Of a DNA stretch of 62,830 bases, positions 1-62,830 are shown piece by piece. The notes beneath the pieces are model-generated. The model had not been told where the DNA came from and did no database searches. It saw only the letters and a list, made by a program, of their open reading frames with translations. Numbering within the stretch: the stretch's first letter is position 1; each line of letters begins with the position of its first letter. This stretch comes from an uncultured Verrucomicrobiota bacterium (lineage in GTDB: Bacteria > Verrucomicrobiota > Verrucomicrobiia > Opitutales > Seribacteraceae). The DNA lies in assembly GCA_902615835.1 (NCBI GenBank), contig CACMQL010000007.1, forward strand, positions 1 to 62,830, in the 5' to 3' direction. Position numbers and translations under genes: made by a program.

Positions 1-2
1 TG

Positions 3-305
3 GTTTGGGGTGGTGAATTTGGACGGACTCCAATGGCTCAGGGGAATGGACGGGATCATCATATTAAAGGTTTTTCGATTTGGATGGCGGGGGGCGGAAT
101 TAAAGGGGGAATATCTTACGGAAATACCGATGAACTGGGTTACAATGCGGAGGAAAATGTGGTCCATGTTCGTGATTTTCACGCCACCATGCTTCATCAA
201 TTGGGCATTCAATCCCAGTTTTTCACTTATCCGCACCAGGGACTGGATTTCAGGCTGACTGGGGTGGACGAAGAAGCTCATGTAATTAAGGATATCCTGG
301 CGTAA
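3..305 (+). CDS. DUF1501 family protein, C-terminal part
   Basis: The gene is cut by the left edge of the window; only the last 100 or so codons are visible, read in frame from base 3. The visible protein opens with [19 protein letters not shown] and ends with an [25 protein letters not shown]-type tail. These are the conserved closing motifs of DUF1501, a secreted family related to sulfatases and alkaline phosphatases by fold. DUF1501 proteins are abundant in Planctomycetota and Verrucomicrobiota and often pair with cytochrome-c/DUF1553-type proteins; any such partner would lie outside the window. The biochemical role of the family is not settled. Confidence 0.85.
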
Positions 306-321
306 AATTCTTTAGTTTTGG

Positions 322-338
322 ATGCATGCTTTATGCAT
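322..338. repeat. Short inverted repeat after the DUF1501 gene
   Basis: Two copies of ATGCAT separated by five bases (GCTTT) can form a small hairpin 17 bases after the DUF1501 stop codon. The stem is AT-rich and no convincing T-run follows it, so it is at best a weak terminator. Confidence 0.3.
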
Positions 339-382
339 TCTTGCGATCATCCACTTGAATTGATTTTATTCCATAATCAAAC

Positions 383-1696
383 ATGAATTCGAATCGTAAG
401 AATCCAGAAAATAGCCTACCATCCATACCCTTGGCAGAGAGAATGCGTCCGAAAAAATTGGCGGAAGTCCAAGGACAAACCCATCTTTTAGGAGATGATT
501 GCCTGTTACCTAAACTTATCCGCGAGAACCGTGTGGGAAATCTTATCCTTTCCGGGCCACCAGGCACCGGAAAAACAACCTTGGCCACGGTTATCGCAGA
601 GGAGAGTGGTTGTAAATTAATCAAACTGAACGCAGTTACCTCCAATGTTGCTGAACTCAGAGAGTCCCTTAAACTTGCCAAATATTATGGGGCCGGAAAG
701 TGTTTTCTTTTCGTTGACGAGATCCACCGGTTCAACAAAGCCCAACAGGATTTACTCCTTCCTGACATTGAGTCCGGTGAGGCGCGTCTAATTGGAGCCA
801 CCACCCATAACCCGCGATACTATGTAAACGATCCGTTGCTTAGTCGCAGCCAACTCTTCACTCTTAAATCTCTGGAAGTCAGTGAGATTGAAAAAACGCT
901 GAAAGCCTGTCTGCAAGATGAAGAAAGAGGCTTGGGTCTTTCTAAATGCTCGTTCGAGGCTAAAGCCTTCCTGCAAATTGCCCGTTTGTCTGAGGGCGAT
1001 CTACGCAAAGCTTATAATATTCTAGAAATCATCGTCGAAGGATTACCAGCCCAGGGAATTATATCCGAAGATGCGGTTGCCTTATTTGCCCGTGAAAGAA
1101 GCATTCGCTATGACCGGGACGAGGATGAACATTATGACAGTGCATCCGCCCTGATCAAAAGTATGCGCGGCAATGATCCGGATGCGGCTCTTTACTGGCT
1201 GGCCAAGATGCTGGTGGGAGGAGAAGATCCGAGATTTATTGCCAGAAGATTGGTTATCTTTGCCTCAGAAGATGTTGGCTTGGCTGATTCAAGAGCCTTG
1301 CTCATGGCGGATGCCACTTTTCGCGCCTGTGAAACCATTGGGCTCCCCGAATGCGAGCTCAACCTGGCTCACTGTGTTCTCTTTTTGGCTACCTGTCCGA
1401 AAAGTAATAGTGCCACCCTCGCCCTCGCCGCAGCCAAACAGGCAATCCGTGATCAACCGGTTCAATCGATTCCTTCGAATATTCAGGACCGGCATGGTCG
1501 GAATAAGAAATACCGGGATGAGCAGGAGGAAGGATATCTTTACAGTCACAATTACCCCGATAATATATCAGGACAGTTCTATCTCAAAAAGGACCTTCGT
1601 CTGTATGTGCCAAAAAGCTCAGGTGCCGAGGAGAATATTGCGGAAAGATTGAATCGTTGGAAAATCCTTCGCTCCGAGATTAGAAACAATGAATGA
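383..1696 (+). CDS. rarA: Replication-associated recombination protein A (AAA+ ATPase)
   Basis: This is RarA/MgsA, the clamp-loader-like AAA+ ATPase that acts at stalled replication forks; eukaryotic homologues are Mgs1/WRNIP1. Residues 58-66 form the Walker A motif GPPGTGKTT and residues 112-115 the Walker B box DEIH, followed by RFNKAQQD. The sensor region (IGATTHNP) and the C-terminal tetramerisation part ([27 protein letters not shown]) match the family. The length of 437 residues is normal. The ATG lies 77 bases after the DUF1501 stop. It looks like a stand-alone housekeeping gene on the same strand as its neighbours. Confidence 0.95.
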
Positions 1697-1791
1697 TTTC
1701 TTCTCGCTGTCATTTTCTACAGGCAAAGAAGGCAAATTGAGCTGAATTTGTTTGTAAAAAATAATAAAAATTACTCTATAAATCTTTTGCC

Positions 1792-3639
1792 ATGAAATCC
1801 CGCCCATGCTTCTCTCTTCTTTGTTTTTTGGTTGGCCTGCTCGCTTCGGCCAAGAAACCCAATGTTCTGCTGATCGTTTGTGATGACCTGAATGATTATG
1901 TCGAAACTCTGGGTGGTCATCCCCAAACCAAGACCCCCCATATCCGTAAATTAATGGAAAGTGGGGTGTCCTTTACCCAGGCACATTGCAATATTCCGAT
2001 CTGCAACCCATCCCGGGCAAGCTTTGCCACCGGTATTTATCCCCATACATCCCAGCAATTCGGTTTCGAGGACTGGGATAAAAACGAAATTTTGCAAAAC
2101 TCACGGACCATGATGGCTCACTTCTCATTGCATGGCTATCATACCTTGGGAACGGGTAAAGTGATGCATAATCGGGATCAGCAAGAGTGGGATGAATATG
2201 GTCATCCCTCCGACTACGGTCCGTTCCTCCATGATGGAAAAGATAAAATCCCCAATTTAAGTGTGCCATCTCCCTTCCGGGATGATTTCGGTATCATTGA
2301 CGGGAATTTTGGACCACTGGAAAATGTTACGGATAAAAAATCATCCAATACCGGAAAAAACTACAGCTGGGTTACTGGTGGATGGAGAAAGCAAAGAGCT
2401 ATGAAATACATTTCGGATGATGACCGTGATCCAACTGGAGATGAACTCAACGCCCAATGGGCGGTGCAAAGGCTTCGGGAGCTTGCTCAATCAAAAAAGG
2501 AAAAACCATTTTTTATGGGTGTCGGTTTTGTTCGTCCGCACACGCCCTTGATTGTGCCACAAAAATACTTTGATCTTTTCCCCCTTGAATCAATAAAACT
2601 GCCTAAAATTCTCAAGGGAGACGCAAACGACACATTCAAACACACCGTTTCCTCCAAGGAAGACGACCGTAGTGGAGACCGTGGGACCAAGATGTATGAC
2701 AGCCTGGTCGCATCGTATGGGGGAGATCGTGAACTGGCTCTGAAAAAATTTGTGCAGGCTTATTTGGCATCAGTCGCTTCGGTCGATGACCTTGTGGGCG
2801 ATATCCTTGAGGAACTTAAGCAAACCGGCTTGGATAAAAATACCATAGTGATCTTCACCAGTGATCATGGTTGGGGAAATGGCGAAAAAGACTATGTGTA
2901 TAAAAATTCCCTGTGGCAGGAAAGTACACGAGTACCTCTTATCATCCGAGCACCGGGTGTTTCAGTTACGAGCAAGCAATGTGACCAACCGGTCTCCCTC
3001 GTGGATCTATACCCCACCCTCCTGGATCTATGTGAATTGCCCATAAACACGATGAAAAACGATAAAGGTCGTCCACTTGATGGCTTTTCGATGAAACCCT
3101 TTCTTCAAGATCCTGAAAAAGGACAATGGGATGGTCCCGACTATGCGATTACTGCTCTTTACAAGTGGGCCCAGTATTATGACCCTGCTTTTCAAAACTA
3201 TTCCCTCCGTTACAAGGACTGGCGTTATATTCGCTATGAGAATGGAAAGGAAGAGCTTTATCACACATCCAAAGATGACCACGAATGGAACAACCTGGCT
3301 CAGCATTCAAAATTTGAAAAGCAATTAAGCGGATTTCGTAAGCAACTTTTATCCATCGTCCCAAAAAGCATCCCTGAAAAACCAAAGAGCAATGAGTATT
3401 GGAAGGATCAATATTTTAAGAAAAACCCATCGGCTGATTCGAATGGAAATGGAAGCCTTTCCTGGGCCGAACTCACAGCCCATAGGAAAATGTCTGAAGA
3501 GGAAAAAAAAGCCCTGCAAAACGAGCATTGGAAAACTTCCTATTTTCAAAAGAATCCGAACGCGGACACCAATCAGGACGGAAAACTTACCTGGCCTGAA
3601 TTTCATGCCCATAAGCAGAGTGCCACACCCAAGAGATAG
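1792..3639 (+). CDS. Secreted sulfatase (iduronate-2-sulfatase-like) with C-terminal EF-hand pair
   Basis: The protein has 615 residues and an N-terminal signal peptide (about residues 1-20). The metal site begins at NVLLIVCDDLNDYV, and the formylglycine motif is C71-N-P-S-R75, so it should be matured by a formylglycine-generating enzyme and hydrolyse sulfate esters in the periplasm or outside. The overall pattern (FFMGVGFVRPHTPLIVP, SDHGWGNGEKDYVYKNSLWQEST) is that of the iduronate-2-sulfatase-like S1 group. After the sulfatase fold come two calcium-loop motifs starting at D549 (DSNGNGSLSWAE) and D592 (DTNQDGKLTWPE), each preceded by a similar W-K-x-x-YF-x-KNP segment, which suggests an internal duplication. 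The substrate cannot be read from sequence. It opens the sulfatase cluster. Confidence 0.93.
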   Translation: MKSRPCFSLLCFLVGLLASAKKPNVLLIVCDDLNDYVETLGGHPQTKTPHIRKLMESGVSFTQAHCNIPICNPSRASFATGIYPHTSQQFGFEDWDKNEILQNSRTMMAHFSLHGYHTLGTGKVMHNRDQQEWDEYGHPSDYGPFLHDGKDKIPNLSVPSPFRDDFGIIDGNFGPLENVTDKKSSNTGKNYSWVTGGWRKQRAMKYISDDDRDPTGDELNAQWAVQRLRELAQSKKEKPFFMGVGFVRPHTPLIVPQKYFDLFPLESIKLPKILKGDANDTFKHTVSSKEDDRSGDRGTKMYDSLVASYGGDRELALKKFVQAYLASVASVDDLVGDILEELKQTGLDKNTIVIFTSDHGWGNGEKDYVYKNSLWQESTRVPLIIRAPGVSVTSKQCDQPVSLVDLYPTLLDLCELPINTMKNDKGRPLDGFSMKPFLQDPEKGQWDGPDYAITALYKWAQYYDPAFQNYSLRYKDWRYIRYENGKEELYHTSKDDHEWNNLAQHSKFEKQLSGFRKQLLSIVPKSIPEKPKSNEYWKDQYFKKNPSADSNGNGSLSWAELTAHRKMSEEEKKALQNEHWKTSYFQKNPNADTNQDGKLTWPEFHAHKQSATPKR

Positions 3640-3683
3640 CTTTTCCCTTTAACCCATACAAAAAACCCAAACCCAAAAAATAT

Positions 3684-3992
3684 ATGAATCGATTCGTCTT
3701 TCCATCCCTGCTGCTTTCCATTGGAATCTTCCTTTCCTCCTTTTCCTATGCCGAGGAGGAAGCGACCAAGCTTCAAACCACCGGCGTTTTCATCAAAAAT
3801 GACAAAGGCCACTTGGTCTTCACTGATGATGCGGACAAGAAGAAATATTTTGGATTCAATAAGGGCGTGAAGGAAAAAGTTGGCGATTTGATTGATCAGA
3901 AAGTCAAGCTCCACGCCAAGGTTAAAAGAAAAGAAGGGGCTAAGTTCACCTCAATCAACTATGTCGTTTCCGTAAAACCAGTCAAAAAGTAG
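3684..3992 (+). CDS. Small secreted protein, possible OB-fold, unknown function
   Basis: This 102-residue protein starts with a clear signal peptide (MNRFVFPSLLLSIGIFLSSFSYA, cleavage after about residue 23). The mature part is rich in lysine and alternates short beta-like stretches (TTGVFIKNDKGHLVFTDD, DLIDQKVKLHAKVKRKEG, FTSINYVVSVKPVKK). The pattern of the last third, a volume of K-V-x-L/V-x-A/G-x-V followed by a basic turn, resembles small periplasmic OB-fold proteins. That resemblance is an inference only. The gene lies 44 bases after one sulfatase and 59 bases before the next on the same strand, so it may be co-expressed with them. Confidence 0.75.
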   Translation: MNRFVFPSLLLSIGIFLSSFSYAEEEATKLQTTGVFIKNDKGHLVFTDDADKKKYFGFNKGVKEKVGDLIDQKVKLHAKVKRKEGAKFTSINYVVSVKPVKK

Positions 3993-4022
3993 ACTTTTCG
4001 AAAACCTTTTTTTTTATCCAAG

Positions 4023-4041
4023 AGACTCATCAATCGAGTCT
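4023..4041. repeat. Inverted repeat just upstream of the sulfatase-hydrolase fusion
   Basis: AGACTC and GAGTCT are perfect inverted copies separated by seven bases. The right arm ends 10 bases before the ATG at 4052, so the site could be an operator or an RNA hairpin near the start codon. No T-run follows it. The sequence supports the repeat but not its role. Confidence 0.4.
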
Positions 4042-4051
4042 ATCATTAATC

Positions 4052-7000
4052 ATGCAATTCTCCGGATCTTGTCCTAAGTTTATCGGGTTTGTCCCTTTTC
4101 TTCTGGCACTGGGCTCAAGCCTTGTTTGGGGAGAACCTCTGCGGTCCGCTCCCCCAAATGTTCTGGTTTTCCTGATGGATGACATGGGCATTGGGGACTG
4201 CAAGGTCTACAACTCCGAATGCAAGGTCAAACTGCCCAACTTGGAAAAGCTCGCCGAAAATGGGATGGTTTTCAGTGATGCCCATGCTCCGGCAGCGGTG
4301 TGCGCCCCTACCCGATACAGCATCCTCACCGGAAACTATCCCTGGCGGGGAAGGAATGAGAACGGCACCTGGCTCTTTCACATGTCATCTCAAATCCTGC
4401 CGGGGCAACGAACCCTTGGCCATTTGATGAGGCAAGCTGGTTACCACACCGCTTTCCTAGGCAAAGTTCATCTGGGAGGGACGGTCTACTCAAAATCAAC
4501 CGGCCAAGCCAAGCGAAACTTCAAGGACGGCTTCCGGGACTTTGATTTTTCCAGAAAAATCGAGGATACTCCGGCCTCATTAGGGTTCGATTACGCCTAC
4601 GAGTTGCCTCAGGGAATTCAGGGCTCTCCTTATCTCGCCTTTGAGGACGGGAAATTGGTCGGTAACGAATACGAACTGAGGGAATGGAAAGCGGGAACCT
4701 ATGGAAACTCGGTGATCGAGGCAGACGGCTTCGGATCTCCCGATTGGGATTCATCCATGGCCGGGCCCATTCTTACGGAAAAGGCTTTGAACTTTATCCG
4801 CCGGCATGTCTCCCAAAACCAAAGTTCGGCCATTCGGAAGCCCTTCTTCATGCATTATTGCAGCCAATCCTGTCATGTCCCCCACACCCCACCGCACACG
4901 CTGGCGGGTAAAAAAGTTAAGAGGAGCGCACCCGATGCTCACCTTGACATGTTGGTTGAAGCGGATGTGACTCTGGGTCTCTTCGTTGAAGAACTGAAAA
5001 GGCAGGGAGAGTTGGAAAATACCCTAATTCTTTTCACCAGCGACAATGGCGGATTGGCCCGCGGACCCGTCGGTCTGCAAAATGGAGATCATAATTCCAA
5101 TGCAGGCCTTCGGGGAAGCAAGGCTCAGATTTATGAGGGCGGACACCGGGTTCCCTTCATCGCATCCTGGGGAAACGGAGCCAAGAATTCTCCGATCCAG
5201 GCTGGTTCCCAAAGCAAAGCATTGATCGGGTTGCAGGATTTGTTCGCCACCTTTGCCGAACTCACCACTCAATCGATGAAGCCTGGAGATGGTTTGGACA
5301 GCCAATCCTTCCTGGGAATCTTATTGGGCGAGAACAAATCAACCAAAAGATCCGAACTTCTGGTGCAGGCCAACAATGGGGAATACTTTAACCAACAATC
5401 CAAAAAAGCCCTGCGGGAGAACCAGTGGAAACTGATTGCCACCAAAGAACTCAAACCGGTCGAATTGTATGACTTGGCAATCGATCCGGCCGAAAGCAGA
5501 AACCGAATTGAGGAAAGTGCCCAATCCCAGCGGGTTCAACGGATGAGCTCCAACCTCCAATCGGTCTTTCGCTCGAAGCGTTCGACCAAACCATACCGTT
5601 TGAACGGAAAAGACGATTGGGAGACAGAACCCAAAGTCCATGTCCATGAATTGAAAGCTCCCCGAGCCAACTTAATTTGCAGGGCACAAGGCATTGAGGG
5701 TGGAGAAGCCCAAAATTGGAACCAGCGATGGAAGATCAGTGGAACCAGCCCGGTGCGATTGACCTTCGTACCCCGCGAACGCCAAAGCTGGGATCTTTCC
5801 GGTTTCAAACTTGTGGGTATTCCCCTTCAAAACTGGGACTCGGGTATCACCACCGTGGAAGGCAGGCTGAACAACGGAAACCTGACCAGTTGGTCCCACC
5901 ATGCCGTTGGTTTTTCAGTGGCTCCAAGCTGGGAAAAAACCACTCTGGGTTTCCCCTTTCCCATGGTTGAGGAGCGTTTCCAGGGACCCCAACTTTTCCG
6001 GGATCAATTGGCCAAGCCCAATGGACATCGCTTGCATTGGAGGCGGTTCTACCCCGAAGACATCCGGGAAATCACTCTTGAATTTCGATCCTCCTCCGGA
6101 AAAGTGAATCTTTTGGTGGGTTCTCCCTTTGCAGCGTGGCCCAAGACGGAGGCTCTGGAGGATTCATTGATGGAATTCCCTTTCCTTGATGAGTTGGGAC
6201 AAGTGCGAGCAGTGGACTGGCCGGGTAAGACGCCCGACCTGCAGGCAGGTCGCAAGGCCTTGACCGAGGCATTCGCCCTGGCTAGCGAACAAGCCAGAAA
6301 AAAGAGATTGAGCAAATACGGAGGCTGGATCGACGGTCCCAAGCTCGATGCAACCGGACGGTTCCGCACCGAAAAAGTTGACGGAAAATGGTGGTTGGTC
6401 GATCCGGAGGGGCATCTCTTTTTTTCCGTGGGAGCCTGCATGACTGGTTGGCAGGCGGAAACTTCCGCAGTAAGCAAACGGTCTAATAATGATTTCTTTG
6501 CCTACCTTCCCTCCGAGAAGGATTACCTGAGCTGGACCGCAATGCGAAAACTTAGGGACCGGAAATTCGTAAATTTCGCGGGCATGAACTACCAAAGGTA
6601 TTTTGGTAACGAATGGTCTGGCATCGTAAGCAAAGGGATCCACGACCGGATGCGGGCCTGGGGATTGAATACTCTGGGTTGCTGGTCCGATGACAAGTTG
6701 CAGAAAGAGGGAAAAACCCCCTACTGCCTGATTTCTTCGATCTGGTGGCAAGCCAACGGACACCGGAAATTCCCCTCCCCCTTCCGTCAGGATTTTCAAT
6801 CAGACCTGGAAAAGAACCTGAGAAAATTTTCCTGGGCGAAAAACGATCCCTATTGCCTGGGTATCTTTATGGGAAACGAATTGGAATGGCCCGACCGAAT
6901 CGGACCGACCATCCAAAGCCTCCCTTCGGATCACCCCACCAGGAAATGGGCGATTAAGGAATTGAAGAGGCTTGGCAAGCCCACTTCCCCGGCCAAGCTT

Positions 7001-7573
7001 GCCGACTTGGAAACGCTCTATCTTCCTTTTGTTCAAAGTTTCTTCTCCAAATGCAAACAGGCAGTCGAAAGGGAACTTCCCGGCACCTTGTACCTGGGAT
7101 GCCGGACCCATCGGGGCCCAAATGTTCTGGGACGCGGAGCTCTGGGTTCAGTCGATGTGTTTTCAGTGAATGTTTATGACTCGAGGGTGCGCTCTTGGCA
7201 AGTGCCCAAGGATGCAGACATTCCGATTATATCGAGTGAGTTTCATTTTGGAGCGGTGGACCGCGGAGTACCCAGCCCGGGACTTTCGGGTTCCTGGGAC
7301 CAACGGCAACGGGCCCTGTCTTTCGCTCACTATCTATCCTCCGCCCTGGCTGACCCTCGTTTCGTGGGCGTGCACTGGTTTCAGTGGATTGACCAGTCCG
7401 CGGCCGGCAGGCAGGACCGGGAGAACCATCAATGCGGATTCATTGACGTTGCCGGACGGGCTTACCCTGAATTCACCGAGGTGGTCACGCAGTCGACCTC
7501 CAGGATGTACGCTGCCCGCAAGAAACCAAGCCTCTCCACCGAAGGAATTTTGGCCGACATATTAAGAAAGTGA
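4052..7573 (+). CDS. Bifunctional secreted sulfatase / agarase-like glycoside hydrolase fusion
   Basis: This single 1173-residue frame starts with a signal peptide (about residues 1-27). Residues about 35-500 are a sulfatase: the metal site is LVFLMDDMGIGD and the formylglycine motif is C84-A-P-T-R88. A middle region (about 510-750) has beta-rich, carbohydrate-binding-like character (LTFVPRERQSWDLSGFKLV). From about residue 770 to the end is a TIM-barrel hydrolase beginning GKWWLVDPEGHLFFSVGA. It has a candidate acid/base E943 in MGNELEW and a candidate nucleophile E1063 in IISSEFHFGA, and it ends in GVHWFQWIDQ and GFIDVAGRAYPE. That tail resembles GH50-type beta-agarases, but the exact family is uncertain. 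The protein would both desulfate and cleave a glycan. The next sulfatase starts only seven bases downstream, suggesting one operon. Confidence 0.88.
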   Translation: MQFSGSCPKFIGFVPFLLALGSSLVWGEPLRSAPPNVLVFLMDDMGIGDCKVYNSECKVKLPNLEKLAENGMVFSDAHAPAAVCAPTRYSILTGNYPWRGRNENGTWLFHMSSQILPGQRTLGHLMRQAGYHTAFLGKVHLGGTVYSKSTGQAKRNFKDGFRDFDFSRKIEDTPASLGFDYAYELPQGIQGSPYLAFEDGKLVGNEYELREWKAGTYGNSVIEADGFGSPDWDSSMAGPILTEKALNFIRRHVSQNQSSAIRKPFFMHYCSQSCHVPHTPPHTLAGKKVKRSAPDAHLDMLVEADVTLGLFVEELKRQGELENTLILFTSDNGGLARGPVGLQNGDHNSNAGLRGSKAQIYEGGHRVPFIASWGNGAKNSPIQAGSQSKALIGLQDLFATFAELTTQSMKPGDGLDSQSFLGILLGENKSTKRSELLVQANNGEYFNQQSKKALRENQWKLIATKELKPVELYDLAIDPAESRNRIEESAQSQRVQRMSSNLQSVFRSKRSTKPYRLNGKDDWETEPKVHVHELKAPRANLICRAQGIEGGEAQNWNQRWKISGTSPVRLTFVPRERQSWDLSGFKLVGIPLQNWDSGITTVEGRLNNGNLTSWSHHAVGFSVAPSWEKTTLGFPFPMVEERFQGPQLFRDQLAKPNGHRLHWRRFYPEDIREITLEFRSSSGKVNLLVGSPFAAWPKTEALEDSLMEFPFLDELGQVRAVDWPGKTPDLQAGRKALTEAFALASEQARKKRLSKYGGWIDGPKLDATGRFRTEKVDGKWWLVDPEGHLFFSVGACMTGWQAETSAVSKRSNNDFFAYLPSEKDYLSWTAMRKLRDRKFVNFAGMNYQRYFGNEWSGIVSKGIHDRMRAWGLNTLGCWSDDKLQKEGKTPYCLISSIWWQANGHRKFPSPFRQDFQSDLEKNLRKFSWAKNDPYCLGIFMGNELEWPDRIGPTIQSLPSDHPTRKWAIKELKRLGKPTSPAKLADLETLYLPFVQSFFSKCKQAVERELPGTLYLGCRTHRGPNVLGRGALGSVDVFSVNVYDSRVRSWQVPKDADIPIISSEFHFGAVDRGVPSPGLSGSWDQRQRALSFAHYLSSALADPRFVGVHWFQWIDQSAAGRQDRENHQCGFIDVAGRAYPEFTEVVTQSTSRMYAARKKPSLSTEGILADILRK

Positions 7574-7580
7574 CTCAAAG

Positions 7581-9122
7581 ATGAAGCATTCCATCAAAAC
7601 CATTCTCACCGGACTCGCTCTCCTAGGTTCACTGAAGGCGGAAGAACGGCCGAATATTCTTTTTCTCTTCAGCGATGATCATGCCTTACGCACCATCGGA
7701 GCCTACCCCGGTTCGATCAACCAAACTCCAAACCTTGACCGGATCGCAAAAGAAGGGGCTCTTTTCACTCATTCCTTCAACGTCAATTCCATCTGCTGTC
7801 CCAGTCGGGCCGCCATTCTCAGCGGCAAGCACAGCCAGGCCAATGGCGTCATCGGAAACTCTTCCAAGTGGAACGGCAGCCAGTGGGTGTATCCCCGTGA
7901 ACTTGGAAAAGCCGGCTACGAAACCGGGTTGATCGGTAAGTGGCACCTAAAGGGCAACCCGACGAACGAATTCCAATCTTGGGAAATTCTTTCCGGCAAA
8001 GGCGGACAGGGTTCCTATTTCAACCCCACTTTTCTTTCCCCTAATGGAGAAACCAAAGTAAACGGGCACTCGACCCAAATCATCACCGACAAAGCCCTCC
8101 ATTGGCTGAAAAAAAGAAACCGCCAAAAGCCCTTCCTGCTCTGTGCCCAATACAAGGTTCCGCACATTCACCGCCTTCCACTGCCTGAACATATGAGTGG
8201 GTATGATGATTACGAATTCCCGGTTCCAGAGACTTTCTTTGACGATTTCTCCACCCGTTCGCCTTTCGTTTCAAAAACCTGGATGGCCTTGAAGGGTATG
8301 AAAGGGCATGTGCTTAACATCGCCCCCCTGGAGTCCGAACTCAAGGCTGACCCCAAGCTCAGGCCACCCTTTTTGCAGGAAATGACGAGAACACAAAGAA
8401 ATGCTTGGCATCAAGCTTACGACCCCCGAAACACGCGTTACCGAGAACTCGAAAAGCAGGGTAAACTTCAGGGGGATGAGCGAAACCTTTATGTATACCA
8501 ACGGTTCATCAAGGATTATGTTCGGTGCATTGACGGCTTGGATGCCCAGATCGGTCGTATTCTTCACTTTTTGGAAAAGGAGGATTTAGCGGAAAACACC
8601 CTGTTGGTTTACAGTTCGGACCAGGGCTTTTTCACCGGGGAACACGGATGGGCTGAGAAACGATGGATGTATGAGGAAAGTTTCCAGTCTCCCCTTCTGA
8701 TGCGCTGGCCCGGGGTCATTAAACCCGGAAGCGTGATCGGGGACTTGGTTCAGAACATCGATTTGGCTCCCACTTTTCTTCAAGCCGCAGGCCTAGATGT
8801 TCCAAGCACCCTACACGGTTTGGCTCTGCAACCGCTTTTTTCCGAGTCCGGGCCAAAGGAATGGAGAGAGGAAGTGCTTTACCAATACTTTGACGGGGGA
8901 ACTCTGCAAAAACCGGGACCCTACAACATGCCCAGGCACGAAGGCATCCGAAACCGTAGATACAAACTCATTTCCTTTTATGAATACGACGCTTGGGAAT
9001 TTTACGACCTGAGAAATGACCCAAACGAACTCAAAAACTTAATCGAAGACCCCTTAATGAAATCTCGAATTCAATGGATGAAGCAAAGATTGCTAAAACT
9101 GAAATCCAAATTCTCTCTTTAA
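7581..9122 (+). CDS. Secreted sulfatase
   Basis: The protein has 513 residues and a short signal peptide (about residues 1-20). The metal-binding start is NILFLFSDDHALRTIGAYP, and the maturation motif is C72-C-P-S-R76, with C72 the predicted formylglycine. Other family signatures are TGLIGKWHL, YKVPHIHR and SSDQGFFTGEHGWAEKRWMYEES, the last typical of arylsulfatase A / heparan-N-sulfatase-like S1 members. The large insertion around residues 205-290 varies among subfamilies. It begins seven bases after the sulfatase-hydrolase fusion and probably shares its transcript. The substrate is not determinable here, but the agarase-like neighbour points to sulfated red-algal galactans. Confidence 0.93.
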   Translation: MKHSIKTILTGLALLGSLKAEERPNILFLFSDDHALRTIGAYPGSINQTPNLDRIAKEGALFTHSFNVNSICCPSRAAILSGKHSQANGVIGNSSKWNGSQWVYPRELGKAGYETGLIGKWHLKGNPTNEFQSWEILSGKGGQGSYFNPTFLSPNGETKVNGHSTQIITDKALHWLKKRNRQKPFLLCAQYKVPHIHRLPLPEHMSGYDDYEFPVPETFFDDFSTRSPFVSKTWMALKGMKGHVLNIAPLESELKADPKLRPPFLQEMTRTQRNAWHQAYDPRNTRYRELEKQGKLQGDERNLYVYQRFIKDYVRCIDGLDAQIGRILHFLEKEDLAENTLLVYSSDQGFFTGEHGWAEKRWMYEESFQSPLLMRWPGVIKPGSVIGDLVQNIDLAPTFLQAAGLDVPSTLHGLALQPLFSESGPKEWREEVLYQYFDGGTLQKPGPYNMPRHEGIRNRRYKLISFYEYDAWEFYDLRNDPNELKNLIEDPLMKSRIQWMKQRLLKLKSKFSL

Positions 9123-9173
9123 TCACTGATCTATATTTGTTTCATGGGTGAAAAATTAAGACCAATTGACGGC

Positions 9174-10163
9174 TTATTTTAATCTAAAATTAGCCCAAAA
9201 TCTATCAGGAGAGGTCAGGTCTCGGCCGGAGTCGTCAAATACAGTGCCTATTTCCCTCAATCCGTAAAGACTCCGGACTACCTTCATACCACGCTTAATT
9301 CGGGAGGGCGAAAACACTAAGCGGGTCAGATTGACCCCTGCCAAGGGAGTCAAATCCTCGATCATAGTTTCACCGATGTGCAAGCGTTGCAGAACCGGCA
9401 AATTGCGAACAAACGCAACATCTTCGACCAAAGTACGATGGAGGGTCAGGCTGATCAGGGGAAGCCCGGCTAGTCCTGAAACATCAGAAACCGGAGATTC
9501 AGACAACCAGAGCTGTTTCAAATTGGAGGAACGAATTGGAGAAACTTCGGTTATTCGGGTGCGGACTGCATATAAGTTTTCCAATGGTTGCCCCTCTAAG
9601 CCTTTTAAAGAATGAATGGGGGAATTATTAAGCCGGAGTTCAACGAGCTTGGCATCATTCAAATCCCGCAAACTTTCAACTCTGGTATTTTCCAAAAAGA
9701 GGTTTCGTAAAGGCATGCCTTTCAGGTGACGAAGTTCCCGTACGGGATTTCCGCTTAAATCCAATCCATGTAACCGTAGACCCCTTAAGGGGGACAAATC
9801 ACGAAGTTTACAATTCGACAACTCGGCAGCCACGATCACTCCACTATCCTCATAAAACTTACCCTGACCCTGATAATCGGGGTTTGCCCGAGCGAGGATA
9901 TTTTGGATTCTGGCAATACTTGGAGAAGGCATTTCTATTTCTTCGTTTTTCAAAGGGGATGAGAGATGCTTATCAGTTGAAGCAAGCCGGGAATTAAAAT
10001 TTTCCTGCGAGGAATTTAACTCATCCACTTTCCCTGCAGGTTTGGCCAAGGAGGAATTATTTTCGGTTCTTTCTGAACCCTGATGAACCTCACAACTTCC
10101 GAAAACAATACAAAGGGAAGCAAAGATGAATAAAAGAGAAATTGGCTGATGAAGTTGTGACAT
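9174..10163 (-). CDS. Leucine-rich-repeat lipoprotein
   Basis: The 329-residue product begins with a hydrophobic leader ending FGS-C24, a plausible lipobox. A low-complexity Ser/Asn/Lys linker runs to about residue 85. From about residue 115 to 300 there are at least eight short leucine-rich repeats of roughly 21-22 residues with the pattern L-x-x-L-x-L-x-x-x-x-[IV]-x-[DES]-[LV] (for example LRGLRLHGLDLSGNPVREL). The repeats resemble those on the cytochrome c protein encoded at 57727-58677. LRR proteins usually bind other proteins; no partner can be named. It points towards the third sulfatase (convergent) and away from the symporter (divergent), and is less GC-rich than either. Confidence 0.8.
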   Translation of the reverse strand: MSQLHQPISLLFIFASLCIVFGSCEVHQGSERTENNSSLAKPAGKVDELNSSQENFNSRLASTDKHLSSPLKNEEIEMPSPSIARIQNILARANPDYQGQGKFYEDSGVIVAAELSNCKLRDLSPLRGLRLHGLDLSGNPVRELRHLKGMPLRNLFLENTRVESLRDLNDAKLVELRLNNSPIHSLKGLEGQPLENLYAVRTRITEVSPIRSSNLKQLWLSESPVSDVSGLAGLPLISLTLHRTLVEDVAFVRNLPVLQRLHIGETMIEDLTPLAGVNLTRLVFSPSRIKRGMKVVRSLYGLREIGTVFDDSGRDLTSPDRFWANFRLK

Positions 10164-10181
10164 AAAATCAGACCTACTAGT

Positions 10182-10203
10182 CAGTTCAACAATTGTCGAA
10201 CTG
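10182..10203. promoter_or_regulatory. Near-perfect palindrome, candidate operator
   Basis: The arms CAGTTC (10182-10187) and GAACTG (10198-10203) flank the core AACAATTGTC. The 22 bases are palindromic except for one mismatched pair (positions 7 and 16), and one more matching pair flanks each end. The site lies in the 97-base divergent promoter region of the LRR lipoprotein and the symporter. Its form is that expected for a dimeric repressor such as LacI or GntR types. A second inverted repeat, AACCGC/GCGGTT at 10204-10226, directly abuts it. No regulator gene is adjacent. Confidence 0.55.
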
Positions 10204-10260
10204 AACCGCGGTGTGAGTTAGCGGTTTACTCGTATCAGATCGGTCATTAACTTCCGAACC

Positions 10261-12351
10261 ATGAACTCTCTGCTCTCCACCCCTGACCTGGTCATTTTCT
10301 TCGGTTCTCTCATCGCGGTTATGGCCATGGGCCTGTGGGTGGGAAGAAAGGAGGACAGTTCGGAAGATTACTTCCTCGCCGGAAGAAGCACCCGCTGGTG
10401 GGGGGTTGCCGGTTCTATTTTCGGTTCCAATGTTTCGGCCAATCATATTGTCGGGATGATGGGAGTGGGCTTCGCGGTAGGTTTCGCCCAGAGCCACTTT
10501 GAAATCACCGCCATTGCCGGTTTGTTGATGCTTTGCTACTTTTTTCTCCCGGTTTACCGCAAGCTCAATGTATACACCCTGAGCGACTACCTGAGCCGAA
10601 GATACGACGACCGAAGCCGGGTGAGTTATGCCCTGATCATGGTGATCATCATGGTGGTGATCCAAATGGTTCCGGGCTTTTACATCGGTTCGCGCTCGAT
10701 CAATATCCTGCTGCAGGGTGACACGGGTCGCAAGGCGGTGGCGGAGGCTATGGTTACGGATGAAGGAACACTTTCGGAAATTAAGATTCTCCATGGCGGC
10801 GAAGGATATGGCTCTGTTCCCCAGGTTCTGATCAATAACCAGGAAGTGGAATTTCTTCAAGCCAGCCTGATCGATGATCAGGTGGGCGAAGTCGAAGTGA
10901 CCGCTCCCGTACCGGAAGCTTACCTAAACGCCCCCCTGGGCATCAGTTTTTCCGGAGGTAATCTTGAAAACCCGGACATCTCTCCTGGTGACGTGGATCC
11001 CTTTAATTACCGACTGGGCATCCTGATCATGGCTCTGGTTACCGGAGCTTATGTGATCATCGGGGGTTTGAAAGCAGTCATCATCACCGATGTCATTCAA
11101 TCCGTGCTCTTGCTGCTGGCCGGGCTATTGGTTGCCTTCATCACATTTTCACAGCCCGAAATCGGGGGCTGGGCCAGTTTGATGGCCCGAGATCTGGGGG
11201 CCGAGGGGGTGGAACGCTTTCATCTGTACAATGCATCCAACCACCCTGCCCTGCCCTGGACCGGTGTGCTCAGCGGATTGATGATCCTGCATTTTTACTA
11301 CTGGGGGACCAACCAGTTCATTGTGCAACGGGCCCTATCCGCGACCACCGATAAGGAAGCCAAGATGGGAATCATCGCAGCCGGGTTCTTCAAGCTGCTG
11401 ATTCCCTTCTTTTCGATTGGGACCGGAATCGCAGCCTACTATCTCTTTAAAGACCGCAATCTTGAAGTCGCTCAGGATGCAGTGTTTATTAAATTGCTGA
11501 CCGAATTGATCTCTCCCCTGGGTTTTGGCCTGGTTGGACTGATTGCTGCCGGGATGATCGGGGCGATTCTTTCGAGCCTCGACTCGATGATGAACTCCGC
11601 CGCCACCATCATGACCTTTGATCTCTATAAAAAGTACCTCAACTCGGAGGCGGATGACCGTAAACTGATTTCAGTGGGGCGTATTTGGATTGTCACCTTT
11701 ATCGTATTGGCCGGATTCATCACCATCTTCACTATGGATCCGAATTCAAAGGACAGTTTCTTTTTGCATGTGGCCAAGCATCAGGGGAACCTGATTGCGG
11801 GCGTGGTCATCGCCTTCTTTTTGGGCATGTGCTGGAAACGGGCCACCGCGGCCGGCGGGGTTGCCGCAATCCTCGCCGGGGTCCTGTTCAGTTACTCCAT
11901 TCCCGTGCTTTACGCCAACCTGGCGGAAGGGAACCAGGCTTTTATCGTTTTATTCGGAGAGAAGCTCAATTTTATGCACGGTGCCTTTGTCTCGGCTCTT
12001 CTTAGTGCCTTGGTGCACATCGTGATCAGCCTGAAGACTCAGCCCGATGAGGAAAAAGGCAAACTCACCTGGATTGGCCTGCAAATCTTCAGTCCCAAAG
12101 AACTATCGGTTTTTCTCAAAACCCTACTTTTTTGCCTCGCGATCTATGCCACCCTTGCAACTTTGGTGGTCCTGGAAACCATTTCTCCGACAATTGCCGC
12201 ATGGATTGGTGCCCTTTGGACCTTTGGCTGCTTCTGCCTGTCCGCTGCACAAAAAGCGAAATACTCGGGTATCGTTATCTATCGGGAAGATCGTTTTTGG
12301 GCAGGAGGCTTGGCGGGTTGTGCCATCTTCATGCTCTTTTACTTTTTCTGA
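10261..12351 (+). CDS. Sodium/solute symporter (SSS family) with inserted extracytoplasmic domain
   Basis: The 696-residue membrane protein belongs to the SSS (SGLT-like) family. Its typical features are LVIFFGSLIAVMAMGLWVGR followed by EDYFLAGRSTRWWGVAGS, SNVSANHIVGMMG, YWGTNQFIVQRALSA and SSLDSMMNSAATIMTFDLY. Related proteins import sugars or uronates with Na+. Between about residues 152 and 245 there is an insertion of some 90 soluble residues that ordinary SSS transporters lack. It holds ILHGGEGYGSVPQVLINN, a short beta motif also common in secreted repeat proteins of this phylum. The gene follows the sulfatases and is the natural uptake route for their products. Its last bases overlap the convergent oxidoreductase gene by 13. 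Confidence 0.9.
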   Translation: MNSLLSTPDLVIFFGSLIAVMAMGLWVGRKEDSSEDYFLAGRSTRWWGVAGSIFGSNVSANHIVGMMGVGFAVGFAQSHFEITAIAGLLMLCYFFLPVYRKLNVYTLSDYLSRRYDDRSRVSYALIMVIIMVVIQMVPGFYIGSRSINILLQGDTGRKAVAEAMVTDEGTLSEIKILHGGEGYGSVPQVLINNQEVEFLQASLIDDQVGEVEVTAPVPEAYLNAPLGISFSGGNLENPDISPGDVDPFNYRLGILIMALVTGAYVIIGGLKAVIITDVIQSVLLLLAGLLVAFITFSQPEIGGWASLMARDLGAEGVERFHLYNASNHPALPWTGVLSGLMILHFYYWGTNQFIVQRALSATTDKEAKMGIIAAGFFKLLIPFFSIGTGIAAYYLFKDRNLEVAQDAVFIKLLTELISPLGFGLVGLIAAGMIGAILSSLDSMMNSAATIMTFDLYKKYLNSEADDRKLISVGRIWIVTFIVLAGFITIFTMDPNSKDSFFLHVAKHQGNLIAGVVIAFFLGMCWKRATAAGGVAAILAGVLFSYSIPVLYANLAEGNQAFIVLFGEKLNFMHGAFVSALLSALVHIVISLKTQPDEEKGKLTWIGLQIFSPKELSVFLKTLLFCLAIYATLATLVVLETISPTIAAWIGALWTFGCFCLSAAQKAKYSGIVIYREDRFWAGGLAGCAIFMLFYFF

Positions 12352-13742
12352 TCATGATCAATCATTTCCTCGGCCAAGTCCTCAATCGGATAAGTCCAGA
12401 TTTCCGAAAGCGTCGGGTGGTACCAGTCCGCCTTGGCCAATTGATGAACCGTCGCCTGAAGGGAGACGGCGACGGACAAAGCCTGAATCAATTCGCCAGC
12501 ATCTTTTCCCACGCATTCGGCACCCAGTACCACTCCAGTCTTTTTGTCCGCATGCACCGACACATAGCCATGTTTGGCTTCCATCAGAATGGATTTACCA
12601 TGGTCATCGAAAGGATAATCGGCGGACAGAAACTCGATTCCTCTTTTCCTTAGCTCCGCAGGCAACAAGCCAACCGTGGCGACTTGTGGGTCGGTGAAAA
12701 CCACCCCAAGCAGGTGATCGTACGAGATGGGTTGCGGAGATTGACCAAGGGCATGGGCAGCTGCAGTCTCTCCCTGGCGAATGGCAACATGCACGATTTC
12801 ATGGGGACCCGCACAATCTCCCGCTGCATACACATGCGGGAGCGAGCTTTGCTGGAAAGCATTGGCTCGTACATGCCCGCTTGTCTCGAGTTCCACACCA
12901 ATCGCTTCCAAATTCAATCCATCGGTCGAAGGGGTACGACCTAAGGCATGAAAGAGGAAGGTGGTTTCGAGGCTTTCTTTTTTTCCATCATGAAAGTAGT
13001 CGACCCGGATGGTCTGCTCATTGATTTGCTCTAACTCTTCAATGGAAACTCCGGTTTTCACAATCATGCCCTCCTCCTCGAACTTTTCCCGAATGCAAAG
13101 CGAGGCCTGTTCTGGAAAATCTTTTAAAATACGATCACTGCGTTGAAGCAGAGTGACTTTAGAGCCAACGCGACATAAAAACTGGGCAAGTTCACAGGCT
13201 ACTATCCCCCCACCCAGAACAATAACCTCCTGCGGCACTTCTGAAAGATCCAAAACATCGTTACTTGTTTTGAAAGCAACCTGATCCAATCCAGGCACAG
13301 GAGGCATACTAATTTTAGAGCCAGTCGAAATAAGAAATTGATTCGCCCACAGGATGGATCCGTCCTCCAGCTCAAGGGAATTTTCACTCGAGAATTTTGC
13401 CTTCGCCCGGAAAAGAGAAAATCGACCGTCCTGTAATTGTCCTTTTCTATAATCGGCAAAATCGGCAATGATTTCTCCCTTTCTTTGCTGCATGGCTGCC
13501 ATATCCGCTTGGAGATTATGCTTTTCAAATCCAAAAACCTCTCCCCGCTTGGCAAGGTGCAGAACTTCTGCCGAATAAATTAATGTTTTGGATGGCATGC
13601 AACCCCGTAAAATACAAAGCCCAGATAGTTCATCTCCCCCATCAATCACGGCAACCTTTCCACCATCTTCACAGAAGGTTCTCGCCGCGGCATATCCGGC
13701 ACTACCACCTCCAATCACAATAAAGTCAAAATTTTTTGTCAT
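12339..13742 (-). CDS. FAD-dependent pyridine nucleotide-disulfide oxidoreductase (dihydrolipoamide dehydrogenase/mercuric-reductase-like)
   Basis: The protein has 467 residues counted from the ATG at 13742; a TTG four codons upstream is the only longer choice. It contains the FAD site FDFIVIGGGSAGYAAA, the redox pair C43 and C48 in GLCILRGCMPSK, the NAD(P) site VIVLGGGIVACELAQFL, the second FAD motif HVYAAGDCAG and the C-terminal HPTLSE motif that supplies the catalytic His-Glu of the partner subunit. No lipoyl E2 or mercury-resistance genes are adjacent, so it may be a general dithiol oxidoreductase and not the E3 of a local complex. It overlaps the end of the symporter gene by 13 bases. 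Confidence 0.88.
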   Translation of the reverse strand: MTKNFDFIVIGGGSAGYAAARTFCEDGGKVAVIDGGDELSGLCILRGCMPSKTLIYSAEVLHLAKRGEVFGFEKHNLQADMAAMQQRKGEIIADFADYRKGQLQDGRFSLFRAKAKFSSENSLELEDGSILWANQFLISTGSKISMPPVPGLDQVAFKTSNDVLDLSEVPQEVIVLGGGIVACELAQFLCRVGSKVTLLQRSDRILKDFPEQASLCIREKFEEEGMIVKTGVSIEELEQINEQTIRVDYFHDGKKESLETTFLFHALGRTPSTDGLNLEAIGVELETSGHVRANAFQQSSLPHVYAAGDCAGPHEIVHVAIRQGETAAAHALGQSPQPISYDHLLGVVFTDPQVATVGLLPAELRKRGIEFLSADYPFDDHGKSILMEAKHGYVSVHADKKTGVVLGAECVGKDAGELIQALSVAVSLQATVHQLAKADWYHPTLSEIWTYPIEDLAEEMIDHDQKK

Positions 13743-13901
13743 GAACGATCCCAAGCATCCTTACAGAAAAGCTTTTAAAAGACGAGAGAAGAAAGAATCC
13801 TTTGACCTAAATTTTATAAAAATAGTTTTGCGAAATCAGATTCTTTAGAATAACAAAATGTAACAATTGCCCATTTTCCCCATTCCTAATCACAAATTCT
13901 C

Positions 13902-15020
13902 ATGATAAAGCTTCAAGAATATGACGAAGGCGAAGTTGTCCTCGCTGCAGGCGAACTTGGCAGAGGTTTCTGCATCCTTGAGGATGGGGTATTGGAAGTC
14001 ATCCGGGACGGTCAAGTATTAAGTGAAATAAACATGGTGGGCTCCATTTTTGGCGAACTTAGTGAAATCCTAGGACTCAAGAGGGATGCGGTCATTCAGG
14101 CTAAATCAAAAGCAAAAGTTCGGCATGTGGAGGAAAGTATCGCCGATATTATTTCCAAAAATCCCAAGGTTGCCCTCAAGTTGATTAAAACTCTGGGCAG
14201 AAGACTTTACAGGATGAACCGTATTGCTGCCAAAGAAGTATCTTCCAAAGAAACTCATATCGAAACCGTACATGACATCCAGATTTTGGTGGTCGACGAC
14301 AAACCCAATATTATCAAACAAATCTCCGATATATGTGCCCGGAGTAATTGGGTGGTTAAAAGTGCGGCAGATGAAGCCTCGGCTCTGCGTGCATGCGAAG
14401 GATCTGGCTTTGCGGCCATCCTTATAAGCATGGCACTCCCCAACGAAGCACCCGTGGATCTGCGCCGAAAACTAAAGACCAACCACAATGTGCTCAATAC
14501 TCCCGTTGTCGGAATGATCGTCAAAGGCGACGACTCAGCCCAAAAGAAAGCACTGGATGCTGGCTTCACGGACTGCATCGAAAAACCCTTTGATACCAAC
14601 AGGACCGAAGCTGTTTTGTACAAGGTTATGAACTTGGATTCCTCGGCTCGTTATTTTTCCTTCGTTGAAGATTACCTTCTTTTTAAAGTTCCTGCGGAGC
14701 TCTCTAATTTTGTCATAACTGATATCAAGGACAACATGGACGCGAGAATTAAGAACACCATTAATGAAGGGATTCTCAAGCTCATAATTGATGTCTCTTC
14801 GCTCGAGGAAGTTGAGGAAGATGCCATTGAAGTTGTGGGTGAATTTGCTGAGAAAATAGAAGACATGAAATTACCTATGCGTGGGGCAATTATTGCCACG
14901 GGTGAGGATGCTGAAATGTGGAACAACCTCGATGGTTGTGAAGAATGGGGTGTATGTGAAGATATTGATTCAGCCAAAGAATATTTAGCCAAAGATCCGG
15001 ATTCAGACGGAGATGAATAA
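13902..15020 (+). CDS. Cyclic-nucleotide-binding / pseudo-receiver / STAS-like regulatory protein
   Basis: Three regions can be read in the 372 residues. Residues 1-110 are a cyclic-nucleotide-binding-type beta-roll (EYDEGEVVLAAGELGRGFCILEDGVLEVIRDG, GSIFGELSEI). Residues 125-235 are a response-regulator fold with the acidic pair D132-D133 and the lysine of IEKPFD, but the phosphoacceptor position is S176 (LISMALP) and the usual Thr is Ile, so it should not be phosphorylated normally. Residues 250-372 look STAS-like (KLIIDVSSLEEVEEDAIEVV), as in anti-anti-sigma factors. There is no DNA-binding or enzymatic output domain, suggesting a protein-interaction switch. hemF follows 47 bases downstream. 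Confidence 0.8.
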   Translation: MIKLQEYDEGEVVLAAGELGRGFCILEDGVLEVIRDGQVLSEINMVGSIFGELSEILGLKRDAVIQAKSKAKVRHVEESIADIISKNPKVALKLIKTLGRRLYRMNRIAAKEVSSKETHIETVHDIQILVVDDKPNIIKQISDICARSNWVVKSAADEASALRACEGSGFAAILISMALPNEAPVDLRRKLKTNHNVLNTPVVGMIVKGDDSAQKKALDAGFTDCIEKPFDTNRTEAVLYKVMNLDSSARYFSFVEDYLLFKVPAELSNFVITDIKDNMDARIKNTINEGILKLIIDVSSLEEVEEDAIEVVGEFAEKIEDMKLPMRGAIIATGEDAEMWNNLDGCEEWGVCEDIDSAKEYLAKDPDSDGDE

Positions 15021-15067
15021 CCTGTGTTCATTTCGTCTTTCCTAAGCCTTACCTTTCTTACGTGACC

Positions 15068-15985
15068 ATGGAAATGAATGCGGATTATGTCCGTTCTAAA
15101 TTTCTATCCGGTCACAAAAAAGTCATAAAATCCCTGCTGAAAATTGATGGGAATCTTATCGAAGAAATTGATTCCTGGGATAGGCAGGAAGGCGGAGGCG
15201 GTGAGACTTTTGCCTACTCAAAAGGAAGATTTCTGGAAAAAGGGGGCATAAACTTTTCTGATGTTAAAGGTGGCAGGCTTCCCCCAAGTGCCCAGTCGGA
15301 AAGACCCGATCTTACGGGTTCTCCCTTTCGGGCTATGGGAGTATCTGTGGTTTTTCACCCCATCAACCCTTTTGTTCCCACAGCCCATGCGAACATAAGG
15401 TTTTTCACTGCAAAAAACCAAAAAAGAGAAAATGTTTGGTGGTTCGGTGGTGGGTTTGACTTAACTCCCTACTATCCTTTCATGGAAGATGTAATCTTTT
15501 GGCATCAACAGGCCAAAGATCTTTGTGATTCCTACGGAAAATCCCTTTACAGTGCTTTCAAGAAGCAATGCGATCAGTATTTTTATCTTCCGCACCGAAA
15601 AGAAAGCAGAGGAGTGGGTGGCATATTTTTTGATGACTTATGTATCGAAGATTTCGAGACCAGTCTCGCATTCTGTGAAGATGTGATGACGACTTTTGAA
15701 GACTCTTATTTTACTCTTTTAGAAAAAAGAAAAGATACTCCATACACGGAAAAAGAAAAGGAATTTCAAGGTTATCGAAGGGGTAGGTATGTCGAATTCA
15801 ATCTCGTTTATGATCGTGGTACTCACTTTGGTCTTCAATCTGGAGGTCGCACTGAGTCCATTCTCATGTCTATGCCTCCGTCTGCCAACTGGGGGTACCA
15901 GTGGACCCCTCTTCCCGGGTCAAAAGAAGAAGAATTGTACAAAAACTTTCTTTCACCCATGGATTGGTTAAATGTAGAGACATGA
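15068..15985 (+). CDS. hemF: Oxygen-dependent coproporphyrinogen III oxidase
   Basis: HemF carries out the aerobic oxidative decarboxylation of coproporphyrinogen III to protoporphyrinogen IX in heme synthesis. Conserved segments include GGGETFAYSKGRFLEKGGINFSDVKG (in parts), FHPINPFVPTAHANIRFF, WWFGGGFDLTPYYP, RGVGGIFFDDL, YRRGRYVEFNLVYDRGTHFGL and GGRTESILMSMPP. The length (about 305 residues) is normal. ATG codons at 15068 and 15074 and a GTG at 15062 are all possible starts; 15068 is chosen as the first ATG. The stop overlaps the hemE start in ATGA, so the two are translationally coupled. Using HemF implies an oxygen-respiring organism. Confidence 0.96.
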   Translation: MEMNADYVRSKFLSGHKKVIKSLLKIDGNLIEEIDSWDRQEGGGGETFAYSKGRFLEKGGINFSDVKGGRLPPSAQSERPDLTGSPFRAMGVSVVFHPINPFVPTAHANIRFFTAKNQKRENVWWFGGGFDLTPYYPFMEDVIFWHQQAKDLCDSYGKSLYSAFKKQCDQYFYLPHRKESRGVGGIFFDDLCIEDFETSLAFCEDVMTTFEDSYFTLLEKRKDTPYTEKEKEFQGYRRGRYVEFNLVYDRGTHFGLQSGGRTESILMSMPPSANWGYQWTPLPGSKEEELYKNFLSPMDWLNVET

Positions 15986-17013
15986 ATTCCAGGGAGAGAA
16001 TTATTGCTGCCCTCAATGGAAGCAACAGTGGACGACCTCCCCTCTGGGTCATGCGACAGGCAGGTAGGTATCTGCCTGAATATCGAAAACTCAAGGAAAA
16101 ACATGGATTTCTGGAAATGGTTAAAACCCCAGAACTCGCATGTCAAGTAACGCTTCAACCCCTCAAGCGTTTTCCCTTGGATGCAGCCATTTTATTCTGT
16201 GACATCCTCGTAATTCCTGAGGCAATGGGCCAAGCTTATAAATTCAGGGAAGGGGGTGGAATATCCATGTCTCATGCCCTAGAATCTGAAAAATCCATTC
16301 AAGCTCTAGATCTATCAGAAATTTGCCACAAACTTTCCTATGTTAAAGAAGCTCTGAAAATGCTCAGGAATGAATTAGATGGTCAACGGGCTCTTCTTGG
16401 ATTCGCTGGCTCGCCCTGGACGCTAGCCTGCTATATGATTCAGGGAGAATCTAAGGATGGCTTTCCACGGGCGGTTGCATTGGCAATAAATAATCCATCT
16501 GCTTTCAATCAACTGATGGAAAAACTGACTCTTGCCATTATTGATTACCTGAGAATGCAGGCCCGAAGTGGAGTGGATGCGGTGCAGATTTTCGATTCCT
16601 GGCAAAGCTTGTGCCCATCTCAAAATGCATGGGATTGGTCGATCAAATGGATAAGTATGATTGTTGAAAATTTAAAATCAGAGATCCCCCTTATACTTTA
16701 TGCCAAGTCTTCTTCATCAAGAGTTGATCTTTTAAAAAAATCCAATGCTCATGGCTTGAGCCTTAGTCATGATCTGGATTTAGCTATGCTAAGGAAAAGA
16801 CTTCCTTCCGATTACCTTCTTCAAGGTAATTTGCCTCCAGAACTCTTGGAAACCAGTGCTGAGAAAGTGCACCGGGAAACCATTGCCTTTTTGAACAAAA
16901 TGAATGAAGATCCTGCTCATATTTTGAATTTGGGACATGGCATTAGACCGCAAGCCAAAATTGAGTGCATGGAAGCACTCGTCGAAGCTGTGACTGAATA
17001 CAAGAGGATTTAG
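15982..17013 (+). CDS. hemE: Uroporphyrinogen decarboxylase
   Basis: HemE removes four acetate carboxyls from uroporphyrinogen III to give coproporphyrinogen III, the substrate of HemF encoded just upstream. The start at 15982 is fixed by the family N-terminus RPPLWVMRQAGRYLPEYR and by the ATGA overlap with hemF; a longer upstream reading is not supported. Other signatures are ILFCDILVIPEAMGQAYKF, GFAGSPWTLACYMIQG, QIFDSWQSLCPSQNAW, LLQGNLPPELL and LNLGHGIRPQAK. The length of 343 residues is normal. It ends four bases before the convergent lpxK stop, with no visible terminator between them. Confidence 0.96.
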   Translation: MNSRERIIAALNGSNSGRPPLWVMRQAGRYLPEYRKLKEKHGFLEMVKTPELACQVTLQPLKRFPLDAAILFCDILVIPEAMGQAYKFREGGGISMSHALESEKSIQALDLSEICHKLSYVKEALKMLRNELDGQRALLGFAGSPWTLACYMIQGESKDGFPRAVALAINNPSAFNQLMEKLTLAIIDYLRMQARSGVDAVQIFDSWQSLCPSQNAWDWSIKWISMIVENLKSEIPLILYAKSSSSRVDLLKKSNAHGLSLSHDLDLAMLRKRLPSDYLLQGNLPPELLETSAEKVHRETIAFLNKMNEDPAHILNLGHGIRPQAKIECMEALVEAVTEYKRI

Positions 17014-17016
17014 TTT

Positions 17017-18312
17017 TTATGGAATTGTTACTTTACAGAGATCTTCAACCGCTTCCTCAAAATCCTCGAAACCCTCCACAATCTCAATTTCCATCCTGAC
17101 GAAAAAAAGTGGGATAAGAGGACAATAACTTGAAGGAATTCGAACCGCGTCCTTCTCTGTGGTGACCATGACATCCGCACCCGAATTCTTTGCCTGCTGA
17201 AACATTCTGTCCAATTCTTCCTGTGAGTATTTGTGATGATCAAGGTATCGCTGTTTGAAACGAACTTCACCGGACATCCTTTCAATTAAATCCTCAAATC
17301 CACGTGGCGAAGCAATTCCGCAAAATACCCCAACATACAATTCATGAAGAAAAGTAAGGTTCTCTTTCTTCGTTCCATTCACCTCCTCAAAATACTTCGG
17401 CTTATGCACACATCTTATTATTTCTGCGTGCGGGTTGTATTTTCTGACTGTCTGAAGAATTTCCAATTCCGGCTCTATCTCTGATTTAGTAAAAAAAACA
17501 TAGGAAGCACGCTTTAAATGCCTCACTGGTTCTCGAAGTATACCACGGGGCAAAAGACACCTATTTCCGAAGGGGTTGGTTTGATCAACCAAAAGAAGAT
17601 TCAACTGACCTTTAAGATGCAAATATTGAAAGCCATCGTCGAGGATGACGGTATCCACCCCAAATTTTTCTATTGCATACCTTCCGGCTTTGACTCGATT
17701 TTTATCTGTTAATACAACGACCCCGGGTAAATTTCTCGCGAGCATGTAGGCTTCGTCGCCAGCGTCCTCTGAATTTAGGAAGACTTGCCTGCCATCACTC
17801 ACAACCCGAGGAGCAAGAATATTCTTAAATCCAAACCAATTTTTAAAATTTCGGGACGGTTTTACCTGTTTGCTCTTGTAGCCACGACTGAGTATGGCAA
17901 CCTTTTGGCCCTTCTTAAGCAGCTCCTTGGCGAATCTTTCGACAACGGGAGTCTTACCGGTACCGCCAACGGTCAAATTCCCTACCACAACAACCATGCA
18001 GTCAAGTGGTTTGTTGCTCAGAAGAATCCGATTGGAGTAAAGAAAAAGACGCAATCTTACAATTCCTGAAAATAAGATTGAAAATGGCCTTAGGAACAGA
18101 CCAAACAAGCGGGCGGAGACGGAAAGATCACGATCATATAAAACCCCTTCCACAAAACTTTCAAAATCCCTAAGCTTATTATGAAACCAACTGTTGTTCC
18201 TACTTATCACTTGTAACCTAGTAATGAAATTGTCTTCTCTTTCAACCCGTTTCCAAGTATGAAGATTGAAATCCCTTTTTTTTAGTTCTTTAGTAAAATT
18301 AGAACCAGCCAA
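17017..18312 (-). CDS. lpxK: Tetraacyldisaccharide 4'-kinase
   Basis: LpxK phosphorylates the 4' position of the lipid A disaccharide at the inner membrane. The P-loop is within [12 protein letters not shown] (K120, T121), followed by [51 protein letters not shown] and [21 protein letters not shown]. The C-terminal part ([14 protein letters not shown]) also fits. At 431 residues from the TTG at 18312 it is longer than most LpxK (about 330). The extra N-terminal 50 residues, with no in-frame ATG, make the start uncertain. The start lies only eight bases from the divergent panD ATG. It shows that the organism makes lipid A. Confidence 0.92.
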
Positions 18313-18320
18313 ACAAATTT

Positions 18321-18698
18321 ATGCAAGTTACCTTACTTAAATCCAAGCTTCACATGTCCAAAGTTACCTCTGTATGTCCAGACTATTCAGGAAGTTTGTC
18401 CATTGATCAAAATCTAATGGAAGCGGCGGGGATTCTGCACCACGAAAAAATACTTGTTGGCAATATTGCCAACGGGGAGAGATTTGAAACCTATTGCATA
18501 CCTGCAGATCATGGAAGCGGAGAAATCGGATTGAATGGAGCCGCTGCCCACAAAGGCAAGCCAGGGGATCCCTTGGTGATTATGACCTTTATTAACCTAA
18601 ATCCGGAAGAGGCGGCGGTTTGGGAACCTCGACTTGTGCTTGTAAGTAATAATAATCAAAATTTTGATTTAGTCTCTTCACCCAACTCCAAAATTTAA
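18321..18698 (+). CDS. panD: Aspartate 1-decarboxylase proenzyme
   Basis: PanD decarboxylates L-aspartate to beta-alanine for pantothenate and CoA. The proenzyme self-cleaves at G24-S25 (YSGSLSID), at the same residue number as the E. coli enzyme, giving a pyruvoyl group. Conserved parts include KSKLHMSKVT, NGERFETYCIPA, GSGEIGLNGAAAHKGKPGD and VIMTFINLNPEEAAVWEP. The length of 125 residues is typical. The stop codon TAA overlaps the ATG of the downstream class V aminotransferase by one base (TAATG), implying coupled translation. The start is eight bases from the divergent lpxK start, so promoters must lie inside neighbouring coding sequence. Confidence 0.95.
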   Translation: MQVTLLKSKLHMSKVTSVCPDYSGSLSIDQNLMEAAGILHHEKILVGNIANGERFETYCIPADHGSGEIGLNGAAAHKGKPGDPLVIMTFINLNPEEAAVWEPRLVLVSNNNQNFDLVSSPNSKI

Positions 18699-19777
18699 TG
18701 ATCGATTACAAACTTCATATACCTGGTCCCGTAGATGTGTCTGACGGTGCATATCAAGCTCTTACCACCCCAGTCATGGGACATAGGAGTCCTGATTTCG
18801 TGGATCTTTACCAAAAGTGCCAGCCTATTCTGCAAAAACTCTTCATGACCGAAGATCCGGTATTTCTCTCCACTTCAAGTGCCTGGGGTGTGATGGAAGG
18901 TGCCATACGCAACCTGTGTGGCAAAAAAGTTTTGTGCTGTATGTGCGGAGCCTTTTCTGACAAATGGTTGGATGTAGCTAAACGATGTGGGAAAAACGCT
19001 GATGCCCTGTCTGTTGAATGGGGTTCACACATAGACCCTGCCTTACTTGATCAAAAACTATCCAGTGGCGAATATGACTTAGTAACCCTGGTTCACAACG
19101 AAACATCTTGCGGAATGATGAATCCGCTGAAAGAGATCATGAAGGTTCTAGCCAAATACCCAAGTGTTTTTTCGGTCATTGATACGGTAAGTTCTTTTTC
19201 GGTTGTGCCCATTCCAAAAGATGAATGGGGTATTGATGTAATGCTTACCGGATCCCAAAAAGCATTGGCCCTGCCTCCTGGGCTAGCTTTATTTTCAGTT
19301 TCACAAAGGGCTTTTGATCGAGCCAAATCTATAGAGGGAAGAGGTTATTATTTCGACTTCATCGAGTTTCTTAAGAACCACGAAAAAGGGATGACTCCGA
19401 GCACTCCAGTAATCCCGCTTATTCATAGTCTTCATTACACCCTGGAGAAAATTTTGGAAGAAGGAATTGAGCAAAGACATCAACGACACGATCAACTCAA
19501 CCAAAGGGTGCATCAGTGGGTTGAAAGTAATGGGTTTGAGCTCCTTCCCGAAAAACAGTATGCATCCAAGTCTCTCACATGCGTAAGCAACAAACTTGAA
19601 ATTGATGTCGCGGGTTTTGTTAAAACACTTCGAGAGGAAAAAAAGCTTTCAATCGATGGGGGGTACGGAAAAATCAAAGGTAAGACTTTTCGAATATCCA
19701 ACATGGGTAATGAATCAACCGACTCAATTGATTTTCTCCTCAACCAGATGGACGAAATCCTTACAAGATTCAAATAG
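18698..19777 (+). CDS. Class V PLP aminotransferase (serine/alanine-glyoxylate type)
   Basis: The 359-residue PLP enzyme starts HIPGPVDVSDGAYQALTTPVMGHRSPDFVDLY, the hallmark of the alanine-glyoxylate / serine-glyoxylate / serine-pyruvate aminotransferase group. The cofactor lysine is K188 in TGSQKALALPPGLA, and VSSFSVVPIPKDEWGIDV precedes it. Substrate preference cannot be fixed. Coupling by a one-base overlap to panD is unusual and might link it to beta-alanine, aspartate or glyoxylate metabolism, which is inference only. The enzyme is cytosolic. Confidence 0.88.
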   Translation: MIDYKLHIPGPVDVSDGAYQALTTPVMGHRSPDFVDLYQKCQPILQKLFMTEDPVFLSTSSAWGVMEGAIRNLCGKKVLCCMCGAFSDKWLDVAKRCGKNADALSVEWGSHIDPALLDQKLSSGEYDLVTLVHNETSCGMMNPLKEIMKVLAKYPSVFSVIDTVSSFSVVPIPKDEWGIDVMLTGSQKALALPPGLALFSVSQRAFDRAKSIEGRGYYFDFIEFLKNHEKGMTPSTPVIPLIHSLHYTLEKILEEGIEQRHQRHDQLNQRVHQWVESNGFELLPEKQYASKSLTCVSNKLEIDVAGFVKTLREEKKLSIDGGYGKIKGKTFRISNMGNESTDSIDFLLNQMDEILTRFK

Positions 19778-19808
19778 TTACTCCCTCACTTTTTGCCCAA
19801 GCCCTTAA

Positions 19809-22274
19809 ATGAAAAAACTAGTCATTGCTGAAAAACCAAGCGTAGCCCGCGATCTCGCCCGAGTGCTGGGTAAAATACCTAAAAAAGAAGATTATTTTGA
19901 AAATGAGGAATGGGTTATTGATAGTGCGGTAGGTCATCTGGTAGAACTATACATGCCAGATGATTTTGATCCAAAACTAAAGTCATGGAAAATTTCCAAT
20001 CTTCCGATTATCCCTCCTTCTTTTGAGTTAAAGCCCATCTCTGCCAATAAGAAAAAATTTCAACAATTAAAAAAACAGCTTAAACGAAAAGACATAGAAT
20101 TTGTAATTAATGCCTGTGATGCGGGCAGGGAAGGTGAACTCATTTTCACTTACATATATGAATTATCAAAGTCCAAACTGCCAGCTAAGCGTCTCTGGAT
20201 GCTGTCCATGACCGATAATTCGATCAAGGAGGCTTTTTTAAATCTTCGCAACGAGGAAGAATTAAGACCTCTTCAGGACGCCGCAAGGTGTAGATCCGAG
20301 TCCGACTGGCTCATCGGTATTAACGGAACCCGGGCGGTTACGATCAAGCGCACTGCCTCCCGAGGGAGGCAGGTTTCGACTGTTGGCAGGGTACAAACTC
20401 CCACCCTTTCATTGGTCATCGATCGGGAGCATGAAATCCGTGATTTTGTCTCCAGAAGTTTTTATAAAATCTCAGCTGAATTCTCCCTAGAAGAGGGAAA
20501 CTACACCGGAATTTTTCAAAAAGAAGGCTTTTCTAAAAACAATAAAAACAAACATGACCGTGTAGATCGAATTTGGTATCAAGAGGAAGCAAATTCTATT
20601 TTGGCTGATATTGAAAGTCATGATTTGGCTTCTGTCACCGAGAACCAGAAAAGATCACCGCAAAGTTCAGGAAAGCTCTACGATTTAACTTCGCTACAGA
20701 GAGAGGCGAATCGCCTGCACTCGCTATCTGCCAGCCGAACTCTTCAAATAGCCCAGTCTCTTTACGAAAAGCATAAAGCCATCACCTACCCGAGAACCGA
20801 TTCCAAGGCACTCCCTGAGGACTACGGAGAAACTTGTCGTGAAATCATTCCCCTTCTACCCCACGAGTACAAAGTCCACAGCGACAAAATAATCAGCGAA
20901 AACTGGGTGGATGTAAAAAACAAGAAAATTTTCGACAATAAGAAAATAAGCGATCATTTTGCCATCATCCCGACCAACAACATACCCAAGTCCCTTGATG
21001 AATATGAACGGAGGGTGTACAACCTTATAGTTAAGAGGTTTCTCGCCGTCTTCTATCCACCCGCCCAGTGGGATATCACCACCCGCTTATCCAAATTAGG
21101 TAACCATACTTTCAAAACCGAGGGAAAAGTCCTCGTGGAACCTTCCTGGTTGTCAATTTATGGAAAAGACCAAGTTTCAGCGGAAAATTTAGTGCCACTT
21201 GTCGAGCAGGATGAAAACACCGCCAAACGGATCGACTCGAGTATAGAATCAGATGAAACCAAACCTCCCCCAAGATACACTGAAGCAACCCTGCTTTCAG
21301 CGATGGAGGGTGCAGGGAAACTGGTTGAGGATGAGGAGCTTGCGGAGGCACTCAAAGAAAAGGGACTTGGTACTCCGGCTACCCGTGCCTCCACCATCGA
21401 ACATCTAATCAAAGAAAAATACCTTCGAAGAGAAACGAATCAATTACATCCAACCATAAAGGGTGAAGATTTATTTGATTTCCTTAAAGCAGCGGGCACG
21501 GAAGTTCTGACCAGTCCCAGCTTGACCGGAGAATGGGAATACAAACTTCGAAAAATTGAGGACGGCACTATGAGCCGAGAAGAGTTCATGCTGGAAATAT
21601 CTAAATTAACCGAAGACTTCGTGGATCGTACAACTGGTTTTCAGGAAACGGCAGATAATTTGAAACAAACTCAACTTGAATCCCCAATAAATGGTTCGCC
21701 CTTATATGAGGGACTGAATTATTTTCAAGACCTAAACGGCGATTTCAAGATTTCAAAAAGTATTGCAGGTAGAAGGCTTGAGCAACATGAGGTTCACTCT
21801 CTACTGAAAGAAAAAAGAATAGGCCCTCTTGACGACTTTGTAGCCAAGACTGGAAGAAAATTCTCGGCCATGCTTAAACTTGAAGAAGATTTCAAAGTAA
21901 CTTTCGTCTTTGACAAGCCAGATCAGGAAGAATCCAATGAAAAAGAACTCATAGTCGATTCTCCTGATGTCGCTGAATGTCCGGTATGTAACTCGACCGT
22001 CAAACAAACCGAACTCTCCTACATATGTACGAGCCACAAAAAAGTTTCAGACAGTGATTGTAATTTCCGAATTTCTCGAAAACTTCTCGACAAAGAAATC
22101 CCCTTGGACGAATTTCAAAAATTGGTTAATGAAAAAAAGACGGGACTGATCAGAGGCTTTATGTCCAAAAGAACAAAACGACCCTTTGATGCCAACTTAA
22201 TCCTCAAGGATAATGGAAGCATCGGGTTTGAATTTCCGCCCCGTCCTCCGAAAAAAAAGAGAAAAACTGCCTGA
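19809..22274 (+). CDS. topB: DNA topoisomerase III (type IA)
   Basis: This type IA topoisomerase relaxes negatively supercoiled DNA and resolves recombination and replication intermediates. It has 821 residues. The Toprim domain starts LVIAEKPSVARDLARVLG and includes INACDAGREGELIF. The catalytic tyrosine is Y327 in ITYPRTDS. Later motifs include EATLLSAMEGAGK, GLGTPATRASTIEHLI and PSLTGEWEYKL. The C-terminus carries a Cys4-like finger (CPVC, then C, C, around residues 723-755) and a family repeat FMSKRTKRPFDANLIL, ending in a lysine-rich tail. Four bases separate it from the FmdB-like gene downstream. Confidence 0.95.
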   Translation: MKKLVIAEKPSVARDLARVLGKIPKKEDYFENEEWVIDSAVGHLVELYMPDDFDPKLKSWKISNLPIIPPSFELKPISANKKKFQQLKKQLKRKDIEFVINACDAGREGELIFTYIYELSKSKLPAKRLWMLSMTDNSIKEAFLNLRNEEELRPLQDAARCRSESDWLIGINGTRAVTIKRTASRGRQVSTVGRVQTPTLSLVIDREHEIRDFVSRSFYKISAEFSLEEGNYTGIFQKEGFSKNNKNKHDRVDRIWYQEEANSILADIESHDLASVTENQKRSPQSSGKLYDLTSLQREANRLHSLSASRTLQIAQSLYEKHKAITYPRTDSKALPEDYGETCREIIPLLPHEYKVHSDKIISENWVDVKNKKIFDNKKISDHFAIIPTNNIPKSLDEYERRVYNLIVKRFLAVFYPPAQWDITTRLSKLGNHTFKTEGKVLVEPSWLSIYGKDQVSAENLVPLVEQDENTAKRIDSSIESDETKPPPRYTEATLLSAMEGAGKLVEDEELAEALKEKGLGTPATRASTIEHLIKEKYLRRETNQLHPTIKGEDLFDFLKAAGTEVLTSPSLTGEWEYKLRKIEDGTMSREEFMLEISKLTEDFVDRTTGFQETADNLKQTQLESPINGSPLYEGLNYFQDLNGDFKISKSIAGRRLEQHEVHSLLKEKRIGPLDDFVAKTGRKFSAMLKLEEDFKVTFVFDKPDQEESNEKELIVDSPDVAECPVCNSTVKQTELSYICTSHKKVSDSDCNFRISRKLLDKEIPLDEFQKLVNEKKTGLIRGFMSKRTKRPFDANLILKDNGSIGFEFPPRPPKKKRKTA

Positions 22275-22278
22275 CCCT

Positions 22279-22578
22279 ATGCCTGTCTATCAATATAAGG
22301 TAATGAATTCCAAGATGGGGGATGAAATTATTGAAATCGAGCAGGAAGTAGGAGCCGAAGAGTTAACCTCCCACCCAATCACGGGTGAATCCATTCAAAA
22401 AATGATTTCAGTTTCTTCATTGACCCTCAATCATTCTTCTATCAGGGAAAAAAAATCCCTCAATCATGAAAATCTTACTAACAAGGGTTTTACTGTCTTC
22501 AAAAGGGATCACTCCAATCCTAGTAAATATGTCAGAACAGTGGGAAAACAGGGTCCAGAAGAAATTAATTTGAATTAA
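22279..22578 (+). CDS. FmdB-family-like small protein lacking the zinc-ribbon cysteines
   Basis: The start at 22279 is chosen because MPVYQYKV matches the FmdB N-terminus (MPxYEY). The protein (99 residues) keeps the family layout, with a short beta ribbon followed by xxxIxKMIS and a tail LTNKGFTVFKRDHSNPSKYVRT. It has no cysteine at all: the usual CPxCG knuckle is replaced by HPITGES. FmdB proteins are thought to be regulators or assembly factors, but their function is poorly known. It sits between topB (4-base gap) and lipA (10-base gap), probably in one transcript. Confidence 0.75.
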   Translation: MPVYQYKVMNSKMGDEIIEIEQEVGAEELTSHPITGESIQKMISVSSLTLNHSSIREKKSLNHENLTNKGFTVFKRDHSNPSKYVRTVGKQGPEEINLN

Positions 22579-22588
22579 TCTATTTCTC

Positions 22589-23476
22589 ATGTCTAAGGAT
22601 TCCCACCGAATAGCAAAACCCTCATGGCTACGTGCCAAACTTCCTGCAGGGCCCCAATACTCTGAAGTTAGGAATATCGTTGACCAAAATCAGCTACATA
22701 CCGTCTGTCAGAGTGCACAATGCCCGAATATGGGCGAATGCTGGTCCAGAGGAACAGCTACCTTGATGATTTTAGGCAACATATGTACCCGAGCCTGCAG
22801 TTTCTGTGCCGTCCAAACGGGGAAGCCAACTGAACTCGATCTTGCAGAACCCCCACGAGTCGCGGAAGCCGTTGCTAAAATGGGTTTGCGCCACTGTGTG
22901 TTGACTTCCGTAGCCCGGGATGACTTGCCTGACGGAGGTGCCAAAGTTTGGGCTGCCACTATTCGGGCGGTTCGTAACCGTAATCCTCAAACAGCGATCG
23001 AAATATTGGTGCCAGACTTCCAAGGGGAATATGAAAAACTCGATTTGGTCTTGGATGCCAAGCCTGATATTTTCAACCACAATCTCGAAACTGTTGAAAG
23101 ACTACAAAGGCCAATTCGTAAAACCGCCAGTTATCATAAAAGTTTGGATGTTCTTATATATGCACGGAAACGAGGCTTTAAAATCAAATCAGGCATCATG
23201 TTAGGATTGGGTGAAAAAAAGAATGAAATTCGTACTGCTATACAGGATCTCGCCAAAATCGGTTTAAATGTCCTCACCCTTGGGCAATATCTCCAACCTA
23301 GCTCTGATTATGCCCCGATTGACAGATGGGCTTCCCCTGAGGAGTTTGAACAATGGAAGATCGAAGCCATGGCATTGGGAATTGAAGTTGTTGAATCGGG
23401 CCCGCTTGTCCGGTCATCCTACCACGCAGAAGAACAATCCGCTCAATTTATGCCACAACAAAAGGTTTCTGCCTAA
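22589..23476 (+). CDS. lipA: Lipoyl synthase (radical SAM)
   Basis: LipA inserts two sulfur atoms into the octanoyl chain on the lipoyl domains of 2-oxoacid dehydrogenases and the glycine cleavage H protein. The auxiliary cluster cysteines are in CQSAQCPNMGECW, and the radical SAM cluster is in ICTRACSFCAVQTGKP. Other conserved parts include HCVLTSVARDDLPDGGA, DIFNHNLETVERL, SGIMLGLGEKKNEI and LTLGQYLQPS, with SYHAEE near the C-terminus. The length of 295 residues is normal. No lipB is adjacent. It converges on the PQQ-propeller gene with a 10-base gap. Confidence 0.97.
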   Translation: MSKDSHRIAKPSWLRAKLPAGPQYSEVRNIVDQNQLHTVCQSAQCPNMGECWSRGTATLMILGNICTRACSFCAVQTGKPTELDLAEPPRVAEAVAKMGLRHCVLTSVARDDLPDGGAKVWAATIRAVRNRNPQTAIEILVPDFQGEYEKLDLVLDAKPDIFNHNLETVERLQRPIRKTASYHKSLDVLIYARKRGFKIKSGIMLGLGEKKNEIRTAIQDLAKIGLNVLTLGQYLQPSSDYAPIDRWASPEEFEQWKIEAMALGIEVVESGPLVRSSYHAEEQSAQFMPQQKVSA

Positions 23477-23486
23477 ATCTGCGAGC

Positions 23487-24719
23487 TTATTGATTTCCAA
23501 ATCGGTAAACTGCTTTTTCAGTTCTCACGACAACAGACCCCTCATACGCCATCAAACTGGCAAGCGTGCGTTCCTTCAAATCATTAACGGCAAGTAAACT
23601 GTAACTTTTCTTGGCTTCAAAAACAAAAGTCTTCCCGGTCTCATCGGTAAAATAAATCAAGCCCTTCGCATGAAGTAGAGATGATGAACAACTTCCCCCA
23701 ACCCTCTCAATCCAATGAGTTTTACCATTTTTCACATCTAGGCAACTGATTACTCCATTATCAGCGGCCATAAAAAGTAAGTTATCAACAACGATAATGG
23801 ATGAATTACGGGGTACTGACTTGCTGGTCTTCCATATTAATTTACTTTCAGTCACATCTCCTACTCCGTCGATTGCCAATGCATATAGAGTTGGCATATC
23901 ATATCCGCTACTTACAAAAACCATCCCATTATAGATGACGGGTCTGGGAACGACGGAATACCCACCAGGATAATTAAATTTCCAAATTTCTTTTCCATCC
24001 AAGGAATAGGAGAATACATAATCACTGGCAGGGCTTATTATTTGTACGCCACCTCCTGTTGACACAACCAAGGGTGTGCAAAAAGAAAAGTTTTTCTTCG
24101 TCCTGCTCGTTCTGATTGTTTTCCATCTTAAATCGCCATTCTTTTTATCAATACCGAAAATACATGGATCAGTTGCTCCATCTGCACTAAATATTAGTAA
24201 ATCATTATGAATGACTGGTGAACTCCCACCCCCATGTACGGGGCTGTAGTCAAAAACTTTTCTCCATCTGATATCTCCCCCGCTACTCAAGGAGGCGGTG
24301 CCAAGATTTCCAAAGTGAACAAAAATGGAATCGCCATCAAAAAAAGGAGTTGGGCTGGCATAGCTATTTTTATGATGGATTCTAGGCAAGTCCGGATAAG
24401 AAAAGAGTGATTGCTTCCAAGCAACCTTCCCGGTCGGCTCATCCAAAGCAATGACTTCTAAATCCAGAGAATTATCATCAGGTAATTTTCGTGCGTTTGT
24501 TATCACGATTTGTTCATTTACCAATATTGGGGAAGACCAGGCTGTTCCCCTAATGGTAGTTTTCCAATTCAGGTTTGAGCTGTTTGTATTCCAAAATTTA
24601 GGAATAGTAGAATCAACATGTCCTTGTCCTGTAACTCCGCGAAATTGATTCCAATACTCTTTACTATTTAAAGATGAAAAGCAGAAGAGTGACAAAATCC
24701 AAAAAATTACATGCTTCAT
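23487..24719 (-). CDS. Secreted PQQ-type beta-propeller protein
   Basis: The 410-residue protein starts with a signal peptide (about residues 1-20), then YWNQFRGVTGQGHVDST, the common opening of outer-membrane-assembly/PQQ-like propellers from Planctomycetota and Verrucomicrobiota. Several blades carry the PQQ motif (LDEPTGKVAWKQSLF, DKKNGDLRWKTIR, DVKNGKTHWIERVGG, SLDGKEIWKF). There are no obvious catalytic residues of quinoprotein dehydrogenases, so a binding or scaffold role is as likely as an enzymatic one. ATG at 24719 is preferred over a TTG one codon upstream. A second, related propeller is encoded at 56519-57730. Confidence 0.85.
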   Translation of the reverse strand: MKHVIFWILSLFCFSSLNSKEYWNQFRGVTGQGHVDSTIPKFWNTNSSNLNWKTTIRGTAWSSPILVNEQIVITNARKLPDDNSLDLEVIALDEPTGKVAWKQSLFSYPDLPRIHHKNSYASPTPFFDGDSIFVHFGNLGTASLSSGGDIRWRKVFDYSPVHGGGSSPVIHNDLLIFSADGATDPCIFGIDKKNGDLRWKTIRTSRTKKNFSFCTPLVVSTGGGVQIISPASDYVFSYSLDGKEIWKFNYPGGYSVVPRPVIYNGMVFVSSGYDMPTLYALAIDGVGDVTESKLIWKTSKSVPRNSSIIVVDNLLFMAADNGVISCLDVKNGKTHWIERVGGSCSSSLLHAKGLIYFTDETGKTFVFEAKKSYSLLAVNDLKERTLASLMAYEGSVVVRTEKAVYRFGNQ

Positions 24720-24766
24720 CAATTTTATTTAATACAAATTAATATTTCCCAAAGGTACAATCTACT

Positions 24767-24795
24767 AAAAAAAGGGCACGCCAAATGGCGTGCCC
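24767..24795 (-). terminator. Intrinsic terminator after groEL
   Basis: Read on the minus strand, GGGCACGCC, a four-base loop (ATTT) and GGCGTGCCC form a perfect nine-base-pair stem, followed directly by seven Ts. It lies 29 bases after the groEL stop codon and closes the dnaK-groES-groEL cluster. It is the clearest terminator in the window. Confidence 0.93.
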
Positions 24796-24823
24796 AAATT
24801 TAAATAATGTTAATTCCCAGAAA

Positions 24824-26467
<1,644 letters not shown>

Positions 26468-26493
26468 TTATTAAAAGATCGTTTTAGAGCAAC

Positions 26494-26790
26494 TTATCCG
26501 ATTACACCAAGGATGTCATCTTCACGCACAAGTTGATATTCAACATCGTCGAGTTTGACTTCGGTGCCACCGTATTTACTAATCAACACCTTGTCTCCCT
26601 TCTTGACTTGGAAAGCAACGACATTGCCGTCATCATCTTTCTTTCCAGTACCAAGAGCTACGACTTCGGCTTCTTGTGGCTTTTCCTTTGCGGAATCGGG
26701 AATGATGATCCCACCCTTGATTTGCTCGTCTTCATCGACTTGCTTAACAAGGACACGATCTCCCAATGGAGTGATTTTTACTTTACTCAT
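26494..26790 (-). CDS. groES: Co-chaperonin GroES (10 kDa)
   Basis: GroES is the heptameric lid of the GroEL chamber. The start at 26790 ([22 protein letters not shown]) gives 98 residues and matches the family; a longer in-frame reading has no support. The mobile loop is [25 protein letters not shown], and the C-terminal part [26 protein letters not shown] is canonical. Seventy-six bases separate it from dnaK and no CIRCE-type inverted repeat is seen there. Confidence 0.97.
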
Positions 26791-26866
26791 TTTCCTTTTT
26801 TTGGGTTTGGTTTGATTTGTGAGGTTAGGGCGTACGAGATCAACAATTGAAAACGAACGCGAAAAT

Positions 26867-28834
26867 TTAATCTTTTTTGTCAGCTTCATCTACAACTTCA
26901 AAATCAGCATCAACAATATCGTCTTCATTTGCTTTTTTGTCAGTTGCTTTGGAGTCGGGAGCGTCCTCATCTTGAGGTTCACTAAAACCGCCGGATACAG
27001 GGCCCGTGCTGCCGGCATTTTGATACTTCATCGCTTCTTGGCCAAGTTGCTCAAAGGTCTTTTGGAGGGAATCTTTTGCCTCTTTAAGTTCAGAAAGGGA
27101 GGCTCCCTGATTTTCCAGGACTTTCTTTGAATTAGAGAGGATCCCGTCTATTGATTCCTTCAATTCCTTCGGAGCTTTGTCACCAAGATCGGAAAGCTGC
27201 TTTTCGCACTGGTAAACCATGGAATCCAGCTCATTTCTTACTTGAACCTGTTCCACTTTTTCCTTATCAGAATCGGCAAACTTTTCAGCTTCCTTTCGTA
27301 GACGATCGACTTCGTCTTCATCCATGCTAGAAGAGCCAGAAATGGTTATCTTCTGATCCTTACCTGTATCTTTATCTTTGGCCGTTACATTTAAGATACC
27401 GTTGGCATCGATATCGAAAGTCACTTCAACCTGAGGAGTCCCCCTTGGTGCAGGTCGGATACCGTCCAGTTTAAAATCTCCCAGTTTTTTGTTGTCACTG
27501 GACATTGATCTTTCTCCTTGAAGGACAACAATATCGACCGCAGGTTGGTTATCTGCGGCGGTGGAGAAAACCTGAGATTTCTTGGTTGGGATGGTGGTAT
27601 TACGGTCAATCATTGGCGTAGATACGCCACCGGCTGTTTCAATTCCAAGAGTAAGAGGAGTCACATCGAGAAGTAGAACATCATTCACATCACCCAGTAG
27701 AACTGCACCCTGTATGGCTGCACCAATGGCAACCACCTCATCGGGGTTGACTCCCTGATGAGGATCTTTTCCCCCAAGTTCTTTGGCAAGTTCCACAATT
27801 TTAGGGCTGCGAGTCATTCCTCCAACGAGAACAAGATTACTGACTTCCCCGATATTGAGACCTGAATCTTTCAGGCACGACTCAAATGGGGATTTCGTCC
27901 TGGCATAGAGTACATCACAAATTTGTTCAAGTTTCGCACGGGTTAGCGAAACATTCAAGTGCTTGGGTCCAGACGCATCTGCAGTGATAAAAGGCAAGTT
28001 AATGTCGGTGGACTGCGAGGAGGAGAGTGCCATTTTGGCTTTCTCAGCCTCCTCTTTCAATCGCTGCATTGCCATGGGGTCCCCGGCTAAATCTATGCCC
28101 TGATCATTTTTGAATTCCTGAATTAGCCAGTCAATTATATATTGATCCCAGTTGTCTCCACCGAGTTGCGTGTCACCATTGGTTGCTTTTACTTCAAATA
28201 CACCCTCGGCAATTTCCAGAACACTAATATCAAAAGTTCCTCCGCCCAAATCATAAACGGCGATAGTTTCTTCACCCTTTTTGTCTAGACCGTAGGCCAA
28301 AGACGCGGCGGTCGGTTCATTGATGATTCGTTCGACATCCAGACCCGCAATAGCACCAGCGTCTTTGGTTGCCCTGCGCTGGTCGTCATTAAAATAAGCT
28401 GGAACGGTTATCACCGCCTTGGTAACCGGTTCACCTAGGTAGGCTTCTGCATCAGCCTTGAGTTTGGATAGGACCATGGATGAAATTTGCTCAGGCATGA
28501 AAGTTTCGGTTTTTCCATCCAAATCACATTCAATGACCGCGGCTCCGTTTTTGCCTTCGACTACTTTGAAAGGCAAAGTGGAAATATCATCCTTGATTTC
28601 AGAATACTTCCTCCCAATTAGTCTTTTAGCTGAGAAAATAGTATTTGCCGGGTTAGTAACGGCTTGGCGTTTCGCCGATTGTCCAACCAACCTCTCTCCA
28701 TCTTTGCCGAATGCAACAATAGAGGGAGTGGTGCGATTTCCTTCGGAGTTGGGAATAACTTTGGGTTCACCCGCTTCCATCACTGCCATGCACGAATTAC
28801 TCGTGCCTAAGTCAATACCAATAATTTTACTCAC
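26867..28834 (-). CDS. dnaK: Chaperone DnaK (Hsp70)
   Basis: DnaK is the ATP-dependent Hsp70. The GTG at 28834 is preferred because it gives the standard N-terminus [19 protein letters not shown]; a TTG five codons earlier is unlikely. The protein has about 655 residues. The ATPase domain has [35 protein letters not shown] and [17 protein letters not shown]. The linker and substrate domain begin at [17 protein letters not shown], and the tail is acidic. grpE and dnaJ are not in the window. groES and groEL follow on the same strand, an uncommon direct linkage of the two systems. Confidence 0.98.
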
Positions 28835-28946
28835 AAACCCGATGTGCAACTTGCATGCCTAAGTAAGAAAAAAACCTAAGTTCATGAAAGAAAGAATTTT
28901 AGGAAAATTTCACTATTTTCACTCCTCGATCTGTGAGTCATCGAGT

Positions 28947-28966
28947 CACACTTTAAAGCTAGTGTG
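28947..28966. repeat. Inverted repeat upstream of dnaK
   Basis: CACACT and AGTGTG are perfect inverted copies around an eight-base spacer that contains CTTTAAAG, itself part of a small palindrome. It lies between the rbfA stop and the dnaK start. No T-run follows on the minus strand, so a regulatory role is more likely than termination. Next to it is a tandem GAGTCA repeat (28935-28946). It does not match the CIRCE consensus. Confidence 0.45.
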
Positions 28967-28981
28967 TCACATTAGATGGCA

Positions 28982-29347
28982 CTATGTGTCGTCTTTTTTC
29001 CGGGTTTGAACTTGATTTTCTATTTCATCCAAGATTTCCATGACCCTATTTCCCCGTTCAATACCATAATCACGTACGAAATGAAGCTGTGGAGAATACT
29101 TTAAAATCACATGCTTGCTTACTTCTTTACGAATTTCACCCGCCTTTTTCCTAAAGAACTGCAGGGCCTCTCTAGCTTCTGATTCTTCCCCAATTACCGA
29201 ATAAGCTACCGTTGCATTTCTTAAATCCGCAGAAACATCCACCGATGTGATTGTCCATCTTACGGTTTCTGTTCTGTAACGAGTGCTGAGATAAGTGGCG
29301 ATCTCGCGATGAACCAATTCATTTACCCGGGCAAGGCGTAGACTCAT
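28982..29347 (-). CDS. rbfA: Ribosome-binding factor A
   Basis: RbfA helps 30S subunit maturation and late 16S processing, and is important in the cold. The 121-residue protein begins MSLRLARVNELVHREIATYLSTR and shows VTSVDVSADLRNATVAYSVIG-like order (ITSVDVSADLRNATVAYSV) with the closing HFVRDYGIERGNRVMEILDEIE, as expected for the family (KH-type fold). It lies 15 bases after infB in the standard nusA-infB-rbfA order. Confidence 0.93.
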   Translation of the reverse strand: MSLRLARVNELVHREIATYLSTRYRTETVRWTITSVDVSADLRNATVAYSVIGEESEAREALQFFRKKAGEIRKEVSKHVILKYSPQLHFVRDYGIERGNRVMEILDEIENQVQTRKKDDT

Positions 29348-29362
29348 TTTGACAAACTAAGC

Positions 29363-31660
29363 TTATAAGATGGGCCGGGTTTTCTCTAATTCAAATGACT
29401 CAATTACATCACCCACTTCGTATCGATCAAAACCTTCTAAATGGATCCCGCATTCAAACCCAGCCTTGACCTCAGTAGCATCATCCTTGAATCTTTTAAG
29501 GGTGTCTATTTTCCCCTCGGCTAACACTTCCTTATCGCGTAGTAACCTGGCACCCTTGTTCCGGGTTATCGAACCTTCCATCACCATGGAACCAGCAACC
29601 GTACGGCCTTTACTAAGTTTGAATACCTGACGGACCTCTGCCCGGCCCGTTTTCTTTTCAATTATTTCAGGTTCAAGAAGATCAGCCATATTTTCCTTTA
29701 TCAGATCAATAATCTCATAAATAATATTATTCTGGAAAACCTGAACGCCTAGATGCTTGGCTTCCCCCATGACTCCATTGTCTAACTTTACATTAAAGCC
29801 AATAACATCGGCTCCGGAAGTGTTTGCCATCTGAACATCATTTTTAGTGACCGGTCCCACATCACCTTGCAAGATTTCAAGCAATACTTTATCGCTCTGA
29901 ATCAATTCCAGAGAACCTTGTAAAGCTTCCAATGAACCTCGTACATCTGCTTTGAGTATAACTTTATAACTGGTAGCTTTACTTTTGGAAATTGCCGCAA
30001 ACAAGGCATCAACTCCTGAAGACTCTTCATTACCATCTGCATCAGTGATTGCCTCGACTTCTTTGCCGAGTTGCAAATATTCCTCCACCTCTCTTCGGGC
30101 TTCTCTTTCATTTTTGGATCTGCTGAAAACGGCTCCCGCGGCGGGTACTCCAGACCAGCCCAGAATATTGACCGGGGTGCTTGGGGGTGCACTTTTTACC
30201 TGCTTACCTTGATCATCGATCATCGCCTTCACTTTACAGTAAACATCTCCGGAATGAATGGCGTCTCCAATTTTCAAAGTACCTTTTTGGACGATTCCGG
30301 TTGCAGTGGGTCCACGCCCGACTTCCTGTCTAGCCTCTACAATAACGCCCTCTGAAACTGCGTCAGGATTGGCCTTAAGTTCCATGATCTCAGCCTGTAG
30401 AATGATCATGTCTAAAAGCTCTTCGACCTTGTCTCCGTTCAAAGCTGAGATGGGAACCGTGACGACATCGCCTCCCCAATCTTCAGGAGGGATTGATCGC
30501 TCCTGCATTTGTGTTTTAACTTTTTCTGCATCGGCTCCTTTCGCATCCATCTTATTAATCGCAACAATCAGGGTACTTTGAGATCTTTGCGCAAATTTCA
30601 AAGCCTCGTCCGTTTGAGGCATAAAACCATCGTCTGCTGCTACAACTAGGACTGAAACATCGGTTAGGTTTGCACCCCGTTCCCTGATTTTGGAAAAAGC
30701 GGCATGACCAGGCGTATCCAGAAAAGTAATTTTGTTATCTCCGTGGGATATTTGATAAGCTCCGACATGCTGGGTGATTCCCCCTGCTTCGCCAGCAACC
30801 ACATTGGCTTTACGAATGGTATCTAAAAGCGTGGTTTTTCCATGATCAACATGGCCCAAAATACATACAACGGGTGGGCGAAGTTGAAGCAAACTGGCAT
30901 CATCCTCGTCAATTTTCTCTTTTTTTACTTTTGGTTGATCGACCCTTTCACCGCGATGCTTAATTTCAAGTTCAAAGCCTTTTACTTTCGAAATCTTGCG
31001 AGCCACATCTTCCTCAATCGTCTGGTTCATGGAAGCAAATATGCCCATTTCCATGAGTTCAGATATTAATTGAAATGGCTTGAGACCAAGCAAAACTGCA
31101 AAATCCCTGACTACGATGGGCGGCTTAACAATGACAAGATTACCCTCAACCATACCATCTTGCTCAGAAGTCCCTGTTTTGTCGTCACCATTCAAGGCAG
31201 TCGGGGCGGGAATTTTTGGTTTTCCCGCAGAGACTGGAGGTGGCGGTGGGGCAATCGCCTTGGACGGAGACGGAGGCGGCGGAGCCATGGCAGGCTTCGA
31301 CTGCTCAGGTTCCTCTTCGTCGGGTTCGATATTGGGAACTTGGTTTTCCTTATCAACCTGGTCCTGTTCTTCTTTTTCCCTTTTTTCCCGCTCTATATCT
31401 TCCTTACTTTTTACCAGAGGTATTTTGGTTGGCTGAGAGTCGGACTTCGATTGGTGTGTGTTTCCTTTTCCGTCTAAAATTTCTGAGCCTGTCGAAGTAA
31501 TTTCATTCGATTTGAATTCTTCGACTAAGGATTCCGCGGTGATATTATCTATGGTCGAAGATGCACTTTTTAGTTCGTATCCGCGATCAGTCAAAATTTC
31601 GAGTACTTCCTTACTGGTTTTGTTTATTTCTCTGGCAATCGCGTGAATTCGAACACTCAT
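29363..31660 (-). CDS. infB: Translation initiation factor IF-2
   Basis: IF-2 is the GTPase that positions fMet-tRNA and joins the subunits. It has 765 residues. The N-terminus holds the small IF2-N helical domain (residues 1-55) and a low-complexity Pro/Lys/Glu linker (PPPPSPSKAIAPPPPP). The G domain has GHVDHGKTT (G1), FLDTPGHAAF (G3) and INKMDAKG (G4). The C-terminal domains II-IV follow (GSLEALQGSLE, GRAEVRQVFKLSKG). The linker is shorter than in E. coli. It is downstream of nusA (32-base gap) and upstream of rbfA. Confidence 0.97.
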   Translation of the reverse strand: MSVRIHAIAREINKTSKEVLEILTDRGYELKSASSTIDNITAESLVEEFKSNEITSTGSEILDGKGNTHQSKSDSQPTKIPLVKSKEDIEREKREKEEQDQVDKENQVPNIEPDEEEPEQSKPAMAPPPPSPSKAIAPPPPPVSAGKPKIPAPTALNGDDKTGTSEQDGMVEGNLVIVKPPIVVRDFAVLLGLKPFQLISELMEMGIFASMNQTIEEDVARKISKVKGFELEIKHRGERVDQPKVKKEKIDEDDASLLQLRPPVVCILGHVDHGKTTLLDTIRKANVVAGEAGGITQHVGAYQISHGDNKITFLDTPGHAAFSKIRERGANLTDVSVLVVAADDGFMPQTDEALKFAQRSQSTLIVAINKMDAKGADAEKVKTQMQERSIPPEDWGGDVVTVPISALNGDKVEELLDMIILQAEIMELKANPDAVSEGVIVEARQEVGRGPTATGIVQKGTLKIGDAIHSGDVYCKVKAMIDDQGKQVKSAPPSTPVNILGWSGVPAAGAVFSRSKNEREARREVEEYLQLGKEVEAITDADGNEESSGVDALFAAISKSKATSYKVILKADVRGSLEALQGSLELIQSDKVLLEILQGDVGPVTKNDVQMANTSGADVIGFNVKLDNGVMGEAKHLGVQVFQNNIIYEIIDLIKENMADLLEPEIIEKKTGRAEVRQVFKLSKGRTVAGSMVMEGSITRNKGARLLRDKEVLAEGKIDTLKRFKDDATEVKAGFECGIHLEGFDRYEVGDVIESFELEKTRPIL

Positions 31661-31692
31661 CTAAAAAGTAGATCTTTTTTGAAATCAGCTGA

Positions 31693-32940
31693 TTATTCGT
31701 CAGGTGAAACTTCCGTTGATACTTTAGACAGGACATCATCTGCGATAGGCTGATCGAATCCTAGACCAACCAAGTCTTCCGCATTGACTCCTTCAAAAGC
31801 TTCCGGGCTGACCAGCCCAAACGCGACCAAGCGGTCAGCAACCTCAAATTTTATGCCCACCGAAGTGAGGGCTTCCGCTGCCTTGGTTTTCCTTTCATCG
31901 AAGCCAACTTCTTTAACCACCACCTTGCCAATATCTAATTTCCAGCCCAGCAATCTAGAAGTGAGACGGGCATTAATCCCCTTTCGTCCGATCGCAACGG
32001 ATAAATCATCCTCCACAACCTCAAAATACATTCTCCGCTTGTCCCGGTCCAAATTGACATTCTGCGGAATCGCCGGCTTTAGTGCTTCGGCTAATTGTTC
32101 TATAGGATCCTCGTACCATCGAACAATATCTACTTTTTCTCCATTCATTTCACGAACAATGCTTTTCACACGGGAACCCCTAGCCCCAACACAAGCACCC
32201 ACTGGGTCCACTTTGGGATCAGCACTTTTAACGCATACCTTTGTTCGATAACCGGGCTCCCGAGCCATAGCTGCCAGCGTAACGGTTCCGTCAGAAATTT
32301 CTGCGACTTCCATCTCAAAAAGTTTACGGACAAAATTGAGACTTGAACGGCTGAGAATGAGCTCAGGTCCTCTCCCTTGCTGTTCAAGTTTATGTAGAAG
32401 ACAACGAATTCGTTCGCCGGGAACCCAGTCTTCACCGGGAACGCGTTCGCGCCATGGAAGGAGGGCTTCCGCCTTGCCAACCTCTACGACCAAATCGCCC
32501 CTTTCCTTACGGCGGACAATTCCAGTAACCAGTCCACCAACCTGATCACGAAACTCATCATAAATGTGCTCTTTTTCGAATTGACGAAGTCGTTGTTTAA
32601 TCGCCTGCTCCGCAGTTCTTGCAGCAATTCGTCCCAAATAAGCCGGATCTAACTCTCGTTCAACGAAATCGCCAATTTGGGGATTTTCAGAATACAAACG
32701 GGCCTTGTCCAAATGGATTTCGCTGGCTGTATCTGATACAGATTCCACCACTTCTAATCTCGTCCATGCCTGCATAGCTCCGGTTTTGGGGCTGATTTCA
32801 ACCCGGACTTCTCCCTGTTTATTCACTCCTCTTTCCGCGGCAGCTTTAACTGCACCTTCTATGGTAGCAATCATGTCATCTCGACTGATGCCCTTTTCTT
32901 TTTCCATGTACTCGAGAACTGCGAGGATTTCGCTACTCAT
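31693..32940 (-). CDS. nusA: Transcription termination/antitermination factor NusA
   Basis: NusA binds RNA polymerase and nascent RNA and promotes pausing and intrinsic termination. The 415-residue protein has the N-terminal polymerase-binding domain ([37 protein letters not shown] in parts), an S1 domain ([33 protein letters not shown]), two KH domains ([47 protein letters not shown]) and a short helical C-terminus. rimP, which usually precedes nusA, is absent. The gene starts downstream of a promoter and a terminator-like hairpin (see separate entries), suggesting autoregulation by attenuation. Confidence 0.96.
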
Positions 32941-32976
32941 AATATTGGCTTCTATAGGTTTGAGAATTTAGAGAAT

Positions 32977-32999
32977 AAAAAAGGCGAGCAATGCCCGCC
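32977..32999 (-). terminator. Intrinsic terminator in the nusA leader (candidate attenuator)
   Basis: On the minus strand, GGCGGGC-ATT-GCTCGCC forms a seven-pair stem (one G-T wobble) followed directly by six Ts. It lies 37 bases before the nusA ATG and about 25 bases after the predicted transcription start. On the plus strand the same stem is followed by CCTTTTT, so it is potentially bidirectional. No gene upstream on the minus strand needs terminating, because leuB is divergent. The site is therefore best read as an attenuator for nusA. Confidence 0.85.
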
Positions 33000-33015
33000 C
33001 CTTTTTGGATTAGAC

Positions 33016-33031
33016 TGAAAGTAATCTTTCA
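33016..33031. repeat. Small hairpin near the nusA transcription start
   Basis: TGAAAG and CTTTCA are perfect inverted copies around TAAT. The repeat overlaps the predicted start of the nusA transcript, just upstream of the leader terminator. It could shape the 5' end of the RNA, but this is inference. Confidence 0.35.
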
Positions 33032-33059
33032 TTAATAAATTTTTGCTTAATTTTGTCAA
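33032..33059 (-). promoter_or_regulatory. Predicted sigma-70-type promoter for nusA-infB-rbfA
   Basis: On the minus strand the -35 box is a perfect TTGACA (33054-33059), followed by a 16-base AT-rich spacer and the -10 box TATTAA (33032-33037). The predicted start is near 33025, giving an untranslated leader of about 85 bases that contains the terminator at 32977-32999. Confidence 0.65.
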
Positions 33060-33137
33060 CGAATACCGATCCCCACTGGAAGCCTCTCTTTTCTGCGTTG
33101 CAGATCAGTACCTTTCCCATATGAATAATACCCCCTA

Positions 33138-34244
33138 ATGATTACGATACGATTCACCAATCTTCCAGGTGATGGAATTGGCCCGGAGGTAATGTCCGTC
33201 GCTTTAAAGGTACTTGAAACCCTCGGTCTACGAAATGGCTTTTCCCTTCAAACTTCGGAATACGATATTGGGGGTATCGGAATAGATAGGCACGGTTCCG
33301 CCCTCCCTGACTCGACCTTGTCAGCCTGCCAAGAAGCAGATGCAATTCTATTTGGATCCGTAGGTGGGCCAAAGTGGGAGTCACTTCCACCAACAGAACA
33401 ACCGGAAAGGGCCGCTTTACTTCCTATTCGTAAGGCGTTTGAACTTTTTGCCAATTTGAGGCCTGGCAATCTTTACCCAGAACTAGCAGACTTATCGCCC
33501 CTGCGTCCTTCCACGGTTGCAAAAGGTATTGATGTTCTTTGCGTCAGGGAGCTAACCGGTGGAATTTACTTCGGACTGCCAAAAAGTAGAGAGACCCTTG
33601 CGAACGGCGAAGAACGATCGATCGATACTATGGTTTACAAAACCAGTGAAATCGAAAGGATTACAGAAATTGCAGTCAAGGCTGCTAGCCTTAGGGAAAA
33701 AAAGATCTGCTCAGTAGACAAGGCCAATGTCCTGGAAACCTCTGTGCTCTGGAGAAAAGTAGTCAGCGAGTGCATCCAGCGGCTAGATCCCACCATCGAA
33801 TCAACCCACATGTATGTCGATAATGCCGCAATGCAATTGGTCCGCGATCCAAATCAATTCGATGTCATTCTTACAGAAAACATGTTTGGTGATATTTTAT
33901 CGGATGAATTGGCGGTTATTTGCGGTTCTTTGGGTATGCTTGCATCCGCAAGTTTGGGCACCGGAAAAAATAGTCTGGGTCATTCCTTCGGACTTTATGA
34001 ACCGGCTGGTGGAACGGCACCGGATATCGCAGGCAAAAATTTAGCCAACCCTTGTGCTCAGGTTTTGAGTGCCGCTCTTATGCTACGATATAGTTTCGGA
34101 ATGGAAAAAGAAGCTTCCGCCATTGAGAGCGCGGTCAAGCAAACCATTCGCGACGGATTCCGTTCAGTAGATATATCTTCAGGATCTGAATTCGTAGGTA
34201 CGGATGAAATGGGAGAAGCAATCATTGACAGACTCCCTGCATAA
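33138..34244 (+). CDS. leuB: 3-isopropylmalate dehydrogenase
   Basis: LeuB oxidises and decarboxylates 3-isopropylmalate in leucine synthesis, using NAD+ and Mg2+. The 368-residue protein has [58 protein letters not shown], the metal-site region [34 protein letters not shown] and [21 protein letters not shown]. These place it in LeuB and not in isocitrate or tartrate dehydrogenases. leuA, leuC and leuD are not in the window. It is divergent from nusA and 15 bases upstream of alaS. Confidence 0.96.
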
Positions 34245-34259
34245 GTAAAATAGATCCTC

Positions 34260-36944
34260 ATGACATCCGCGGAAATCCGGCAATCTTTCCTCGATTTTTT
34301 TGCAAGCAAGAATCACGAAGTGGTTGCTTCGGGGTCCCTGCTTCCAGAATCCCCAAACCTGCTTTTCACCAATGCCGGGATGAATCAGTTTGTCCCCTAC
34401 TTCTTGGGCGATCAAAAAGCTCCATTGCAACGGGTTGCAGACACCCAAAAGTGTATCCGGGCTGGAGGTAAACATAATGACTTGGAAGATGTGGGTTTTG
34501 ACACCTATCACCACACTTTTTTTGAAATGCTCGGTAACTGGTCATTTGGAGATTACTTTAAGAAAGAAGCAATTGAGTGGGCATGGGAGTTGTTAGTGAG
34601 TATTTGGAAATTCCCACCTTCCCGGCTTTATGCAACGGTTTATAAACCTGAAGGGAATGACCCCGCGGAATTTGATCAGGAGGCTTACGAGGTCTGGTCC
34701 GAAATTTTTAATGCAGCCGGTCTTGATCCTAAAGTGCATGTGGTAAATGGTGGTAAAAAAGACAATTTTTGGATGATGGGAGAGACCGGACCTTGCGGTC
34801 CTTGCAGTGAGCTACACATTGATCTTACTCAAGAAGGCGACACAAAAGGAAACTTGGTCAATGCTGATTCCCATTTATGTATCGAGATATGGAATCTTGT
34901 TTTCATCCAATTTAATGCTGACCGGGAAGGTAACTATACGCCGCTTGCTGACAGGCATGTCGATACCGGCATGGGTTTCGAACGAGTAGTCGCAGTTATG
35001 CAATCAACTCAAGGATTCACTGATTTCTCCAAGCCAACCTCCAATTATGATACCGATGTATTTTCTCCAATCTTTAATATAATCGAAAAATTATCTGCTA
35101 AAAAATACCATTCAACTCTGCCAGTGGCTGATCAAACTCCGTCATCCAAGGAGATAATTGACATAGCATTTAGGGTTGTAGCCGATCATCTCCGGGCAAT
35201 TTGTTTTTCAATTGCAGATGGAATTCTACCGGGGAATACCGACCGTAATTATGTTCTGCGAAGAATCCTGAGAAGAGGAGTTCGGTACGGAAGAACCCTG
35301 GGATTTAATGATCCCTTTTTTCACCATCTCGCTCCGATTCTTATCGAGCAAATGGGTCCATTCTTTCCTGAACTATTCAAACGAAAGGATTTAATCTGCA
35401 AAACACTTCTTGCTGAAGAGACATCCTTCAACAAAACTTTGGACAGGGGAATTGATCTTTTCAATCGCGAACTGACCAGATTGCACAAAAAGGAGCAGGT
35501 GTCGGGAAGTTTTGTTTTTAAGCTATACGACACTTATGGATTTCCTCTCGACTTAACTGAATTACTGGCCAGAGAAAACGGAGTCCAAATTGATATTGCA
35601 GGTTTCAATAAAGAAATGAATGCACAAAAAAAGCGGGCACGAGAAGCTCACAAGTCTGTGGATATTCTTGTGCATAATTCAAAAAGGGGAGATCAAGGAA
35701 CTGAATTTCTGGGCTATGACCAAGCTAACTTAAATGAATGTGAAGTTTCCCTCCTTGATACTCTAAATCAAGAGGGAAGCACCTATCTGATATTCGACAG
35801 AACTCCCTTTTACGCTGAAATGGGTGGCCAAAGGGGAGACCAAGGTACTGTGTCTTTTAATGAGACCAGCTTGATCATTACCGATGTAATAAAAGATGCG
35901 AATGGTCGATTCCTTCACAAAATTAAGTATACTGAAGTACCCGTTCAATTTTCAGGGAAGGCAATCGTCTCGGTTAATCAAACACTCCGGCAGGATATTC
36001 AGTGTCATCACACCGCAACCCACATTCTTCACTGGGCACTACGAAAAGTATTGGGCGATCATGTAAAACAATCGGGATCACTGGTCGTGCAGGATCGTCT
36101 GCGCTTTGACTTTTCACATTATGAAGCACTGAAAGACGAGCAATTATTGGAAATAGAATATCTGGCAAACCAAAAGCTTTTGCTGAATGAGAAGGTGGAG
36201 TCCTACGAAATCCCATTTTCCGAAAAACCTGATGAAGTAGTCGCTTTCTTTGGCGAAAAATATGGAGATACCGTAAGGGTCGTAAACCTGGGTGGTTGGA
36301 GTCAGGAACTTTGCGGAGGAACTCATGTTTCCCGCTCCGGCGAGATCGGATCCATTCGAATAACCAGTGAATCCGCAATCTCTGCCGGTAATCGCAGAAT
36401 CGAAGCGGTTGCTGGCAGTGCTGCCTTCGATTGGATAAACAAGCGCATAGTTCACCTCAACCGACTTCTCCGCCAACTTGCCTGTAAGCCGGAAGAAATC
36501 AGCTATCGAATTTCCCAGATGCAGGAAAAAAACAAAGACCTGGAGAAAAAATTGCGCTCATTTACCCAGAAGAACCAAGCTGGCTTGGCTGATGATCTCA
36601 TCAAAAACGCCATCGAAATAGGCAACATCCGGCTCATCAAGGCATCACTGAACAATATTTCAGCCAACGATCTTCGTCCGCTTGCAGCTCAGATTAACAA
36701 AAGAGCCGGCCCGTCCATTGTCCTTCTGGCCAGTGAAAAAGACAATAAGTGTGGACTGATTTGCCTTTGCTCGCCCAAAGCGGTGGAAGCGGGTTATGAT
36801 GCAGGTCAAATCCTTGGACAGCTTGCTTCTCAGCTGGGTGGAAAAGGCGGAGGCAAGCCGGACTTCGCAATGGGAGGAGCTCCTCCGGGGCAAGGAGTCG
36901 AGGGAGTTCTACAGTCTATTTCCATTGCAAAATCAAGCGGGTGA
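34260..36944 (+). CDS. alaS: Alanyl-tRNA synthetase
   Basis: AlaS charges tRNA-Ala and edits mischarged serine and glycine. The 894-residue protein starts MTSAEIRQSFLDFFASKNHEVV and has the class II motif region FTNAGMNQFVPYFLG, the segment GPCGPCSELHID, and RVVADHLRAICFSIADG. The editing domain carries the zinc motifs HHTATHILHWAL and CGGTHVSRSGEIG, and the C-Ala domain ends in the glycine-rich LGGKGGGKPDFAMGGAPPG. The gene lies 15 bases after leuB. The SNF2 helicase gene begins inside its stop codon (GTGA). Confidence 0.98.
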   Translation: MTSAEIRQSFLDFFASKNHEVVASGSLLPESPNLLFTNAGMNQFVPYFLGDQKAPLQRVADTQKCIRAGGKHNDLEDVGFDTYHHTFFEMLGNWSFGDYFKKEAIEWAWELLVSIWKFPPSRLYATVYKPEGNDPAEFDQEAYEVWSEIFNAAGLDPKVHVVNGGKKDNFWMMGETGPCGPCSELHIDLTQEGDTKGNLVNADSHLCIEIWNLVFIQFNADREGNYTPLADRHVDTGMGFERVVAVMQSTQGFTDFSKPTSNYDTDVFSPIFNIIEKLSAKKYHSTLPVADQTPSSKEIIDIAFRVVADHLRAICFSIADGILPGNTDRNYVLRRILRRGVRYGRTLGFNDPFFHHLAPILIEQMGPFFPELFKRKDLICKTLLAEETSFNKTLDRGIDLFNRELTRLHKKEQVSGSFVFKLYDTYGFPLDLTELLARENGVQIDIAGFNKEMNAQKKRAREAHKSVDILVHNSKRGDQGTEFLGYDQANLNECEVSLLDTLNQEGSTYLIFDRTPFYAEMGGQRGDQGTVSFNETSLIITDVIKDANGRFLHKIKYTEVPVQFSGKAIVSVNQTLRQDIQCHHTATHILHWALRKVLGDHVKQSGSLVVQDRLRFDFSHYEALKDEQLLEIEYLANQKLLLNEKVESYEIPFSEKPDEVVAFFGEKYGDTVRVVNLGGWSQELCGGTHVSRSGEIGSIRITSESAISAGNRRIEAVAGSAAFDWINKRIVHLNRLLRQLACKPEEISYRISQMQEKNKDLEKKLRSFTQKNQAGLADDLIKNAIEIGNIRLIKASLNNISANDLRPLAAQINKRAGPSIVLLASEKDNKCGLICLCSPKAVEAGYDAGQILGQLASQLGGKGGGKPDFAMGGAPPGQGVEGVLQSISIAKSSG

Positions 36945-39400
36945 AACTTCGTATATTGCTGCCTCCTACCATGGCAGGGTGTGCCCAACGCGATTCAATA
37001 CCTGCCAAGATTGAACTGGAGACTGACCAAGGAAGCCGTCAGCCCCCTGAAAAAGTTGAGTTATCCCTGCTCGGTGACCTTCCTGACGCTCAAAGAAGCG
37101 CCCTTTTTGCCCTGACCCAGTGGTGTCAGGGTAAACTGTCTTCCTTTCTTCAGTTGAATTTGGAGCAGACTGCAGAACTGGTAAAAATTCTGACCAACGC
37201 ACCCTGTTTTTTTCCCGCGAATCAACCCGAAAAACCACTTACCTGGAACGATAACAGCCTCACAGGCGTTAGTGAATACCTCCCCGATAAAGCCCCTCAA
37301 GCCAATCGGCTGGTGCGAGAAATTTCCTCTGAGGGGATACCAGAAAAATCTCGGGAACAAACAGTGGAACCTGAATACAAAGGTCCTCCCATCGAAGTGG
37401 AGGGCTCCACAGAATATCTCCGTATCATCTTACCTTCTTCGGAACACCCAGGATATAAGGAAATTTTAAGTCTACTACGGAAATGGAACTTCCTTCGGGA
37501 CCGTTCACACCTTCATTGGTGGTGGCTACGAGATTCATCCAAGGTGTTGGACTTCCTAGCCTCTAATCAGGATGACCTTGAACATGACTATGGTGCCAAG
37601 TTTACGGAAAACTTCCAACAACTGACAAAAGTAATCACCCGTGCAAGCCTACGAGTTAAAGCCAGTGAATCAGAAAGCGGAACAAACCTGGAGGTTTCTA
37701 TCGAAGCGGGAGACACACCCATTGATGAAATCGAACATGCCTTATCCATCGGTTTAAATCATGTCCGGCACGGAAAGAAAGTATATCTCCTAACCAAAGA
37801 ATTAAAGGACCAAGCCAACCAGATCCAAAGACGAGTGAGGGGAGAAATGGACATTCCCCTGCTTTCGCAATTTTCCCATCCGGTAGAGAAATATCAGATA
37901 ACCTCTCTTGAGGAATTCATTTTATCGGCAGATCCCCGCTTTAAACCTCCGGCAGAATGGAAGAAGAGATGCCTGGCACTTAAAGATTTAAGTGCACTTC
38001 CATCCCCGGCTCTCACTCCATCCCTTGATCGCCTGCTTCGCCCTTACCAAAAAATTGGAGTCGCGTGGCTTCTCCACCTTTTCCGTAATCAACTGGGTGG
38101 TATCCTAGCAGATGAAATGGGCCTGGGTAAAACTTTGCAAGCCTTGTCTTTCCTTTCCACCCTCAAAAGAGAAATAAAATCGGCCTTGCCCTCACTAGTA
38201 GTCTGCCCGGCTTCCCTGGTTGAAAATTGGCGCAGGGAAACCCAACATTTTTGCCCTGAGTTTAAGGTTTTAGTACATCATGGAATTACAAGAACATCGG
38301 TTCCAACAAGCATGAGCGGAAATGATTTGATTATCACATCTTATGGTACCCTCGTGAGGGATAAAGATATGCTAGCTTCTTTTCCAATGCTTTGTGTAAT
38401 AGGTGATGAGGCTCAGTACCTCAAAAACCGCAAAACCCAGAATGCCAAGGCAATGTCGTCTCTGTCCTCCGAAGGCAGAATATTACTTACAGGCACGCCG
38501 ATTGAGAATAGCGTTTACGATCTTCTGGCTCTGCTTGAATTCCTCCTACCAGGAGCACGTCCGGAAATCCCCGTCAGTAGTCGGGGTGATGAAAGAGTTT
38601 GGCATGAACGAAGAATACTTAAGGAAGCAGCCCCTTATTTACTGAGAAGAACCAAGAATGAAGTGGCTCCCGAACTACCAGGTAAAATCGAGCAAATTCT
38701 TCATATCAAACTATCTGATGAACAAAATGAATTGTATCAAAAAGTCAGAGAATCTTCGGACACCGAACTAAGCAAACTGGCTGAATCAGGGGTATCCGAT
38801 GGAACATTACGAATGAAAACCCTCACACAGTTACTTCGCCTCAGACAAACCTGCTGCGACCCACGCTTGATTGATAAGACCATGGACTCGGAACATTCTG
38901 CCAAACTACGAGCTTTCAGAGAACTCCTCTACACCTGCCTGGAGGGAGGGCACCGCCTATTGGTTTTTTCTCAGTTTGTACAAGCCTTAAAGTTAATTAA
39001 GGAAGAGCTTGAATCGGCATCCATCCCCTTCTGCTACCTTGATGGTTCATCCAAGGACCGTATGAAACAGGTTGACTTATTTCAGGAAGACCACTCAATA
39101 CCTGTTTTTCTGATCTCCCTTAAAGCTGGCGGAACTGGCTTAAATTTGACGGCAGCAGATGTCGTAGTGCATTTTGACCCATGGTGGAATCCGGCGGCTG
39201 AAACTCAAGCGACCGACCGGGCTCACCGCATCGGCCAGAATAAAGTCGTCACCGTGTATAAGATGATCACTTCGGGTACTGTCGAAGAGAAGGTCCTCGA
39301 TCTCCAGCAGGAAAAGAGAGCCCTTCTGGAACAGGTTTTTGAAGAATCAGAAGCAGCTAATCTAAAACTTTCCGTATCCGAACTTCGCGAATTAATCTGA
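36941..39400 (+). CDS. SNF2-family DNA-dependent ATPase/helicase
   Basis: The 819-residue protein carries a complete SNF2 motor in its C-terminal half. LRPYQKIGVAWLLHLF and LADEMGLGKT (D391 to T398) form motifs Q-I, D489-E-A-Q492 is motif II, LTGTPIENS is motif III, and LISLKAGGTGLNLTAADVVVHFDPWWNPAAETQATDRAHRIGQ (in parts) makes up motifs V and VI. The first 340 residues do not show a domain I can name. Bacterial relatives (RapA/HepA-like or SNF2_N stand-alone) remodel DNA-protein complexes. Translation probably couples to alaS through a GTGA overlap; an ATG at codon 11 is an alternative start. Confidence 0.92.
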   Translation: MKLRILLPPTMAGCAQRDSIPAKIELETDQGSRQPPEKVELSLLGDLPDAQRSALFALTQWCQGKLSSFLQLNLEQTAELVKILTNAPCFFPANQPEKPLTWNDNSLTGVSEYLPDKAPQANRLVREISSEGIPEKSREQTVEPEYKGPPIEVEGSTEYLRIILPSSEHPGYKEILSLLRKWNFLRDRSHLHWWWLRDSSKVLDFLASNQDDLEHDYGAKFTENFQQLTKVITRASLRVKASESESGTNLEVSIEAGDTPIDEIEHALSIGLNHVRHGKKVYLLTKELKDQANQIQRRVRGEMDIPLLSQFSHPVEKYQITSLEEFILSADPRFKPPAEWKKRCLALKDLSALPSPALTPSLDRLLRPYQKIGVAWLLHLFRNQLGGILADEMGLGKTLQALSFLSTLKREIKSALPSLVVCPASLVENWRRETQHFCPEFKVLVHHGITRTSVPTSMSGNDLIITSYGTLVRDKDMLASFPMLCVIGDEAQYLKNRKTQNAKAMSSLSSEGRILLTGTPIENSVYDLLALLEFLLPGARPEIPVSSRGDERVWHERRILKEAAPYLLRRTKNEVAPELPGKIEQILHIKLSDEQNELYQKVRESSDTELSKLAESGVSDGTLRMKTLTQLLRLRQTCCDPRLIDKTMDSEHSAKLRAFRELLYTCLEGGHRLLVFSQFVQALKLIKEELESASIPFCYLDGSSKDRMKQVDLFQEDHSIPVFLISLKAGGTGLNLTAADVVVHFDPWWNPAAETQATDRAHRIGQNKVVTVYKMITSGTVEEKVLDLQQEKRALLEQVFEESEAANLKLSVSELRELI

Positions 39401-39447
39401 AACAAAGACTGCAAGAAATATTCCATTTCCTTCTCGGTTCTTTCACC

Positions 39448-39476
39448 TTGATAAAGAAAAGGCTGTTTGACATAAT
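39448..39476 (+). promoter_or_regulatory. Predicted promoter for ilvB
   Basis: The -35 box TTGATA (39448-39453), a 17-base spacer and the -10 box CATAAT (39471-39476) form a good sigma-70-type promoter 22 bases before the ATG. The leader would be very short (about 16 bases), leaving no room for a classical leader-peptide attenuator. Confidence 0.55.
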
Positions 39477-39498
39477 AATACCATAATTCCAAAACTTC

Positions 39499-41280
39499 AT
39501 GAGTACTCAATCCATTAGATATCAAGATCCCGAAGTCGAAGGCGAATACGGTTACGCCATGAAAGGAGCCGACGCCCTTGTTGAAGCCCTTGAGCGTGAG
39601 GGCGTGGATGTGGTCTTCGCCTATCCTGGCGGAGCTTCGATGGAACTTCATCAGTCACTCACCAAGTCTGAAAAAATCCGCACAATTCTGCCCAGGCAGG
39701 AACAAGGAGGAGGATTCATGGCCCATGGTTATGCAAGGGCAACTGGAAAAGCCGGCGTTTGCATGGCCACATCCGGTCCCGGAGCGACCAACTTGGTGAC
39801 CTGCATCGCAGATGCTTTCATGGACAGCATTCCTCTAGTTGCCATCACCGGACAGGTGTATCAGCAATTTATTGGCAAAGCAGCCTTTCAGGAAACTGAT
39901 TTCTTTGGAATGACCCTACCTATCGTAAAACACAGTTATCTTGTTCTCAAGGCCGAGGATTTGCCAAAAGTCGTAAAAGAAGCTTTCTATCTCGCTGAGA
40001 GCGGTCGCCCCGGTCCTGTGGTGATTGATATCCCGAAAGATGTACAACAAAAAGTTTTCGAACCATTCTTTCCTTCAAATGTGGAGGACTTGGATGGTTA
40101 TAAATTGGATGATCCACGCGCCACTGATGATGAACTCATTGAAGTTTTGAATCTCCTTTCCAAGGCCAAAAGGCCAGTTTTATATACCGGAGGTGGTATC
40201 ATCTCTGCGGACGCCCATAAGGAGCTTAGAGAATTTGTCGAATTGTCCGGCTTGCCAGTTACCCATACCCTTATGGGACTTGGTGTGTTTGACCCCGACC
40301 ATGAACAGTCCCTTTATTGGTACGGCATGCATGGCACGGTTGCCGGGAATTGGGCCGTATGTGAGAGTGATCTTCTTCTATGTGCAGGTGCCCGCTTTGA
40401 TGATCGTATCACTGGCAAGGTCGATAAATACGCCCAAGAGGCATATGTCATCCACTTTGACCTGGACAAATCTGAGCATAACAAAAATGTTCACGCCCAC
40501 TTCCCCATCCGTACCGATATAAAATATGCGCTCAAAAGAATGAGTGAAATGATTAAGTCCGGTAAATTTCAAAAACCTGACCTTTCGGAGTGGTTGGATA
40601 CACTTCAAGCATGGAAAAAAGAATATCCTTTCAAATACTCGAAGGGGGAACACATCACTGCTCAGGAAGCGGTGGATGTTCTTTATGATGAATCGAAGGG
40701 GGATGCGATCATCACCACCGGAGTCGGGCAGCACCAAATGTGGGCAGCTCAATACTACAGATTTAAGGAACCAAGAACCTACATATCCTCGCTTGGTTTG
40801 GGCACCATGGGATTCGGTTATCCTGCAGCGGTGGGAGCGAAAGTGGCTTTTCCGGACAAAGAAGTCATCGACATTGACGGTGACGGATCTTTCCTGATGA
40901 ATATACAGGAATTAGCAACCGCCAAGATTGAGAAAATTAATGCAAAATGTCTACTTCTAAACAATCAGCATCTTGGAATGGTGGTCCAATGGGAAGACCG
41001 CTTTTATGAATCGGTTCGTGGACACACAATTTTGTGCGATCCTGAAAATATAGGTGGACCCGATAATTTGGATGCAATTTATCCAGATTATATCAAGGTT
41101 TGCGAAGGGTTTGGCGTAAAAGCACGTCGCGTTACCAAAAGGGAAGAATTACGGGAAGCGATGAAAGAAATGCTTGAGAGCGACGAACCCTATCTTCTAG
41201 AAGTGATTGTCCCTTACACCGAACATGTTTTACCAATGATTCCCCAAGGCAAATCAGCCAAGGAAATGTTGATCGACTAG
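39499..41280 (+). CDS. ilvB: Acetolactate synthase, large (catalytic) subunit
   Basis: IlvB condenses pyruvate units (or pyruvate with 2-ketobutyrate) using ThDP, FAD and Mg2+, the first step of valine and isoleucine synthesis. The 593-residue protein has [29 protein letters not shown] with the activating Glu region [21 protein letters not shown], the FAD region [19 protein letters not shown] and the ThDP motif [32 protein letters not shown] (in parts). The length is normal. The small regulatory subunit gene ilvN, usually adjacent, is not here; a GGDEF protein follows instead. Confidence 0.95.
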
Positions 41281-41411
41281 TCCTGTATTTCCTTGATTAA
41301 ATGAACTTCCCTGCCCTTGCATCTAAAAAATTTCTTGATTAAAATTCTTTTTTCAATTCGACTTAGGATTTACACCCAAACCCCTGCCCTCAACCCTTCA
41401 AAAGTCTCGAA

Positions 41412-42305
41412 ATGTGTGATACAGATTTTGATTTCTCAGCTATCGTACAGCATGCCAAAGACATCGTTATTGTCACCAAGGCATATCCCTTAAACGATCC
41501 CGGACCTGAGATTGTTTATGTCAACGAAGCTTTTACTGAAAAAACGGGGTACACTCCCGAGGAAGTCATAGGTAAGACTCCTAGAATTCTACAAAAAGAA
41601 GGCACCAACCGCAATGACTTGGATAAAGTTCGCCAAGCCCTTGAAAAAAAGGAATCCGTTCGCGTAACCCTTCGTAATTTTTCCAAGAAAGGTAACGAAT
41701 ATTGGGTTGATTTAAGTATTCTGCCCTTGCCCGACAAAAATGGGAAGGTTACACACTTCGCCGCGATCCAAAGGGACATCTCGGATTACAAAAAACTGGA
41801 GCAGGATTTACAGACTCTTTGCCGGACTGACCCGTTAACCACCGCCGCAAACCGCAGGGCTTTCAATGAGATTATCTCTCAGGAATTCTCACGCTTCAAA
41901 AGGAGTCAAAAAGAATATGCGTTGGTCATGATTGATTTGGACCATTTTAAAAGCATCAACGACCAGCACGGTCATGGTACCGGAGATCATGTTTTGATTG
42001 AAGTGACTGAAAGATGCAAAGACAACCTCCGTGTGCATGACATCATTGCCCGACTCGGAGGAGAGGAATTCTGCATTTTGCTTCCCTACACCAATCAAGA
42101 ACAAGCTCAAAAAGTGGCAGAGAGGCTAAGACAAAAGATTGAAATAATGCCTATCATCTCTGAGGGGAAAAGAATTAAGGTAACAATAAGCGTAGGGATA
42201 TCGCTGGTTGCAGTAGGCGATGTGGACGGGCATGATGCCATCGAACGGGCGGATAAAAAACTGCTAGAAGCCAAGTCCATGGGTAAAAATCGAGTTTGTG
42301 CCTGA
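41412..42305 (+). CDS. PAS-GGDEF diguanylate cyclase
   Basis: Residues about 8-120 form a PAS domain (DPGPEIVYVNEAFTEKTGYTPEEVIGKTPRILQ) of the LOV-like/PAC style, but the photoactive NCRFLQ cysteine motif is replaced by TPRILQ, so light sensing is not expected. Residues about 130-297 are a GGDEF domain with the active motif G216-G-E-E-F220 and an intact product-inhibition I-site R207-x-x-D210. It should make cyclic di-GMP and be feedback inhibited. It is soluble, without membrane segments. It stands alone 131 bases after ilvB. Confidence 0.94.
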   Translation: MCDTDFDFSAIVQHAKDIVIVTKAYPLNDPGPEIVYVNEAFTEKTGYTPEEVIGKTPRILQKEGTNRNDLDKVRQALEKKESVRVTLRNFSKKGNEYWVDLSILPLPDKNGKVTHFAAIQRDISDYKKLEQDLQTLCRTDPLTTAANRRAFNEIISQEFSRFKRSQKEYALVMIDLDHFKSINDQHGHGTGDHVLIEVTERCKDNLRVHDIIARLGGEEFCILLPYTNQEQAQKVAERLRQKIEIMPIISEGKRIKVTISVGISLVAVGDVDGHDAIERADKKLLEAKSMGKNRVCA

Positions 42306-42354
42306 TTCACGGTTATTGACAGGAGTCTACGATTTCTGAGAATTTAGAACACCC

Positions 42355-43011
42355 GTGAAATTTTCAATCATCACCCGCCGTAATCTTATCAAGAATTCAT
42401 TCTCCTTAGCTCCGTTTTTTAGTAGCCCGGGGCTGATGGCTGAAACCTTATCCCTCACACCCAGTCAGACGGAGGGACCGTTTTATCCTGACAGAATGCC
42501 ACTAGATACAGACAATGATCTTATCGTCATTAATGATTCACTCACGCCAGCGGTTGGTAAGATAGCTTACTTACGGGGAAAAGTTACTGATTTTAAAGGA
42601 AATCCGCAACGGAACGCCCTGATTGAAATTTGGCAAGTCGATAATCAAGGTATATACTTGCATTCCCGTGGAGGTTCCCGGGATAAGCTCGATCATAATT
42701 TCCAAGGATATGGCCGCTTCCTTACTGACGCTAAAGGAAACTATTTCTTTCGTACCCTAAAGCCGAGCCCCTATTCAGGAAGAACTCCGCATATCCACAT
42801 GTCAGTTTCCGTTAAAGGGAAAGAAAAATTCACCACCCAATGCTATATTAAAGGAGAGCCTCGTAATCAGAAGGACTTTATTCTTAGACGCATAAAAGAT
42901 TCCAACGCCCGAAAATCACTGATTGTACCCTTCAATCCAGTACAGGGTTCAAAATTGCAGGAAGTTTCCGCGAAATTTGATATTGTTTTGGGATGGACAC
43001 CAGAAGGTTGA
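42355..43011 (+). CDS. Exported intradiol ring-cleavage dioxygenase-like protein
   Basis: The 218-residue protein starts at GTG 42355. The N-terminus ITRRNLIKNSFSLAPFF resembles a twin-arginine signal. The domain fits the protocatechuate/catechol intradiol dioxygenase family: LTPSQTEGPFYPD, ALIEIWQVDNQGIYLHSRGG, GRFLTDAKGNYFFRTLKPSPYSG and TPHIHMSVS. The Tyr, Tyr, His, His iron ligands are therefore present. Such exported versions occur in several phyla and may act on aromatic compounds outside the cell; the substrate is unknown. No other aromatic-degradation gene is nearby. Confidence 0.85.
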   Translation: MKFSIITRRNLIKNSFSLAPFFSSPGLMAETLSLTPSQTEGPFYPDRMPLDTDNDLIVINDSLTPAVGKIAYLRGKVTDFKGNPQRNALIEIWQVDNQGIYLHSRGGSRDKLDHNFQGYGRFLTDAKGNYFFRTLKPSPYSGRTPHIHMSVSVKGKEKFTTQCYIKGEPRNQKDFILRRIKDSNARKSLIVPFNPVQGSKLQEVSAKFDIVLGWTPEG

Positions 43012-43447
43012 ATCGAATCAGGTGCAAGACTCGCAAATTTCTAAAATCCAAGACTAAGATTTGAACAATCAAAGGTTCAAGAATTTCCTATCAGACTTCT
43101 TGATGCTTTGAGTATACTGAGTATCAATTGAAATTACTTACTTAAAATCACAATAGGGATGGCCAAATCCAAACTGGCTTTAGCGATATCTCAAATCCCT
43201 GCATTTTCGGCCACTAGTCCGAAAATCTGGTGAAATGTCTTCATTATCTCAATAATCTGCTGGCTATGCATTCATTACTAATTTCTTTCAACCAACTTTG
43301 ATTGAGATGATGACCCCTTTCTGTTAAATATGCCTGCTCCACTTTTACTAGATGACTCAAGTTGAAAAAAATTGTTGAACATCTGGAGAAGGTAAAAAGA
43401 GAATGCAAATCAAGGCATTGGATATGAAAAATCTGGAAAACATGATT
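43012..43447. other. Long intergenic region without a recognised gene
   Basis: This is the only stretch of more than 300 bases without an assigned gene. I see no convincing reading frame. It holds one good inverted repeat (next entry) and AT-rich sequence. It lies downstream of both the dioxygenase gene and the minus-strand tRNA, so it is a shared 3' region, not a promoter region. Confidence 0.6.
43203..43226. repeat. Eight-base-pair inverted repeat
   Basis: ATTTTCGG and CCGAAAAT are perfect inverted copies around CCACTAGT. It lies 191 bases after the dioxygenase stop. There is no clear T-run on either strand, so it may be a weak terminator or a protein site. Confidence 0.4.
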
Positions 43448-43521
43448 TGGTGCGGGTCCGGGGAATCGAACCCCGCCCTCAAGCTTGGGAAGCTTGCGTG
43501 CTACCGATATACTACACCCGC
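43448..43521 (-). tRNA. tRNA-Gly (anticodon CCC)
   Basis: On the minus strand the acceptor starts GCGGGTG. The anticodon arm is CAAGC-TTCCCAA-GCTTG (anticodon CCC, reading GGG), the T arm is CGGGG-TTCGATT-CCCCG, and the 3' end is GACCCGC-A-CCA, so CCA is encoded. The gene has 71 bases plus CCA. Two pairs are non-standard: G7 faces G66 in the acceptor stem, and the D stem (GTAT with GCAC) has an A-C and a T-G pair. The other arms are perfect, so it is probably functional. Confidence 0.9.
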
Positions 43522-43538
43522 ATCTGATGAAAAGCTCA

Positions 43539-43568
43539 TTTAAAGAATAAAGAGTATTAGAAAGTCAA
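43539..43568 (-). promoter_or_regulatory. Possible promoter of tRNA-Gly
   Basis: On the minus strand TTGACT (43563-43568) and TTTAAA (43539-43544) are separated by 18 bases and lie 17 bases before the tRNA 5' end. The -10 box is weak, so this is a tentative call. Confidence 0.35.
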
Positions 43569-43617
43569 CATTACATTTGTGTTTGCTTTCGAGCAAGCCT
43601 GAGTTGATTAGGTAAAC

Positions 43618-43980
43618 ATGTCATTTGAAGATATTATTCCGCTCGAGGCTCTATTTGGCAAACAAGCCAACCCCATATATGGGGAGAACAATCTTACATT
43701 AAATGGTAAAAAAAAGAAAATTGACCATGAAGCCATGCAATCTGCGATTATGCGTATTCCAAGAATGGATGTGAGAGTCGCACGGGATCTAATGGATATT
43801 GGCGTCAGGGAAATTTATGAATTACAGGGAAGATCCGCTGAAAGTTTAATGGATGAAATAAAACAGATACGTCCTGAGACTCCGAATTACCGAATCGCGT
43901 TCTTACGCATGGGTATCTACTTCTCTGAGAATGAAATCCATGAACCTAGCAAGTTGCATCCAAGTGTTTGGCAGGAGTGA
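43618..43980 (+). CDS. Cdd1-like helix-hairpin-helix protein
   Basis: The 120-residue protein has a divergent N-terminus of about 45 residues and then IPRMDVRVARDLMDIGVREIYELQGRSAESLMDEIKQ followed by FLRMGIYFSENE. This matches the small Cdd1 ('pathogenicity locus') family, whose fold is helix-hairpin-helix-like as in proteins that contact DNA. The function is not established. It stands alone, divergent from the tRNA and convergent with the small membrane protein. Confidence 0.65.
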   Translation: MSFEDIIPLEALFGKQANPIYGENNLTLNGKKKKIDHEAMQSAIMRIPRMDVRVARDLMDIGVREIYELQGRSAESLMDEIKQIRPETPNYRIAFLRMGIYFSENEIHEPSKLHPSVWQE

Positions 43981-43986
43981 TCAAAA

Positions 43987-44235
43987 TTAACCATCCCCGT
44001 GTTCTAGGCGTTGGCGGGCACGCTTGGTTTGCCAAATCATAAAGATACCATATCCGAAAAAAAGAGCACCGTTTATCATAATCAAGGGCATTTGGTTATT
44101 CTTGACCCCAACTCCGAATAAACAACCACCCACTATCGCAAATATCCAGCCAAAGTAAGAACGGAATTTGATTACCCGTTTAAAGTGGGCCACTTTTTTA
44201 GCCATGTGGTCGGGGCTTGGTTTTGGTCGCACCAT
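43987..44235 (-). CDS. Small two-segment membrane protein, unknown function
   Basis: This 82-residue protein has a basic N-terminus (VRPKPSPDHMAKKVAHFKRVIKFR), two hydrophobic segments (YFGWIFAIVGGCLFGVGV and MPLIMINGALFFGYGIFMIW) and a charged tail (QTKRARQRLEHGDG). No family was recognised. It follows the LON-domain gene with a nine-base gap and may be co-transcribed with it. The regular length and membrane pattern support a real gene. Confidence 0.7.
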   Translation of the reverse strand: MVRPKPSPDHMAKKVAHFKRVIKFRSYFGWIFAIVGGCLFGVGVKNNQMPLIMINGALFFGYGIFMIWQTKRARQRLEHGDG

Positions 44236-44244
44236 GTAAGAAAA

Positions 44245-44922
44245 CTAGTCTTTTTCCGATGCTTCATCATCAGATTGTTTCATCATTTGCTTAATCGAAA
44301 CCAAACGATCATTTTCCCGGTGCAGGTCGGTAAGTAGCATCGAAGCTCTTTTACTTAAATGCTGGACCTCAAGCATAGCCTGCTTACGTAGGGTATGTCT
44401 GCAAAGGGTGAAGGCCGCGAGATCAACGAACGCATCGTCATCTTCTAGAGGATTTAAGAAATCCAACATTTCGTCGGTTACACCCCCTCCAAGTAGTTTA
44501 TTTTGTTTCAATGCCGCTTCGATTTGCTTACGAATCTCGTGCGATGATTCGTCACAAATGGAGTTCATCACTTCAGTTTCTATTACCCGGTATGGTAGCT
44601 CCTGTGAAATCCCCCGTACCTTTACCCTCTTGATCCCCTGAAGTAAAACAAAGGATGTGCCATCATCATGCTTTTTGGATACCCGTATCAAGCCCGCGGT
44701 TGCCACGCCAAAGGGATGCTCAAGGTGTACCTCATCCTCAGACACGTTTTCGCGTTCGCAAACAATCCCAAATATACGGGTGGTGCTTAATACCTCATCG
44801 AGCATTTGCCGGTATCTTTCCTCAAAAATGCGAAGGGGCATCATGGCCTTGGGAAAAAGAACCATCCCGCGAAGGGTCATTACGGGAAGTTTCTTAGGAA
44901 TATCGATCGAACAACTGTACAT
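44245..44922 (-). CDS. LON substrate-binding-domain protein
   Basis: The 225-residue protein corresponds to the N-terminal domain of Lon protease without the ATPase or protease parts. It has LPVMTLRGMVLFPKAMMPLRIFEERYRQMLDEVL, FGVATAGLIRVSKK, FVLLQGIKRVKVRGI and a helical C-terminus. Stand-alone LON-domain proteins are widespread but poorly characterised; binding of unfolded proteins is presumed from the Lon domain. It is 62 bases downstream of the nucleoside transporter on the same strand. Confidence 0.88.
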   Translation of the reverse strand: MYSCSIDIPKKLPVMTLRGMVLFPKAMMPLRIFEERYRQMLDEVLSTTRIFGIVCERENVSEDEVHLEHPFGVATAGLIRVSKKHDDGTSFVLLQGIKRVKVRGISQELPYRVIETEVMNSICDESSHEIRKQIEAALKQNKLLGGGVTDEMLDFLNPLEDDDAFVDLAAFTLCRHTLRKQAMLEVQHLSKRASMLLTDLHRENDRLVSIKQMMKQSDDEASEKD

Positions 44923-44984
44923 CTACAAAGTCCAATCTGTTGGAAAGGAATAAAAGGTCAAACCGTAGATTTGTTAAACTTTCG

Positions 44985-46325
44985 TTAGAGAAAAAGTCCG
45001 GCAATGGTTGCGGACAGTAAACTGGCCATGGTCCCACCAATAAGAGCTGTAATTCCAAGGCTAGCCAGTTGCGATCTGCGCTCGGGTGCCAAAGCTCCAA
45101 TTCCTCCTATTTGAATTCCAATCGACATAAAATTGGCAAATCCACAAAGTGCGAAGGTTGCTAAATACACGGATCGCGTGCTTAAGCCCTCTGATTGAAG
45201 GGTAGCCAGATCAGCAAATGCAAAAAATTCGGTAGCAAACAGTTTCGTGCCTATCAATTGACCAACAGCAAGGATTTCTGTAGATGAAATGCCTATGAGC
45301 CAGGCAATCGGAGCAAAAAGAAAACCGAAAATAGCTTGCAAACTAAGTTGTTCGAACCGGGCGTTGGTTGTCATTGAAAGCCATTGATTGATATTTTTTC
45401 CGTCCCCCAAAGAGAGTAAACCCAGGTATGAAAGCATGTAGTTAAGTAAAAGAATCAAGGCATAAAAAGAGATTAACATAGCAGCAACATTGAGGGCTAG
45501 GGTTAATCCTTGAGTTGTTCCATTCGCAAGGGCGTCAATGGGGTTTCTACCGATTTCCTCACGATTGATGCTTAGTTTATGATCAACCTGTTCAGTCTCA
45601 GGAATTAGAATTTTCGCAAACAGCAATGCAGCGGGCGCATTCATCGCCGAAGCACAAAGTAAAAACTTCCCGAATAGGATTTGTGATGATTCATCAGCAC
45701 CACCAAGCATGCTCATATAAATAGCAAAGACTGAACCGGCAATTGTGGCCATGCCCCCTACCATCAGGGCAAGAATTTCGGATCGGGTCATTTTTGAAAT
45801 GTAAGGTTTTACTATCAGGGGTGCCTCCGTCTGACCTACGAAAACATTAGCGGCAGCGGCCAGGCTTTCTGCGCCTGACAAACGCATAACCCGGCTCATC
45901 AACCAAGCCATGCCCCTAACCACAAATTGGAGCACACCAAAGTAGTAGAGAAGGGATGATAAAGCAGAGAAAAAGAGAATACTAGGCAGGGCCATAAAGG
46001 CAAAGACAAAGCCCTGGCCGGAAAACAATTCATTCATTTTTTCAAAGTCCGCGAGCGGTCCGAAAACAAAGGAAGAAGCGTCAACCGAAACTTCCAGAGC
46101 AATGGCAAAAAGATGTGCAACCCAACCGAACAACAATTCCACCCACGCAATTTTCAAGACTCCAAAAGCTATTACCAATTGAAGGAGAAGTCCGCCGAGG
46201 ACGACCCTTGGATTGATCCGGCTACGATTGGAGCTCATTAGGAATGCCAGTCCCAAGAGACCAATTATCCCGATAAAAGCTCGAAGTTCCGAATAATCTG
46301 ATTCAGTGGAGGCTAAGGCAATCAT
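44985..46325 (-). CDS. Concentrative nucleoside transporter (NupC family)
   Basis: The 446-residue membrane protein belongs to the CNT family, which imports nucleosides with H+ or Na+. Typical motifs are FVFAFMALPSILFFSALSSLLYYFGVLQ, GAESLAAAANVFVGQTEAPLIVKPYI, MTRSEILALMVGGMATIAGSV and CGFANFMSIGIQIGGIGALAPERR. The substrate site residues Gln-Thr-Glu are visible in GQTEAPL. Several hydrophobic segments span the length, with two N-terminal ones beyond the core. The start ATG at 46325 faces the tiny lipoprotein candidate. Confidence 0.93.
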   Translation of the reverse strand: MIALASTESDYSELRAFIGIIGLLGLAFLMSSNRSRINPRVVLGGLLLQLVIAFGVLKIAWVELLFGWVAHLFAIALEVSVDASSFVFGPLADFEKMNELFSGQGFVFAFMALPSILFFSALSSLLYYFGVLQFVVRGMAWLMSRVMRLSGAESLAAAANVFVGQTEAPLIVKPYISKMTRSEILALMVGGMATIAGSVFAIYMSMLGGADESSQILFGKFLLCASAMNAPAALLFAKILIPETEQVDHKLSINREEIGRNPIDALANGTTQGLTLALNVAAMLISFYALILLLNYMLSYLGLLSLGDGKNINQWLSMTTNARFEQLSLQAIFGFLFAPIAWLIGISSTEILAVGQLIGTKLFATEFFAFADLATLQSEGLSTRSVYLATFALCGFANFMSIGIQIGGIGALAPERRSQLASLGITALIGGTMASLLSATIAGLFL

Positions 46326-46465
46326 CTACAAGGAATGATGTTAGGTTGGATAGACAAGATCGGTCAATCCTAGGTTTTATAAGTAAGAACACTTTCTCTG
46401 AGCAAGATTTAAAACTTTGGAAGATCCTGCTTGCCCTCTTGGAAGCGAACATCCAATGTTATTCA

Positions 46466-46543
46466 ATGATTCGTGTACTATTTATTATTATGACTTTTTC
46501 TCTTTTTTCCAGCTGTGGCGTACCATTCGTCCCTGGAATTTAG
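46466..46543 (+). CDS. Tiny lipoprotein candidate (25 residues)
   Basis: The reading frame MIRVLFIIMTFSLFSSCGVPFVPGI is a bare lipoprotein signal peptide with a good lipobox (FSSC) and only nine residues from the cysteine to the end. It is too short for usual gene callers, but its composition is not random. Entericidin-like toxin or membrane lipopeptides have this form. It lies in the 269-base gap between the nucleoside transporter and the SDR gene, 51 bases before the latter. It could be spurious. Confidence 0.4.
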   Translation: MIRVLFIIMTFSLFSSCGVPFVPGI

Positions 46544-46594
46544 TCTTTTTTCCAAATTTTAACGAGGTATTAGCCTGCTTGTTTTGCTGCCACA

Positions 46595-47338
46595 ATGGAG
46601 GAAAAAACTGATCTCTCAGAAAAAAATATTCTACTGACAGGCGGGGGATCAGGCATGGGAGAGGCAACCGCCCTCGCCCTTGCCAAAAGCGGAGCAAATG
46701 TGGCCATTGTCGGAAGAAGAATGGCGACCCTAACTTCGACCCTCACAAAAGTACAGCCTGTTGGAAAAATCCTGGCGAAAGAGGCTGATGTTACTGATCG
46801 CAAGTCCTTGGACGGACTCTTCCAGTGGTTTGATGGCGAAATTGGCACATTGGATTATTTAGTGCATGCTGCCGGAGTGAATGTTGCCTTGCGGTCAATG
46901 CAGGAACTTTCCCCTGATGATTGGGATCAGCTAATTGAAACTAATCTCACCGGCAGTTATAATATAATCCGTCTTACATTGGAACGCATGAGGATTCAAA
47001 AAAAGGGTCTCATCATCTTAATTAATTCAGTTGCCGGTAAAAGATCCGTCCCGCTTGCAGGAATTGGATACAATGCCTCCAAGTTCGGAATGACGGGATT
47101 AGGCATGGGGTTAGCTGAAGAGGAAAAAATTCATGGCATTCGAATCAGCAGCCTTTACCCCGGTGAGGTCAACACCCCCATTTTAAATAACCGGAAAGAG
47201 CCTCCAACAGAAGAACATCGGCAAACCATTTTACAAGCCGAAGATATTGCGTCGGTGATTCTCTATCTCTGTCAGCTACCTGAAAGAGTTCATATTCCTG
47301 AACTCGTGATTAAACCGACAAGACAATCATTTGTCTAA
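46595..47338 (+). CDS. Short-chain dehydrogenase/reductase (SDR)
   Basis: The 247-residue enzyme has the classical SDR pattern: the cofactor site LLTGGGSGMGEATALALAKSGANVAIVGRR (the basic RR end suggests NADPH), DYLVHAAGVN, the catalytic serine in LINSVAGKRSVP and the YNASK motif (Y-x-x-x-K). The C-terminal part (SSLYPGEVNTPIL, ILYLCQLPERVHIPELVIKPT) is typical of the 3-ketoacyl/clavaldehyde-like SDRs. The substrate is unknown. It converges with dapL, 30 bases apart. Confidence 0.9.
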   Translation: MEEKTDLSEKNILLTGGGSGMGEATALALAKSGANVAIVGRRMATLTSTLTKVQPVGKILAKEADVTDRKSLDGLFQWFDGEIGTLDYLVHAAGVNVALRSMQELSPDDWDQLIETNLTGSYNIIRLTLERMRIQKKGLIILINSVAGKRSVPLAGIGYNASKFGMTGLGMGLAEEEKIHGIRISSLYPGEVNTPILNNRKEPPTEEHRQTILQAEDIASVILYLCQLPERVHIPELVIKPTRQSFV

Positions 47339-47368
47339 GGTCGCATCCAAGTGGGGTCAAAAGACGCC

Positions 47369-48592
47369 CTACATTTGGAGTTTTTCGGTGATCGAGGATA
47401 CCGCCTTTTCAACATTTTCACGATGACCGAAGGCACTCAACCTGAAGAAGCCTTCCCCCGAAGGTCCAAACCCAGACCCTGGGGTGCCTACAACATGACA
47501 TTCATGCAGGAGTTTATCAAAAAAGTCCCAAGAGGATAGTCCTTCCGGAGTCTTAAGCCAGACATAAGGAGCATTCCCACCTCCATAGGTTATGATTCCC
47601 ATAGACTTCAATCCTTCATTAATGATGCCTGCATTTTCCAAGTAGAAAGCAACCTGAGCATCTGTCTGCTTGCGTCCCTCCGGACTAAGAGCGGCTACAC
47701 CACCTGCCTGCACGATGTTGGCGGCGCCATTAAAAAAGGTATTTTGACGCCGAGTCCAAAGGGAATGTAATTTGCCTGGCTCCGCGTCTTCCGTCCTGCA
47801 TGCCTCCGGCACAATGGTCCAAGCAAGCCTCACTCCAGTAAATCCCGCCGTTTTAGAAAAGCTGTTAAATTCTATGGCACAGGTTTCAGCCCCCTCCACT
47901 TCATAAATTGAACGAGGGAGTGAAGGATCAGTGATGAAGGAGGCATAGGCAGAATCATAAAAGATGATAGCCTGATGTTGATTCGCGTAATCCACAAAGG
48001 ATTTTAGTTGTTCTTTTGTGGCCACGGCTCCGGTTGGATTATTGGGGCTGCAAATATAAATAAGGTCCACTTTACGATCTGGCAGTGCGGGGAAAAATCC
48101 GTTCTCCTCGGTACATGGCATGTAAACGAGCCCTTGATATCCCGAGTCTGTGGCTTGCCCGGTGCGGCCGAAAATCACATTGCTATCAACATAAACGGGA
48201 TATGCAGGATCCTGCACCGCCACCACACAGTCGTCAGAAAAGATACTCTGTATATTGGCCGAGTCAGATTTAGCCCCATCGCTGACAAAGAATTCAGAAG
48301 CATCCAAGGAAATTCCACGCTCGGAATAAAGAGCAGCCAAACCATCCCTTAAGGGAGCAATTCCTTCGGAAGGACCGTAGCCTGAGTATGAATCTGCCTT
48401 GCCAAGGGCATCAACGCCGGCATGCAATCCTTCCAATACTGCGGGAACAATCGGCTCTGTGGTGTCTCCAATACCGAGACGCATGACTTGGGCTCCCGAA
48501 TTTTCCTCGAGAAAAGCATTTGTGCGGCGGGCGATCTCTGGGAAGAGATAACCTGCAGCCAATTTATCGTAATTATTATTTATTCTGGCCAT
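47369..48592 (-). CDS. dapL: LL-diaminopimelate aminotransferase
   Basis: DapL converts tetrahydrodipicolinate directly to LL-diaminopimelate in lysine and cell-wall synthesis, bypassing the acyl-transfer branch. It is known from plants, Chlamydiae, Verrucomicrobiota and others. The start at 48592 (MARINNNYDKLAAGYLFPEIARR) is the family N-terminus; 407 residues result. Motifs are MRLGIGDTTEPI, SYSGYGPSEGIAPLRDGLA, FVSDGAKSDSANIQ, YICSPNNPTGAVATKEQL, the PLP lysine in FNSFSKTAGFTGVRLAW and GFGPSGEGFFRLSAFG. No other dap gene is adjacent. Confidence 0.96.
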   Translation of the reverse strand: MARINNNYDKLAAGYLFPEIARRTNAFLEENSGAQVMRLGIGDTTEPIVPAVLEGLHAGVDALGKADSYSGYGPSEGIAPLRDGLAALYSERGISLDASEFFVSDGAKSDSANIQSIFSDDCVVAVQDPAYPVYVDSNVIFGRTGQATDSGYQGLVYMPCTEENGFFPALPDRKVDLIYICSPNNPTGAVATKEQLKSFVDYANQHQAIIFYDSAYASFITDPSLPRSIYEVEGAETCAIEFNSFSKTAGFTGVRLAWTIVPEACRTEDAEPGKLHSLWTRRQNTFFNGAANIVQAGGVAALSPEGRKQTDAQVAFYLENAGIINEGLKSMGIITYGGGNAPYVWLKTPEGLSSWDFFDKLLHECHVVGTPGSGFGPSGEGFFRLSAFGHRENVEKAVSSITEKLQM

Positions 48593-48654
48593 ATGAAAAT
48601 TGAAGTTCAAACAATGCGCCCCCACCCCAATTTGGCAACTTTGAATCCTGAAAA

Positions 48655-49455
48655 TTATTCCCCGGATTGCAAAAGAAGTCCATGTCGACGGGCTGCCTTA
48701 AATGAAATGAAAAATACAAATAATCCGATTACAAGATAGCAAAGATTCAAGGCAAACCCCTTTAGCATGAAACCAGATTCAAAATTCCCTTCCACTAACA
48801 GAGCCCGCATACCCTCGAACGCATAGGTTGTGGGAATAAAGACAGCAATTGACTGCATCCATTCCGGCAGGGTGGAAAGCGGATAGTAAATGCAGGAAAA
48901 CGGTGCGAGCAAGAAGGGTAAAACCCAGGTCAAACTTTCAGCTCCAAGACCATATCGGATAAGAATTCCAGTGACAAATTGTGACATGGCCCAACCTGTA
49001 AGCACCAGATTAAGAAAAAAGCCAAGCAAAGGGAACCCCATCTCAAAAACCGAGACTCCGAAAAAAGGGACGGCAAGCAAGGCGGCAGGCAGCATACCAA
49101 TGAGTGTCCGCATCATGGAGATAGTCGCAAGTGCAGCAATCATCTCACGAGGTCTGAGGGGAGACACGAATAAATTTCCAAGATTACGGGACCATAATTC
49201 TTCCAAAAAAGAAAGGGTGTAACTGATGTGAGAACGAAACAGACAATCCCAGACTAATACCACAGAAATAAGTATTCCACCAGCAGTCAGTTCTGGACTG
49301 GCATTTGAAAAATGCTGGGAAACAAATCCCCAGATAACCATCTGCATCGTCGGCCAGTATGCGATTTCAATTATTCTGGGCCATGAACTTCGTAACAAAT
49401 AAAGGTAACGCAAAACCAGGGCACCAATCCTCCCAAATGAACTTGCGGATTGCAT
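48655..49455 (-). CDS. ABC-2 type transporter permease
   Basis: The 266-residue integral membrane protein has about six hydrophobic segments and the ABC2-type layout. The sequence LYLLRSSWPRIIEIAYWPTMQMVIWGFVSQHF and the conserved region FLLAPFSCIYYPLSTLPEWMQSIAVFIPTTYAFEGMRALL are typical. Its start codon directly follows the stop of the ATPase gene, so the two are co-translated and form one exporter. The substrate (lipid, polysaccharide, drug) cannot be read. Confidence 0.9.
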   Translation of the reverse strand: MQSASSFGRIGALVLRYLYLLRSSWPRIIEIAYWPTMQMVIWGFVSQHFSNASPELTAGGILISVVLVWDCLFRSHISYTLSFLEELWSRNLGNLFVSPLRPREMIAALATISMMRTLIGMLPAALLAVPFFGVSVFEMGFPLLGFFLNLVLTGWAMSQFVTGILIRYGLGAESLTWVLPFLLAPFSCIYYPLSTLPEWMQSIAVFIPTTYAFEGMRALLVEGNFESGFMLKGFALNLCYLVIGLFVFFISFKAARRHGLLLQSGE

Positions 49456-50187
49456 TTATTCCAGCATTTCCCGAGAAAGATCCAGAAATACCTGTTCAAG
49501 GTTCTCTCGCTTATGTTTGTAGAGTAAATTCTGCGGGGATCCCCTTTCAATCAATTTCCCTTTTTTCATCAGGAGAACTTCATCACAAAGTAGTTCAACT
49601 TCGCGCATATCATGACTTGCAAATAAAATCGTTGCCCCTTGTGAGTCCCGGTAGTTTTTCAAAAAATCCCTTATCCATGAAGTGGTATCCGGGTCCAGGC
49701 TGGCGGTTGGTTCGTCAAGCAGTAAAAAGTCGGGACGATTAATCAAGGATTTAGCGAGAGAAACCCTGGTTTTTTGGCCGGAAGAAAGTTTTCTTACGCG
49801 CCGGTTGAGCAATTCATGCAAGCGAAACTCTTCACAAACTTGATCAATCCGTTCCTTTGGCTTGTCTACACCATAAAGCTTGGCGTAGACTGTAAGGTTT
49901 TCCCTGACGGTAAGGCGTTGCGGAAGATCCACATAGGGCGAGGAGAAATTCATTCTTCCTAAAACCGAATAGCGGTTCCGGATAAAATCCTGATCAAATA
50001 AACGAATACGGCCAGAAGTTGGCTCCAAAAGACCAAGAAGCATGGAAAGGGTAGTGGTTTTACCGGCTCCGTTTCCTCCCAACAGGGCTGATATTGTTCC
50101 CTCTTCCAAACCAAAAGTGAGAGAATCCACCGCCAGAACAGAGGAGTATTTTTTGGACAGGGTTTCAGTTTGTAAGATGGTTTTCAA
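49456..50187 (-). CDS. ABC transporter ATP-binding protein
   Basis: The 243-residue ATPase has Walker A in LLGGNGAGKTTTLSMLLG, the Q-loop region around SSPYVDLPQRLTVRENL, the signature LSSGQKTRVSLAKSL and Walker B in FLLLDEPTASLDPDT, followed by the switch histidine in LFASHDMREVE. The start at 50187 is TTG; no ATG lies close by in frame. It pairs with the ABC-2 permease immediately downstream. The composition is typical of exporters of the NatA/drug-resistance kind. Confidence 0.92.
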   Translation of the reverse strand: MKTILQTETLSKKYSSVLAVDSLTFGLEEGTISALLGGNGAGKTTTLSMLLGLLEPTSGRIRLFDQDFIRNRYSVLGRMNFSSPYVDLPQRLTVRENLTVYAKLYGVDKPKERIDQVCEEFRLHELLNRRVRKLSSGQKTRVSLAKSLINRPDFLLLDEPTASLDPDTTSWIRDFLKNYRDSQGATILFASHDMREVELLCDEVLLMKKGKLIERGSPQNLLYKHKRENLEQVFLDLSREMLE

Positions 50188-50257
50188 AAAAGAAGGAGAA
50201 AAAAGACTTGAAAGAAAAGGCTCAAGGCGAATTGATGGATATTTTTAAATTGAGAAA

Positions 50258-50932
50258 TTAATCAAAAGTCAGTTCCATAAGCGACTTCCTAGCCAGCTCA
50301 GTCGCCTGTAGATCACTCCCAGCATCGAATAAAGTCTCGTTAGAAAGAATACGGGTGCGAACAATGACTTTTGAAAAGGGATAAGGTACCACAAATCTGT
50401 CCCAGGAATTAAGCCGAATGAAGCCTGAATACTCAAAAGACAAAAGCAAGATTGGTTTTTTGGTAATTCTTGCCAGAGCAATCGCACCCGTTTTCGCCTC
50501 ATAGATCGGTCCTCTTGATCCGTCAGGGGTTATCCCCACATCATTTCCTGATTTAATCACTTTTACCAGTTCACGAACAGCCTGGGGCGCCCGACGGTTT
50601 TGAGAGCCTCGAATTGGCAAAATGCCCGCCCATCCGTAAAAAGTTTCCAGCCATGCCCCGTCCCGACTTGCACTGATCAAACCGTAGCACTGGTTTTTTT
50701 TCCGAAAACGATGATGCCACTCCCCTGCCAAGAATAAACGGTTATGCCATAAAAAAATAATCATTGCCTGCGGATGCCTGTGGAGTGCAGACTTGCCATT
50801 TTCATCCGGGTAACTAATCCTAATGGACAATGTCCACAATCGATAAATAATCCCAAGGGGAGACAGCACCAAACGAATAAAAGAGCTTTGACGGAAGGGA
50901 GTAAATCCCTTTCCAGTAGAGCGTTCTGACAT
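50258..50932 (-). CDS. Lysophospholipid acyltransferase-like protein (DUF374)
   Basis: The 224-residue protein has the acyltransferase-like order FLWHNRLFLAGEW, SASRDGAWLETFYGWAGILPIRGSQNRRAPQAVRELVK, GITPDGSRGPIYEAKTGAIALARITKKPILLLSF. This is the DUF374 group, related to KDO/lipid A-type and glycerolipid acyltransferases. Its substrate is probably a lipid A or other envelope lipid, which is inference. It is seven bases after the barrel protein gene and 70 before the ABC genes on the same strand. Confidence 0.87.
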   Translation of the reverse strand: MSERSTGKGFTPFRQSSFIRLVLSPLGIIYRLWTLSIRISYPDENGKSALHRHPQAMIIFLWHNRLFLAGEWHHRFRKKNQCYGLISASRDGAWLETFYGWAGILPIRGSQNRRAPQAVRELVKVIKSGNDVGITPDGSRGPIYEAKTGAIALARITKKPILLLSFEYSGFIRLNSWDRFVVPYPFSKVIVRTRILSNETLFDAGSDLQATELARKSLMELTFD

Positions 50933-50939
50933 TCGTTAT

Positions 50940-51986
50940 TTAGAAATCAAAGTTCAGTCCAATCTCTGCAACATGAGCGGGAACCTCATCTTCATGCAAG
51001 TAACGATACCCGAATCGTAATGCAATGAGATCGGTAACATTCCAAGCTAAGCCCAAAGAACCGGTGGCAAAAACACCATGATCCTTCCGTTTCCTGGGAT
51101 CTTCCACAAGAGAAAGATAGTAGCCAAACCCCAAGCCCATGTAAGCGTCCAAAGAACTGGCAATCGGGGTCCTGAGTCCTAGGTCCAAATAGCCCGCGAC
51201 TGTTTGACTGTTCCCAGAAATAGGATCCTTGATTTTACCGATTAATTTATTAGTTTCATGAGCGGAACCGTCCAGGGAGTGCCGTGAGTAGGAAACTCCG
51301 AAACCCACTCGAAACGGGTTTTTCTCCAACCCTCCCGCAAGATTAAGGGATATTCCTGGATCGTACTCTCGATGTCTAGACTTGTCCACTAGTGGATCAC
51401 CCTCGTGAGTTTTAAAAGGAATTGAAAAGCCCGGAGAAAGGATAAGATACCCGCCTAGGCTTTTACGGGAGGCTTGTTCAGGATCAAACAGAGATGCAAC
51501 CTTTCCTTCTTTTGAATATTGGCCTGGGGCATCAACGCTAAAAGCCAACTGGTTGGTTTGAGAACGGGGAGGAGGTTGTGGCTCTTTCAGTTCAGAGGGT
51601 AAGGATTGTGTGGCGGGCCCCAAAAGGGTGGGTGAAGGGGAAGAGAAATTATTTTCATAAATTCTAGGTTTGTACACTGGTTTTTTGGGGGTATCACTTA
51701 ATTCAAAAGGAGTGGAATGTTTTCCATCTGAGGACAAACCGTAAAAGATTTGATCAAATCTTTTTTGGAGTGTGTAAAGTCTACTGGAATAATTGTTGAG
51801 TTCACTCTTCAGACCATGAATTCTTTGCTGTTGGTAGAAACTTCGGTCATCTACTTTTTCAAAATAATCGCTAACCGGTTTCTCCTCGGCTAGAAAGTTA
51901 CTGCGAGAGTCAGAGGAGTATTGTCCCGACGATAGGAAGGGAGAGGTCATCCAAACGAGGGAAAGGAATGTTTGAATAATTCGCAT
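50940..51986 (-). CDS. Predicted outer-membrane beta-barrel protein
   Basis: The 348-residue protein has a signal peptide (about 1-21). It is followed by a helical, possibly coiled-coil stretch (FEKVDDRSFYQQQRIHGLKSELNNYSSRLYTLQKRFDQI), a proline/serine-rich linker, and from about residue 165 a barrel-like region with alternating strands (GGYLILSPGFSIPF, NPFRVGFGVSYSRHSL, GLGFGYYLSLVED, LGLAWNVTDLIALRFGYRYL). It ends EIGLNFDF, with terminal Phe as outer-membrane barrels do. Function unknown. It lies immediately upstream of the acyltransferase. Confidence 0.75.
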   Translation of the reverse strand: MRIIQTFLSLVWMTSPFLSSGQYSSDSRSNFLAEEKPVSDYFEKVDDRSFYQQQRIHGLKSELNNYSSRLYTLQKRFDQIFYGLSSDGKHSTPFELSDTPKKPVYKPRIYENNFSSPSPTLLGPATQSLPSELKEPQPPPRSQTNQLAFSVDAPGQYSKEGKVASLFDPEQASRKSLGGYLILSPGFSIPFKTHEGDPLVDKSRHREYDPGISLNLAGGLEKNPFRVGFGVSYSRHSLDGSAHETNKLIGKIKDPISGNSQTVAGYLDLGLRTPIASSLDAYMGLGFGYYLSLVEDPRKRKDHGVFATGSLGLAWNVTDLIALRFGYRYLHEDEVPAHVAEIGLNFDF

Positions 51987-52042
51987 AATAAAATGCCGAC
52001 TATCAAAGATTTACTTGGTTAATGGCAACCCTAAAGAATAGA

Positions 52043-52453
52043 TCAGGCATACCTTCCTGCCGTCTTACTTTTCGCAATACTTCGAGTAAAATAAAGCACA
52101 AGAAGATGGTAAGCTAAAAAATAAATAATATTAACCACAAATCCTCCTTTTAGGGCCATCCGCAACCCTTCCTCCTGTCGGTAGGCTTTACGATAGGCCC
52201 CGAGGTTTGCGGATTGAATTTCTTCCTGCGTTAAAGACAGCCGGGCATCGTACATTTCCGGCTTTAAATTATTTTCCTTGGCGTACTCCGGGATGGCAGG
52301 TTCATGATTCTGAATAATTTCCAAGTATCCTCTTTTCGGCATCCCCAACATCGGCCCCACTTTGATTTCACGATAAAAAGTAAGCTGGATAATGATAGCG
52401 GTAACAATTAAGAGTCCTTGTGAAACCAGCCATGCTTTAGTTTTGAGTTTCAT
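52043..52453 (-). CDS. Small membrane protein, unknown function
   Basis: Starting at the ATG at 52453 gives 136 residues; the longer reading lacks a good start. One hydrophobic segment lies at the N-terminus (WLVSQGLLIVTAIIIQLTF) and one near the C-terminus (GGFVVNIIYFLAYHLLVLYF), with a hydrophilic middle of about 75 residues (KRGYLEIIQNHEPAIPEY, LSLTQEEIQSANLGAYRKAY). No family was recognised. It is divergent from the LysM amidase and 57 bases from the barrel protein. Confidence 0.65.
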   Translation of the reverse strand: MKLKTKAWLVSQGLLIVTAIIIQLTFYREIKVGPMLGMPKRGYLEIIQNHEPAIPEYAKENNLKPEMYDARLSLTQEEIQSANLGAYRKAYRQEEGLRMALKGGFVVNIIYFLAYHLLVLYFTRSIAKSKTAGRYA

Positions 52454-52565
52454 TTTGTTTATTAAATCCAAATCTATCCAAGAGTACAAACCTAAGGTTC
52501 AAAAGGACTTAGTGTCCCAATTCAGAGTTGCCATATGAGAAAAGAATTGTCTAGGTAGATATGGT

Positions 52566-53426
52566 GTGAAATTGGTATTGGGAATTCTAGTTTTAGTCTT
52601 ACCTGCTTGGGGTCAGGCCGAACATGTGGTGCAAAAAAATGAAACCCTTGGGGGAATCGCCAAGCGTTATGGTGTGTCTGTGCAAGCACTCCAGGCAATC
52701 AACGGTATTTCCAATCCCAACTTTCTTTTTGCGGGAAAAAAACTGAAAATTCCGGGTGGAAGCCTCCAGAAAATTACTTACACCATCCGCAAGGGGGATA
52801 GCTTGGGCAGCATAGCTAACCGGTTTGGGGTTACGCAATCCGCACTGATAACATTTAATCAGATTAAAAGTCCTAACCTTATCAAAATCGGACAAAAACT
52901 GGTGATTCCATTCAAAGCAAACCCAACAAAACCGACCACACTGCTAAGCAGTAGTACAATGAGCTCACTCAATAAAATTAGCCCCAGAACTGGAAGGTGG
53001 AAACGCATCGTAATCCATCACTCTGCCACACCCGTTGATGATGCAATGAACATGCATCGGGTGCATAAAGCCAGAGGAATGAGAAACGGACTTGCCTACC
53101 ACTTTGTGATCTCAAACGGCTCGCGAAAAGCCTATGATGGAGAGGTTCATATCGGTGATAGATGGAAAAAGCAATTGGATGGAGGTCACATGAAAAAACT
53201 TTCGGACAACAAAACCAGTATCGGTATCTGCCTGATCGGAAATTTTGAACTCCGTGCTCCAACTGCAATGCAAATGAAAAGCCTAGCGGGCCTTTGCGAG
53301 TATCTGATGAGACACTGCCGTCTTGGACCAAGTCAGGTTACCACTCACAAAGTTCATCATCCCAACCATACCGTTTGTCCTGGAAAATACTTTTCCTTAC
53401 CTTCTTTACGAAAACGAATTAGCTGA
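52566..53426 (+). CDS. LysM-domain N-acetylmuramoyl-L-alanine amidase
   Basis: The 286-residue protein starts at GTG 52566 with a signal peptide (LVLGILVLVLPAWGQA). Two LysM modules follow (about residues 20-63, HVVQKNETLGGIAKRYGVS, and 70-113, YTIRKGDSLGSIANRFGVT), which bind peptidoglycan. The C-terminal part (about 138-280) is an Amidase_2/PGRP-like domain with the zinc histidine in VIHHSATP and the later ligands in THKVHHPNHTVCPGKYF. It cleaves the bond between muramic acid and the stem peptide in the periplasm. Its last eight bases overlap the convergent reductase gene. Confidence 0.92.
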   Translation: MKLVLGILVLVLPAWGQAEHVVQKNETLGGIAKRYGVSVQALQAINGISNPNFLFAGKKLKIPGGSLQKITYTIRKGDSLGSIANRFGVTQSALITFNQIKSPNLIKIGQKLVIPFKANPTKPTTLLSSSTMSSLNKISPRTGRWKRIVIHHSATPVDDAMNMHRVHKARGMRNGLAYHFVISNGSRKAYDGEVHIGDRWKKQLDGGHMKKLSDNKTSIGICLIGNFELRAPTAMQMKSLAGLCEYLMRHCRLGPSQVTTHKVHHPNHTVCPGKYFSLPSLRKRIS

Positions 53427-54435
53427 GGGAACTTTTAATTTTTTCTTTATCCCGGGCCAAAAGCACCTTGCCCATTCTGGATTCAGAATTTCTGGCCATT
53501 GCTTCAGCGAACTCTTCAATTGAAAATACCGAGTCTATGGGATAGGAAACTTGCTTTAAAGCAAGTGGGTTCAAGATTTCCTCAAGAGAAACTCGCAATT
53601 GCCCCACAGACTGACAAGTTTTCCATCGGTCCAACCAAAATCCGACAAAGCGGACATCATCAAAAATTAAATTCCTGGTTGGGAAACGGACCGATTCTGA
53701 AGTCATTGCCCCGAATGTCACATGGACTCCTCCCTGCCTTACGCATTTTGCCAGCCTAAGTGCACTTCTTCCTCCAACCGAATTCAAAGCCATTGAACAT
53801 CCCTTTTTTTTCGTGAATTCGAGAACTTTCCTCGACACATCCTCATCATCGATCCAGACCTCCCCGCCTCCAAAGTTTTTAAGGTCCCTGACCCTTTCTT
53901 CGGTCCTCACCAGGCTGATGCAGGTCACGCCCATCCGTTTGGCGAATTGCACCACAGAGAGACCAACTGCTGAATTACCGGCATTTTGAATGATGACATC
54001 TCCCTCTCTCAAATACTCGAAATCATGGAGTAATCGCCATGCAGTCATGGGGTTTAGAAGGCTCACGGCAAGTTGATGGTATGGAACCAAAGCGGGAAGT
54101 AGAATTAAATCATCGACTCCGGCATTACAATACTCCTGCCAGGCTCCAACCTGATCAGGAACCGCAACTACTTTATTCATTACATCCTCCGTAACCCGAC
54201 TCCCGATCTCAACAACTTTACCCACCCCTTCGCGGCCGGCAACACAGGGTAATTTTCTTAGCTTCCCGTAACTCCCTTTGATTAATCCATAATCGGAGGG
54301 ATGAATCGTGGATGCCTGAATTTCAATGCGCACTTCACGCGGCCCCAATTCGCAAGGCGAAACATTTTCCAGCCGAAGAACCTTGTGGGGGTTTCCATGC
54401 TGATGATATTTGACCGCTCGATAAAAATCATTCAT
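53419..54435 (-). CDS. MDR-superfamily reductase, 2-enoyl thioester reductase (MECR)-like
   Basis: The 338-residue medium-chain reductase has VAGREGVGKVVEIGSRVTEDV. The key segment LNPMTAWRLLHDFEYLREGDVIIQNAGNSAVGLSVVQFAKRMGVTCISLVR closely resembles mitochondrial and bacterial MECR/Etr1 (N-P-x-T-A-x-R-x-L and QNAxNSAVG). Catalytic zinc ligands of alcohol dehydrogenases are absent. It probably reduces an enoyl thioester with NADPH, but a quinone-reductase role is possible. The start overlaps the end of the upstream esterase gene by four bases. Confidence 0.82.
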   Translation of the reverse strand: MNDFYRAVKYHQHGNPHKVLRLENVSPCELGPREVRIEIQASTIHPSDYGLIKGSYGKLRKLPCVAGREGVGKVVEIGSRVTEDVMNKVVAVPDQVGAWQEYCNAGVDDLILLPALVPYHQLAVSLLNPMTAWRLLHDFEYLREGDVIIQNAGNSAVGLSVVQFAKRMGVTCISLVRTEERVRDLKNFGGGEVWIDDEDVSRKVLEFTKKKGCSMALNSVGGRSALRLAKCVRQGGVHVTFGAMTSESVRFPTRNLIFDDVRFVGFWLDRWKTCQSVGQLRVSLEEILNPLALKQVSYPIDSVFSIEEFAEAMARNSESRMGKVLLARDKEKIKSSLS

Positions 54436-55325
54436 TTGGAATCAAGCCAACCCATGGACTTCATCCAGGATGCTGCTCGCGTCGGCCACTGGGAAACTGG
54501 AGTGCCAATCTTTCTCATTCCATAGCCATGACCGCCGAAGGGATAGACATGAAGCTCGTTTCCCTCGACGCCAGCTTTTTCCAAAGCAAGATAGGCAAGA
54601 ACACTTCCTTCCGCTGGCACATGGTCATCCCCAGTGTGTACAAAAAAACAAGGGGGTGTTTCGGATGTAATTTGAATTTCAGGAGAAAGCGTATCCCTTT
54701 TTTTACGGTCAACCAGATAGGCAGGATAGATTAAGATTCCAAAATCAGGACGGCATGATAATTTATCGGCGGCATCGATTGGAGAATAAACTCTTTTTTT
54801 AAAAGATGTGAGAGACATCATCGCAAGATTACCACCAGCAGAAAAACCGAGCACCCCCACTTTTGTGGGATCTATATTCCACTGTTTGGCATTTTGCCGA
54901 ACCAAACCGAAAGTTCGCTGAATATCCTGCAGCGGGGCTTCATAAGGAAGACGATTCTTTCGACGAGGCACCCTGTATTTTAACAACACTGCGGAAATTC
55001 CTAAATCATTAAGCCACTCACAAACCTGTGTTCCCTCATGCTCATAAGCAAGAATATTGTATCCACCGCCCGGACAAACGACCACCGCCAAACCCGAGGA
55101 TTTGGCGGGGTCGGCTCGGTAAAGAGTCAGCATGGGGGTAGAAACATTTGCAATGCGTAATACATCTTTATTATCAGGTTTAGGTTGCCGAAATTCTTCC
55201 GGCCCAACCGCTCCCTCCACTTCACCGGGTGCGATGGCAGGCCAAAGTTTAATGCTATCACTATGGACAAAAAGCAGGGGCAAACACAAAAGGACACCTA
55301 GCAAACAAAGTTTTGATTTTACCAT
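54432..55325 (-). CDS. Secreted alpha/beta-hydrolase (esterase-like)
   Basis: The 297-residue protein has a signal peptide (VKSKLCLLGVLLCLPLLFVHS). The oxyanion-hole region is VVVCPGGGYNILAYEHEGTQVCEWLNDLGISAVLLKYRVPRR, the nucleophile serine is in LGFSAGGNLAMM (G-x-S-x-G), and the histidine is likely in PFGGHGYGMR. Close relatives are annotated as acetyl-xylan-type or general carbohydrate esterases of this phylum. The downstream reductase overlaps its stop codon by four bases. It is divergent from the HEAT-like gene. Confidence 0.88.
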   Translation of the reverse strand: MVKSKLCLLGVLLCLPLLFVHSDSIKLWPAIAPGEVEGAVGPEEFRQPKPDNKDVLRIANVSTPMLTLYRADPAKSSGLAVVVCPGGGYNILAYEHEGTQVCEWLNDLGISAVLLKYRVPRRKNRLPYEAPLQDIQRTFGLVRQNAKQWNIDPTKVGVLGFSAGGNLAMMSLTSFKKRVYSPIDAADKLSCRPDFGILIYPAYLVDRKKRDTLSPEIQITSETPPCFFVHTGDDHVPAEGSVLAYLALEKAGVEGNELHVYPFGGHGYGMRKIGTPVSQWPTRAASWMKSMGWLDSK

Positions 55326-55350
55326 TCTACTGATGTTTACATGAGATAAG

Positions 55351-55387
55351 ACAAAGGAAAGAAAAAAATGGGAATTTTTTCCTTTGT
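55351..55387. repeat. Long hairpin in the esterase/HEAT-like divergent region
   Basis: ACAAAGGAAA and TTTCCTTTGT are perfect ten-base inverted copies; adding a G-T and two A-T pairs inwards gives about 13 pairs around a short loop. It sits 26 bases outside the esterase ATG and 33 bases before the preferred HEAT-like ATG. It may be an operator or an RNA structure in one of the two 5' leaders. Confidence 0.55.
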
Positions 55388-55419
55388 GATTTAATCAGCT
55401 AATGACATTGATATGCTTT

Positions 55420-56517
55420 ATGAAAAATAGTCTTTCGATCTTTGTTTTCGTAATCATTAACTCATGCCTCATGGCTAATAATGATATATATGACGCCATT
55501 ACTCAGGTGGGACCCAAAGGAGCGGGAAACGACAAACTGGTCAAAAATTGGCACTTGGTCGATAGCATGAGCTCTTCAGACATACCACGCCTGCTCAAAA
55601 TTATGAATCAGGCAAACAATTTAGGTGATAACTGGGCAAGGGCAGCTGTATTTCAAATTCTAGAAAATGCAGGCAAAGAAGTCCTGCCCAAAGATGAGAC
55701 GATTGCGTTCATCAAAGACCAAAATAACCAAGGAAGCTCCCGTCGTGCAGCCTATGAATTCATTAATTATGTTTCGCCCCAGGTCGCACAATCTCTAGTC
55801 TCAGCTTTCATCGACGACCCTGAACCAACCTTGCGCCGAGAAGCAGTCGAACTCCTTCTTACGCAAGCAGATAATCTCGTTATAAAAGAACAAGCCATCG
55901 AGGCTTACGAATACGCCTTGGAAAAGGCTCGCGATGTCGACCAAATCGAAAGTGCCTCCAAGTCTCTGGATGAACTTGGAAAACCAATTAATATCACTGA
56001 ACGCATGGGCTTTCTCACGGGTTGGCAGGTCATCGGTCCCTTTGATAACTCATCAAGGGGTGGATTTAACGAAATTTACTCCCCCGAAATCGGTTCGGAC
56101 TTTCTTAAAAAGGCACACACCGGAAAAAATGGTTCCGTGCAGTGGCAGACTTTTTCAACAACTGATAGGCTGGGGTTGCTCGATCTAAACCAACCCTTTG
56201 GTCACATCAAAGAAGTACTTTGCTATGCTTATTCGGAATTTGAGTCATCGTTGGATCAAAGAGTCCAGTTTCGAATAGGATCCAAAAATGCATGGAAGTT
56301 GTGGATTAATCAGGAGTTGGTTTTTGCCCGCGATGAATACCATCGGGGTGCGACCCGGGTCGATCAATTCATATTAGATGGCAACCTCAAGAAAGGGAAA
56401 AACCAAATTTTGGTAAAAGTCTGTCAAAATGAACAGACCGAAAGCTGGACCAAGCAATGGGAGTTCTGCTTTAGAATTACGGACTTAAGCGGCTCACCCA
56501 TCAAAACCATAAACTAA
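55420..56517 (+). CDS. Exported HEAT-like/carbohydrate-binding-like protein
   Basis: Starting at ATG 55420 gives 365 residues with an N-terminal signal (SLSIFVFVIINSC). Residues about 40-190 form alpha-helical repeats of HEAT type (NWARAAVFQILENAGKEVL, SRRAAYEFINYVSPQVAQSLVSAFIDDPEPTLRREAVELLL). From about 205 on there is a beta-rich region opening GWQVIGPFDNSSRGGFNEIYSPE. That opening is common in secreted proteins of Planctomycetota and Verrucomicrobiota with sugar-binding-like modules, and it is followed by RIGSKNAWKLWINQELVFARDEYHRG. Function unknown. The PQQ propeller gene starts one base after its stop. Confidence 0.78.
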   Translation: MKNSLSIFVFVIINSCLMANNDIYDAITQVGPKGAGNDKLVKNWHLVDSMSSSDIPRLLKIMNQANNLGDNWARAAVFQILENAGKEVLPKDETIAFIKDQNNQGSSRRAAYEFINYVSPQVAQSLVSAFIDDPEPTLRREAVELLLTQADNLVIKEQAIEAYEYALEKARDVDQIESASKSLDELGKPINITERMGFLTGWQVIGPFDNSSRGGFNEIYSPEIGSDFLKKAHTGKNGSVQWQTFSTTDRLGLLDLNQPFGHIKEVLCYAYSEFESSLDQRVQFRIGSKNAWKLWINQELVFARDEYHRGATRVDQFILDGNLKKGKNQILVKVCQNEQTESWTKQWEFCFRITDLSGSPIKTIN

Positions 56518-56518
56518 A

Positions 56519-57730
56519 ATGAAAGCATTCTTTTTTTACTCAATTATCCAAATCTTACCCTTTATAGTTTTTGCTGACTGGCTCGGTTTTCGTGGCACTC
56601 ATGGAAACGGTCTAATTAGTGAAGAAATCCCTCATGAGCTTTCCTTGAATTCCCATGATTCCTGGGAAACAACCCTTCCTGGAAGAGGACTGTCCAGCCC
56701 CGTCTTGGTGGGTGACTTGGTTTTTCTCACATCCTCAAGTGGTTCCCAGCAAGCTGACCTTCATATCCTCGCTTTTAATACCATAACGGGTAAACAAGTA
56801 TGGGAAAGAACTTTCAAGGCAACGGGTAGAACCATTTGTCACAATAAAACCTGCGTGGCCGCTTCCACCATGGTGAGTGACGGTGAAGTAGTGGTGGCAC
56901 AATTTTCCTCGAATGACATTTTCTGCTTGGATCTAAAGGGTAACCTTATTTGGTTACGCGGACTCACCTACGATTACCCTAACATCGCTAATGGTCTGGG
57001 CATGTCGTCCTCTCCTTTGATCGCATCAGGTGTTCTAGTTGCACAAGTTGAAAATGATGCCAATTCTTTTACTTTTGGCTTAAATCTCCATAATGGAACA
57101 ACCCTGTGGAAAAAAAACAGACCCAAGGGGGCCAACTGGACTTCCCCAGTTGTCCTTGCTAAAGGTTCAACCAAATGGATCGGGCTTCAGTCGAAAGAAG
57201 GTTTGGCTTTTCTCGATCCATCTAACGGAGAGATTCTCTGGAATTACAATGATGGTGCTTCCACCATACCATCCACTGTAATCAGTTCAGAAAATGTGTT
57301 GCTTATCCCATCCAATGGATTAACCGCCGTTGAGGAACCGGTAAAGGGAAAAGGTCCGGAACAAAGATGGAGAAATAACAAACTGGCACCGGGTACGGGA
57401 AGCCCAACGGTTTGCGGAAATCAGGTGTTTGTTATTAATCGTGCGAATGTCCTTACTTCCGCATCCGTACAAACAGGAGAAATTAATTGGAGACTACGAA
57501 TTAAAGGTCCAGTGAGCGGATCGCCCATCGTCACAAAAAACAAACTATTTGTTTTCAATGAGGATGGACTCGGACAGGTCATTGACATAAGCCAAAAAAC
57601 AGCAGCCAGGGTTCTCAAGGAAATCGATCTGAAGGACACAATTTTATGTACGCCTGCAGCCGATCAAGGAGCACTTTTCGTAAGGTCAGACCGTAAGCTT
57701 TGGAAAATTGGCCAAGCCACAAGGAATTAA
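56519..57730 (+). CDS. Secreted PQQ-type beta-propeller protein
   Basis: The 403-residue protein begins with a signal peptide (FFFYSIIQILPFIVFADW) and WLGFRGTHGNGLISEEIPHE. Its propeller blades carry motifs such as NTITGKQVWERTFKA, DLKGNLIWLRGL, NLHNGTTLWKKNRP, DPSNGEILWNYNDG and SVQTGEINWRLRIKG. CHNKTCVAASTMVSDG is an extra Cys-containing blade segment. It belongs to the same family as the protein at 23487-24719. It starts one base after the HEAT-like protein, so the two should be made together. Its last four bases overlap the convergent cytochrome gene. Confidence 0.87.
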   Translation: MKAFFFYSIIQILPFIVFADWLGFRGTHGNGLISEEIPHELSLNSHDSWETTLPGRGLSSPVLVGDLVFLTSSSGSQQADLHILAFNTITGKQVWERTFKATGRTICHNKTCVAASTMVSDGEVVVAQFSSNDIFCLDLKGNLIWLRGLTYDYPNIANGLGMSSSPLIASGVLVAQVENDANSFTFGLNLHNGTTLWKKNRPKGANWTSPVVLAKGSTKWIGLQSKEGLAFLDPSNGEILWNYNDGASTIPSTVISSENVLLIPSNGLTAVEEPVKGKGPEQRWRNNKLAPGTGSPTVCGNQVFVINRANVLTSASVQTGEINWRLRIKGPVSGSPIVTKNKLFVFNEDGLGQVIDISQKTAARVLKEIDLKDTILCTPAADQGALFVRSDRKLWKIGQATRN

Positions 57731-58677
57731 AAGCTGACCTGCAAGTGCTTTGCTTTTTCTTGTAAAAGTGAAATACCCAATGAAGAAAATTTTGTTTTCC
57801 ACAAATAAACTTTTTGCAGTTGTGGCAGAGTCAATAGAGCATTAGTGATTTCTTCGGAAACCTGAGTGTTCACTAAATTTAGGCTTTCCAGGCTTTGATT
57901 GCCTCTAAAGTAAAGGATGGAACTCGACTCCGTGGATGTTTCCATCAAATTTAAATTAGTTAACCTTGGGAAACTTGAAAGAAATTGAATGGATTTGTCC
58001 GATATCGAGGTCTTGCGCAGGTCTAATTTAACCAGATTTTGCTTAATTGGCAGCAATGCTTCGAGGGCAAAGTCATCTACAGTCTCAGGTTCGGTGACCG
58101 CTCTCGCTTCGAGCAAAACAGACCCAACCCCAAGGGGACGCACCAACAACTTGCTCTTTTCCGAGATCTGCTCGAGAACGAAATCTTCCACCGGCATGAC
58201 TCCGACAGCTAACTGGTCGATCTTCTCTAAATAACTCGCTTGAGGAAGCTGATCATCTTCTTTCCTTTGCACTAATTTCTCAATTCCATCGGTAGCCCCA
58301 GTCCAGTCCCCAAAATCTACTCCCTGGGCAATCCACATTCTTAGAATTTCCTTTTCTTGTGTGGTTAAAGATCCTCCCTTGGGCGGCATATGATCAGCAT
58401 CCTCCTCTTGAAGAATAACCCGCTGATAGAGGGAGCTCCTACTTGGGTGATCAACTTTGACTACGGCTCCATCATCACTTCCATGCATAATATAGGCAGC
58501 GCCATCTAACCTCAGTCCTGCCTTAGGCTCTTTGCGCACTCCATTTTTTTCGTAGGGGGATTGATGACATTCAATGCACCTGTTCTCTAAAATCGGCCAA
58601 ACATCATGCCGAAAATCTACTACAGCCGATGCCGTGGCATGCAGCATAAGTATGAGTGGAAAACTTCCTCGAATCAT
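57727..58677 (-). CDS. Planctomycete-type cytochrome c with leucine-rich repeats
   Basis: The 316-residue protein has a signal peptide (about 1-18). The PSC1-type heme domain has C34-I-E-C37-H38 for covalent heme attachment, GLRLDGAAYIMHGSDDGAVV and the axial methionine in DADHMPPKGG. After about residue 125 there is an intermediate region. From about 210 on there are leucine-rich repeats (LTNLNLMETSTESSSILYF, LESLNLVNTQVSEEITNAL, LQKVYLWKTKFSSLG). Such cytochromes usually act with DUF1553/DUF1501-type partners, which are not adjacent here. It could carry electrons and bind another protein. Confidence 0.9.
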   Translation of the reverse strand: MIRGSFPLILMLHATASAVVDFRHDVWPILENRCIECHQSPYEKNGVRKEPKAGLRLDGAAYIMHGSDDGAVVKVDHPSRSSLYQRVILQEEDADHMPPKGGSLTTQEKEILRMWIAQGVDFGDWTGATDGIEKLVQRKEDDQLPQASYLEKIDQLAVGVMPVEDFVLEQISEKSKLLVRPLGVGSVLLEARAVTEPETVDDFALEALLPIKQNLVKLDLRKTSISDKSIQFLSSFPRLTNLNLMETSTESSSILYFRGNQSLESLNLVNTQVSEEITNALLTLPQLQKVYLWKTKFSSLGISLLQEKAKHLQVSF

Positions 58678-58803
58678 ATTCTTTTTTTAACCGGCAGAAC
58701 CGATAACTCGAGCCTTTTTCATCTTAATTAGAAAGAATAATTACATGGGTACGGATCCTTTTGGCTTGGAAAAAATTTTGGCCAAAGGCTAAATGATCAC
58801 TCG

Positions 58804-59748
58804 ATGCAAATTATAAAAATCATTTTCCTTCTTTTTTCTTTCGTTCAAGCAGGCTCAGCCCGAAGTGATTTTTCCTGGATTGATACCCCTATGAAACATC
58901 TCGATCTTTTTTGGGGAGAACGTAAAGTTGCCCGTTATGTATATGAGCAAATGGACCCGGGAGAACGCGAAAGAACCTACAAGCCTTTTGTCCATCTCTT
59001 TGACTCCGAGGGAATAGACTTTGTAACCAAGGGTCCGGGAGGAAAATTCACCCATCATCGCGGTATCTTCTTTGGATTCTCAAAATGTTCGGCTGTAGAT
59101 CAAAATGGGAAACCAGTAAGCGTCGACACCTGGCATTGCAAAATGGGCTTCCAAACGCACGAAAAAGTAAACAGGCAGCAGGCTGACTCTAACAAAGCCT
59201 CGCTTCAAAGCGAAATAGCTTGGCGAGTGGAAGACGGCACTGTTTTCATTACCGAAAAGCGAGACTTTACCTTTCAGTTCGATAGGAATGACCGATTACA
59301 AATCGATTTCATCTCTGAGTTATCCACGTCCCAACCCCGAATAACCTTAGACGGAGACCCACAGCACGCGGGCTTTCAATTTAGAGCCTCCAATGAGGTC
59401 TTTGAATCCACCTCCAAACGAACCTTTTACATCCGCCCCAAGGACGGTAAGGATGATCCGGGAAAAACGAAAAATTGGCCACAAAATCAAGACATGACTA
59501 ATTTAAATTGGAAAGCCCAAAGTGTGGTAGTCGGAGATGAACGTTATTACACCCTCTACCTGGATCACGACCAAAACCCGAAGCCCAGTTATTACAGCGA
59601 GCGGGATTACGGTCGTTTTGGCTCATACTTCAAAAGTTCAGTCACTCCGGAGCGTCCATTGATAGTCAAATACAGATTAATTTTTGGAACCAAGGAATTA
59701 TCCGTTGAAGATTGCGAGTCCTATTCAACCGCTTTTCTTACCCAGTAA
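58804..59748 (+). CDS. DUF6807 (PmoA-like) secreted protein
   Basis: The 314-residue protein has a signal peptide (about 1-20). It matches the DUF6807 family, often annotated PmoA: YKPFVHLFDSEGIDFVTKGPGGKFTHHRGIFFGFSKCSA, DTWHCKMGFQTHEKV and FRASNEVFESTSKRTFYIRP. The segment H-H-R-G-x-F-F-G is the family hallmark. Despite the label it is not related to particulate methane monooxygenase; such proteins often accompany carbohydrate-utilisation genes. It is followed 36 bases on by the DMT transporter. Confidence 0.9.
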   Translation: MQIIKIIFLLFSFVQAGSARSDFSWIDTPMKHLDLFWGERKVARYVYEQMDPGERERTYKPFVHLFDSEGIDFVTKGPGGKFTHHRGIFFGFSKCSAVDQNGKPVSVDTWHCKMGFQTHEKVNRQQADSNKASLQSEIAWRVEDGTVFITEKRDFTFQFDRNDRLQIDFISELSTSQPRITLDGDPQHAGFQFRASNEVFESTSKRTFYIRPKDGKDDPGKTKNWPQNQDMTNLNWKAQSVVVGDERYYTLYLDHDQNPKPSYYSERDYGRFGSYFKSSVTPERPLIVKYRLIFGTKELSVEDCESYSTAFLTQ

Positions 59749-59784
59749 CTTTTTTACAAGCCTGACTTTGATTTACTTGCTAAT

Positions 59785-60672
59785 TTGAGCGAGAACTTCC
59801 CACCCTACACCTTAGCACTCTCTGCCGGCTTTCTGTATGCATGCAGTGCAATTCTCTGTAAAAGAGGCTTAGAACAAGGTGCAGGCACACTACGCTCTTT
59901 GGTTTATTCAAACTTGGTAATGTCATGTTGCTTTCTGCCCTACCCTTATTGGGCGGAAAAGAGTCTATCCCTGGAATTTATTTTCTATGGTTTCTTACTC
60001 GGTTTCCTTTTTTTCTTTTCTCAAATGCTGTGTTTTCTGTCTCTGCGAAGAGGTGATGCTAGCCTAATGACCCCGATTATGGGATCCAAACCCGTATTTG
60101 TAGCTATCTTTGTTGTCCTTTTTAATTTGAGTTCACAGAACTTGGAAGTTTCCACTTGGGTAGCCGTAGGATTAACCACTCTCTCTATTGCCCTGATAGG
60201 TTGGCCCGAAAAAGCCTCCGATTTTTCCTTTTCCGGATTACTGATGGTAATCAGCGGGGCAGCGGGGTTTGGTCTACTTGATTCATTGGTTCCTTTTTTT
60301 ACGCATCGATCCGACCCGTTTTTTCTCTTATTCATTATCTTCGGGTCGGTCGGATTATTTTCGATTCTGATCATACCGTGGACCGAAGGCTCTTTTCTGA
60401 CTTTTCGATCGAAGGCGGACGGTTGGATGTGGCTATCTGCCCTACCCATGGGAGGACAGGCAATCTTTATGTCTGTGGCAATCGGCTTTTACCAAGTCCC
60501 GACAGAAGCGAATATTTTTTACGCGGGGCGTGGTTTTTGGTCCGTGGTGCTGGTCGCAGTGATTGGTGGATGGATTGGACTAGCGGAGGGCAAATCATCC
60601 AAATCCCTACTTTTACGAAGAATGGTCGGGGCTCTGCTTTTGTTAATCGGTATCTGGCTTGCATCCATCTAA
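59785..60672 (+). CDS. EamA/DMT-family transporter
   Basis: The 295-residue protein has about ten hydrophobic segments arranged as two EamA repeats (LALSAGFLYACSAILCKRGL, PIMGSKPVFVAIFVVLFNL; SGAAGFGLLDSLVPFF, FYAGRGFWSVVLVAVIGGWIG). DMT transporters export or import metabolites such as amino acids or sugars; the substrate is unknown. The start at 59785 is TTG, with no ATG in a good position. It lies 36 bases after the DUF6807 gene and converges on the CbiX-like gene. Confidence 0.85.
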   Translation: MSENFPPYTLALSAGFLYACSAILCKRGLEQGAGTLRSLVYSNLVMSCCFLPYPYWAEKSLSLEFIFYGFLLGFLFFFSQMLCFLSLRRGDASLMTPIMGSKPVFVAIFVVLFNLSSQNLEVSTWVAVGLTTLSIALIGWPEKASDFSFSGLLMVISGAAGFGLLDSLVPFFTHRSDPFFLLFIIFGSVGLFSILIIPWTEGSFLTFRSKADGWMWLSALPMGGQAIFMSVAIGFYQVPTEANIFYAGRGFWSVVLVAVIGGWIGLAEGKSSKSLLLRRMVGALLLLIGIWLASI

Positions 60673-60695
60673 ATCAAACTACCTCTAAATCCAAG

Positions 60696-61520
60696 TTACT
60701 GAAATTCTCTCAGGCGCTCCCCTAATATTTCGATTAGGTAAGGATGTTTTCCCAAAGTAGGGGTTTGCTTAATCCTTACCCCATCCTTTTCAAAAGGAAG
60801 ACAGATCTTTGTAATATCTCCATTGGATCCCGCATGTCTTCCTGGAGCTAAAAACAACTGAGCCACAATTACATTTCTTTCACCCCGAGCACATATCTCA
60901 GCCAATAACTTCTTCAGTAAAGGATCATTAAAGGAGTATTCTTCCCCTGCCCTTCTCTCCATGGAAGCCGTTGAAAAACCGGAAATGATTCCAGGCAGTT
61001 TTTTTTTCAATTGGTTGCCAATTTCCTCTCGAACCAAGTTGACCTCCCGCTGAGGAGTACCATGGTCCACCAAAATAACATAGGGTTTTATCTGGCCGTG
61101 CTCAGAAAGTGACTGCATAACATGTTCACACAGAGCACTTGCGATCCTTTCATCCCCTTTACGGAACAGACAATCAGCAATTTTGTACTCTCTTCCAGGT
61201 TTAGCAGCAAACCATGCATCCGCCCTGCCTTTTAACCAATCGGTAATGGCAAGACTCGGTCCCAAAAACATGGGAATAAAATTTATGCATTCCAATTCAT
61301 TCGAATCCATTGATTGAAAAAAAGCTTCCATTGATAAACCGGGAATTCTGTTTAATTTCAAGGGATCCACTTTATGAGAATGCATAATTCCCGCGGGCTC
61401 CACTTTTTTGCCTGTAACTTTACTCAGTTGATGGGCTATGTCGCGAATATAGAGTACAGACTCGGGACGAAGAGAACCATTATCGACCAGAAAATATTTT
61501 TTTGTCTTTGATTTTTCCAA
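60696..61520 (-). CDS. CbiX-like (sirohydrochlorin cobalto-/ferrochelatase family) double-domain protein
   Basis: The 274-residue protein has two CbiX-type halves. The first (about 1-125) begins VDNGSLRPES where the catalytic histidine of HGS is replaced by asparagine. The second (about 145-274) begins ILVDHGTPQREVN and has LFLAPGRHAGSNGDI, the metal-site region with its histidine. The usual function is metal insertion into sirohydrochlorin for siroheme or cobalamin. With no other cobalamin or siroheme gene around, the role here is uncertain. The start is TTG at 61520. Confidence 0.78.
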   Translation of the reverse strand: MEKSKTKKYFLVDNGSLRPESVLYIRDIAHQLSKVTGKKVEPAGIMHSHKVDPLKLNRIPGLSMEAFFQSMDSNELECINFIPMFLGPSLAITDWLKGRADAWFAAKPGREYKIADCLFRKGDERIASALCEHVMQSLSEHGQIKPYVILVDHGTPQREVNLVREEIGNQLKKKLPGIISGFSTASMERRAGEEYSFNDPLLKKLLAEICARGERNVIVAQLFLAPGRHAGSNGDITKICLPFEKDGVRIKQTPTLGKHPYLIEILGERLREFQ

Positions 61521-61556
61521 TTGACGAACGAGGGTTTGAAGGGCAAATTATAGAAA

Positions 61557-61576
61557 TAACAGCCGGGAAGCTGTTA
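61557..61576. repeat. Hairpin upstream of the first OmpA lipoprotein gene
   Basis: TAACAGC and GCTGTTA are perfect inverted copies around CGGGAA. The repeat lies 25 bases before the ATG at 61602 in the divergent space with the CbiX-like gene. It may be a regulatory site or a 5' leader stem. Confidence 0.45.
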
Positions 61577-61601
61577 AATGTAACTAAGCGGGAAAATAAT
61601 T

Positions 61602-62210
61602 ATGAAAAATAAATTGTGGATGGCAACTACACTCGTTGTATTAATTTTTATATCATCTTGTTCCAACAAGAACAGTTTATCTCCAGAGGATACTGCACTC
61701 ATCAAAGGAACTGATCGTGGTACCTTTACAGGCTCGCCTGAAGATTACATGAATCCAACAGAATCCGAAGAGCTTTCGCCCGTCGGAGCCACCATTACTG
61801 GCATTGAAGGTGATGATGGACTCGCACCCCAAGATCCTTTCTGGAGTGATCCGGATTTGTTACAAACTGCGGAAAGGCCTTTTGATCCGATCTTCTTTGG
61901 TTTTGACCAATACAATATCGGTTCAGACGAAAGAGAAAAACTTCAGGATATTGCCGTCTTCATGTCCCAAAATCCCTCCATCAGAATCTTGGTCGAAGGA
62001 TACTGCGACTGGAAAGGCACTCCTGCCTACAATAAATCCTTGGGCGACAGAAGAGCCACGAGTGTCCGCGACTACCTAACTGATCTTGGCGTCGAACAAA
62101 ACCGTATTGAAATCATCTCTATGGGCGATGAAATGGCGACCCCCAATGCCGATCCGACTACTGCCGGCATGGAAAGGAAAGCTCATTTCCTAATCCTCCG
62201 GGATTCCTAA
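61602..62210 (+). CDS. OmpA/Pal-type peptidoglycan-associated lipoprotein (copy 1)
   Basis: The 202-residue protein has a lipoprotein signal ending FISS-C20, a linker with acidic and proline residues, and a C-terminal OmpA domain (about 90-202) starting RPFDPIFFGFDQYNIGSDEREKLQDIAVFM. Motifs are VEGYCDWKGTPAYNKSLGDRRATSVRDYL and the D/R pair that binds diaminopimelate in peptidoglycan. It anchors the outer membrane to the wall like Pal. A similar gene follows 14 bases downstream. tol genes are not in the window, so the Pal role is inference. Confidence 0.92.
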   Translation: MKNKLWMATTLVVLIFISSCSNKNSLSPEDTALIKGTDRGTFTGSPEDYMNPTESEELSPVGATITGIEGDDGLAPQDPFWSDPDLLQTAERPFDPIFFGFDQYNIGSDEREKLQDIAVFMSQNPSIRILVEGYCDWKGTPAYNKSLGDRRATSVRDYLTDLGVEQNRIEIISMGDEMATPNADPTTAGMERKAHFLILRDS

Positions 62211-62224
62211 GAATCCTCGCCCCT

Positions 62225-62821
62225 ATGAGGAAGTTTTCGAAAACAGCCGCTTCGTTCCTCTTTTTACTTTTAGGCTTTTCTTCCTGCTCGAAGAAACTTG
62301 AGCCTGACACTACTCTAATCAGAAATTCAGACGACAGCACAGGAATAGATTCTGCTGACTCGTTGAGATATTTGCCGGGCGATGAATTTTCTCCGGCGGG
62401 CGATCCTTTGATTGGCGTAAATAGTGACCTCCTAGTACCGAGAAACAAGGATCTCGATGCGTTTAATGACCCACTTAATACCATCCGTCCATTTGATCCG
62501 ATTTATTTTGGTTTTGATCAATACAACATCAACTCTTCTGAAAGAGCTAAATTGGCTGGGATCGCTGAGTTCTTAAATACCAATCCAAAAGCAAAATTAT
62601 TGATTGAAGGTTATTGCGACTGGAAAGGTACGCCTGCTTACAACAAATCTCTAGGGGACCGCCGGGCAACTACGGTAAAATCGTATCTTATGGATCTTGG
62701 GGCTGATCAATCTAGGATTGAAACCGTCTCGATCGGTGATGAGAATGCCATTCCAAACGCGGATGGTGAACAAGCAAAATTGGACCGACGTGCAGCCTTC
62801 GTCGTTACCAAAGGTTCCTAA
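62225..62821 (+). CDS. OmpA/Pal-type lipoprotein (copy 2)
   Basis: The 198-residue protein repeats the design of its upstream neighbour: lipobox FSS-C21, an acidic linker, and the OmpA domain IRPFDPIYFGFDQYNINSSERAKLAGIAEFL with VEGYCDWKGTPAYNKSLGDRRAT-like sequence (IEGYCDWKGTPAYNKSLGDRRAT). The linkers differ and the OmpA domains are very similar, so the two look like a tandem duplication. It ends nine bases before the window edge. Confidence 0.92.
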   Translation: MRKFSKTAASFLFLLLGFSSCSKKLEPDTTLIRNSDDSTGIDSADSLRYLPGDEFSPAGDPLIGVNSDLLVPRNKDLDAFNDPLNTIRPFDPIYFGFDQYNINSSERAKLAGIAEFLNTNPKAKLLIEGYCDWKGTPAYNKSLGDRRATTVKSYLMDLGADQSRIETVSIGDENAIPNADGEQAKLDRRAAFVVTKGS

Positions 62822-62830
62822 AGATTTGCT

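What the first reader, a model, noticed from the sequence alone, without database searches (positions are those of the whole stretch)
4052..7573. One protein joins a sulfatase and an agarase-like glycoside hydrolase
A single uninterrupted 1173-residue frame carries a complete sulfatase (formylglycine motif C84-A-P-T-R88) and a complete TIM-barrel hydrolase with candidate catalytic residues E943 and E1063, plus a beta-rich middle region. Sulfatases and glycan hydrolases are normally separate proteins in the same cluster. A fused enzyme that removes sulfate and cuts the chain would be an unusual design for degrading sulfated red-algal galactans. The hydrolase tail (GVHWFQWIDQ) resembles GH50 agarases, but the spacing of the two glutamates (120 residues) is shorter than I would expect for that family, so it may be a new subfamily.
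Basis: partly seen in the sequence, partly recalled or inferred. Interest (0 to 1): 0.75.

Follow-up and report, generated by a model that had tools for sequence, protein, structure and literature searches.

The report
Sulfatase fused to agarase-family enzyme
A probably marine bacterium encodes one protein that joins an enzyme for removing sulfate from sugars to an enzyme of the agar-cutting GH50 family; the fusion is real and shared by two bacterial phyla, but fusions of this general kind were already known and its substrate is untested.

Summary
Window 4052-7573 is one open 1173-aa frame: S1 sulfatase (about 32-510) plus a complete GH50 module (sandwich about 535-700, barrel about 740-1157). 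It is not an assembly join: 21 of 80 related public loci carry the same fusion in one frame, in Verrucomicrobiota and Planctomycetota, and their GH50 halves form one clade. E943 and E1063 align with the Aga50D catalytic pair, and six of six named GH50 active-site residues are kept. The short 120-residue spacing is specific to the Verrucomicrobiota copies; Planctomycetota copies have 145. The parts also occur as separate neighbouring genes in an order-mate, and two Planctomycetota copies carry a second sulfatase behind the GH50 (S-GH50-S). Sulfatase-GH fusions are in print (S1_7-GH10, S1_15-GH29, S1_25-GH78), so this is a new combination of a known design. The substrate is open: the sulfatase lacks the S1_15 Asp/Arg pair, a free-standing relative sits in a rhamnose-type cluster, and GH50 is not purely agarolytic. 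Most likely mechanism: exo-desulfation, then exo-hydrolysis at the same chain end; inferred, not shown.

The parts
4052..7573 (+). Fusion gene, 1173 aa: sulfatase + GH50
   Evidence: single open frame; same fusion in 21 of 80 fetched loci
4052..4141 (+). Putative N-terminal signal peptide (residues 1-30)
   Evidence: hydrophobic stretch read from the translation, helix 13-23 in the model at low confidence; no signal-peptide predictor was run
4145..5581 (+). S1 sulfatase domain (residues about 32-510), C84-A-P-T-R88 formylglycine motif
   Evidence: Pfam PF00884 and PF16347; PDB S1_15 best hits; Foldseek
4301..4315 (+). CAPTR motif, residues 84-88, Cys expected to become formylglycine
   Evidence: C, A, P and R identical in every fused row of A1 that covers them; position 87 is T, or S in L054 and L055
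5654..6151 (+). Beta-sandwich of the GH50 module (residues about 535-700), CBM-like
   Evidence: model secondary structure; GH50 structures align over 665-753 columns; Aga50D and AgWH50C have an N-terminal CBM domain (PMC11079163, passages)
6269..7522 (+). GH50 (beta/alpha)8 barrel (residues about 740-1157)
   Evidence: phmmer to 4bq2, 5z6p, 6xj9; model and Foldseek
6875..6880 (+). N942-E943 (Aga50D N533, E534 acid/base)
   Evidence: identical in 31 of 31 GH50 rows of A1; alignment
7238..7240 (+). E1063 (Aga50D E695 nucleophile)
   Evidence: identical in 31 of 31 GH50 rows of A1
1792..3639 (+). Upstream separate sulfatase S_up (615 aa) with C-terminal EF-hand-like stretch (below Pfam's own cut-off)
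   Evidence: Pfam; an S_up-like gene lies upstream of the fusion in 17 of the 18 fused loci with enough upstream sequence, both phyla (not in L055)
7581..9122 (+). Downstream separate sulfatase S_dn (513 aa), starting 8 bases after the fusion's stop codon
   Evidence: Pfam; 73-88% identical copies directly behind the fusion in 7 of 10 Verrucomicrobiota loci with downstream sequence (not L041, L044, L045)
3684..3992 (+). Small reading frame (about 102 aa) between S_up and the fusion
   Evidence: read; matches in 7 of 9 Verrucomicrobiota loci with upstream sequence (not L041, L044)
10261..12351 (+). Sodium:solute symporter, possibly an uptake partner (inference)
   Evidence: Pfam SSF; matched in 5 Verrucomicrobiota loci

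Best explanation
A secreted or periplasmic two-enzyme protein for a sulfated beta-linked (probably galacto-configured) polysaccharide. The S1 sulfatase domain removes a sulfate ester from the residue at the non-reducing chain end; the attached GH50 exo-type retaining hydrolase (acid/base E943, nucleophile E1063) then releases the desulfated terminal unit, and the cycle repeats. It works together with further sulfatases encoded next to it that remove sulfates at other positions. The fusion most likely arose once, by joining two genes of one small cluster, and passed between Verrucomicrobiota and Planctomycetota; two Planctomycetota copies have taken in another sulfatase of the same cluster. Shown here: one frame, both folds (model and fold search), conserved catalytic residues, purifying selection, one clade for the GH50 halves of the fusions, unfused and triple-fused versions. 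Inferred: secretion, catalytic activity, exo mode, order of steps, galactan substrate, the direction of the series and the transfer between phyla.
For: Single frame with fused homologues in 21 of 80 loci, plus L046 cut off by its contig end. The 23 rows of the fused clade (21 loci, L046, window) form one group with SH-aLRT support 100 in a quick tree of 84 GH50 rows; no tree was built for the sulfatase half, but fused sulfatase halves are 58-89% identical to the window's in the genome-contig loci while the best free-standing one found in 273 genomes of the order is 44%. Sulfatase residues D43, D44, C84, R88, K138, H140, D331, N332 identical in every fused row of A1 that covers them. Six of six named GH50 active-site residues (Aga50D N533, E534, E695, F742, R752, E757 = N942, E943, E1063, F1110, R1120, E1124) identical in 31 of 31 GH50 rows. 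dN/dS 0.086-0.095 for the sulfatase and 0.066-0.105 for the barrel in three pairwise comparisons. L160 has a GH50, an MFS transporter, an S_up-like sulfatase (49%), a second sulfatase (62% to the domain fused in L054) and a homologue of the fusion's sulfatase (39-41%) as five consecutive same-strand genes. FGE family PF03781 in 27 of 27 same-genus genomes. Precedents: in P36 S1_25-GH78 of the ulvan pathway both domains act in consecutive steps at the non-reducing end (PMC8511951, passages); GH50 Ph1609, Ph1624 and Ph1636 are exo-beta-agarases (PMC5943477, passages); characterised S1_15 enzymes are exo-acting.
Against: The sulfatase lacks the Asp/Arg pair that binds galactose O4 in S1_15 (Q190/G191 here), so 6-O-sulfogalactose specificity cannot be carried over. 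The loops at 187-217 and 222-229 have pLDDT under 50. A free-standing 35%-identical sulfatase on a Catenovulum plasmid lies among rhamnose-catabolism genes and a GH88, and a 30%-identical one in Bacteroides beside GH115- and GH76-type genes. Few agar or porphyran markers in the genus: PF18206 in 1 of 27, GH16 in 15 of 27 (9 of the 15 genomes with the fusion). GH50 also holds a beta-galactosidase and beta-1,3-glucanases. The fusion was not found in 12 of 27 same-genus genomes, four of them over 90% complete. No activity data.
Confidence: 0.6

Rival explanations
1. Fusion for co-secretion and fixed stoichiometry only: both domains are active on the same polysaccharide but not in sequence on the same chain end (for example an endo-acting sulfatase or an independent branch).
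For: A related sulfatase and GH50 are separate proteins in L160, and other sulfatases next to the fusion stay separate, so physical linkage is not required; no interdomain contact was tested.
Against: P36 S1_25-GH78 precedent for consecutive action; the closest characterised sulfatases are exo-acting pocket enzymes.
Confidence: 0.25
2. The substrate is not a red-algal galactan but another sulfated glycan (phytoplankton or particle polysaccharide, or a rhamnose- or glucan-containing one); the GH50 domain has drifted in specificity.
For: GH50 includes beta-1,3-glucanases and a beta-galactosidase; missing S1_15 recognition pair; Catenovulum neighbourhood; few porphyran or agar markers. Several isolate codes in the record titles (IN, NP, TMED, AG, AH) are, from recall and not from a call, ocean-survey MAGs and single cells rather than seaweed isolates.
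Against: All six named GH50 active-site residues of agarases are kept; strongest matches are beta-agarases; the GH50 of the unfused cluster L160 matches agarase 5z6p at E 3e-78.
Confidence: 0.35
3. Frameshift, chimeric assembly or pseudogene rather than a functional fusion.
For: The genome is a fragmented draft, 61% complete in 91 contigs.
Against: Same fusion in 21 of 80 loci from two phyla, dN/dS near 0.1 in both halves, catalytic residues kept.
Confidence: 0.01

Closest known systems
P36 (S1_25 sulfatase - GH78 rhamnosidase) of Formosa agariphila, ulvan pathway (PMC8511951, passages read)
   Same: One polypeptide with an S1 sulfatase and a glycoside hydrolase; a two-enzyme design for a sulfated marine polysaccharide
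   Different: GH78 instead of GH50, other sulfatase subfamily, ulvan, a Flavobacterium; both domains were assayed there (separately)
S1_7-GH10, S1_7-GH32 and S1_15-GH29 fusions in Kiritimatiellales strains F1/F21 (Pontiella), with a fucosidase/sulfatase fusion also in Rhodopirellula rubra (PMC6388578, passages read)
   Same: Sulfatase-GH fusions in PVC bacteria, one of them assigned to S1_15
   Different: Other hydrolase families; the words GH50 and agarase do not occur in that text; predicted, not characterised
Multi-domain sulfatases of Porphyra-associated Planctomycetes (PMC4807772, section 14 read, passages)
   Same: Reports 34 and 21 multi-domain sulfatase genes in two genomes, most often with glycoside hydrolase and hypothetical domains, and a double-sulfatase fusion
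   Different: Hydrolase families of the fusions are not named in that section; since the same genomes also hold GH50 genes, a sulfatase-GH50 fusion among the unnamed ones is not excluded
Exo-beta-agarase Aga50D and other GH50 structures (4bq2, 5z6p, 6xj9)
   Same: Fold, CBM-like sandwich plus barrel, catalytic Glu pair, four further active-site residues
   Different: No sulfatase; 22-24% identity in the structural alignment; Glu-Glu spacing 161 against 120
S1_15 6-O-sulfatases BT3333 and S1_15A/B of P. distincta U2A
   Same: Among the closest solved sulfatases by sequence and fold
   Different: Asp/Arg O4-recognition pair replaced by Gln/Gly; no hydrolase attached

Membership tests
Glycoside hydrolase family 50 | CBM-like sandwich followed by (beta/alpha)8 barrel | tested here: met
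   model and Foldseek
Glycoside hydrolase family 50 | Catalytic Glu pair aligned with Aga50D E534 and E695 | tested here: met
   E943, E1063
Glycoside hydrolase family 50 | Other shared active-site residues (Aga50D N533, F742, R752, E757) | tested here: met
   N942, F1110, R1120, E1124; residues named in PMC11079163, mapped on the alignment, counted
Glycoside hydrolase family 50 | CAZy/dbCAN GH50 model score; placement in proposed GH50_1, GH50_2 or GH50_3 | not testable with these tools
   dbCAN not available; characterised reference sequences were not in the tree
Glycoside hydrolase family 50 | Beta-agarase activity | not testable with these tools
   needs an assay
Sulfatase family S1 | Sulfatase fold and C-x-P-S/T-R formylglycine motif | tested here: met
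Sulfatase family S1 | Conserved sulfate-site and metal residues (D43, D44, R88, K138, H140, D331, N332) | tested here: met
   identical in all fused rows covering them; the role of each residue is recalled family knowledge
Sulfatase subfamily S1_15 | Closest solved relatives by sequence and structure are S1_15 | tested here: met
   24-28% identity in the structural alignments
Sulfatase subfamily S1_15 | Asp/Arg pair binding O4 (BT3333 D173, R174) | tested here: not met
   the DR of 6s20 (two higher in chain count, my inference that it is D173/R174) aligns with Q190 and G191; PQGIQG in all 8 fused rows displayed
Sulfatase subfamily S1_15 | His binding O3 (BT3333 H225) | tested here: inconclusive
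   region not reliably aligned and of low model confidence
Sulfatase subfamily S1_15 | SulfAtlas assignment | not testable with these tools
   SulfAtlas not held
Bifunctional sulfatase-GH enzymes (P36 type) | Both enzymes in one polypeptide | tested here: met
   one open frame; the protein itself was not observed
Bifunctional sulfatase-GH enzymes (P36 type) | Consecutive action on one substrate | not testable with these tools
   needs an assay

The most novel reading that the evidence does not exclude
A small polysaccharide-degrading gene cluster is being turned step by step into one multi-enzyme protein: separate GH50 and sulfatases (L160), then sulfatase-GH50 (window clade), then sulfatase-GH50-sulfatase (L054, L055). 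The product is a self-contained desulfate-and-cut machine whose sulfatase and GH50 form new subfamilies matched to each other, acting on a marine sulfated polysaccharide for which no dedicated exo-enzyme is known.
Probability: 0.25. Interest if true: 0.65.

Novelty: new variant of a known kind. Interest (0 to 1): 0.45.

Why it matters
It gives a natural series (separate genes, double fusion, triple fusion) in which to test whether joining a sulfatase to the hydrolase it serves speeds the breakdown of sulfated polysaccharides. Because related partners occur both fused and unfused, the gain from fusion can be measured directly. If the substrate is sulfated, it would also add a GH50 clade that works on sulfated chains, and it points to a sulfatase clade whose specificity cannot be read from S1_15.

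Tried and rejected
Rejected: assembly join or frameshift. Rejected: short Glu-Glu spacing as the mark of a new GH family. Rejected: the middle region as a third separate module; it is best read as the GH50 CBM-like domain. Not adopted: naming the sulfatase S1_15 / 6-O-galactose sulfatase, because the Asp/Arg pair is missing. Agar or porphyran system in the genus: GH16 in 15 of 27 genomes and PF18206 in 1 of 27, inconclusive. Plasmid collection: 3 of 72,556 records match at E 1e-60, the sulfatase half only, no fusion; the Persicobacter record carries no annotation, so its context was not read, and the Bacteroides one lies beside GH115-, GH76- and SusC/D-type genes.

Literature: 10 searches in the held open-access library. 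In the listings and passages seen I found no sulfatase-GH50 fusion described; most listed papers were seen only as title and start of abstract. Of the 5 papers that hold sulfatase, GH50 and fusion, 2 were opened. One search was drowned by unrelated 'fusion' papers and one search found none. Subscription papers and preprints are not held. Papers opened: PMC4807772 (section 14 and passages), PMC12549532 (sections 9, 10 and passages), PMC11079163 (outline with abstract, passages), and by passages only PMC8511951, PMC8857213, PMC10154612, PMC6994673, PMC6388578, PMC10880615, PMC5943477; in PMC9096561 none of the six terms sought occurred.
Full report
Observation. Window 4052-7573 (+) is one open frame of 1173 aa starting with ATG. 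Pfam finds Sulfatase at 35-405 and SGSH_C at 357-504 and nothing in the C-terminal half. Sequence search of the C-terminal 657 aa against PDB chains finds GH50 beta-agarases (4bq2, E 1.2e-49), aligned in three stretches. In that alignment E943 faces the residue that is Gln in entry 4bq4, and E1063 faces the second Glu; PMC11079163 (passages) names these E534 (proton donor) and E695 (nucleophile) in Aga50D and lists N533, F742, R752 and E757 as further shared active-site residues. Their equivalents N942, F1110, R1120 and E1124, with both Glu, are identical in 31 of 31 GH50 rows of alignment A1.

Structure. An AlphaFold2 model from 37 sequences has mean pLDDT 82.9 and pTM 0.78. Foldseek's first 15 PDB matches are GH50 chains over 665-753 alignment columns, and ranks 16-23 are S1_15 sulfatase chains. 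The beta-rich middle region is therefore best read as the CBM-like domain of the GH50 module. Loops 187-217 and 222-229 of the sulfatase are below pLDDT 50, so its substrate pocket cannot be read from the model.

Is it an artefact? No. One scan of the species-genome collection gave 158 confirmed stretches for the C half, of which the best 80 loci were kept. In 21 of 80 the same open frame also holds the sulfatase; L046 is cut off at its contig end. By BLAST the GH50 parts of the 21 fused copies are 47.8-87.8% identical to the window's (65-88% for the Verrucomicrobiota loci, 48-52% for the Planctomycetota ones), and no unfused one listed exceeds 37.3%. In a quick maximum-likelihood tree of 84 GH50 rows the 23 rows of the fused clade (21 loci, L046, window) form one group with support 100: 12 Verrucomicrobiota rows, the window included, and 11 Planctomycetota rows. 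No tree was built for the sulfatase half; its fused copies are 58-89% identical to the window's, and the best free-standing relative found in 273 genomes of the order is 44%. dN/dS is 0.086-0.095 for the sulfatase, 0.103-0.133 for the middle and 0.066-0.105 for the barrel in three pairs.

Spacing. The distance between the two Glu is 120 in all 12 Verrucomicrobiota fused rows of A1, 145 in all 8 Planctomycetota fused rows and 143-154 in the 11 unfused rows, against 161 in Aga50D. The short distance is most simply a 25-residue deletion in one lineage.

Where the fusion came from. A genome of the same order but another family (G217, locus L160) has five consecutive genes on one strand, about 30 to 100 bases apart: a GH50 (5z6p, E 3e-78), an MFS sugar transporter, a sulfatase 49% identical to the window's upstream sulfatase and 54% to one next to the Planctomycetota fusion in L048, a second sulfatase 62% identical to another neighbour in L048, and a 39-41% homologue of the fusion's own sulfatase. 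Of 43 genomes of that family, 4 have this GH50 at E 1e-100 and 4 have this sulfatase at E 1e-150; both occur in three (G217, G240, G285), 4.8 kb apart on one contig in G217 and G285, on different contigs in G240; the sulfatase matches outside G217 are reported with one TAA inside. In two Planctomycetota loci, L054 and L055, the frame runs on into a second sulfatase (Pfam at 1229-1549 in L054; L055 by 83% identity), 62-65% identical to the separate gene found two genes upstream of the fusion in seven other Planctomycetota loci. So related parts exist unfused, double-fused and triple-fused; the direction of the series is an inference.

Neighbourhood. In the window the fusion lies between two further sulfatases, 1792-3639 and 7581-9122, the latter starting 8 bases after the fusion's stop; a sodium:solute symporter follows at 10261-12351. 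An S_up-like gene lies upstream in 17 of 18 fused loci with enough upstream sequence, in both phyla; an S_dn-like gene lies directly downstream in 7 of 10 Verrucomicrobiota loci.

Function. GH50 exo-beta-agarases and exo-acting S1_15 sulfatases are the nearest characterised parts, and the ulvan enzyme P36 shows an S1 sulfatase and a GH in one chain acting in consecutive steps at the non-reducing end. I infer the same order here. The substrate is open. BT3333 of S1_15 binds galactose O4 with D173/R174; the aligned residues here are Q190/G191, and the motif PQGIQG is kept in all eight fused rows displayed, while the free-standing relatives displayed mostly have G(I/V)Q. A free-standing 35%-identical relative on a Catenovulum plasmid sits among rhamnose-catabolism genes and a GH88. 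GH16 is in 15 of 27 same-genus genomes (9 of the 15 with the fusion) and the porphyranase marker PF18206 in 1 of 27 (without the fusion), neither in the window's own 61%-complete genome. GH50 also holds a beta-galactosidase and beta-1,3-glucanases. An FGE-family protein, needed to mature the sulfatase, is in 27 of 27 same-genus genomes; the Pfam family is broad.

Novelty. Sulfatase-GH fusions are in print: 34 and 21 multi-domain sulfatases in two Planctomycetes from Porphyra, most often with GH and hypothetical domains (PMC4807772, section 14); S1_7-GH10, S1_7-GH32 and S1_15-GH29 in PVC bacteria (PMC6388578, passages); S1_25-GH78 (PMC8511951, passages). In ten library searches and the passages read I found no S1-GH50 or S1-GH50-S1 fusion described, but the Porphyra paper does not name its GH partners and its genomes hold GH50 genes, and subscription papers and preprints are not held. 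Verdict: real, conserved, a new combination within a known kind, substrate unknown.

Noticed in passing
L054:535-5514 and L055:4080-9056: Triple fusion sulfatase-GH50-sulfatase (1660 aa in L054) in two Planctomycetota loci; the third domain is a separate gene in seven other Planctomycetota loci.
   Followed up: partly
L160:2448-10812 (G217): Five consecutive same-strand genes hold an unfused GH50, a sugar transporter and three sulfatases homologous to the fused system.
   Followed up: partly
L119 (G199): One frame holds two GH50 modules in tandem, next to a separate sulfatase gene on the same strand.
   Followed up: no
L161:5812-8334 (-): 841-aa protein: sulfatase of the same clade plus about 335 aa without a Pfam match; open frames of 844-857 aa hold the matching sulfatase in other genomes of that family.
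   Followed up: partly
L048, L049, L050, L056 C-terminal ends of the fusion: Planctomycetota copies end in an extra stretch with an EF-hand-like DADTN(G/R)DG motif; the window's S_up also has an EF-hand-like stretch at its C-terminus, below Pfam's cut-off.
   Followed up: no
window 4052-12351: GC3 of the fusion (0.595), S_dn (0.566) and the symporter (0.637) is above that of the other genes measured nearby (0.39-0.47), S_up included (0.459); only the 102-aa frame (0.563) is similar. Transfer or expression-linked codon use are both possible.
   Followed up: partly
window 3684-3992: Small reading frame with a signal-like start, between S_up and the fusion; matches in 7 of 9 Verrucomicrobiota loci with upstream sequence.
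   Followed up: no
window 9174-10163 (-): Leucine-rich-repeat protein on the opposite strand; matched near the fusion in 7 Verrucomicrobiota loci (L039, L041, L044, L045, L047, L059, L099).
   Followed up: no
L074:7782-11627, L114:9157-13659: GH50-like domains in Verrucomicrobia and Kiritimatiellae MAGs joined to FAD oxidoreductase (L074) or PA14 (L114) domains.
   Followed up: no
G017:C2:221456-224041: A porphyranase-type domain (PF18206) and an FGE-sulfatase-family domain (PF03781) are both reported in a 1625-aa open frame on the same strand, probably the same frame.
   Followed up: no
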